Source of the DNA: Anaerolineales bacterium
Lineage (GTDB): Bacteria > Chloroflexota > Anaerolineae > Anaerolineales > Villigracilaceae
Length of the DNA: 42,007 bases
Assembly (NCBI GenBank): GCA_017882125.1
Contig: JADGQC010000004.1
Coordinates: 1-42,007, forward strand
Reading direction: 5' to 3'
In this document: positions 1 through 42,007 of the stretch, piece after piece
Numbering within the stretch: the first letter of the stretch is position 1
How the letters are laid out: the number at the start of each line of letters is the position of its first letter
Notes under the pieces: model-generated
Database searches by the model: none
What the model saw: only the letters and a program-made list of their open reading frames with translations
Told to the model about the DNA's origin: nothing
Program-made: the position numbers and the translations under genes

Positions 1-83
1 CCGGAGTGGCGGAACTGGCAGACGCGCACGACTCAAACTCGTGTTCCCTGACGGGATTGTGGGTTCAAGTCCCACCTTCGGCA
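1..83 (+). tRNA. tRNA-Leu, anticodon CAA (first ~2 nt lie outside the window)
   Basis: Anticodon stem CACGA/TCGTG around loop CTCAAAC; T-arm GTGGGTTCAAGTCCCAC; 3' acceptor TTCGGCA pairs with (TG)CCGGA; long variable arm typical of Leu. Confidence 0.93.
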
Positions 84-102
84 TTATATCAAGAAAAGGA
101 CT

Positions 103-225
103 CTTTGTCGGGGAGTAGCGCCCGCATATGCGGGGCAGGTGATCGTCAACACGGAGGAAACTCCCGGTTGCCTGTGCGCAATCAAGCGTTCGCGAGACCG
201 CCATCCAGGTGGTCTCGCTTTTTTT
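103..225 (+). promoter_or_regulatory. yybP-ykoY (Mn2+) riboswitch with overlapping intrinsic terminator
   Basis: Conserved-looking loop GGGGAGUAGC (110-119), P2 CCCGC-atat-GCGGG, P3 with AUCGUCAACACGG and GGAG-GAAA-CUCC, then GCGAGACCG closing strand. That closing strand is also the 5' arm of an 11-bp terminator (192-218) followed by T7. Confidence 0.85.
192..225 (+). terminator. Intrinsic terminator / expression platform of the Mn2+ riboswitch
   Basis: GCGAGACCGCC-ATCCA-GGTGGTCTCGC followed by TTTTTTT. Confidence 0.88.
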
Positions 226-334
226 GTCACATTTGCGAATGCGACTGGAGATTTAATCAACAATTGAACTGGCGTGCCTGATTTTTCTGGATTATTATTG
301 ATTTGTTTGTGAATGCAGCGTGGAGGAGAGACCA

Positions 335-1600
335 ATGCCTGGCATAAATGATATTTTGGCGGTAGTGCTGGGGGGTGGACGTGGTACCCGACTCTTTCCT
401 TTAACCAAATTACGCTCCAAACCAGCCGTACCCATCGCCGGAAAATATCGCCTGATCGATATTCCCATCAGCAACTGCATCAACTCCGGCATATACCGGA
501 TCGATGTGCTGACCCAGTTCAACTCCCATTCCCTCCATCGCCATATCAACCAGACCTATAACTTCGACCAATTCCACACCGGGTTTGTGGAGATCCTGGC
601 AGCCGAGCAGACGCTCGAATCCGCAGACTGGTACCAGGGTACTGCGGATGCCCTGCGCAAACAGATCTTCCAGATCCGTTCCGCGCGGGCTAAATATGTG
701 CTCATCCTGGCAGGTGATCACCTCTACCGGATGGATTACGCCCCCATGGCCAAATTCCACTGGGAGAACAATGCGGATATCACCGTTGCGGTCCAACCGG
801 TAGTTCGCGATGAAGCCTCCCGCCTGGGGATCTTGAAACGCAGTAAAGATGGACGGATCAGCGATTTCACTGAAAAGCCCAAAGACCCGGCTGTCCTCTC
901 AAAATTCGCCAACCGGGCAGACAAAAAGCATCCGTTCCTCGGATCCATGGGTATTTATTTCTTTAATACGGAAGTCTTGATCGACCTATTGCGCGACAAC
1001 CCGCATTTCGACGATTTCGGCGGTGACATAATTCCGTTCGCGATCCACAATTGTGATGTTTATGGTTATGATTTTGAAGGCTATTGGAGGGATATCGGAA
1101 CGATCCGATCTTTCTACGAGGCCAACCTTGACCTGTCCTGCCAAAATCCGTCTTTTAACTTCTTTGACACCGAGCGCCCCGTCTATACCCACTCGCGTTT
1201 CCTGCCGGGTTCCGTGGTCGAGGACAGCCACCTGAAGGATGTGCTGCTGGCCGATGGCTGCCAGATCCATCAAGCCGAGATCACCCATTCGGTCATCGGG
1301 GTGCGCAGCGTAATAGCCGCCGGGACAAATATCAATGATAGCGTTTTGATGGGAGCGGACTATTATGTGGATGATTCCACTTCGGATCCTGGCAAACCCC
1401 CCATCGGCATCGGGCCGGAATGCATCATCGATGGTGCCATCATCGACAAGAACGCCCGGGTTGGCAGGGATGTAAGCATCCACCCCTTCCCGCCTGGCAC
1501 TGATATTACCAACGAGAACTGGGTCGTCCAGGATGGAATTGTGGTCATCCCAAAAAATGCTGTGCTCCCCAGCGGCACGAAAATCGGACCTGCCGCCTGA
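335..1600 (+). CDS. glgC: Glucose-1-phosphate adenylyltransferase
   Basis: VLGGGRGTRLFPLTKLRSKPAVPIAGKYRLIDIPISNCINSGI, LAGDHLYRMDY, GYWRDIGTIRSFYEANL. ATG at 335 follows GGAGGAG. Confidence 0.95.
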   Translation: MPGINDILAVVLGGGRGTRLFPLTKLRSKPAVPIAGKYRLIDIPISNCINSGIYRIDVLTQFNSHSLHRHINQTYNFDQFHTGFVEILAAEQTLESADWYQGTADALRKQIFQIRSARAKYVLILAGDHLYRMDYAPMAKFHWENNADITVAVQPVVRDEASRLGILKRSKDGRISDFTEKPKDPAVLSKFANRADKKHPFLGSMGIYFFNTEVLIDLLRDNPHFDDFGGDIIPFAIHNCDVYGYDFEGYWRDIGTIRSFYEANLDLSCQNPSFNFFDTERPVYTHSRFLPGSVVEDSHLKDVLLADGCQIHQAEITHSVIGVRSVIAAGTNINDSVLMGADYYVDDSTSDPGKPPIGIGPECIIDGAIIDKNARVGRDVSIHPFPPGTDITNENWVVQDGIVVIPKNAVLPSGTKIGPAA

Positions 1601-1644
1601 TCCCGATCCACGATCTGTCATTCCTGTATTGGAGATAACACGCA

Positions 1645-4596
1645 ATGAAAATAAAGTCCCCCCAGGATAACATTGCCACACCGAAACCTGAACCCTGGCA
1701 CGCGCTGACAGCAGAAGAAGTTCTCGATTACCTAAAAGTCCGCGAGAATGGGCTTTCTGACTCGGAAGCAGCCGAGCGGATGAAACAATATGGTCCAAAT
1801 CAGCTCACCGAGGCAGTACGCCCGGGATTCCTTAAACTCATTTGGGAACAGTTCAACAATTTCATTGTCATCCTCCTAATCGTGGCAGCCTTGATCTCCG
1901 CATTTCTAGGAGAATGGATCGATGCATCCGCAATCCTCGCAATCGTTGTTTTAAATGCAGTACTTGGAATCATTCAAGAACGCCGCGCTGAAGAAGCTCT
2001 GGCAGCTCTGCAAAAATTAGCCGCCCCGGAGGCACACGTAATGCGCGCGGGAAAACGAACCGCTGTCCCAGCGCGGGAGTTGGTACCTGGCGATATTGTC
2101 TTTCTCGAGTCCGGGAACCACGTCCCGGCTGACTTGCGATTGCTCGAAGCGCATAATTTGCAAGTCGAAGAAGCAGCCTTGACGGGCGAATCGCTGCCGG
2201 TAAATAAGAACGCGGCTTTGAAACTTGAGAAGAACATACCACTGGGTGACCGTAGGAACACCGCGTTCATTGGAACTATGGTTACCTATGGGCGTGGGCG
2301 CGGCGTGGTTATCGCAACCGGAATGCGCACCCAGCTCGGTTTGATCGCCAAGATGCTCGAGGGAGTAGAGAACGAAGAGACACCGCTCCAACAAAGACTT
2401 GACCAGTTGGGAAAAACGCTCGGCTGGGGCGCCCTGGCAATTTGCGCCCTCGTATTTATCGTAGCCGTATTGCGGAACACCGACCTGACAATTATCACCG
2501 CTCCTGGGGGTGGATTGCTGGATTACTTAAGTGCCACAAAAAAACAAATCGTCAACATGTTCATGCTGGCCGTTGGGTTGGCGATTGCCGCGGTACCCGA
2601 AGGACTGCCAGCAGTAGTCACAATAACCCTGGCGTTGGGCATGCGTGAAATGATCCGTCATCATGCTCTCATCCGCCGGCTCTCATCCGTGGAAACTCTA
2701 GGCTCTGCCACCGTCATCTGTTCCGATAAAACCGGCACTCTGACGCAGAATGAAATGACAGTCACGCGGGTCTGGGTGGATGGGCTGTTCGTCACCGTGA
2801 CCGGCTCGGGCTATTCCCGGCGGGGTGAGTTCCAGGTGGAAGGTAAAACGATAGATCTGCACGAATATCCTGGCGTCGGGACAGCTCTTTGGCTTGGTGC
2901 ACTAAATAATGATGCCCAGCTCGAGTTGGTCGAAGGTGACGACCAGTCCTACCGGATCGTGGGTGACCCAACTGAAGGCTCCCTATTAATTGCAGCAGCT
3001 AAAACAGATGCAACCCATGTGGAACTGCACAAGGCTTATCCCCGCCAGGACGAGGTGCCATTCGACTCGGAACGCAAGCGCATGGTCACCATCCATGACA
3101 TCCGCGAGCCCAGGTCAAATGACGTATCCCCGTTTACGGACAACAAATTGCAGGGCTGGGACGTGATCGCCGTCAAAGGTGCGCCCGACCTGGTATTGGA
3201 CCTGTGTTCGTCCTATCAGACTGTCGATGACAAATCAAATCCGATGAACGAATCCATCCGCCAGCGCATCCGGGACGCCAACGACATAATGACCCAGGAT
3301 GCCCTGCGTGTATTGGCGTTGGCTTACCGGGTGGTTAAAGAGGCCCCCAAGGCGGATTCTGTCTCAGTGGATGAATTGGAAAAGGACCTGGTCTTCATCG
3401 GAATGGTGGGGATGATCGATCCCCCCCGGGAAGAGGTTAAACCGGCCATGCTTAGGGCTGCCCATGCCGGTATCCGCACGGTCATGATCACCGGCGATTA
3501 TCCCAACACTGCCCGAGCAGTTGCACAAGAAATAGGGCTGATGATACCCGGTCACCAAGTACTGACTGGTGCAGATCTGGATCGAATGAGTGACGATGTC
3601 TTGAAAGATGAGATCGAATTGGTGGACGTGTTCGCACGGGTTTCCCCCGAACATAAAATGCGCATCGTGGATGCCCTGCAGGCCAATGGAGAAGTGGTTG
3701 CCATGACCGGCGACGGAGTAAACGACGCTCCGGCCATCAAACGCTCCGACATAGGTATCGCCATGGGCATCACCGGTACGGATGTGGCCAAGGAAACAGC
3801 CGACATGGTGCTGACTGATGATAACTATGTCAGCATTGTGGCCGCGGTGGAACAGGGCCGGATCATTTATAACAACATCCGGAAATTTGTGTTCTTTCTG
3901 CTCTCCAGCAATGTCGCTGAAATCATGGTCATTTTCCTGGCGACCCTGGCAGGTCTGCCCGCCCCGCTGACTGTAATCCAACTCCTTTGGTTGAACCTCA
4001 TCACGGATGGTGCTCCTGCCCTGGCCCTTGCAATGGAAAGGGGTGACCCCGATATTATGAACCGCCCGCCGCGCCCAAAGAAAGAACCCATAATCAACTC
4101 ATCCATGCGTACGGGCATTATTATCCAAACCATCACTCAAACCGGCGCGGTATTGACAGCTTTTTCGCTGGGATTATTGTGGGAACTCAAAGCATTGGGA
4201 TTTGGCCTGCCGCAGGGAATTAACCCATTAGCCTACCTGCTCGGGTTTAACTGGCATTCAGTAAATTTGGAAAATGTCCGCACTGCTGAGACCATGGCCT
4301 TCATGACCCTCTCTCTGTGTGAATTATTCCGCGCTTACACGGTCCGTTCGGAAAAGGTTTCTCTTGCCACCATTGGGATTTTTTCAAACAAGTGGATGCA
4401 ATACGCTGTTGGATCGTCGATTGTCCTGCTTTTACTTGTATGTGTAGTACCTTTCCTGCAAAATATCTTCAATACTCATTTCATGTCGGGGCCTGAGTGG
4501 GCTGTAGTCCTGGGTCTTTCGTCCATACCAGCAATATCCGAGGAAATCACCAAACTCTTTTTACGGATGCGAGAGAAGAACAGTGCATCGGCCTAA
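1645..4596 (+). CDS. P2A-type cation-transporting ATPase (SERCA-like; Ca2+/Mn2+ candidate)
   Basis: CSDKTGTLTQNEMTV, TGES, AAVPEGLPAVVT, MTGDGVNDAPAIK, LNLITDGAPALALA. Confidence 0.95.
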   Translation: MKIKSPQDNIATPKPEPWHALTAEEVLDYLKVRENGLSDSEAAERMKQYGPNQLTEAVRPGFLKLIWEQFNNFIVILLIVAALISAFLGEWIDASAILAIVVLNAVLGIIQERRAEEALAALQKLAAPEAHVMRAGKRTAVPARELVPGDIVFLESGNHVPADLRLLEAHNLQVEEAALTGESLPVNKNAALKLEKNIPLGDRRNTAFIGTMVTYGRGRGVVIATGMRTQLGLIAKMLEGVENEETPLQQRLDQLGKTLGWGALAICALVFIVAVLRNTDLTIITAPGGGLLDYLSATKKQIVNMFMLAVGLAIAAVPEGLPAVVTITLALGMREMIRHHALIRRLSSVETLGSATVICSDKTGTLTQNEMTVTRVWVDGLFVTVTGSGYSRRGEFQVEGKTIDLHEYPGVGTALWLGALNNDAQLELVEGDDQSYRIVGDPTEGSLLIAAAKTDATHVELHKAYPRQDEVPFDSERKRMVTIHDIREPRSNDVSPFTDNKLQGWDVIAVKGAPDLVLDLCSSYQTVDDKSNPMNESIRQRIRDANDIMTQDALRVLALAYRVVKEAPKADSVSVDELEKDLVFIGMVGMIDPPREEVKPAMLRAAHAGIRTVMITGDYPNTARAVAQEIGLMIPGHQVLTGADLDRMSDDVLKDEIELVDVFARVSPEHKMRIVDALQANGEVVAMTGDGVNDAPAIKRSDIGIAMGITGTDVAKETADMVLTDDNYVSIVAAVEQGRIIYNNIRKFVFFLLSSNVAEIMVIFLATLAGLPAPLTVIQLLWLNLITDGAPALALAMERGDPDIMNRPPRPKKEPIINSSMRTGIIIQTITQTGAVLTAFSLGLLWELKALGFGLPQGINPLAYLLGFNWHSVNLENVRTAETMAFMTLSLCELFRAYTVRSEKVSLATIGIFSNKWMQYAVGSSIVLLLLVCVVPFLQNIFNTHFMSGPEWAVVLGLSSIPAISEEITKLFLRMREKNSASA

Positions 4597-4639
4597 ATAA
4601 AATTAGAGGGCTGCATTCCTGGCAGCCCTCTAATTTTAT
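4597..4639. terminator. Bidirectional intrinsic terminator between convergent genes
   Basis: 18-bp perfect arms ATAAAATTAGAGGGCTGC / GCAGCCCTCTAATTTTAT, 7-nt loop. Confidence 0.9.
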
Positions 4640-4651
4640 TAAACACAATTA

Positions 4652-5455
4652 TTAACCTGTCTTGAGTCCGACCACCTGGTGGATGATGGTCAGCAAAACC
4701 CGCAGGTTCGGGATGGTGGAGGCCGGAGCACTGGCTCCACTGAACCAGCCGCCGTCCTTCCGGGAAACCTTTAGAACTCCCCGATTGATGGAGACTTCTT
4801 TAACCTCCGACCAGGGATATGTCTTTTTGCTGATCGTAATCCCGGATTTGCTGACCGTCACGGGTCCGGTGACGACCGGCTGCCCTGAGTTATATTGTCC
4901 GGTTGCAAGTTCATACAAACGGGGGAAGATATTTTCATCGATCAGATTCGCCAGTTCCTCGATCTTGCCGATGGAATCCGCCATCACCAGGCGCTGGTCC
5001 TGGCGATTGAGTAAAGTATAGACATGCGTGGTGCCGGTGTAAATACCATTGGTGTAATGACGGGTAATGGCCGATTTCATCGAGACTATGTCTTCCCACT
5101 GCCAGAGCTGGAGACCTTTCCGGTCGCTATAGGCAAACCCGCGCTCACAAACCAGCGCACCTTTTTTCCAATTGCTGTAGGCGCCCCAGCCAGCCAGCAC
5201 GCCGAATGCCACCAGAAAAAAAGCGATCACCAGCGGGACGGGCAGCTTATCATCGATCATGGCAGGACCATTCTGCTGGTAGGCCAGGTAGGTTGTGTAA
5301 ATGCCAAATAATAAGACGAGCGCGGCTCCCGCAAGGAGTACCAGGCATATTACGAGATTGCCCAATCGGTTCCAATTTTTAACCGGGTAATAAGTGCGCC
5401 GGACGCCCAAACCGGTTACGGGATTATATATTTCGGGGTTTTGCAGATCGTTCAT
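4652..5455 (-). CDS. Membrane protein of unknown function (two N-terminal TM segments; DUF6585-like)
   Basis: 267-aa ORF with two hydrophobic segments and a PH-like soluble part (ITISKKTYPWSEVKEVSINRGVLKVSRKDGGW). Confidence 0.6.
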   Translation of the reverse strand: MNDLQNPEIYNPVTGLGVRRTYYPVKNWNRLGNLVICLVLLAGAALVLLFGIYTTYLAYQQNGPAMIDDKLPVPLVIAFFLVAFGVLAGWGAYSNWKKGALVCERGFAYSDRKGLQLWQWEDIVSMKSAITRHYTNGIYTGTTHVYTLLNRQDQRLVMADSIGKIEELANLIDENIFPRLYELATGQYNSGQPVVTGPVTVSKSGITISKKTYPWSEVKEVSINRGVLKVSRKDGGWFSGASAPASTIPNLRVLLTIIHQVVGLKTG

Positions 5456-5473
5456 GGGACCCTCTTAATAAAA

Positions 5474-5496
5474 GACCGGGCAAGGAAAGCCCGGTC
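5474..5496 (-). terminator. Intrinsic terminator downstream of mreB-like gene
   Basis: GACCGGGC/GCCCGGTC followed on the minus strand by TTTTATTAA. Confidence 0.75.
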
Positions 5497-5504
5497 ACGC
5501 AGGT

Positions 5505-6524
5505 TTATACAGGTGGCAAGTTGCGCTTGATGATGGAGTACATCCCGAGCGCCTTGACCGCTCCCTCCACCACGCAGGTAGTGGGGTTATCGACCATGTA
5601 TGCTGGTATGCCAAGGGCTTTCGTAAGCAATTTATCCATCCCGCGCAACAGTGCCCCCCCACCGCACAACGCCACACCCCGGTCGATGATATCTGAAACC
5701 AGTTCGGGGGGCGTCTTTTCGAGCACGCGCCGGCAGGTCTCTATGACCTGCTTGAGAGGTTCCTGGAGAGCCTCGACCACTTCCCCGGTTGTCAGGGTAA
5801 CCGGGCGGGGGAGACCGCTGACCTGGTCCTGCCCCTGGACTTCCAGGCTTTCTTCCTTGTCCTGTGGGATGGCGGCGCCGATCTTGATCTTCAATTGTTC
5901 CGCGGTGGAAGGACCGATGATCACCCCGTATTTTTTTCGGACGTAAGTGACGATGGCCTCGTCAAGCTGGGCTCCGCCGGAACGCATCGTTTCTGCCGAG
6001 ACAATGCCATACATCGAAATGACCGCAGCCTGGGTGACCCCGCCGCCAAGGCAGATGACCATATTGCCTGAGGGCGAGCCGATGGGGAGATCCACTCCCA
6101 GGGCGGCTGCCAAAGGCTGCTGGATGAGATAGGCATCCCGGCTGCCGGCCTGGAGGACCGCTTCATGGACAGCGCGCGATTCCACACTGGTCACACCATA
6201 GGGAACGGTGATCATGACCCGCGGGCGGAAGACGCGCATGGGTCCACTCACGCGCCGGATCAAGTGATGCAGGAGGGCTTCGGTGATTTCGTAATCTGCC
6301 ACCACACCGTTCTGAAGAGGACTGGCGACCTCGAGAGTTTCATCCGAGACGCGTCCCTGCATTCCGGCCGCTTCCAATCCAAGGGCAACGATCTTTTGCT
6401 CCTTGATGACGATGGCAACAATGGTCGGTTCGTCCACTAAAATACCGCTGCCGTCGGCGATCCGTGTCTGGATCGTGCCGAGGTCAATCCCCAGGTCCTT
6501 GGAAAAGGAGAACGCGTTAGGCAT
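5505..6524 (-). CDS. MreB/Mbl-like actin-family protein with altered nucleotide-binding motifs
   Basis: LGIDLGTIQTRIADG, VADYEITEALLHHLIRRV, IQQPLAAALGVDLPIGSPSGNMVICLGGGVTQAAVIS, GGGALLRGMDKLL, ALGIPAYMVDNPTTCVVEGAVKAL. Confidence 0.88.
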   Translation of the reverse strand: MPNAFSFSKDLGIDLGTIQTRIADGSGILVDEPTIVAIVIKEQKIVALGLEAAGMQGRVSDETLEVASPLQNGVVADYEITEALLHHLIRRVSGPMRVFRPRVMITVPYGVTSVESRAVHEAVLQAGSRDAYLIQQPLAAALGVDLPIGSPSGNMVICLGGGVTQAAVISMYGIVSAETMRSGGAQLDEAIVTYVRKKYGVIIGPSTAEQLKIKIGAAIPQDKEESLEVQGQDQVSGLPRPVTLTTGEVVEALQEPLKQVIETCRRVLEKTPPELVSDIIDRGVALCGGGALLRGMDKLLTKALGIPAYMVDNPTTCVVEGAVKALGMYSIIKRNLPPV

Positions 6525-6543
6525 TAATCAATCTCGATGCGGG

Positions 6544-6984
6544 TCAATCAGAAATCCGAGGCGGTTTGGCAGGGGTGTGACGGTAACGTTTAACCGCGTC
6601 CAGGCGCAAGTTGGACTTGCGCAGAGCAGCTTCCATTTTCAAATAGGAATCCGTGTCAGCAGGAACACCTTTTGCAAGGATCTCCTGGGCACGCTTGCGG
6701 GCAGCTTCAGCGCGGGCAACATCGATCTCCTCGACGTTTTCCGCGGCGTCGGCCAGAACGGTGACGATATCGGGCTGCACCTCGGCAACTCCGCCAGCCA
6801 CGGTGAATACTTCCTCTTTCCCACCGGAGCGCACTTTAATAATGCCAATTTTGAGGGTGGTAAGCAAGGGGGCGTGATGAGGCAGGATGCCCATTTCGCC
6901 GTCCGTGCCAGGAAGGACAACGATATCAACATCCCCTGCGTAGACCATACGATCCTGGGAAACGATTTCACAACGAATGGACAT
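6544..6984 (-). CDS. atpC: F1 ATP synthase epsilon subunit
   Basis: MSIRCEIVSQDRMVYAGDVDIVVLPGTDGEMGILPHHAPLLTTLKIGIIKV. Confidence 0.95.
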   Translation of the reverse strand: MSIRCEIVSQDRMVYAGDVDIVVLPGTDGEMGILPHHAPLLTTLKIGIIKVRSGGKEEVFTVAGGVAEVQPDIVTVLADAAENVEEIDVARAEAARKRAQEILAKGVPADTDSYLKMEAALRKSNLRLDAVKRYRHTPAKPPRISD

Positions 6985-7097
6985 AGTTTTTCATTTTCGC
7001 AGATTCACAATTTCATGAACGCAAGGTTACGGGTCGGTATGGACGCCTGGGTCAAAATATGGAAGGCAACACCTTCGACCTTCAAATTTGCTAAAAG

Positions 7098-9418
<2,321 letters not shown>

Positions 9419-9432
9419 GCTTTTTCTTTATC

Positions 9433-11094
<1,662 letters not shown>

Positions 11095-11434
11095 TTAGCC
11101 TCCCGGCCAACAAATGTTGATTTTGATCTCAAGCAAAGTAATTTACGCACGACTGCCCGGATGGAAAGCGCGTATCCGGGCACGCCGAAGGAAACTGTCG
11201 ATCTTTGAAGAGCCGTTGCCCGGTTTTGTTGGAAATATCCTGCGCGGGCGACCGCTTTGTGAAGGCCGGTCCAAACCGGGCGGGCTAATGATACCTGAAA
11301 GCGCGGGCATTGTCTAGTTTTCCCATGATATGGGCTGAGAACAAGTTCTTTACAGATACTTCACTGGCAACTTAGGGTGGAGTGATCAAGGGAAAAGTGA
11401 CATCCATACGGGTGATCCTCAAGTAAAAGAAACT

Positions 11435-11477
11435 GTATTCGTTTGTTTTTGGTAAATAAAGAGGAACAAACGAATAC
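11435..11477. repeat. Perfect 13-bp inverted repeat with 17-bp spacer in the atpA/nuclease intergenic region
   Basis: GTATTCGTTTGTT (11435-11447) ... AACAAACGAATAC (11465-11477). Confidence 0.9.
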
Positions 11478-11644
11478 CGCCAAAATTTAGTTATAATCTC
11501 GGAAGAACTTTCATTATATAATCTCCATTGAACGTGAGGCCTTCGCTCATTGAATCAAATCTATCGGAAAATATTCTATCCGGTAGACGCATTCCAGGTT
11601 TCACACTTGGAGGATCAGAGCCCAGCCGTAAAAAAAGGTGCTTT

Positions 11645-12325
11645 ATGACCAACTATACCCTTAGCCCGTCAGACCTGACATTTTCATGGGATGGCTGTAA
11701 ACGCTGCTTTTACCTCAAGGTAAAGCATAATATTGTTTACCGGGGACCATTTCCGGGCATGTTCGGGAAAATGGGCGATCTGACCAGTAATTATTACCTG
11801 GATAAGCCATCCAGCGAAATATCCCCCGACCTGCCGGTGGGGACGGTAACCCTCAGGGAAAAATGGGTCAAATCCGCGCCAATCAGTTTTCCAGATACTT
11901 CTTCCCAATGCACGATCAGGGGCCGTTTCGATGCAATCATGACTTTTGAGGACGGTTCTTTTGGCATCATTGATTACAAGACGTCAGATGCATCCGATGA
12001 AAAAGCTGCCTTCTACAGCCGGCAATTATCCGCTTATGCCTACGCATTGGAAAACCCTGCACCCGGGGCATTATCCCTCTCGCCTATCACCCATCTCGGC
12101 CTGTTCATAATTACTCCGGAACGTTATGAAAAAATGACCGGCAGGGAAGCCGGCTTTGTAACCAGGACGACCTGGATGAATATCCCCCGCGATGATGTCA
12201 CCTTCCTAGCATTATTAAATGAAATTGTCACTTTGCTCGACAGCCCCACCCCTCCGGACCCGGCGGAAGATTGCGGCTTGTGCAATTACAGAAAAGACTA
12301 CCATGCTGCTGGGGTATTGGATTGA
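11645..12325 (+). CDS. PD-(D/E)XK nuclease-superfamily protein (RecB/Cas4-like) with candidate Fe-S cysteines
   Basis: CKRCFYLK, IRGRFDAIMTFEDGSFGIIDYKTS, YSRQLSAYAYALE, and C-terminal CGLCNYRKD. ATG at 11645 preferred over the upstream ORF start. Confidence 0.78.
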   Translation: MTNYTLSPSDLTFSWDGCKRCFYLKVKHNIVYRGPFPGMFGKMGDLTSNYYLDKPSSEISPDLPVGTVTLREKWVKSAPISFPDTSSQCTIRGRFDAIMTFEDGSFGIIDYKTSDASDEKAAFYSRQLSAYAYALENPAPGALSLSPITHLGLFIITPERYEKMTGREAGFVTRTTWMNIPRDDVTFLALLNEIVTLLDSPTPPDPAEDCGLCNYRKDYHAAGVLD

Positions 12326-12398
12326 GATACACTAACAAGTGCCAGGGGGAAAGCGGAAGAGCACTCAATATATCTGGAACAAGGAAATTGAATCAAAA

Positions 12399-12418
12399 GA
12401 CTCCACCGAAGTGGAGTC
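12399..12418 (-). terminator. Hairpin terminator just downstream of tRNA-Pro
   Basis: GACTCCAC-CGAA-GTGGAGTC followed on the minus strand by TTTTGATT. Confidence 0.7.
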
Positions 12419-12424
12419 CTTGTG

Positions 12425-12499
12425 TCGGGGCGCCGGGAATTGAACCCGGGACCTCTTGCACCCCATGCAAGCGCGCTAGCCGGACTGCGCCACGCCCCG
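12425..12499 (-). tRNA. tRNA-Pro, anticodon GGG
   Basis: Reverse strand CGGGGCG...CTTGC-ATGGGGT-GCAAG...CCCGGGTTCAATTCCCGG-CGCCCCG-A; full cloverleaf, 75 nt. Confidence 0.95.
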
Positions 12500-12675
12500 T
12501 CAGGCAGGCGGTATTATAGTCGCGATTGAGTTTTCTGACAATGAAGGAACGTCTGGCTGGCAGTCCCAACCTATAAACACAGGCAACCAAAGTAATCTTC
12601 AGCGCTTCGTGGCGCCGAACCGGTCGAGTACGGCTTGAAGCCGTCTCGCCTCGTTTTCGCGGTACAATACCGCCG

Positions 12676-13491
12676 ATGACAGAACCCAGTCACCTGCCTG
12701 AATCAACCCGAATAAGCGTTTTAACCGCTGCCGTCCTGCTGGCATTTGCGTTGACGCGGGTGCTGAATGCCACTCCATTATTCTCGTTGCTCCTCCCGGT
12801 TGGGAATTTCAGGCTGACGATCGCCTTAAACCTGAATACCGTCATCGTCCTTTTGGCAACGGGGGTAACCGCCACCGGCATGGATTGGCTGCTGCGCACG
12901 CATCCGGAGTTAAAAAAAGGGGGGACTCGCGAGCACTGGCTGCTTCCCACCCTGACGGTGCTGGTGATCGGGATTTCGCTTTACACGCTGCCCAATACAC
13001 CCATCTGGTGGCTAGGATTTGGGCTTGGCGCCGCCATTTTCCTGGTGGTTGCCCTGGCTGAATATGTGGTGGTGGACCCAAACGACGCACGTTACCAGGT
13101 GGCAGCTGCCATCCTGACGGTGATCGCTTTTGTCATTTTCCTTATCCTGGCAACCGCACTGAAAGCGGTCAATGCACGCCTGGTGATGGTTGTGCCGGCG
13201 CTTTTCGCGGCCGGCGGACTGGCTGCCTTGCGGACGCTACACCTGCGTCTCAACCAGCGCTGGGAAGTAGCGTGGGCGGTGGGGATCGGCCTCGTCGCTG
13301 CCCAATTTGGTGCAGCCATGCATTACCTGCCGCTTTCGCCCGTCCAATTTGGGCTGGCTCTGCTGGCTCCCCTTTACGCGCTGACCGTACTGGCAGTCAG
13401 CCTGGTGGAGGGTAATCCGTTCCGCCGGGCATTTCTCGAGCCAACGCTTATGCTCGCATTGTTCTGGGGGCTGGCATTCTGGTTCCGGTAA
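12676..13491 (+). CDS. Polytopic membrane protein of unknown function
   Basis: 271-aa ORF, highly hydrophobic with repeated TM segments; the next gene begins immediately after its stop codon. Confidence 0.75.
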   Translation: MTEPSHLPESTRISVLTAAVLLAFALTRVLNATPLFSLLLPVGNFRLTIALNLNTVIVLLATGVTATGMDWLLRTHPELKKGGTREHWLLPTLTVLVIGISLYTLPNTPIWWLGFGLGAAIFLVVALAEYVVVDPNDARYQVAAAILTVIAFVIFLILATALKAVNARLVMVVPALFAAGGLAALRTLHLRLNQRWEVAWAVGIGLVAAQFGAAMHYLPLSPVQFGLALLAPLYALTVLAVSLVEGNPFRRAFLEPTLMLALFWGLAFWFR

Positions 13492-13902
13492 ATGAACTCC
13501 AAACTGATCTTAACTCGTAAAACATGGCAGGCGATGCGCCGGCACGTCAGCCGCTGTGCCCCGCTTGAAGCCTGCGGATTGCTCAGCGGAAATAAAGAGC
13601 GGGTGGAGCGGTCTCAAGACATCCCCAATGCGGAAAAAAGCCCGGTTCGCTACCGGATGGAAGCGCGTGCACAATGGCGCGCTTTTCAGCGCATTGAAGC
13701 CGACGGGTTGGAGCTTATTGGAATCTATCATTCACATCCTAACGGTCCTGACCAGCTCTCACCCACTGATGTCGCAGATGCCATGTACCCAGTGGCGCAG
13801 ATCATCTGGTTTCGAGAGAACGGAAAATGGCGGGCGCGCGGTTATATAATCGAAAGTGGCAGTCCAGTCGAAATTCCCCTGGAGTTTACAGAACCCGAGT
13901 GA
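13492..13902 (+). CDS. JAMM/MPN (Mov34/M67-like) metallopeptidase-family protein
   Basis: EACGLLSG ... GIYHSHPNGPDQLSPTDV: JAMM motif E...HSHP...SxxD. Confidence 0.88.
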   Translation: MNSKLILTRKTWQAMRRHVSRCAPLEACGLLSGNKERVERSQDIPNAEKSPVRYRMEARAQWRAFQRIEADGLELIGIYHSHPNGPDQLSPTDVADAMYPVAQIIWFRENGKWRARGYIIESGSPVEIPLEFTEPE

Positions 13903-14016
13903 CCTTCCCCCCATTTATGTGTTAATGTTATTAACTGGATAAATTATCCATCTGCAGGTTTGGTTGGACCCTGATATTCCTGGAGTCAAAGTTTAACCGC
14001 CACGGAGGAAACTTTT

Positions 14017-14733
14017 ATGCAAGTCCTGGTTGACGTCGGTATCCTGCTGGCGTCGTATATCATCGGTTCTGTCCCATTTGGTTTGATCGTCGTTAAATTG
14101 ATGAATGGACGGGATATCCGCACCGTCGCCAGCGGGCGCACCGGCGGGACGAACGCCATGCGGGCAGCCGGACCCTGGGCAGGGCTGCTGACTGCTGTTT
14201 TTGATATCCTGAAAGCTGCCGCGTCGGTCTGGCTTGCACAGGCGGTGACACCCAACGTATGGATCCATATGCTGGCACCCATCGCAGCCGTGATCGGGCA
14301 CAACTATTCCCTCTTTTTGATCGTGCGTGACCCGGATGGACATATCCGCCTGGGTGGTGGGGCGGGGGGCGCGGCTGCAGGAGGAGGTGCATTTGGTCTT
14401 TGGCCCCCGATCGCCCTCATCCTTATCCCTCTCGGTCTCCTGATCTGGTATGTAACTGGTTATGCTTCGGTGACCACCCTGAGCATTGGGGTGCTGACAA
14501 TTATTATTTTTGGGGTGCGTGCCGCTATGGGGCTGGGACCCTGGGAGTACGTGATTTATGGATTCCTGGTTGAATTCCTGCTGATCTGGGCGCTGCTCCC
14601 TAATCTCAAGCGCCTGAGAGATGGGACGGAACGCCGGCACGGTCTGCCGGTGAAGCTCGAGCAAGCGAAGAGGGAGCGCGACCAAAAAGCGGGGGGAAAA
14701 CGTCTTAAGGAGCAAAATTGTTCGTTGATTTGA
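14017..14733 (+). CDS. plsY: PlsY-like glycerol-3-phosphate acyltransferase
   Basis: IIGSVPFGLIVVKLMNGRDIRTVASGRTGGTNAMRAAGPWAGLLTAVFDILKA; GHNYSLFL. Confidence 0.82.
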   Translation: MQVLVDVGILLASYIIGSVPFGLIVVKLMNGRDIRTVASGRTGGTNAMRAAGPWAGLLTAVFDILKAAASVWLAQAVTPNVWIHMLAPIAAVIGHNYSLFLIVRDPDGHIRLGGGAGGAAAGGGAFGLWPPIALILIPLGLLIWYVTGYASVTTLSIGVLTIIIFGVRAAMGLGPWEYVIYGFLVEFLLIWALLPNLKRLRDGTERRHGLPVKLEQAKRERDQKAGGKRLKEQNCSLI

Positions 14734-14792
14734 TATTTCGGGGATTCAAATTCCAGAGTTTAAATTTCCGGCAATCTTATCATTAATCAAAA

Positions 14793-14823
14793 AATCTGCC
14801 GCACTTGAAAAGTGCGGCAGATT
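14793..14823. terminator. Bidirectional intrinsic terminator
   Basis: AATCTGCCGCACTT-GAA-AAGTGCGGCAGATT, 14-bp perfect stem between convergent genes. Confidence 0.88.
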
Positions 14824-14826
14824 GAT

Positions 14827-15675
14827 TTAATCCTTGCCAGCTTCCTTGGCATCTTTTTCTTCCAGGTAAAGCGCCAGTAAGTTCCGGCGATGAAGTTCCT
14901 CCGCCAGCCCTCCCAGGTAAACACGGCTCTTGCCGCATGATTCGATGTTATTTTCATCCATATAATCCTGGGGTGCGCGCCGCCGGACAGCCGTCCGGGC
15001 AACCTTGCGGATGCTGGTCAGGTAGTTCAAGTTTTCCTTGACAGCCGCATCAATTTCACCCCGTAAGATAATATCGCCGTGACCCTGGATGATGTTTTCG
15101 AGACCCATGCGTCCAATCTTTTTAATGGATGTGGTGATGTCTTCTGTATTGCCATCCACCACGTAAGGCAGGGGCATGAAGGAATCTCCGGCGAACAAGA
15201 CCCGGTCCTCTTCTACCAGCACGGCAATCCCATCGGGGCTGTGGCCGGGTGCAGGCAAGATGGATAAATTTTTCTTGCCAACGCGCAGGTTCAATGTGCC
15301 CTCGCTGAAGGTCAAATGGGGCAACACGATTTTTACCTGGCGGAAGGTTTGGTTCTGCTTGCGGGCATTTTCGAGCGCCGGGATACCGCGCTCGATCAGC
15401 AGGTCACGGCAAAGGGAGTGGGAAATGATCGTGGCACCGGGGAAAAAACAATTGCCCCAGGTATGGTCGGCATGGTAATGGGTATTGATGATGTAACGAA
15501 CCTGGACCCCGAGCTCGTGTTCCACGTAATCCCGCATTGCCAGGGTTTCTTCTGGCAGGGCCAGGGTGTCGATCACGAGAGCCCATTGCGGCCCAACCAC
15601 TACACCCGCCGTCACCTGGGCATAAACTTCACTTTGGAACCAGTAGACATTTTCAGAAACGCGTTCGCGGTGCAT
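14827..15675 (-). CDS. MBL-fold metallo-hydrolase
   Basis: NTHYHADHTWGNCFFPGA, PAPGHSPDGIAVLVEEDRVLFAGDSF, QGHGDI. Start at MHRERVSENVYWFQSE preferred over the 15831 ORF start. Confidence 0.92.
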   Translation of the reverse strand: MHRERVSENVYWFQSEVYAQVTAGVVVGPQWALVIDTLALPEETLAMRDYVEHELGVQVRYIINTHYHADHTWGNCFFPGATIISHSLCRDLLIERGIPALENARKQNQTFRQVKIVLPHLTFSEGTLNLRVGKKNLSILPAPGHSPDGIAVLVEEDRVLFAGDSFMPLPYVVDGNTEDITTSIKKIGRMGLENIIQGHGDIILRGEIDAAVKENLNYLTSIRKVARTAVRRRAPQDYMDENNIESCGKSRVYLGGLAEELHRRNLLALYLEEKDAKEAGKD

Positions 15676-15797
15676 AATCATCCTCAAATATAAGATGATT
15701 GAATCTAGCACAAATGAGGGGCAAAAGTCAAGAAAAAGTGCATTTTGGGTGAAGATTGATAAGCTTTTATATATTGACCGCTTATTCTTAAAATTCC

Positions 15798-15825
15798 TTG
15801 ACTGGAAACAATACCTTGTGATAAA
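15798..15825 (+). promoter_or_regulatory. Putative sigma70-type promoter for the leader ORF / GNAT operon
   Basis: TTGACT (15798) and TGATAAA (15819), 15-16 nt spacer, upstream of a strong Shine-Dalgarno sequence. Confidence 0.4.
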
Positions 15826-15866
15826 CTTCACTTGCTCGAAAAATACAAAGAAAGGAGGCGCACTTC

Positions 15867-15959
15867 ATGGTTCACAGTAATCCCATCACCCTTGCACGTG
15901 TCCGCGCCGCTGCTCCCAGCGGTCAGACCGTACCTACGCGGAGTGCGCCTATTGCCTGA
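15867..15959 (+). CDS. Putative leader peptide MVHSNPITLARVRAAAPSGQTVPTRSAPIA
   Basis: 30-codon ORF absent from the supplied track; AAAGGAGG at 15851-15858, 8 nt before ATG; followed within ~20 nt by an intrinsic terminator. Confidence 0.65.
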   Translation: MVHSNPITLARVRAAAPSGQTVPTRSAPIA

Positions 15960-15979
15960 CTAGATACACGCAGTGTATG

Positions 15980-16013
15980 AAGGCCACGGACACTCCCTGC
16001 CCGTGGCCTTTTT
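15980..16013 (+). terminator. Terminator T1 downstream of leader ORF
   Basis: AAGGCCACGG (15980-15989) / CCGTGGCCTT (16001-16010), 11-nt loop, then T-rich tract. Confidence 0.88.
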
Positions 16014-16024
16014 CTTTCCCAAGG

Positions 16025-16056
16025 CGGTCATGGGCTAATCCATGACCGGTTTTTTT
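16025..16056 (+). terminator. Terminator T2, tandem to T1
   Basis: CGGTCATGG-GCTAAT-CCATGACCG followed by GTTTTTTT. Confidence 0.88.
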
Positions 16057-16088
16057 ACGATGTTTGGTCAGCGAAAGGAAGATAAACG

Positions 16089-17087
16089 ATGGAATCAATT
16101 TCTTTACCAAATGCTCTCTCTCTCCAGGGACTCACCTTCCGATGTTTTCGGGGGGAGACGGATTATCCGCATATGGCCGACCTGATCGCCGCCTGCAAGG
16201 TGAAAGACGGTGTTGAACGCAGCACCGACGTGGAAGATGTGGCCCGCACCTACCGCCACCTGGTTAACTGTGACCCGCAGACCGACATGCTCTTTGCTGA
16301 AGTGAATGGCAAGCTGGTCGCATACGGGCGCATCTGGTGGGAAAACCTTTTGGAAGGCATCACCCTTTACCATCCCTTCGGTTTTCTGCACCCCGCTTGG
16401 CGCGGGAAAGGCATTGGAAATGCGATGTTCGAAGCTGCCGAATTGCGGGCTCAGAAGATCGCTGCCGGTCACCCGAAAACGATGCCAAAATTCCTGCAGG
16501 TGGAACCACAGGACTCGGAAAAAGACCTCATTTCCCTGCTGGAAAGGCGCGGTTACAAGCCTGCCCGTTATGAGACACACATGGTTCGCGACCTGGGTGA
16601 ACCGTTTTCGGAGGCCCCCATGCCAGCCGGGTTGGAGGTTCGTCTGGTTCAACCCGGGGATGTCCGCCCGATCTTTGACGCCAGCAATGAGGCCTTCCGT
16701 GATCACTGGGGTATCCGCGACATGAGCGATGAGGAATTCAAAATGCAAATGGAAAGCCCGGAATTCCAGCCCGAAATATGGAAGGTAGCCTGGGATGGCG
16801 ACCAGATGGCCAGCGTGATCCATAATTTTATTGACCACAAGGAGAACAAGGAATACCAGCGCAAGCGCGGCTATACCGAAGGGATCTGTACCCGCCGTCC
16901 CTGGCGCAAAATGGGACTGGCCCGTTCCTTGCTCGTCCAGAGCATGCAGATGTTCAAAGAGATGGGGATGACCGAGACCGCCCTCAGCGTGGATTCTGAG
17001 AATATTTCGGGTGCATTTCGCCTTTATGAAGGCGTGGGCTATCGAAAAGTCATGCAGCAGATTTATTATCGCAAGGCGATGGAGTAA
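16089..17087 (+). CDS. GNAT-family N-acetyltransferase (two GNAT-like domains)
   Basis: FLHPAWRGKGIGNAMFEAAELRA in the N-half and RRPWRKMGLARSLLVQSMQMFKEMGMTETALSVDSENISGAFRLYEGVGYRKV in the C-half. Confidence 0.9.
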   Translation: MESISLPNALSLQGLTFRCFRGETDYPHMADLIAACKVKDGVERSTDVEDVARTYRHLVNCDPQTDMLFAEVNGKLVAYGRIWWENLLEGITLYHPFGFLHPAWRGKGIGNAMFEAAELRAQKIAAGHPKTMPKFLQVEPQDSEKDLISLLERRGYKPARYETHMVRDLGEPFSEAPMPAGLEVRLVQPGDVRPIFDASNEAFRDHWGIRDMSDEEFKMQMESPEFQPEIWKVAWDGDQMASVIHNFIDHKENKEYQRKRGYTEGICTRRPWRKMGLARSLLVQSMQMFKEMGMTETALSVDSENISGAFRLYEGVGYRKVMQQIYYRKAME

Positions 17088-17140
17088 AATAGGTCAACCA
17101 ACCAATCCACAACCGTCCTGTGTCCCCAAAGGAGATTTCT

Positions 17141-17545
17141 ATGCAACTACGCTGTACTTACTGCCAGACTATGTTCGCCATCAGCCGCGAGGATATGCTC
17201 GCCGCCCTGGAACATATGGAAGAAAATAAACTGATCTTCTACGACGCCCACTGCCCAAAATGCCGCCGCGCCAACCGCGTGGAGCGCGCCCGCATGGAAC
17301 GCTTTTTCCCTGATTGGAAAAATGCCATCAAGACCATGTCCAAGGAATCGGCGAAAGTGGAAACGGCGGCTGATAAACCTGCCGCGAGCGCCGGAGCCAT
17401 GCCAGCCGCGAAAGCACCAAAAGCCGCCCCCAAACACGAGAAAAAACATACCCCCAGAAGCAAGACGGCGGAAATATCGAGCATCAAACCCGCGATTAAA
17501 ACATCCTCCCCGAAAGCGAAGCCGGCAGGAACGAAGAAGGGATGA
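17141..17545 (+). CDS. Zinc-ribbon protein with Lys/Ala/Pro-rich C-terminal tail
   Basis: CTYC ... CPKC pair; tail KPAASAGAMPAAKAPKAAPKHEKKHTPRSK...; AAAGGAG before ATG at 17141. Confidence 0.75.
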   Translation: MQLRCTYCQTMFAISREDMLAALEHMEENKLIFYDAHCPKCRRANRVERARMERFFPDWKNAIKTMSKESAKVETAADKPAASAGAMPAAKAPKAAPKHEKKHTPRSKTAEISSIKPAIKTSSPKAKPAGTKKG

Positions 17546-18150
17546 GGGTACGGGCAGTCTTCGTTGACTTTGGCGGTGTCATCATGCGCACCGAGGATAA
17601 AGGTCCGCGCAGCCGCCAAGCCGAACGCATTGGGATGACCTCCCGTGACCTGGAAAAGATCGTTTTCGAAAGCGATTCCAGCCTAAGGGCGTCCACCGGG
17701 GAGATCTCGGAAGAGGCACACTGGCAGGCTGTGTCGAAAGCATTAGGCGTCGACCGGCAGGAAGGTGAAAAGATCATTACCGAATTCTTTTCCGGCGACC
17801 GGGTGGATACCGTCCTGCTCGATTTCCTGCGCAGCCTGCGCCCGGACCGGAAAGTAGGTCTGATCAGCAATGCCTGGTCGGGGCTAAGGAAAGTTATCAC
17901 CACCAATCAGTTCGCGGATGTATTCGATGAAATGGTCATCTCCGCCGAAGTGGGACTGGTGAAACCCGACCCGCGCATCTACCAACTGGCGCTCGAACGA
18001 CTGGGCGTGCATCCCAAGGAGTCGGTTTTCCTGGACGATATGCTGATCAACGTGGAGGCGGCGCGCTCTTTGGGGATAAGCGCCATCCAGTTCACCCAGC
18101 TGGGAAGAACGCTGGAAGAATTAAAACATTTTCTGATTGATACAGGGTGA
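17542..18150 (+). CDS. HAD-superfamily hydrolase (HAD-IA)
   Basis: VFVDFGGVIMRTE, GLISNAWSG, EVGLVKPDPRIYQLALERLGVHPKESVFLDDMLINVEAARSLG; ATGA overlap with upstream gene. Confidence 0.9.
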   Translation: MRVRAVFVDFGGVIMRTEDKGPRSRQAERIGMTSRDLEKIVFESDSSLRASTGEISEEAHWQAVSKALGVDRQEGEKIITEFFSGDRVDTVLLDFLRSLRPDRKVGLISNAWSGLRKVITTNQFADVFDEMVISAEVGLVKPDPRIYQLALERLGVHPKESVFLDDMLINVEAARSLGISAIQFTQLGRTLEELKHFLIDTG

Positions 18151-18192
18151 CCTTCCGCCTGTCGGGGGGAATGGTCACATAACAGGACAGAC

Positions 18193-19548
18193 ATGAACAT
18201 AAATCTTAATAACCGCCCGATCCTGAAAAACCTGAGAGAAGGGCTCATACTATGCCGTTCCATCGCAAGTGACGCGGATGCACTGGCTGAATTTAATTCC
18301 CGCATCCACAGCGATGAAGGTTTTGACAAACCCGACCTGCGCGTGGGCGAGTGGACGCGCGACCTGGTTGCCCGCCCCCATCCCTCCTTCCATGAAGACG
18401 ACTGCACGCTGGTCGTCGAAGCTGCCACGGGGAAAATCATCTCCTCGATGAATTTAATCCCGCAGACATGGGCTTATGAGGGCATCCCGTTTGGAGCAGG
18501 CCGCCCTGAATTGGTGGGGACCCTGCCCGAGTTCCGGAACCGGGGCCTGGTGCGCGCTCAATTCGAGGAAGTTCACAAATGGAGCGCGGAAAAGGATGAC
18601 CTCCTGCAGGGCATTACCGGCATCCCATATTATTACCGTCTTTTTGGCTACGAAATGGCGCTGGAACTGGGAGGCGGGCGTGCCGGTTTTGAACCCCAAC
18701 TCCCGGTCCTGAAAGAAGGCGAGAGTGAACCTTTCACCATCCGCGCGGCCAACGAGGCTGATATTCCCGTAATTATGGAAGCCTATGCGCATGGTTGCCG
18801 GCGCCGGCTGGTCACCTGTGTTCGTGACGAAGCTAATTGGCACTACGAACTGACCGGGATGCACGCACAGAACGTGGAGCGGCTTGAATTCCGCATCCTC
18901 GAACACCCCGGCACGCATGAACCGGTCGGTTATTTCACCCACCCATGGTACGACTGGGATACCGGGCTGGCTGCATTCCATTACGAGCTCAAGCCGGGTG
19001 TTTCCTGGCTGGAAACGACTCCCACCGTGGCGCGCTATTTGTGGAAGACGGGAGAAACCTACTCGAAGCGGGATGGGAAACCCGCCGCCCGCACAGTGTA
19101 CTGTTTCTGGTTCGGGAGCGAGCATCCGGCTTACGATATTTTCCGGGAACGGCTGCCGCGCCTGCGCGACCCGTATGCCTGGTACATCCGCGTCCCGGAC
19201 CTGCCTGCCTTTTTGCGCCAGGTTGCCCCGGCGCTGGAGCGGCACATTGCCGAGTCAGCGATTGTCGGATACAGCGGCGAGGCCAGGATCAGTTTCTATC
19301 GCTCCGGTCTGAGGTTGGTGCTCGACAAAGGCAGGCTGGTGAATATCGAAACCTGGATGCCTTGCCATGAGGACCAGGGCAATGCGGCCTTCCCGGACCT
19401 GTCCTTCCTGCAGCTGGTATTCGGTTACCGATCGTTCGAAGAACTGGAACAATCCTATGCCGATTGCACCTACAAGGACGATGAGAGGCGCTTGTTGTTG
19501 AGCACTCTCTTTCCAAAGAAGGCTTCATCGGTGATGTTTGTAACCTAG
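18193..19548 (+). CDS. Eis-like GNAT N-acetyltransferase
   Basis: VGTLPEFRNRGLVRAQFEEVHKWSAEKDDLLQGITGIPYYYRLFGYEMALEL followed by a long C-terminal region. Confidence 0.8.
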   Translation: MNINLNNRPILKNLREGLILCRSIASDADALAEFNSRIHSDEGFDKPDLRVGEWTRDLVARPHPSFHEDDCTLVVEAATGKIISSMNLIPQTWAYEGIPFGAGRPELVGTLPEFRNRGLVRAQFEEVHKWSAEKDDLLQGITGIPYYYRLFGYEMALELGGGRAGFEPQLPVLKEGESEPFTIRAANEADIPVIMEAYAHGCRRRLVTCVRDEANWHYELTGMHAQNVERLEFRILEHPGTHEPVGYFTHPWYDWDTGLAAFHYELKPGVSWLETTPTVARYLWKTGETYSKRDGKPAARTVYCFWFGSEHPAYDIFRERLPRLRDPYAWYIRVPDLPAFLRQVAPALERHIAESAIVGYSGEARISFYRSGLRLVLDKGRLVNIETWMPCHEDQGNAAFPDLSFLQLVFGYRSFEELEQSYADCTYKDDERRLLLSTLFPKKASSVMFVT

Positions 19549-19586
19549 AATTTTTCCGCGGGCTAAACCCCGCCCGGCAATTTGAC

Positions 19587-20864
19587 ATGAAAACTTTCCT
19601 TCACTCCATTTTTAATCAGTTCCGCCTGCTTAACCGGCCTGCGCGCCTGTTCCTGGTTGCGCTGTTCCTGGACGGACTGCTCTTTGCAGGCTGGAACCTG
19701 TTCTTCAACCTGTACATCATCGACGCCGGGTACAGCCGGGATTTCCTTGGGCTGGTGAATGCCGCCCCAAGCCTTTCCGCGCTCCTGCTTGGCGTCCCGA
19801 TGGGATTGCTCTCCGACCGGATGGGCCGCAAGCGCGCCATGATGGTCGGCTTTGCCCTGGCAAACTTTGCCATCATCACCATGATCCTGGGTCGTTCAGA
19901 AGGAGTCATCCTGGCGGGAGCTCTCATGCTCGGCGTAACCTCGCAGTTATATGTTCTCAGCCAGGCGCCGTTCATGATGAAGACCTCCGACGACAAGAGC
20001 CGCGACGTATTGTTCAGTCTAAGTTTTGGAATGTTCCCTCTTGCCAGCACTGCCGGCAACTTCCTGGCAGGCTATCTGCCTGGACTGTTCACCCGCTGGT
20101 TCCACCTGGCAGGCAGTGTCGCGGCTTATCAAGCCGTGCTGCTGTTCTGCGTTGTCATCAGTTTCCTCGTCCTGGTACCGATCGCCTTTATCCACGAACC
20201 AAAAAAATCTGGGGCTAATGAAAAATCGGGATCAGAGGAACCCAGGAATTCGGTCTGGAAGGTGCTGCTCCGTCCCCTGACCCTGAAACTAGCCATTCCC
20301 AACCTGGTGATCGGTTTTGGCGCTGCCACACTGGTGCCCTATTTCAACGTCTTTTATGCCGAACGGTATAAGATGGGAGATTCCACGCTGGGGATCCTTT
20401 TCAGCCTCGGAGCCCTGCTGACCGGGATCGGCTGCATTATCGGCCCGCGCCTGGTGGGCAACCTGGGCGGTAAAATTCGGACGATAGTGCTGGGCCAGGG
20501 TGCCAGCCTGGTTTTCCTCCTGCTGATTGGCTTCTCCCCATGGCCGTGGCTGTCTGTGATCGGCTTTTTGGCGCGTGGCGCTCTGATGAACATGGTGGCC
20601 CCGCTGTTCGACGCCTTTGCTCTGGAACAGAGCCACGAGTCAGAGCACGGGGCGGTCAACAGCATCCGCAACCTTGCCTGGAACTTTGGCTGGGCGGTCG
20701 GACCGTATATTTCAGGTATCGTCCAGCAGCGCTACGGGTTTTCACCGTTGTTCGTGAGCACGGCGATTCTATATGCGCTTGGCATCGGCCTGACATGGAT
20801 CTTCTTCCGCCCACGTGCGATTCAGGTACCCATAGCTGGGCCGGTTATTGATGAAGCCATTTAA
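19587..20864 (+). CDS. MFS transporter
   Basis: 12-TM-like hydrophobic pattern; GVPMGLLSDRMGRKRAMMVGFALANF motif. Confidence 0.92.
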   Translation: MKTFLHSIFNQFRLLNRPARLFLVALFLDGLLFAGWNLFFNLYIIDAGYSRDFLGLVNAAPSLSALLLGVPMGLLSDRMGRKRAMMVGFALANFAIITMILGRSEGVILAGALMLGVTSQLYVLSQAPFMMKTSDDKSRDVLFSLSFGMFPLASTAGNFLAGYLPGLFTRWFHLAGSVAAYQAVLLFCVVISFLVLVPIAFIHEPKKSGANEKSGSEEPRNSVWKVLLRPLTLKLAIPNLVIGFGAATLVPYFNVFYAERYKMGDSTLGILFSLGALLTGIGCIIGPRLVGNLGGKIRTIVLGQGASLVFLLLIGFSPWPWLSVIGFLARGALMNMVAPLFDAFALEQSHESEHGAVNSIRNLAWNFGWAVGPYISGIVQQRYGFSPLFVSTAILYALGIGLTWIFFRPRAIQVPIAGPVIDEAI

Positions 20865-20868
20865 TAAG

Positions 20869-20907
20869 AATAAAATGTCCAGCAGTAAATCTGCTGGACA
20901 TTTTATT
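20869..20907 (+). terminator. Intrinsic terminator of the GNAT/MFS operon
   Basis: 17-bp perfect stem AATAAAATGTCCAGCAG-TAAAT-CTGCTGGACATTTTATT. Confidence 0.9.
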
Positions 20908-21094
20908 AAATATGGATTTCAATGCTGATTCCTCCCCTTAAATTTACATGCCATTCTTAAATCATAAAAGACTTTCATTAACCTCCCCACTCGTCCAGTT
21001 GACCAAAAGCTGAATCAGTCTTATAGTCTTACACGCCTCACAGATAAACGCCGATATTCTTACTGTGAATGGTAACTTAATTCAGGAGATTATT

Positions 21095-23053
21095 ATGTTT
21101 CATGGTGGTAGCTGGGGGGCTTACATGCGCTCGGGTGACGAAAAGCCCAAGGTCACCCGGGAACTCTTATTACGGGTGCTCAATTATGCCAGGCCTTACT
21201 GGTCCCAGATCATTGGCATGCTGGTGATGATCCTGATAAGCACTGGACTCTCATTGATAACCCCCCTGATCTTCAGGCAGATGATCGACAAGGTCCTGCC
21301 GTCCAAGGACCTGCACAGCCTCTTGCTGCTGGCAATCGCACTTTTATTCGTTCCCATCCTTAATGGCGTGACTTCGGTCATCCAGCGGCGGTTGAACGTA
21401 CAAGTGGGGGAAGGCGTCATTTACGACCTGCGCGTAGCGCTCTTTAGCAAGCTGCAGCGCATGAGCCTGCGCTTCTTCACCAACACCAAAGTGGGCGAAA
21501 TGATGAGCCGCCTGAACAACGACGTGGTCGGCGCGCAGAACGCCATCAGTAACACCATCGTCAACATCATCACCAACATCATCGAGGCGATTGCCTTGAT
21601 GGCCGTCATGCTCACCCTGGAATGGAAACTGACCCTGGTCAGCGTGCTCATCCTGCCGCTGTTCATCTTTGCCGCCCAAAGACTGGGTGGAGTCCTGCGC
21701 GACCTGGCCCGCAAACAGATGGAAGCCAACGCCCGCATGAACGCACATATGAATGAGACGCTCAACATCGGCGGGGCGCTGCTGGTCAAGCTTTTTGGGC
21801 GCGCCAACGAGGAGACCAACCGGTTCAGGCAGCGGGCTGCAAGTGTGCGCAACATGGGCATTGACCGCGCCGTGGTTGGCTCTACCTTCTTCATGATACT
21901 GGGGCTGGTTGGCGCGGTGGGCACTGCCCTGGTCTACGGCCTGGGCGGCTGGTACGTCATCCAGGGGACATTCACGGTGGGCACCATCGTTGCCTTCGGC
22001 TCTTACCTCGGGCAGCTATATGGCACGCTGCAAGGCTTGGCAAGCGCACCGGTCGATTTTTCCACTTCGATGGTGAGTTTCGAGCGGGTTTTCGAGGTGA
22101 TTGACCTGCCCAGGGACATCCCGGAAAAAGAAAACGCGTTCGTTCTGCAGAATGTTAAGGGCAATCTTGAGTTCGAAAATGTTACCTTTAATTACAGTGT
22201 GGATGAAACCAAATTATTGAAAGATGTCAAACGCTACGGGCGGATGGAGGACGTGGGTGCGGTCCTGTCTTCGGCGGAGAGCATCACAAAAAGGGATGGA
22301 AAAGAAAAGATCGAAGAACCTGTCTTCCTAGAAGAAAAAATGGACGGGACCTCCCAGGCGCGCGACGTGGCTCTTGAAGGGATTTCCTTTAAAGCCGCTT
22401 CAGGGCAGTTGGTGGCACTGGTGGGACCCTCTGGCGCGGGGAAGACGACGGTCACCTATCTCATCCCGCGCCTGTACGACCCCGGCAGCGGAGTCATCCG
22501 CATCGATGGGACCGACGTGAAGGAGGTCACGCTTGACTCGCTCGCCACTGCAATCGGCATGGTGACCCAGGAGAACTACCTGTTCCACGACACCATCCGC
22601 ACCAACCTGGTCTATGCCAAGCCCGAAGCAACCCATGCTGAGATCGAAGCTGCGGCAAAGGCAGCCAATATCCATCAATTCATCATGGACCTGCCCGAAC
22701 GCTACGAAACGATCGTGGGCGAACGCGGCTACCGGTTGAGCGGGGGCGAAAAACAACGCATCGCCCTGGCGCGCGTGATCCTCAAGGACCCGAGGATTCT
22801 GGTGCTTGATGAAGCCACCAGCCACCTCGACAGCGAATCCGAATCACTGATCCAGGAAGCATTGAAGCGCGTCATGGCAGGCAGGACGAGCATCGTCATC
22901 GCCCACCGCCTGTCCACGATCCTGGCGGCGGACCTGATCCTAGTGATGGACAGGGGGAAGATCGTCGAGCGCGGCACGCACGAGCAACTGCTCGGAATGG
23001 GAGGCGTGTATAACCAGTTGTATGAGACACAGTTTAGAGGGGAAAGGGTGTAA
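21095..23053 (+). CDS. ABC exporter, fused TMD-NBD (multidrug/lipid type)
   Basis: Six-TM N-domain; GPSGAGKTT, YRLSGGEKQRIALARVILKDPRILVLDEATSHLD, AHRLSTI. AGGAG before ATG at 21095. Confidence 0.94.
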   Translation: MFHGGSWGAYMRSGDEKPKVTRELLLRVLNYARPYWSQIIGMLVMILISTGLSLITPLIFRQMIDKVLPSKDLHSLLLLAIALLFVPILNGVTSVIQRRLNVQVGEGVIYDLRVALFSKLQRMSLRFFTNTKVGEMMSRLNNDVVGAQNAISNTIVNIITNIIEAIALMAVMLTLEWKLTLVSVLILPLFIFAAQRLGGVLRDLARKQMEANARMNAHMNETLNIGGALLVKLFGRANEETNRFRQRAASVRNMGIDRAVVGSTFFMILGLVGAVGTALVYGLGGWYVIQGTFTVGTIVAFGSYLGQLYGTLQGLASAPVDFSTSMVSFERVFEVIDLPRDIPEKENAFVLQNVKGNLEFENVTFNYSVDETKLLKDVKRYGRMEDVGAVLSSAESITKRDGKEKIEEPVFLEEKMDGTSQARDVALEGISFKAASGQLVALVGPSGAGKTTVTYLIPRLYDPGSGVIRIDGTDVKEVTLDSLATAIGMVTQENYLFHDTIRTNLVYAKPEATHAEIEAAAKAANIHQFIMDLPERYETIVGERGYRLSGGEKQRIALARVILKDPRILVLDEATSHLDSESESLIQEALKRVMAGRTSIVIAHRLSTILAADLILVMDRGKIVERGTHEQLLGMGGVYNQLYETQFRGERV

Positions 23054-23295
23054 GACCTACAGGATTACCCTCTCTGGGATTTAAAGCACAGACCCTCCCC
23101 ATATTCCATTTGAAAATGAGGAGGGTTTCGTTTTCATGGAATAAATCATCATAGCATTCCCACTATTACTGAACCACTAGATGAAAATATCCACGCAACA
23201 AAGACTGGTGATAATTATCTGGTACATTACTCCAAGCCCGGATCTTAAGATAAATCGGTTCATGTATACTCTTTGAAGCTTGATTAATACCCTCC

Positions 23296-23571
23296 CTACC
23301 CGTGCAGCCTGGCGACCACCAGGATGAGAGTAAAAACGATCGCACAACCTGCCATTCCGGTAAGAACGGTCAGATACCATTTCTCATGCCAGGGATATTT
23401 TCGGGTAAGCAGATAAAATAAGGTTGCAAGTACGAGTCCGGCAACCCCATTGATGAACAGGAATATCCCGGCAATATCATACCCTGACTGGTGAAGCTGA
23501 CCCAGGTACCAGCCGTAAGCCATCTGGATGACAGGTACAATGGCAAGCGGGAGTGCTTTAATAATTTTCAT
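23296..23571 (-). CDS. Small membrane protein
   Basis: MKIIKALPLAIVPVIQMAYGWYLGQLHQ... with three hydrophobic segments. Confidence 0.55.
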   Translation of the reverse strand: MKIIKALPLAIVPVIQMAYGWYLGQLHQSGYDIAGIFLFINGVAGLVLATLFYLLTRKYPWHEKWYLTVLTGMAGCAIVFTLILVVARLHG

Positions 23572-23675
23572 TCTCAACCTTCCCGACGGGGATTTGGGTG
23601 AGTATACTCCATTGGAAATTTTAGTTCCTGACACTGACCGTTTCCATCTGCTTCCATCTGTGGTTTAATTATTGC

Positions 23676-24503
23676 ATGGGCACCCTTTATCTTGTTGCCA
23701 CCCCGATCGGAAACCTGGAAGACATGAGCCCGCGCGCCGTGAGGACCCTGCAGGCAGCCCGTCTTATCGCCGCGGAAGACACGCGTGTCACCCGCAAACT
23801 GCTGACGCACTTCGACCTGCACACTCCCCTCACCAGCTACTACGAACACAACAAGCTGACCAAGTTGGATGCCATCCTGGCTACTTTATCCGGCGGTGAT
23901 GTAGCCCTGGTCTCAGACGCAGGGACACCGGCGATCAATGACCCCGGCTATGAATTGGTACGGGCAGCGCTTGAAGCCGGGTATAACGTCTGTCCCATCC
24001 CGGGGCCATCCGCACCGCTGGCTGCACTGGTAGCCTCAGGGCTTCCCACCGACTCGTTCCTGTATCTCGGTTACCTGCCTCGCAAGTCGTCCGATCGGCA
24101 GGGATTATTGAGACAGGTGGATAACCTGCCATACACTCTGATCTTCCTCGAATCTCCGCACAGGCTGCCAGCTGCGTTGAAAGACCTGGAAACCCTGTTA
24201 GGCAGGCGGCAGATCGCAGTTGCCCGTGAACTGACCAAGCTCCACGAGCAGACCTGGCGCGGCACTATCTCGGAGGCAATTGAATATTTTACGCTCAACG
24301 AACCGCGCGGCGAATTTACCCTGGTGGTGGCGGGAAAAGCAAAGCGGGGAAAGGAAAAATGGTCGGAAGATAAGGTGAGCATCGCGATTAAATTCGGAGT
24401 AAAAATGGGTGAAAGCCCGTCCTTGCTGGCAAAACAGGTGGCGCAGGAGAGCGGCTGGGAGAGGAAAGAAATATATGACCTCATCACAGAAATGCAGGGA
24501 TGA
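23676..24503 (+). CDS. rsmI: 16S rRNA (cytidine1402-2'-O)-methyltransferase
   Basis: GTLYLVATPIGNLEDMSPRAVRTLQAARLIAAEDTRVTRKLL, SDAGTPAINDPGYELV, PIPGPSA. Confidence 0.96.
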   Translation: MGTLYLVATPIGNLEDMSPRAVRTLQAARLIAAEDTRVTRKLLTHFDLHTPLTSYYEHNKLTKLDAILATLSGGDVALVSDAGTPAINDPGYELVRAALEAGYNVCPIPGPSAPLAALVASGLPTDSFLYLGYLPRKSSDRQGLLRQVDNLPYTLIFLESPHRLPAALKDLETLLGRRQIAVARELTKLHEQTWRGTISEAIEYFTLNEPRGEFTLVVAGKAKRGKEKWSEDKVSIAIKFGVKMGESPSLLAKQVAQESGWERKEIYDLITEMQG

Positions 24504-24563
24504 GAATGAATCAATGGAATTATTGGCGGTACCCGGGATTTCTAAAAGTAGGAGGCATTTGAT

Positions 24564-25625
24564 ATGAACCTTGACGACCTGGATTTTATCCACAACCACG
24601 ACCCGCAAAACATGCTGGGTGAAATTGATAACCTCCCGGCTCAACTTAAAAATGCCTGGGAATTGGGACAAACCCAGCCCCTGCCCGAAATCAAGGACCT
24701 GCGTCAGGTGATCATCCCCGGCATGGGCGGTTCTGCCATCGGTGCGGACCTGCTGGCAGCGTTCATCGCTCCTGCTTGCAAGGTGCCCGTGTTCGTACAG
24801 CGTGACTACGGTCTGCCGGCCTGGGCTTACGGTCCGGAAACGCTGGTGATCGCCAGTTCCCATTCCGGGAACACCGAAGAGACCCTCGATGCCTTTTCCG
24901 CTGCCATCCAAAACAAGTGCAGCCTGATGGCAGTTGTCACGGGCGGAAAGCTGGCGGAACGAGCCGGGCAGGCGAACATTCCGCTGTGGAAATTCGAACA
25001 CAAAGGTCAGCCGCGCGCTGCGGTCGGCTTTTCTTTCGGGCTGCTGCTGGCTGCCTTCACCCGCCTGGGATTGATTGCCAACCCGGTGGATGAGTTGGCG
25101 GAAGCCTTGGTCGCCATGAAAAAGCAGCAGGAAACCCTGCGCGCCGAAATCCCGGCGGCCCAAAACCCGGCCAAACGCCTGGCGGGACAACTGGTGGAAC
25201 GCTGGGTTAACATCTACGGATCCGGCAGCCTGGCCCCCGTGGCGCGCCGCTGGAAGACCCAGATCAATGAAATTGCCAAGGCGGGGGCAGGCTTTGAAGT
25301 ATTGCCAGAAGCAGACCATAACGCTCTGGCGGGTTTGCTCAACCCGGCTGATATCATGGCGCACACGGTGACTATATTCCTGCACGCACCGTCAGACCAC
25401 GCCCGCAACCGTCTGCGCCTCGATCTTACCCGGCACGGATTCACCGTCGAGGGGCTGACAACGGATGTTTACGATGCAAAGGGAGAGACGCGCTTGTCGC
25501 ACATCTGGACCGCCCTGCATTTTGGGGATTACACCTCATATTACCTTGCGATGGCTTACCGCGCCGACCCCACCCCTGTGGAGGCATTGGAAAACTTTAA
25601 AGCCGCCATGCGTGCGGCAGGGTAG
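24564..25625 (+). CDS. Bifunctional phosphoglucose/phosphomannose isomerase family
   Basis: IIPGMGGSAIGADLL, VIASSHSGNTEETLDAF, EADHNALAGL; AGGAGG before ATG. Confidence 0.9.
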   Translation: MNLDDLDFIHNHDPQNMLGEIDNLPAQLKNAWELGQTQPLPEIKDLRQVIIPGMGGSAIGADLLAAFIAPACKVPVFVQRDYGLPAWAYGPETLVIASSHSGNTEETLDAFSAAIQNKCSLMAVVTGGKLAERAGQANIPLWKFEHKGQPRAAVGFSFGLLLAAFTRLGLIANPVDELAEALVAMKKQQETLRAEIPAAQNPAKRLAGQLVERWVNIYGSGSLAPVARRWKTQINEIAKAGAGFEVLPEADHNALAGLLNPADIMAHTVTIFLHAPSDHARNRLRLDLTRHGFTVEGLTTDVYDAKGETRLSHIWTALHFGDYTSYYLAMAYRADPTPVEALENFKAAMRAAG

Positions 25626-25665
25626 CCCGAATAAATAGGCCTGATAATCCGATGATTGGGATAAA

Positions 25666-25701
25666 ACAACTCACCCCGAATTATGCTGCGGGGTGAGTTG
25701 T
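25666..25701. terminator. Bidirectional terminator
   Basis: ACAACTCACCCCG / CGGGGTGAGTTGT, 13-bp perfect, between convergent genes. Confidence 0.85.
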
Positions 25702-25731
25702 GGTTAATTAATATGCATTAAATAATCCGGT

Positions 25732-26250
25732 TTACCGGGCTGATATCAGCAGGGATATAATACCCGCCACTCCTCCCAACCCGAAACCCGCCACGATGTC
25801 AGATAGGTAATGCACACCCATGGCAACACGTGCCAGCGCCACCAGCGGCGCCCAGATACAGATGATCAGCGCCAGCCATCCCGGGCCCAGCCCAAGGGCC
25901 AGGACTGCGATCAGGACCACACGGGCAGCATGTCCGGACGGGAACGAATGCGGATCGGTTTTCCGGTATATTCCCCCCCAGTCCCCCACCGGTCTTCGGC
26001 GGCGGATGGTGAACTTGATCGCCAGGACAATCACAGCCAGGGCAATAATGGACAGGAGTATTGTCAGCGCCCACGGGCGCCAGAACGAGTTGCCCAGCCA
26101 CCAAAGCAGTCCCAGCCCGGCCCACCAAAACCAGGAATCGCCCGAGTGCGCCAGGACGATCGCCACGCTGCGCAAGACACCAGGACGCCCGGCCACCCGC
26201 ATCTGTGCGGAGAGGCGAGCGTCCAGTTCCAGGATACTCTTCCAGGTCAC
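25732..26250 (-). CDS. PAP2-family phosphatase
   Basis: KFTIRRRRPVGDWGG, SFPSGHAARVVLIAVLAL, RVAMGVHYLSDIVAG. GTG start overlaps the upstream TGA (GTGA). Confidence 0.93.
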   Translation of the reverse strand: MTWKSILELDARLSAQMRVAGRPGVLRSVAIVLAHSGDSWFWWAGLGLLWWLGNSFWRPWALTILLSIIALAVIVLAIKFTIRRRRPVGDWGGIYRKTDPHSFPSGHAARVVLIAVLALGLGPGWLALIICIWAPLVALARVAMGVHYLSDIVAGFGLGGVAGIISLLISAR

Positions 26251-27152
26251 TTTTTGATTGTCTTTCTTGCAGGAACTTGCTTCTTCGCCGGGGCGGTTTC
26301 GGCCGCCCTGGAAGATTTCCCGGCGCCTTTTGCCAGGGTCGCTTTTTTCTTCAGGGACTTCGCACCTTTTTCAGTCTGCTTAATTTTCTTCGTCAAATCT
26401 GCACGCATGATCTCAAGCTGGTGGGGCTTATCCACATCCATGCCCACTTCGGCATACGGGCAGACAATGGCTCGACCGGAAATATTCATCCGGCTCATGA
26501 CCCTGGTTTCTGCGTCCTGGAGACTTAGCCTGCCAGCCAGGAGCATCAAGGCCGTACCGTAGCCGATCAGGGCAGCCTGTTTGAGAGGATTCTTGCGGGA
26601 ATTGGTGATCTTTTCCCACAGCTCGGTATCATCATCGACGATCATACTGATTCGTGCGGCATTCAAATCGCCACCGCAGACTTCCATGTCACTTAACTTG
26701 GTCCAGGTTCGCTTTGATCCAGGATAGCGTTTCTCCATCACCTCGCGTTGGATGACGTTGTAAACGATATCCACTTTCTCCTCGAGTTCTGTTTTCACCA
26801 CCCAGTCCACCATCTCGCCCGTGATTCCCGGTATATCGGATGAAGCGATCAGCACGTACTCGGCCTTATCGTTGACCTCCAGCACCTTTTTTGCGCCGGC
26901 CTGCAGGTTCTCCACCATCTTGCCCTGGTTGGAGACGAAATACATTTTCTTGCTGCATTTCAGCCCGCTTTTATCGGTCAAACCAACGATGATTACGTTT
27001 TCTATATTACTGGATTCCGAGATCGCATCCAACACCCACTGGACCATCGGCTTGCCAGCTATGTCCACCATTGCCTTGGGATGACCCTGGGTGGCATCGT
27101 ACAACGGCTCTTCCGGGAGCGGAACGCCCCCAGCAGTTACGATTGCATCCAT
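26247..27152 (-). CDS. NTP-transferase / MobA-like nucleotidyltransferase with basic C-terminal tail
   Basis: MDAIVTAGGVPLPEEPLYDATQGHPKAMVDIAGKPMVQWVLDAI; tail KSLKKKATLAKGAGKSSRAAETAPAKKQVPARKTIKK. Confidence 0.82.
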   Translation of the reverse strand: MDAIVTAGGVPLPEEPLYDATQGHPKAMVDIAGKPMVQWVLDAISESSNIENVIIVGLTDKSGLKCSKKMYFVSNQGKMVENLQAGAKKVLEVNDKAEYVLIASSDIPGITGEMVDWVVKTELEEKVDIVYNVIQREVMEKRYPGSKRTWTKLSDMEVCGGDLNAARISMIVDDDTELWEKITNSRKNPLKQAALIGYGTALMLLAGRLSLQDAETRVMSRMNISGRAIVCPYAEVGMDVDKPHQLEIMRADLTKKIKQTEKGAKSLKKKATLAKGAGKSSRAAETAPAKKQVPARKTIKK

Positions 27153-27210
27153 AAATTCTCCTTTAATTAATTTTTTTTATTCGCCTGCCGCCACCGCACA
27201 CTAACCCCGG

Positions 27211-27273
27211 AAAAAAATACCCGGGAGAGTGTGGAAATTTCTGTTCGAATCAACGTATAAATTTCCCGGGTAT
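27211..27273 (-). terminator. Extended hairpin terminator between 28206-27298 and 27152-26247 genes
   Basis: Minus strand ATACCCGGGA ... TCCCGGGTAT (10 bp perfect, 37-nt interior with secondary AATTT/AAATT and GTT/AAC pairing) followed by TTTTTTT. Confidence 0.65.
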
Positions 27274-27297
27274 GGTCGGTTGCGCAGGAGGACACTT

Positions 27298-28206
27298 CTA
27301 ATTCAATTCCTGCAGGGACGGCTCGAATCCGAGTTTGGTCAGCATTTCTTCATACTCATCATGAGTGAGGGCACGTCCCTTGCCCGAAACGGCGATCAAG
27401 GCAGCTTCCATCATGTTCGTGCCAAACGAACGCCCATCCAGCACCGGTGTGGTGGTTACCAGGGTTTTCACCCCGCATTTGCGGAATAATTCCACATCCT
27501 GGGGCGTGGTGGTGTTGGTCACGACCACCTTGCCTTTCATATTATCCGGCATATAGCGCTTGATATAATGACAATCGCCTGCGATCACCACACCCCACTC
27601 GAACCACTTCGGATACTTCGGCTTGCGCTCTTCCTGTTTCTCGCCGGTAGGATAAACCCATTCGAACGGCAGGCGTCCCGCCAAAGGCATTAGAACAGAT
27701 GCCAGTGTCTTGAGTTGCCCTTCGTTGTGCAGTGCGATCGGGATGCCCAGCGAGAACATCAAATCTCCAAAGACGCACTCATAGCCTGCCTGGATAAAAC
27801 CGTGCGCCAAACCCCAACGGTCAGCACCGGTCATAACGAAGGTTTTCTTGCCGCCGTTTTTCTGGATGTAGTCGCCAAGTTTGGTTTCTACAAAAGGCGC
27901 GGCTTTATTTTCCAATGTATTCTTCAGACCTGTACCATCCACGACCGGTGTCGTCTTGATGAACCGCACCATCTTTTCAACCGAATAGAGCCGGTACCAT
28001 TTATCATCCACCATCAGGCCCAGGTCTGCGCCGCCGACCCCAAAGGCGTCCACTTTTCCATCGAGTTCCTGGTATTTGCGAGCCGCAACCTCCATGTCCC
28101 CATCTGTGCCGATCCGTTCTATGCTGACTTCCTCGCCCAACAATTTGACGGTGACCGCCTTGTCGCGCTTGGAAGAGCCGATACTGATACTGACTGCTCG
28201 TTTCAT
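27298..28206 (-). CDS. Conserved hypothetical protein (family sometimes annotated as quinate/shikimate 5-dehydrogenase; function uncertain)
   Basis: MKRAVSISIGSSKRDKAVTVKLLGEEVSIERIGTDGDMEVAARKYQELDGKVDAFGVGGADLGL; TPVVDGTGLKNTLE. Confidence 0.55.
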   Translation of the reverse strand: MKRAVSISIGSSKRDKAVTVKLLGEEVSIERIGTDGDMEVAARKYQELDGKVDAFGVGGADLGLMVDDKWYRLYSVEKMVRFIKTTPVVDGTGLKNTLENKAAPFVETKLGDYIQKNGGKKTFVMTGADRWGLAHGFIQAGYECVFGDLMFSLGIPIALHNEGQLKTLASVLMPLAGRLPFEWVYPTGEKQEERKPKYPKWFEWGVVIAGDCHYIKRYMPDNMKGKVVVTNTTTPQDVELFRKCGVKTLVTTTPVLDGRSFGTNMMEAALIAVSGKGRALTHDEYEEMLTKLGFEPSLQELN

Positions 28207-28538
28207 AAATGAGGCCTCCTAAGGGATTTGCGTGAGGGAGTATACACCCAACCAATTTATCTGAAAATACCGCGTTTTGCGGTCATCGACAATCTTTCCG
28301 AGAACGATTGGCTCCGTAATATGGGGGAGATCATTCTATCGAGGGTCCAATCGATTGCAGGGTAACCCTCTCCGTGAGTGGAAACCCCTGCCAGCCCTCT
28401 CAGAGGCGGATTTCCATCAGCCCAATTCACATCCACCTCAACGGGATTGAACGTTCCGTGTGAGGGATTGCACCACACTTCCCACCCCAATGCGGGAATG
28501 GAAGCTGGGGTAAAATCTGTAATGATTAGAAAACTGAC

Positions 28539-29312
28539 ATGACTCTGCGCCGGACCACGCTTGCCCTGCTGATTCTCTACGCCCTTCTGACCATTTATCC
28601 TATAGCCTGCATCGCTGCCGGCGTGGCCCCCTCCCCATTTGTTACTCCGATATCGACCTTGGCAGGTTTCACATTCGCCATCCTGCACTCCGGGCAGCGC
28701 GAAGGCTGGGGTCGTGCCCTGCGATTGCTCGCCCTGGTATTTGGTGTGAGTCTACTCTTTGAGAGCGTGGGCGTTGCGACCGGGCTGGTCTATGGCCCGT
28801 ATCATTATACGGATAAACTCGGTCCCCTCTTCCTTGGGCTGGTGCCATATCTCATCCCGGTGGCCTGGTTCATGATGAGCTACCCTTCCTTTGTCATTGC
28901 TGACCGGCTTATCCCTGCCGGCTGGGCGGGCTGGCAGAGGATCCTTTCGGTGGCAGCTTTGGGCGGGCTGGTGATGACCGCCTGGGATCTGGTGATGGAC
29001 CCGATTATGGTTGCCAGCGGGCACTGGGTCTGGGACGTCAATGGAGCCTATCACGGCATCCCCCTGCAGAACTTCTGGGGCTGGTGGCTGACCGTTTTTA
29101 CCACTTTCGCACTATACCTGTTGCTTTCAGGTAAGACCCCCAAACTCGCTAATGGCAAGTTCGACCGCTTGGCTGTGCTGAGTTATGGCATCACAGCCAT
29201 TGGGATCGTGATTATCTCGCTGGTTACAAAAGCAGCCGAATTGGCGCTGATCGGTTTCTTTGCGATGGTGCCCTGGATAATATCGGGGGGATTAAGTCTG
29301 GCAAAAGATTAA
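28539..29312 (+). CDS. Carotenoid biosynthesis protein (CruF / DUF422-like)
   Basis: Polytopic; GLVYGPYHYTDKLGPLFLGLVPYLIPVAWFMMSYPSFVIAD, MTAWDLVMDPIMVASGHWVWD, GAYHGIPLQNFWGWWLT. Confidence 0.88.
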   Translation: MTLRRTTLALLILYALLTIYPIACIAAGVAPSPFVTPISTLAGFTFAILHSGQREGWGRALRLLALVFGVSLLFESVGVATGLVYGPYHYTDKLGPLFLGLVPYLIPVAWFMMSYPSFVIADRLIPAGWAGWQRILSVAALGGLVMTAWDLVMDPIMVASGHWVWDVNGAYHGIPLQNFWGWWLTVFTTFALYLLLSGKTPKLANGKFDRLAVLSYGITAIGIVIISLVTKAAELALIGFFAMVPWIISGGLSLAKD

Positions 29313-29334
29313 TTTTGGAATCTTAAATATAATC

Positions 29335-29371
29335 AACAGTGCTTTGCGAGTTTAGCTCGCAAAGCACTGTT
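29335..29371. terminator. Perfect hairpin, probable terminator
   Basis: AACAGTGCTTTGCGAG-TTTAG-CTCGCAAAGCACTGTT, 16-bp stem. Confidence 0.75.
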
Positions 29372-29447
29372 TCATCCATCTTCCCTGTTTCAGGATGGAT
29401 GACAAGGGGTCTCGGAGAGTTGGGTCATCTGCCTAAAATGCAGTGAA

Positions 29448-30026
29448 TCATGGAGTGTACTTAGTGCAAAAATGCGCCTTATCGTATTGGATGTATTGAA
29501 TGGAAGACACGGTCCCCATGCACTGGTAGACTCCCCAGGAGTCACAAAGGTTTTTGCCAACTGCCACAATTGGGTAAGTATCATCAGCCTGCGGCTCGAC
29601 ATAGACAATACCCCGGTCGGAGGTTTCGAACGCTACAAAAGCATGTCCCGGCCCGCCGTCTGTAAAATCAACTGCAACGATCCAGGCCTTGATTCCCTGC
29701 TGTGTTGCGTTAGCCACCAGGTCGGTGGAGAAGTCCAGACAGGTATATTTTCCGGAGACGTAAGGGTTCCAGTTGGTATGGTCCTTTTCCAGGAAACTTA
29801 CCAATTCCGTCCAGGTTATCGAGTTGGTGGATGTTTTGAGGACATTGGAGGGCGCGGAAGCAGACGTGGGACGCGGAACCAGGGCTTGGATGGCAGGGTT
29901 GGAGGAAATTAAACCGGACGCCGATACGACCGGGATCCTAAACCCGGTTGTTGCAGCCGCAAGTACAATGGAACCCAATAAGAGGAACATTATCAAGTAA
30001 AAATTAACTTTACGGTTAGGGTTCAT
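29448..30026 (-). CDS. Secreted transglutaminase-like (papain-fold) protein, candidate
   Basis: N-terminal TM/signal segment; YTCLDFSTDL, GGPGHAFVAFE, VYVEPQAD give possible Cys-His-Asp/Glu triad. Confidence 0.55.
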   Translation of the reverse strand: MNPNRKVNFYLIMFLLLGSIVLAAATTGFRIPVVSASGLISSNPAIQALVPRPTSASAPSNVLKTSTNSITWTELVSFLEKDHTNWNPYVSGKYTCLDFSTDLVANATQQGIKAWIVAVDFTDGGPGHAFVAFETSDRGIVYVEPQADDTYPIVAVGKNLCDSWGVYQCMGTVSSIQYIQYDKAHFCTKYTP

Positions 30027-30381
30027 TTCAATACCTATAAGATTAATGAAATACCGGGACTCCCTTGTCTTTACCGGTCACAGAATTTATCCTGCTTTAA
30101 CGCTCCGGCTTCAAGGAGTGGTTGTAACTAACGATCACATATAAAATTAATATCCAAGATACATATCCCTATTCCCCTCTCCCAATGGCATTATAAATTA
30201 ATGTATTCCAAAATGAATACCCTCTCCGGGTTATTCTAATGAAATATTAAGTTGCAGCTCCAGCAGGAATTCTCATGGCGACTCCGCCGCATAAACTTTC
30301 TTCCAGCCTCGTCACCCTTTCCCCCAAAGGATATTGAGGATCCTTGTATTTATGAAGGAATAATGGAGATTTTTGTGTAAA

Positions 30382-30428
30382 GAAATCAACAAAACCCCGA
30401 AGCCAGGCTTCGGGGTTTTGTTGATTTC
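30382..30428. terminator. Terminator palindrome downstream of metK
   Basis: 23-nt perfect arms GAAATCAACAAAACCCCGAAGCC / GGCTTCGGGGTTTTGTTGATTTC separated by one base. Confidence 0.88.
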
Positions 30429-30432
30429 GGTT

Positions 30433-31638
30433 TTACAATCCGGCAGCTTTCATGAGATCGGCAGCCTTGTCCGTGTTTTCCCACGGGAATTGGACATCGT
30501 CGCGACCAAAGTGACCATAGGAAGCCGTCTTGCGATAGATTGGCCGGCGCAGGTCCAGGTCGCGGATGATGGCTCCTGGACGCAGATCGAAATGCTCGAG
30601 GATCAGTTTGCTGATCTTTTCGTCCGGGATTTTCCCGGTCCCGAACGTTTCAACGTTGACCGAAAGCGGGTGTGCCACGCCAATGGCGTAGGCAACCTGG
30701 ATCTCGATCCGGTCGGCCAACCCGGCTGCCACCACGTTCTTGGCTGCCCAGCGCGCGGCGTATGCTGCAGAGCGGTCCACCTTGGTGGGATCTTTTCCAG
30801 AGAACGCTCCCCCGCCGTGGCGCCCCATGCCGCCGTACGTGTCCACGATGATCTTGCGCCCAGTGACCCCCGCATCGCCCATGGGTCCGCCGACGACAAA
30901 ACGTCCGGTTGGGTTGACGTAATATTTGAGTTGTTTGTCGACCATTTCTGCTGGCATACTCGGAATGATGACGTGCTCCATGATGCCTTCTTCGATTTCG
31001 GAATGCGAAACATCCGGTGAATGCTGGGCTGAGACCAGCACAGTATCGACGCGCTTCGGCTTACCGTAGGCATACTCAATGGTTACCTGGCTCTTGCCAT
31101 CCGGGTAAAGCCATGGCAGCGTGCCCGCCCTGCGCACCTCGGCCAGCTTGCGGGTTAATTTGTGGGCCAGGTAGATTGGCATGGGCATCAATTGGGCAGT
31201 TTCATTGCAGGCATATCCGAACATCATGCCCTGGTCGCCGGCGCCGATCAGGTCGATCTGGTCCTGGTCTCCATCTTTGGCTTCCATGGATTTGCTTACA
31301 CCCAGATCGATATCCGGGCTCTGGCTAGATATGGCAGAAAGTACGCCGCAGGTGCTGCCGTCGAAGCCTTTTTTGGCACGATCATAGCCGATCTCCACGA
31401 CCACCTTGCGAACGAGTTCGTCAAAGTTTACAAAGGCATGGGTGGTGATTTCACCCAGCAGCATCACATAGCCGGTCTTGGTGGCAACTTCGCAAGCCAC
31501 CCGGCTTTGCGGGTCCTGCTCCAAGCAGGCGTCCAGGACTGAGTCGGCGATCTGGTCGCACAATTTGTCGGGGTGACCTTCGGTGACCGACTCGGAGGTG
31601 AAGAGCAGTTTGGGGGAAGACATAAAGGTGGTGGTCAT
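30433..31638 (-). CDS. metK: S-adenosylmethionine synthetase
   Basis: [62 protein letters not shown]. Start revised to ATG at 31638 (AGGAGG upstream); the 31746 start lies inside the riboswitch. Confidence 0.98.
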
Positions 31639-31655
31639 AAAACGTGAGCCTCCTG

Positions 31656-31691
31656 AAAAATGAAATTGCCCCTTCGAACGAAAGGGCAATT
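31656..31691 (-). terminator. Expression-platform terminator of SAM-I riboswitch
   Basis: Minus strand AATTGCCCTTTCG..CGAAGGGGCAATT followed by TCATTTTT. Confidence 0.85.
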
Positions 31692-31711
31692 GCGCGAGGC
31701 GCACGGCTGCC

Positions 31712-31835
<124 letters not shown>

Positions 31836-31915
31836 CCGATTGGGGCTATTTGGTTGTGTCGGGATGATACCACAGGGGAACTGAGGTGTCAATTTATTTA
31901 TTCTTTATTTATTCT

Positions 31916-32914
31916 TTAGGGTAATTGGGGATTTGCCACCCAGGCTTTTACTCTCTCGAACAACGGTCTCAGCGGATTCAACTCTTCCATTGGGACAAGC
32001 ATGTTCTTTTCATGGGTCGGCTCGCCCTGAAAAGTTCGCATGCCTGCGTTCAACACTTTCGCTTTGCGCTGGAATTCCTCATGACTTAGCCAGCCCATCA
32101 GCAAAATTTCCATCCCATAGACCCAGATATTCCCCCACTCCCGAGGTGAAATGACATGCGCTTCCCCCCGGGAAGGGCTGTGCAAACCGATGCGGCCTTC
32201 GGGTCTATGCGAGGCATGCAGGTAGGCCAGGCTGTGGAAACATTGCGCCACCGCCACACGTTTTTTTGGTGGAAGCTCCAGCCGGGCAGTGGAAAATTCC
32301 CTCTTGGAGTCCTGTCCGCCAATTTCCATGGTAATCGAAAGTTTGCAATCGCTTTTGAAGGCCAGCTCTTCGAGTGGGCGCCACTCGGGCGGGCAGCTCC
32401 AACCGTCAGGCAGCGGGTGGATCATGTAGGTAGGCTGTCCGGCAGCCAGGGCTTTTCTCAATTCTTCGCTGGAGTTTGCTGTCAATCCCAGCAATAATGC
32501 AAAAATGTGCACATCATTCGGTTCGTGAGATTCAGCCGAAAACTGTTCGGTTGGTCGCAATGCAGGAGCATGCAAGGCAAGAGCGCGGTTTTTGCGGAGC
32601 CTGGAGATCTGCTCGCGGCGGGTGATCATGCTGAAGATCAATTCACAGCGGTGCCCGCCCAGGGAAACGTCGTACCGGTCCGGGTGGGTAAACGGTGTCG
32701 ATCCAAACACTTGAAAAGGAATTTTCTGTTCGACTAGGAAGCGTCTGAATGCAAATTCGATCGCTGCGCCTCCAACGAGGTGGCGGAATCTGTCCACGGT
32801 CAGGCTGCCATTTGAATTGGAACTGGAAGCCATACATCTGCAAGCGTAATCAATACCGGCTTGGGTCAGGTCGGGGGAATAGTTGATATTAACGATATCT
32901 GAAGCTTTGATCAT
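31916..32914 (-). CDS. Uncharacterised protein paired with a DNA methyltransferase; candidate restriction-endonuclease-like protein
   Basis: Starts 32 bp downstream of the methyltransferase stop, same strand; E...PDRYDVSLGGHRCELIF resembles a PD-(D/E)XK core without the usual lysine. Confidence 0.5.
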   Translation of the reverse strand: MIKASDIVNINYSPDLTQAGIDYACRCMASSSNSNGSLTVDRFRHLVGGAAIEFAFRRFLVEQKIPFQVFGSTPFTHPDRYDVSLGGHRCELIFSMITRREQISRLRKNRALALHAPALRPTEQFSAESHEPNDVHIFALLLGLTANSSEELRKALAAGQPTYMIHPLPDGWSCPPEWRPLEELAFKSDCKLSITMEIGGQDSKREFSTARLELPPKKRVAVAQCFHSLAYLHASHRPEGRIGLHSPSRGEAHVISPREWGNIWVYGMEILLMGWLSHEEFQRKAKVLNAGMRTFQGEPTHEKNMLVPMEELNPLRPLFERVKAWVANPQLP

Positions 32915-32946
32915 CGTCGAATCACGCAATCATGAAATCCATGCCC

Positions 32947-33753
32947 CTACTCGTTCCTGAATTGCAGGCAATAGTGGTGGAAGGTATTGCTCACCCATGC
33001 TGAACCCAGCCCATAGGGAGCCAGGCGCTGGTTATCCTGCAGCCAAAGCTTTTCGTCTTTGAGTTTGTAGACTCTGCCGAGTTCTCGTCCCAAGTCCCAA
33101 GCCAGAGGGTAGATCCTGCCCCCTTTTTTCACGTTCTTGACAATTATGGTTAAGTAAGCTTTTTTTCGCAGGAGCGGCTTCAACCCGGCATATATTGCCA
33201 CCAGTCTTGCCAGGAATTCCTCGTAATCGCTCACGTTGCCAAGGTCGTTGGCGTCATCGGAATAAATAACATCCAAGTCGGCTGAAGTGCGGCGTTTCTT
33301 TTGCGTCGCTGCCCCTTTGGCGTGCAGCATGTCCCAATAAGGAGGGGAGGTTAGAACATAATCGAATACCGGCAGTCCAAAGTCGGAGGCATGGGTGGCA
33401 TCTCCTGTCACGATTTTCGACGTCAGACCATTTGCGCCTTCGCCAAGCGAATTGCGTTCTTCAAAAATTTCTTGCTCGGCAATTTCGGCATACTTGGGAT
33501 TTATCTCAATGCCCCAGGAATTCCGCCCTGCCCGTAATGCAGCAATTAGCGTCGATCCGGTACCAGCCATCGGGTCGAGCACATTCTCATCACGCTTGGT
33601 GAAGAACTCGATGAATTCCCGGGCCATTGTCTCCGGGAACTTGGCAGGATGGACCAGCACGCCTTTCTTGCGTGGAGGAGGGTTGTGGATGAACCAGGAT
33701 TTTTGGAACTTGAGCCACGTGCGGGAGTCGAGGTTGTTGAGTTTATTTTTCAT
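32947..33753 (-). CDS. Site-specific DNA methyltransferase (N4-cytosine/N6-adenine, TSPPY type)
   Basis: VHPAKFPETMAREFIEFFTK, VLDPMAGTGSTLIAALRAGRNSWGIEIN, FDYVLTSPPYWDML. Confidence 0.92.
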   Translation of the reverse strand: MKNKLNNLDSRTWLKFQKSWFIHNPPPRKKGVLVHPAKFPETMAREFIEFFTKRDENVLDPMAGTGSTLIAALRAGRNSWGIEINPKYAEIAEQEIFEERNSLGEGANGLTSKIVTGDATHASDFGLPVFDYVLTSPPYWDMLHAKGAATQKKRRTSADLDVIYSDDANDLGNVSDYEEFLARLVAIYAGLKPLLRKKAYLTIIVKNVKKGGRIYPLAWDLGRELGRVYKLKDEKLWLQDNQRLAPYGLGSAWVSNTFHHYCLQFRNE

Positions 33754-33762
33754 GTGAAAATA

Positions 33763-34611
33763 TTAAGGTGTGGGAGTCCGGGTTGGGATGGGTGTACGGG
33801 TTGAAGTCGGCGTTCGGGAGGGAGTGAGGGAAGGGACGGGGGAGACGTATATCACAGGGTACACCGAAAGCTCTGAGAAGATGGCGGTGATCGGCGCGGC
33901 GCCATTGGCAAATATATAAAATCCAAGTGTGCCGTTACGCAAGGTCGTGTCCCGGAAGGTGAATTGCAAATGGTCGTTCAGGAAGAAGCGCATTTCACTA
34001 CCTGCCGCCCAAACCCCGAGCTTAACCTCGGCCGGGGCAGCGATGGGGGCGTCGCCGCTCGACAACCAGGTATTGAGAGGCACAAGAGAACCGGAAACCA
34101 TCCGTTCGAGGCGCGTCTGGCCATCACAGCTGACCACGAAGCGGTAATAATTATCGCCGAAAGCGGCGCGGAAGAGCATCCCGAACTGGTCCTTGTCTCC
34201 ACACAGGCTGAGTGTTACGATGGCTTCGGCGTAGAAATCTGCCAGGATTGGCTGAGAACGGAGACTGGCCATTGTCAGTGGTCCCTGCCCGGATATGGAT
34301 AACAGCAGTTGGTTGCGGATCACTGTTGCGCTGGAGTTGGCATCTTTGGAAGTGTTCCACAAATCTGCCTGGTCGAAATTATCCGTGAAAAGCAATTCCC
34401 CCAGCCCCGGTCTCAAGTCCTGGGTGGACAACAATGCCTGCGTTGGAAAAAATGTGGGCGTATCGGTGGCAGGGAACCAGATAATGGTGGGCGTGACGGT
34501 CTGGGTGTCTGAAACCATGGTGATGGTTTCGGTTGGCGCGGCAGGCAGACCACTGCAAGCCGCCAGGAATACAAGTATGAAGATGCCCCGGTATAATAAT
34601 GTGAGTTTCAT
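33763..34611 (-). CDS. Putative lipoprotein with C-terminal Thr/Pro/Ser-rich tail
   Basis: MKLTLLYRGIFILVFLAACSG lipobox-like; beta-rich LLFTDNFDQADLW domain; tail PSLTPSRTPTSTRTPIPTRTPTP. Confidence 0.7.
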   Translation of the reverse strand: MKLTLLYRGIFILVFLAACSGLPAAPTETITMVSDTQTVTPTIIWFPATDTPTFFPTQALLSTQDLRPGLGELLFTDNFDQADLWNTSKDANSSATVIRNQLLLSISGQGPLTMASLRSQPILADFYAEAIVTLSLCGDKDQFGMLFRAAFGDNYYRFVVSCDGQTRLERMVSGSLVPLNTWLSSGDAPIAAPAEVKLGVWAAGSEMRFFLNDHLQFTFRDTTLRNGTLGFYIFANGAAPITAIFSELSVYPVIYVSPVPSLTPSRTPTSTRTPIPTRTPTP

Positions 34612-34813
34612 CGGTAAATAATTGGAAGAATATTCTGGCAAGCTGTTGTACAATCAATGCTACCGGCAATCGTCCTATCCATTCATTTCATTCTACTGCT
34701 TTTTGATTATATCCGTGAATTGTGTATGCTCTGAATTCTAGGTCTTTGAACGGCAGCCCGGTTTTTGTAATAGTACTGTTCCGGTCGTATGAGCTCGAAA
34801 AAAGGAGAGATAC

Positions 34814-35845
34814 ATGAGCGAAAAGTCCGTCCTGGTAACCGGCGCGTGCGGAGAAATCGGCCAGGCCCTGGTCCAAAGCCTGAATAAGCGCGGCTACCGC
34901 ATCTTCACAGCCGACCTGGTCTCGCTGCCTGAATCGATCAAGAACCTGCCGGCAGAGCATATCCAGGGTGACCTGGTGAACCGCATCAAGATATTTTACG
35001 ATTATGATTTCGATCTCATCTTCCACCTGGCTGCTTCGCTCTCATCGAAGGCGGAAGTTGCCACCGAGGATGCCCATCGCATCAACGTGGAAGGGACCAT
35101 GCAATTGCTGCTCCTGGCTGCCTACAAGTCCGAGAAGCTCAATAAGCCGGTTAAATTCATGTTCCCCAGCTCCATCGCCGCTTACGGCTTCCCGGACCGG
35201 GCTACAAAGCATGCCGCCGGGAACGTTAAAGAAGATGAGTGGAATACCCCGCACACCATGTACGGCTGCAACAAGCTCTATTGCGAAAAGTTGGGGGTGT
35301 ATTACAGCCGCTACTGCGGTCAGCGCCACCTTGATCCAGTCCCACCCACCATGCTCGACTTTCGTGCCATCCGCTTCCCTGGGCTGGTGAGCGCCTTTAC
35401 CATCCCGAGCGGCGGAACGAGCGATTATGGTCCCGAGATGCTGCATTCTGCCGCGGCCGGCAAACCTTACGCCTGCTTTGTGGATGCCGAAACGCGCATT
35501 TCATTCATGGCCATGCCGGATGCAATCAAGTCCCTGCTCATGCTGATGGATGCACCCCGCGAAACCCTCTCCAGCCAGGTTTACAACATCGCTGCATTCA
35601 GCCTGACCGCCGGAGAGTTCCGCCAACGGGCACTGGGGGCTTTCCCCGAAGCACAGATCACCTTCGCGCCCAACCCGCGCCGCCAGGGCATCGTGGATTC
35701 ATGGCCGGAGGATGTGGACGACACCCTGGCTCGCAAGGATTGGGGCTGGAAACCGGAATACGATGTGGATAAATTTTTTAACGAATACTTCCTGCCCGCG
35801 ATCAAAAAACGGTACCAGAGGCCGAGCACCCGTACAATAGAATAA
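34814..35845 (+). CDS. NAD-dependent epimerase/dehydratase (extended SDR)
   Basis: VLVTGACGEIGQALVQSL, LIFHLAASLSSKAEV, YGCNKLYCEKLG (YxxxK). Confidence 0.92.
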   Translation: MSEKSVLVTGACGEIGQALVQSLNKRGYRIFTADLVSLPESIKNLPAEHIQGDLVNRIKIFYDYDFDLIFHLAASLSSKAEVATEDAHRINVEGTMQLLLLAAYKSEKLNKPVKFMFPSSIAAYGFPDRATKHAAGNVKEDEWNTPHTMYGCNKLYCEKLGVYYSRYCGQRHLDPVPPTMLDFRAIRFPGLVSAFTIPSGGTSDYGPEMLHSAAAGKPYACFVDAETRISFMAMPDAIKSLLMLMDAPRETLSSQVYNIAAFSLTAGEFRQRALGAFPEAQITFAPNPRRQGIVDSWPEDVDDTLARKDWGWKPEYDVDKFFNEYFLPAIKKRYQRPSTRTIE

Positions 35846-35880
35846 ATGATAGAGACCGCCAAAAGGCGGTCTCTATCATT
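35845..35880. terminator. Bidirectional terminator
   Basis: AATGATAGAGACCGCC-AAAA-GGCGGTCTCTATCATT, 16-bp perfect between convergent genes. Confidence 0.9.
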
Positions 35881-35905
35881 AACCCAATAATTTATGCCCA
35901 GAAAA

Positions 35906-37198
35906 TCATGAATGAGGAACGATTTGTTCCCTCTCCGCCCCCACGCTCACCAGCCGCACCGGCACCCCTGCCAGGGAAGCCAATCGGTCGAGATAGGTCT
36001 GTGCGGCTTTCGGTAAATCATTCCATTCGCGCACATCAGAAACGTTCTCGCTCCACCCGGGGAGTTCTTCGAAAACCGGCTCGTATCGGCGCGGATCCGC
36101 CGGGCCGAAGGGCAAATCGGTGAACTCCCCGTCTTGCCCACGGTAGGCGCGGCACAACTTGATGCTTTCCAATCCACTCAGGATATCCAGCTTGGTGACG
36201 GCCAGTTCGTGGATCCCGTTAATCCGGGTTGCATATCTCAACAAAACCCCATCCAGCCAGCCAACCCGGCGCGGCCGCCCGGTGGTGGTGCCGTATTCGT
36301 CCCAGGGATGCTCGCCTGTGCCGCGCAGTCGCAGGGCCAGGTCATCGAAGACCTCGGTCGGGAATGGGCCGGAACCGACCCGCGTTTGGAAGGCTTTCAC
36401 CACACCGATCACACGGGCATCGCGGGCGGCATCCAGTCCCAGGCCGAGACCGGTTAATGCACCCGGAGCCGTGGTATTTGACGAAGTGACGAATGGATAA
36501 GTTCCTAAATCTATATCGAGCAGAGTCCCCTGCGCCCCTTCCACCAGGACTTTTTTTCCGGCTTGCAATGCCGTGTGCAGTTCCAGCGACGTGTCGGCAA
36601 TATAAGGTTCCAGGCGCGCGGCAACTTTCCGGTACTGATCGCAAATTTCTGCGGAATCGAGTTCAGGGGCGCCCAGCATGCGCAGGGTGCGGTTTGACTC
36701 GGTAATATGGTCTTCGATCCGGTCGCAGAAATCCGGAGCAAGGCTGTCGCCCACGCGCACCCCGCGGCGGGTGGCCTTATCAGTGTATGCGGGACCGATG
36801 CCCCGCCCCGTAGTGCCGATACTGCCCTTGCCTCTTTGTGCTTCGAGAGCCCTGTCGAGCGCCTGGTGGGCAGGCGTGATCAGGTGGGCCGCATACGAAA
36901 TGCGCAGCCGCTCCGGTGTCACCGAAATCCCAGCCTGGCGCAGAAAGTCCATTTCTTCAAAAAGTGTGGTTGGGTTGACCACCATTCCGTTCCCCAGGAT
37001 GGCAATGATTTGTGGGTGGATGATCCCGGAGGGAATCAGATGCAGTTTAAAGATCCGGCTTCCAACTGTAACCGTATGCCCGGCATTATCACCGCCATTA
37101 TAGCGTGCGGAAAAATCTGCCTGCTCGGCAAACCAGTCTACAATGCGACCTTTGCCTTCGTCCCCCCATTGTGCGCCCACGATCACTTGCAGGGTCAT
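35906..37198 (-). CDS. purA: Adenylosuccinate synthetase
   Basis: VIVGAQWGDEGKGRIVDWFAEQADFSARYNGGDNAGHTV, GTTGRGIGPAYTDKATR, VEGAQGTLLDIDLGTYPFVTSSNTTAPGAL. Confidence 0.98.
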   Translation of the reverse strand: MTLQVIVGAQWGDEGKGRIVDWFAEQADFSARYNGGDNAGHTVTVGSRIFKLHLIPSGIIHPQIIAILGNGMVVNPTTLFEEMDFLRQAGISVTPERLRISYAAHLITPAHQALDRALEAQRGKGSIGTTGRGIGPAYTDKATRRGVRVGDSLAPDFCDRIEDHITESNRTLRMLGAPELDSAEICDQYRKVAARLEPYIADTSLELHTALQAGKKVLVEGAQGTLLDIDLGTYPFVTSSNTTAPGALTGLGLGLDAARDARVIGVVKAFQTRVGSGPFPTEVFDDLALRLRGTGEHPWDEYGTTTGRPRRVGWLDGVLLRYATRINGIHELAVTKLDILSGLESIKLCRAYRGQDGEFTDLPFGPADPRRYEPVFEELPGWSENVSDVREWNDLPKAAQTYLDRLASLAGVPVRLVSVGAEREQIVPHS

Positions 37199-37309
37199 TT
37201 CATCTCCTTCCCGGGTTTGCAGATGGGAATATTAACCATTCCAGACTTATCTGCCAGTGCATTATATCAAGGGCTTGGGCGATGGGGTATAATCTTTGCC
37301 AGTGATTCC

Positions 37310-38113
37310 ATGAAGATTAAAGCTCTTTTGCTCGCCAGTGTTCTCTTGATCCTGCTTGGTTTTGTTTCAATTTCTGCCAGCGTGCAGGCTTCTCCCGGTG
37401 AACCTCTGAGCGGTTACCCTTCGCCGACGCCCCAGCCGGACGGACAGATCATTTACATCGTTAAAAGTGGGGATACCTGCACATCTTTATCCATAATATA
37501 TGGGGTTACGCTGGAGTATCTGCAGACTACCAACAATTTGGACGCGAATTGCACCCTGCGTGAAGGACAAAGGTTGACCCTGGGCGTCGGGGCGTCAGCC
37601 GCTGCCTCCCCCACACCCGGACCTTCGCCGTCCCCCACTCAAGTTCTTCCAACTGCCACCCCGGGTGTTGGCGGCCTAGCCCAGGTTTGTGTGCTGGTTT
37701 ACGATGATATTAACGGGGATGGCTTGCGCCAGTCGACCGAAGTTGCGATTGCCGGTGCAGCAGTCAGTCTCACCAGCCTGGATGGGTCTTATTCGAAGAC
37801 CCTGACCACGGTCATCAACCCGGATGCCACTACCTACCAGGGCACATGTTTCGCAGACGTGCCCATGGGGCAGTATAACGTTAGTGCCGCAGCGCCGGAT
37901 GGCTATAACCCGACGATTGATCTGACCTCCAAAATTGTGATCACCGCCGGCGATATCGCCTATATTGACTACGGTGCGCAGTTAAAAACCGTGACTGATC
38001 CCGGCAACCTTTCCGACAAACGTTCGCCGCTCATGGGGATTCTCGGAGCAGTGTTCTTATTGGCAGGGATCGGGATGGGAGTTTATGTCTTGAGTTTGCT
38101 GAGAAAAAAGTAA
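37310..38113 (+). CDS. Secreted/membrane-anchored LysM-domain protein with SdrD B-like repeat domain
   Basis: Signal MKIKALLLASVLLILLGFVS; LysM IIYIVKSGDTCTSLSIIYGVTLEYLQTTNNLDANCTLREGQRLTL; VYDDINGDGLRQSTEVAIAGAAVSL; C-terminal TM. Confidence 0.82.
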   Translation: MKIKALLLASVLLILLGFVSISASVQASPGEPLSGYPSPTPQPDGQIIYIVKSGDTCTSLSIIYGVTLEYLQTTNNLDANCTLREGQRLTLGVGASAAASPTPGPSPSPTQVLPTATPGVGGLAQVCVLVYDDINGDGLRQSTEVAIAGAAVSLTSLDGSYSKTLTTVINPDATTYQGTCFADVPMGQYNVSAAAPDGYNPTIDLTSKIVITAGDIAYIDYGAQLKTVTDPGNLSDKRSPLMGILGAVFLLAGIGMGVYVLSLLRKK

Positions 38114-38197
38114 CCAGTGGTAAATAAAAAATCAGACGGGCTGTGTGTACACACTGCCCGTCTTGTCAGTCGTTGATTTAGATGTCCGGTTTCCAAG

Positions 38198-39349
38198 TCA
38201 GACTACATTGTATTCCCGGATTTGACGACCCTCCGCGAACCTGGCCAGGTCCAGGAATGAAACGTCCAGGCTTTGGAATTTTCCATCCAGGATGCACTCC
38301 GCCATTAATTTGCCCGAGATCGGGCCATGCATGAAACCGTGACCTGAAAAACCAGCGACGATAAAAAAGCCCTCCACGGAGGTTTTTCCATAGATTGGAT
38401 GCGCATCGGGGGTGACTTCATACAACCCGGCCCAATGAGAAAGCAAGCCAACCTTCTCCAGGCAGGGCATGCGTGCAATCGATGCCTCAAGGTTAACCAT
38501 CTCAAAGGCTTCGTCCACGTTTTGGTCGAACCCGGCTTTTTCATTGTTGTTTGACATGCCGGTCAAAATGCCATCCCCTTCCCGGTGAAAATATAGCGAC
38601 TGTGCGAAATCCAATACGAAAGGAAAATCCGCCGGCACTTCGGGAATGGGGGTGGTGGTCATGATCTGCCTGCGGTATGGCTCGATGGGCACCGTGACTC
38701 CCGCCATCCGGCCAATCACGCCAGCCCAAGGACCCGCCGCGTCCACGATCACGGGCGCGGAGATCGTCCCCTGGTTTGTCTCTACGGCAATGATTTTCCC
38801 TGATGCAGCTTTTATGCCGGTCACCTCAACTTTATTAAGGCATCGCACTCCCAATCGCTGTGAGGCGCCTATATATCCCATAACAACGCTGTTGGGGTCC
38901 ACCAGTCCGTCGTCCCTATTAAATGATCCTGCCAGGGCATCCTCAAAACGCATCAATGGCAGGCGCTTGTGGATTTCATCGGGGGTCAACCACTGGGTAT
39001 GGACGCCGAGGCTTTGTTGCATCTCCAGGCTGTGCCGGAATGTTTTGACATCCTCGGGAGTGGTAAGGACAAACAGGTAACCGCATTTACGCAAGTTAAT
39101 ATCCTGGCCGATTTCATCCTTGAAGCGGTCAAGCATGGGCAAGCTTTGCAGGGATAGGCGAACGTTGACCTCGGTGGAGAATTGATACCGGACTCCACCG
39201 GCGCAGCGACCTGTGGCTTCCTGTCCAAAAAATTCATCTTTTTCAAGAAGCAGGATGTTCTTTTGGCCGCGCAGAGCAAGATGATAAGCCGTGCTTGCGC
39301 CCATCACTCCGCCTCCGATAATGACGACCTCAGCTGTTTTGGGGACCAT
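38198..39349 (-). CDS. FAD-dependent oxidoreductase, DAO family (sarcosine oxidase beta-like)
   Basis: AEVVIIGGGVMGASTAYHLALRG, VVDAAGPWAGVIGRMAGV, YEVTPDAHPIYG, GFSGHGFMHGP. Confidence 0.9.
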   Translation of the reverse strand: MVPKTAEVVIIGGGVMGASTAYHLALRGQKNILLLEKDEFFGQEATGRCAGGVRYQFSTEVNVRLSLQSLPMLDRFKDEIGQDINLRKCGYLFVLTTPEDVKTFRHSLEMQQSLGVHTQWLTPDEIHKRLPLMRFEDALAGSFNRDDGLVDPNSVVMGYIGASQRLGVRCLNKVEVTGIKAASGKIIAVETNQGTISAPVIVDAAGPWAGVIGRMAGVTVPIEPYRRQIMTTTPIPEVPADFPFVLDFAQSLYFHREGDGILTGMSNNNEKAGFDQNVDEAFEMVNLEASIARMPCLEKVGLLSHWAGLYEVTPDAHPIYGKTSVEGFFIVAGFSGHGFMHGPISGKLMAECILDGKFQSLDVSFLDLARFAEGRQIREYNVV

Positions 39350-39445
39350 AATTACTTGAATTACTCCTCTCTTTGTAGCTCACAGCATTTTTACTGCGAA
39401 AGTATCCTGTACACAACCGATTGATAACGACTGGTAAACTTGGGC

Positions 39446-39477
39446 GATAAAACGCCCAACCAGGTGGGCGTTTTATC
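39446..39477. terminator. Intrinsic terminator
   Basis: GATAAAACGCCCA-ACCAGG-TGGGCGTTTTATC. Confidence 0.85.
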
Positions 39478-39497
39478 AAATGATAAGCCTCAGGACA

Positions 39498-40472
39498 TTA
39501 CAGCGGCAGCCAAGTGCCGATCTCCTTCGCCATTGCACGCCGGTAAATTTCGGGTGCGATCGCCATATCGTCCATGGCGAGGCCCAGGTTGATCGCCAGG
39601 TTTCGTTCTTTGTCAGAGCCCCGCCCTGGTTTTTGACCAGTAGCCAGTTGTCCCAGGTCTGCATATGGAGCAGGGGTCTGGGAAAAATATCCGCTCTCTC
39701 GGTAATATTCGAACTGGGCGTGGTCGTCTGTGCTGATCCGGTCCATTTGGGCCATGGCTGGTCCGGTCCAATACGAATCAAAATCTACTGCGGAACCAAA
39801 CCCGCCGGGTTTTAACCAGTCTTTTTCAATGGTTGGCGTGGGGTGCTTGAGGATCGGGCCGGAGGTCACAACCAGGTCGCTTGCCATTACGGCTTCCTTG
39901 GGACTCTTGGCGGGCAGGATTTCAAATTTAAATTTCTTCTTCATTTCCGTTATGAACTTCGCCTGGACTTCCGGCAGAATGTCATAGGCGTATGCCCGCT
40001 TTAGCGGGAAAATACTTGCAAGCGCCTCCAGGTTGGTGCGCCCCTGCACGCCGCATGCCAGGATCGCAGCTACCTCGCTGTTTGGACGCGCCAGGTATTT
40101 GGCAGCCAGCCCGGTGGCAGCGCCGGTACGATAAGCGGTGATCCAGGTGCAGTCCATCACCGCGTAGGGGATCCCGGTCTCGTCCTCGTTGAGGATAAGC
40201 AACCCGGTAATGTAGGGCAGCCCGCGCTTGAAATTTTCGGGATAACCACTCACCCACTTGATTCCCGCAGAATGTAGTGAGGGAATAAACGCAGGCATGG
40301 CGTGGATGAAGGCATCGGGCATGGTGTGGATCCCGGGCTTGGGCGGCATTTCCACCTTTCCGTTCCCTTTTTCCTTAAAGGCTTCTTCTAGAAGTTTCAA
40401 AATGGTCGGCATGTCGAGCGCAACTTTTTCGACGTCGGCGCGTGATAGGTAAAGCATTCGTTGTTCAGCCAT
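39498..40472 (-). CDS. Ornithine cyclodeaminase / mu-crystallin family protein
   Basis: KWVSGYPENFKRGLPYITGLLILNEDETGIPYAVMDCTWITAYRTGAATGLAAKYLARPNSEVAAILACGVQGRTNLEAL. Confidence 0.9.
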   Translation of the reverse strand: MAEQRMLYLSRADVEKVALDMPTILKLLEEAFKEKGNGKVEMPPKPGIHTMPDAFIHAMPAFIPSLHSAGIKWVSGYPENFKRGLPYITGLLILNEDETGIPYAVMDCTWITAYRTGAATGLAAKYLARPNSEVAAILACGVQGRTNLEALASIFPLKRAYAYDILPEVQAKFITEMKKKFKFEILPAKSPKEAVMASDLVVTSGPILKHPTPTIEKDWLKPGGFGSAVDFDSYWTGPAMAQMDRISTDDHAQFEYYRESGYFSQTPAPYADLGQLATGQKPGRGSDKERNLAINLGLAMDDMAIAPEIYRRAMAKEIGTWLPL

Positions 40473-40577
40473 TTGATTTCCTTTCTCTTGATTGGGTGCT
40501 TGAATTTGTTTTATCCATATGGACTATGGATTATAAACATTTAGATAGCATATAACAAATGATATTAATCAATTTAT

Positions 40578-40648
40578 CGGGTGGTTAATCCACCAGTTTG
40601 AAGTGAATTGACCACCCGCAGGCTCTCTTCGCAGGTTGCGAAGAGAGC
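40578..40648. repeat. Two adjacent inverted repeats in the livF/OCD intergenic region
   Basis: CGGGTGGT (40578-40585)/ACCACCCG (40611-40618), and GCTCTCTTCGCA-GGT-TGCGAAGAGAGC (40622-40648); neither is followed by a clear T-run. Confidence 0.8.
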
Positions 40649-40706
40649 TGTTCAATCCATTGAAAAGATGGCGGTGATTGATTGACTATCTCGGCTTGGA
40701 AACCCT

Positions 40707-41420
40707 CTATTCCATGCCTAAGTATGATTTTTGGATCATCTTGTTCTTCTTGAGTTCCTCGGCCGTGTCCTGCACGACAATTTCTCCGGTCTGAAGGACA
40801 TAGCCGCGCGAGGCAATGCTAAGCGCCATGAGGGCGTTTTGCTCCACCAGCAGGATGGTGGTCCCCTCTTTGTTGATTTGAATGATCGTATCAAAAATAC
40901 TTTCCACCAGCACCGGCGCCAGGCCCATCGAGGGTTCATCCATCAAGAGCAGGCGGGGATGGGCCATCAGCGCCCGTCCCGTGGCAAGCATTTGTTGTTC
41001 ACCGCCCGAAAGCGTCCCCCCAACCTGTTTTCTTCGCTCCTTCAAGCGCGGAAACAGCGTAAATACGCGCTCAAGGTCGGCGGCAATATCCGGTCCGCTC
41101 TTGCGGGTGTAGGCTCCCATTTCAAGGTTTTCCGAGACCGTCAGCCGTGCAAAGATCCGCCTTCCCTCGGGCACCATCGACATCCCTTTAAAAATCAGGT
41201 CGTGAGGTTTAAAGGGAGCCAGGTCCTCCCCATCGAAGCGGACATGTCCCTCCCTCGGCTTCATCAGCCCGCTGATCGTGCGCAGGGTGGTGGACTTTCC
41301 GGCGCCGTTGGCGCCGATCAAGGTTACGATTTCACCCTTTTCAACGGTTAAAGAGATCCCTTTGAGGGCATGGATATTTCCGTAGTAAGAATGAATATTC
41401 TCTACTTCCAAAATAGGCAT
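40707..41420 (-). CDS. livF: Branched-chain amino acid-type ABC transporter ATP-binding protein (LivF)
   Basis: MPILEVENIHSYYGNIHALKGISLTVEKGEIVTLIGANGAGKSTTLRTISGL, SGGEQQMLATGRALMAHPRLLLMDEPSMGLAPVLV; start revised to ATG at 41420. Confidence 0.95.
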   Translation of the reverse strand: MPILEVENIHSYYGNIHALKGISLTVEKGEIVTLIGANGAGKSTTLRTISGLMKPREGHVRFDGEDLAPFKPHDLIFKGMSMVPEGRRIFARLTVSENLEMGAYTRKSGPDIAADLERVFTLFPRLKERRKQVGGTLSGGEQQMLATGRALMAHPRLLLMDEPSMGLAPVLVESIFDTIIQINKEGTTILLVEQNALMALSIASRGYVLQTGEIVVQDTAEELKKNKMIQKSYLGME

Positions 41421-41434
41421 AATGGTCCTCCGCC

Positions 41435-42007
41435 TCAAGCTGCAGTCTGGGCTAAGCCAAGGCCGCTGGCGGCGCCTCGACCGAGATAAGCTTCGACCAC
41501 CCTGGGATTCTTTTGGATTTCCAGCGGGGTCCCTTCGGCAATTTTCTGACCAAAATCCAGCACGCTGATCTGCTCTGATATGCTCATGACCACCCGCATT
41601 TGGTGTTCGATCAGCAGGATGGTGATGCCTAGTTCGTCCCGCAGACGGCGGATGAAACTGACCATATCCTGGGTCTCGCTGGGGTTCATTCCGGCTGTCG
41701 GTTCGTCGAGTAGAAGCAGGGCTGGTTTGCTGGCGAGAGCCCGCCCGATTTCCAGGCGGCGTTGTTCACCGTAAGGCAGGTTCTTTGACAGCAGGTCGCC
41801 CTTGCCTTTTAAGTTGATAAATCCAAGCAGGCGGACGGCTTCATCAACCGCAGCTTTTTCCTCCCGGTTCGTGCGCGGATCCCGGAAGATCCCGCCCAGC
41901 AGCCCCGATTTCAGGTGAGGCTGCATTCCGACCAGGATATTTTCAACAACCGTCATATTCTTGAACAAGCGGATGTTCTGGTAGGTGCGGGAGATCCCCA
42001 GGCGTGT
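41435..42007 (-). CDS. livG: Branched-chain amino acid-type ABC transporter ATP-binding protein (LivG), truncated by window end
   Basis: [62 protein letters not shown] continues past the window edge. Confidence 0.93.

Follow-up and report, generated by a model that had tools for sequence, protein, structure and literature searches.

I propose that the operon leader described here, from an Anaerolineales bacterium (Chloroflexota), is a ribosome-mediated transcription attenuator in which three RNA strands compete for pairing and, in a tandem form, a further pairing passes the outcome on to a second terminator. I put the probability of this reading at about 0.85. The leader lies in the window, by which I mean the whole stretch of 42,007 nucleotides analysed (contig JADGQC010000004.1), and it is one copy of a family that is real, widespread, absent from Rfam and without description in the searchable literature. 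Comparison of sequences among loci shows the conservation of the leader ORF, the pairings 1:2, 2:3 and 3:4 (strands as numbered in Table 1), the promoter and the gene context.

In the window, AAAGGAGG at 15850-15857 is followed by an 8-nt spacer and then by the ATG of the mini-ORF at 15867. The mini-ORF and the two terminators T1 and T2 stand upstream of a GNAT gene, exactly where a first-pass annotation of the same DNA had put them. That annotation missed the strands that pair, namely strand 1 over the Shine-Dalgarno sequence, strand 2 where the ORF ends and strand 3 within T1, and also the cross-pairing between T1 and T2. The leader fold of the window is more stable than 200 of 200 dinucleotide shuffles (z = -4.25). 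The small hairpin ahead of T1 is possibly a pause site for RNA polymerase.

Table 1. Leader elements and downstream genes on contig JADGQC010000004.1.
Feature	Position	Strand	Remarks
Promoter, sigma-70-type, TTGACT-18 nt-TAAACT	15798..15827	+	consensus scan; equivalent site in homologous leaders
Shine-Dalgarno of mini-ORF and strand 1	15853..15866	+	pairing part AGGCGCACTT at 15856-15865; covariation in 1:2 helix
Leader ORF, 30 codons, MVHSNPITLARVRAAAPSGQTVPTRSAPIA	15867..15959	+	TGA stop at 15957-15959
Strand 2, GGAGTGCGCCT	15940..15950	+	encodes RSAP end of peptide; partner is strand 1 or strand 3
Small hairpin, ATACAC-GCA-GTGTAT	15963..15977	+	between mini-ORF stop and T1; near relatives only
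Intrinsic terminator T1	15982..16013	+	GGCCACGG-N11-CCGTGGCC (15982-16008) and U-tract
Strand 3, GGACACTCC	15988..15996	+	5' arm and loop of T1; antiterminator with strand 2
Strand 4, CCCGTGGCC	16000..16008	+	3' arm of T1; able to pair with strand 5
Intrinsic terminator T2	16025..16056	+	CGGTCATGGGCTAATCCATGACCG (16025-16048) and GTTTTTTT; U-tract present
Strand 5, GGTCATGGG	16026-16034	+	5' arm of T2
Two-domain GNAT acetyltransferase, operon gene 1	16089..17087	+	ATG at 16089
Zinc-ribbon-like protein	17141..17545	+	CxxC pairs seen by eye; no match in Pfam
HAD-family hydrolase	17542..18150	+	
GNAT acetyltransferase (Acetyltransf_9)	18193..19548	+	Eis-like at best
MFS transporter	19587..20864	+	weak similarity to multidrug/Tet efflux models

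The order of elements (sigma-70 promoter, strand 1 over the Shine-Dalgarno sequence, mini-ORF, strand 2, T1) is constant in 93 aligned loci. Of 91 homologous leaders, 85 are preceded by a promoter of the form TTGAC-N16-19-TRnnnT, where 0.7 would be expected. The mini-ORF, whose conservation in relatives the first-pass annotation had named as a check on its reading, is present in all 93 loci; it is 22-34 codons long, starts just after strand 1 and stops after strand 2. The reading frame across strand 2 is the same in 88 of 93 loci, and strand 2 therefore reads (P)SRSAP. The distance from strand 2 to the stop codon is 4-29 nt over all 93 loci and 8-14 nt in 84 of them, and T1 lies 17-35 nt downstream of the stop. 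The remainder of the peptide is variable, and between the strands both sequence and length vary while the frame stays open. Many of the peptides end V-D-R-stop or similar, past the paired strand, with Arg there in 56 of 88; slow termination at such an end could help to hold the ribosome over strand 2.

Two stretches are complementary to strand 2: strand 1, and strand 3 within T1. Double-sided compensatory changes are found in 14 of the 18 pairs of 1:2 and T1, in loci that were found with a covariance model that rewards these same two pairings, so that counts of loci lean to structure and are not fully independent of it. Within the T1 stem all 8 of 8 pairs show such changes, so that for T1 the covariation that the first-pass annotation had suggested looking for in both terminators is there. 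The covariation score of 1:2 plus T1 is 0.307, against 0.170 when shuffled and at most 0.111 in slid controls, and it exceeds every shuffle and every slid control. The pairings 2:3 and 4:5 form no part of the model. Matched duplex energies for 1:2 and 2:3 are better than 2000 of 2000 permutations across loci, a procedure that leaves shared ancestry in; for 2:3 the same is true when only the 40 loci whose strand 2 is a variant are considered. The 2:3 duplex has a matched mean of -17.1 kcal/mol, against -9.1 with shuffled T1 loops; that of the window, at -11.8 kcal/mol, is among the weaker ones. Co-varied examples of 2:3 are GAAATGCG with GCGTTTC (L116 and L152), GGAATGCGCC with GGTGCATTCC (L139), TAGTGCGCC with GGCGCACTA (L036) and TGAGTGCGC with GCGTATTCA (L031), strand 2 being given before strand 3.

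The extent of the family can be judged from several searches. Orthologues of the GNAT gene within the genus carry the same leader upstream, with two invariant blocks, AGGAGGCGCACT over the Shine-Dalgarno sequence and AGTGCGCCT at the end of the ORF. The pattern made of these two blocks matched 19 of 301 Anaerolineales genomes, and its reversed control matched none. In a named genome collection it matched 22 records, all from Chloroflexota but one from Hyphomicrobium (L070), which has neither ORF nor terminator and is set aside as chance. From 27 copies a covariance model was made that includes the 1:2 and T1 helices; it found a match in 274 of 400 Anaerolineales genomes sampled, with up to 4 copies per genome and a single copy in the window's own genome. 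In a phylum-wide draw the model matched 33 of 36 Anaerolineales genomes among those listed; the genomes from outside the order, about 364, served as its negative control and gave 2 matches. Both of these (L162 and L163) are also upstream of ABC-type transporter genes, and their 1:2 helices differ in letters with complementarity retained. Two weak matches, L164 and L165, were left out of the evidence, strand 1 being poorly paired or unlike; L164 in addition has no ORF start in place. An arrangement that recurs hundreds of times is not the work of chance.

Rfam gave no relevant family for the whole window, for a sensitive search of the leader or for six homologous loci. The open-access literature on attenuators in Anaerolineae and Chloroflexi yielded no description of this leader. 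Elsewhere in the window are a SAM riboswitch at 31712-31833 on the - strand (86 bits, well above the gathering score) and two tRNA matches, one at 12425-12499 on the - strand and one at 1-83 on the + strand that runs off the window's end.

How might such a leader work? Strands 1, 2 and 3 would compete for pairing. When translation is fast, the ribosome at the stop codon would cover strand 2, T1 would form, and the operon would be off. When there is no ribosome, 1:2 and T1 would both form, and the operon would again be off. A ribosome held at the start codon or the first codons would cover strand 1, allowing 2:3 to form in place of T1, and the polymerase would read through. In the tandem form, that of the window, strand 4, released from T1, would then pair with the 5' arm of T2 (4:5), and both terminators would fail together. 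Of this scheme I infer the ribosome positions, the inducer and the 4:5 relay.

Folding with the ribosome footprint held unpaired, a calculation at equilibrium and not cotranscriptional, is consistent with the model. With a ribosome at the start codon, 2:3 is predicted in 91 of 93 loci; with one at the stop codon, T1 is predicted in 91 of 93 and 2:3 in none; with no ribosome, 1:2 is predicted in 89 of 93 and T1 in all. In the window, a ribosome at codons 1-4 gives 2:3 and one at codons 5-21 gives 1:2, while in four other loci that were folded a stall as far as about codon 14-20 still gives 2:3. The predicted sensing range thus differs from copy to copy. The marks of an attenuator are found: an intrinsic terminator preceded by a promoter, a Shine-Dalgarno sequence and a short leader ORF; conserved and mutually exclusive pairings (protector, antiterminator, terminator); and a frame that is kept, with a stop codon placed so that a terminating ribosome would cover the shared strand. 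The first-pass annotation had proposed a leader-ORF transcription attenuator before a GNAT/MFS operon, and with ORF, frame, exclusive pairings and terminators conserved that much of its claim is supported; the specificity for macrolides that it inferred from an RVR motif is not.

The genes that follow the leader are predicted, purely by homology, to be resistance genes. In the window the operon probably ends at 20872-20908, past the MFS gene, where there is a strong inverted repeat with A/T tails; no leader of the attenuator type precedes the ABC transporter at 21065. Among the homologous loci, the first downstream gene belongs to an ABC cluster in 58, is a two-domain GNAT in 11, a RimJ/L-like GNAT in 11, an MFS transporter in 5 and something else in a few. 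The sorting relied on clusters of similar sequences and on gene length, with representatives run against Pfam, and in a few loci it may have passed over the true first gene. The 58 consist of 49 full exporters, often two in succession, and 9 DrrA-like ATPases with GNATs after them. Among the PDB matches of the exporters are heterodimeric multidrug transporters, YheI (BmrC) being one. The resistance-type gene context seen by the first-pass annotation in one operon is repeated downstream of homologous leaders. In one relative (L125:2-1918, - strand) an rpoB-like gene lies on the same strand after the leader and several short ORFs; it may simply be a neighbouring gene, or else an additional RNA polymerase beta copy within a resistance operon.

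The two terminators of the window are not found everywhere. A T1-like T2 with 4:5 complementarity occurs in 13 of 13 two-domain-GNAT loci, in 11 of 13 RimJ/L-like-GNAT loci, in 8 of 9 DrrA-type loci and in none of the 51 ABC-exporter loci (49 classed by gene and two placed by hand); a T1-like T2 occurs in 1 of 5 MFS loci. The 4:5 duplex, of the 3' arm of T1 with the 5' arm of T2, has an energy of about -12 to -20 kcal/mol, and matched 4:5 is better than 1000 of 1000 permutations. I consider it somewhat better than an even bet that there are two architectures in an order-wide family of stand-alone translation-stress switches, a relay attenuator in which one ribosome decision disables T1 and T2 together, mainly before acetyltransferase and DrrA-type operons, and a single form before ABC exporters.

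An alternative view is that T2 is a redundant back-up or some other stop, with regulation at T1 only or the operon driven from elsewhere. The arms of T2 resemble those of T1, so T2 may have arisen as a copy of T1 and the 4:5 complementarity may follow from that alone, and T2 is missing from exporter-type loci. However, antitermination at T1 would be pointless if a strong T2 that is not itself regulated still stood ahead of the gene, which is why I propose the relay, and matched 4:5 pairings are better than permuted ones. A strong promoter between T2 and the GNAT start at 16089 was what the first-pass annotation held would tell against its reading, and a consensus scan of that interval found no promoter-like site. 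T2 as a back-up is possible but doubtful.

If the relay and the three-strand switch respond to a ribosome held near the start codon, what holds it there? The peptide is variable outside strand 2, and for that reason I expect a signal more general than any single amino acid or drug motif. Most likely it is a general arrest of early elongation or of initiation, such as ribosome-targeting antibiotics cause. At the toiL uORF of E. coli, tetracycline and retapamulin stall ribosomes at the start codon (PMC12121999).

An attenuator of the trp/ilv type, in which starvation for an amino acid and the consequent shortage of charged tRNA stall the leader ribosome, would share the three-strand logic, and V, I, S, A and F abound in the peptides. 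But there is no regulatory codon run, residues 2-15 vary freely among loci, and the genes downstream are exporters and acetyltransferases, not biosynthetic genes; I find this unlikely. A little less likely again is the drug-specific arrest put forward by the first-pass annotation, in which a macrolide would stall the nascent peptide at R11-V12-R13, in the manner of ErmDL, and so switch the RNA. The RVR tripeptide does exist in the window, 20 of the 37 leaders that do not belong to the ABC-exporter class have a mid-peptide Arg with T, N, V, I or S after it, and strand 1 could still be covered if a second ribosome queued up close to the start codon. However, Arg/Lys-X-Arg/Lys occurs in just 13 of 93 peptides, the RVR residues are not conserved even within the genus (R-V-R, S-V-R, C-V-R, R-V-R, L-V-R), and for the window folding predicts that 1:2 persists when a single ribosome sits at codons 11-13, resulting in termination. 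I reject this reading on conservation. A metabolite riboswitch or protein-binding leader with an incidental short ORF would account for a conserved P1-like helix and terminator, but is very improbable in view of an interior that varies in sequence and length yet keeps its frame open (88 of 93), with no conserved aptamer core in the aligned copies and no Rfam match.

If general arrest is indeed what these attenuators sense, then there would be an order-wide translation-stress regulon in Chloroflexota, run by RNA switches in cis and not by a transcription factor, in a phylum where hardly any gene regulation is known to have been studied. Genes that carry the switch would be candidate resistance genes, and many GNAT arrays and ABC pairs that are now unnamed would gain a function. 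If true, the relay of the tandem form would show the passage of one RNA decision through two terminators. It also becomes testable whether a cell can sense ribosome arrest without recognizing the drug.

In the trp, his and ilv attenuators of amino-acid operons, three or four strands pair in mutually exclusive ways as read by the ribosome on the leader. The family described here differs from them in having no regulatory codon run and in preceding genes of resistance type. Closer in kind is bmrB-bmrCD of B. subtilis, where a leader ORF, intrinsic terminator, antiterminator and anti-antiterminator precede a heterodimeric multidrug ABC exporter that is induced by 50S inhibitors via slowed translation of the leader (PMC4191407). 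The mechanism is of the same kind, but bmrB ends at nucleotide 162 with the terminator inside the ORF, whereas the mini-ORFs of the present family end before T1. As judged from the description of bmrB, only the present family has a strand 1 that overlaps the Shine-Dalgarno sequence, serves several types of gene and, in some copies, has a cross-pairing T2.

The uORF attenuator of whiB7/wblC in Actinobacteria turns resistance on in response to translation inhibitors of many classes (Lee et al. 2022, as related in PMC12121999 and PMC13236596). As far as those accounts describe it, it too combines a short uORF with attenuation, but it controls a transcription factor, whereas here each resistance-type operon has its own copy of the leader. 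The toiL uORF of E. coli topAI likewise responds to general translation stress, but it acts on translation and Rho termination and not on an intrinsic terminator (PMC12121999). The tandem attenuators of Salmonella mgtCBR set more than one short leader ORF or attenuation element in series (PMC3641672); there are two leader ORFs there, and here a single one, followed by two terminators that a pairing relay is predicted to connect. The kind of switch is therefore already known. What is new is the family, the phylum, the strand 1 that overlaps the Shine-Dalgarno sequence and the predicted cross-pairing of T1 with T2.
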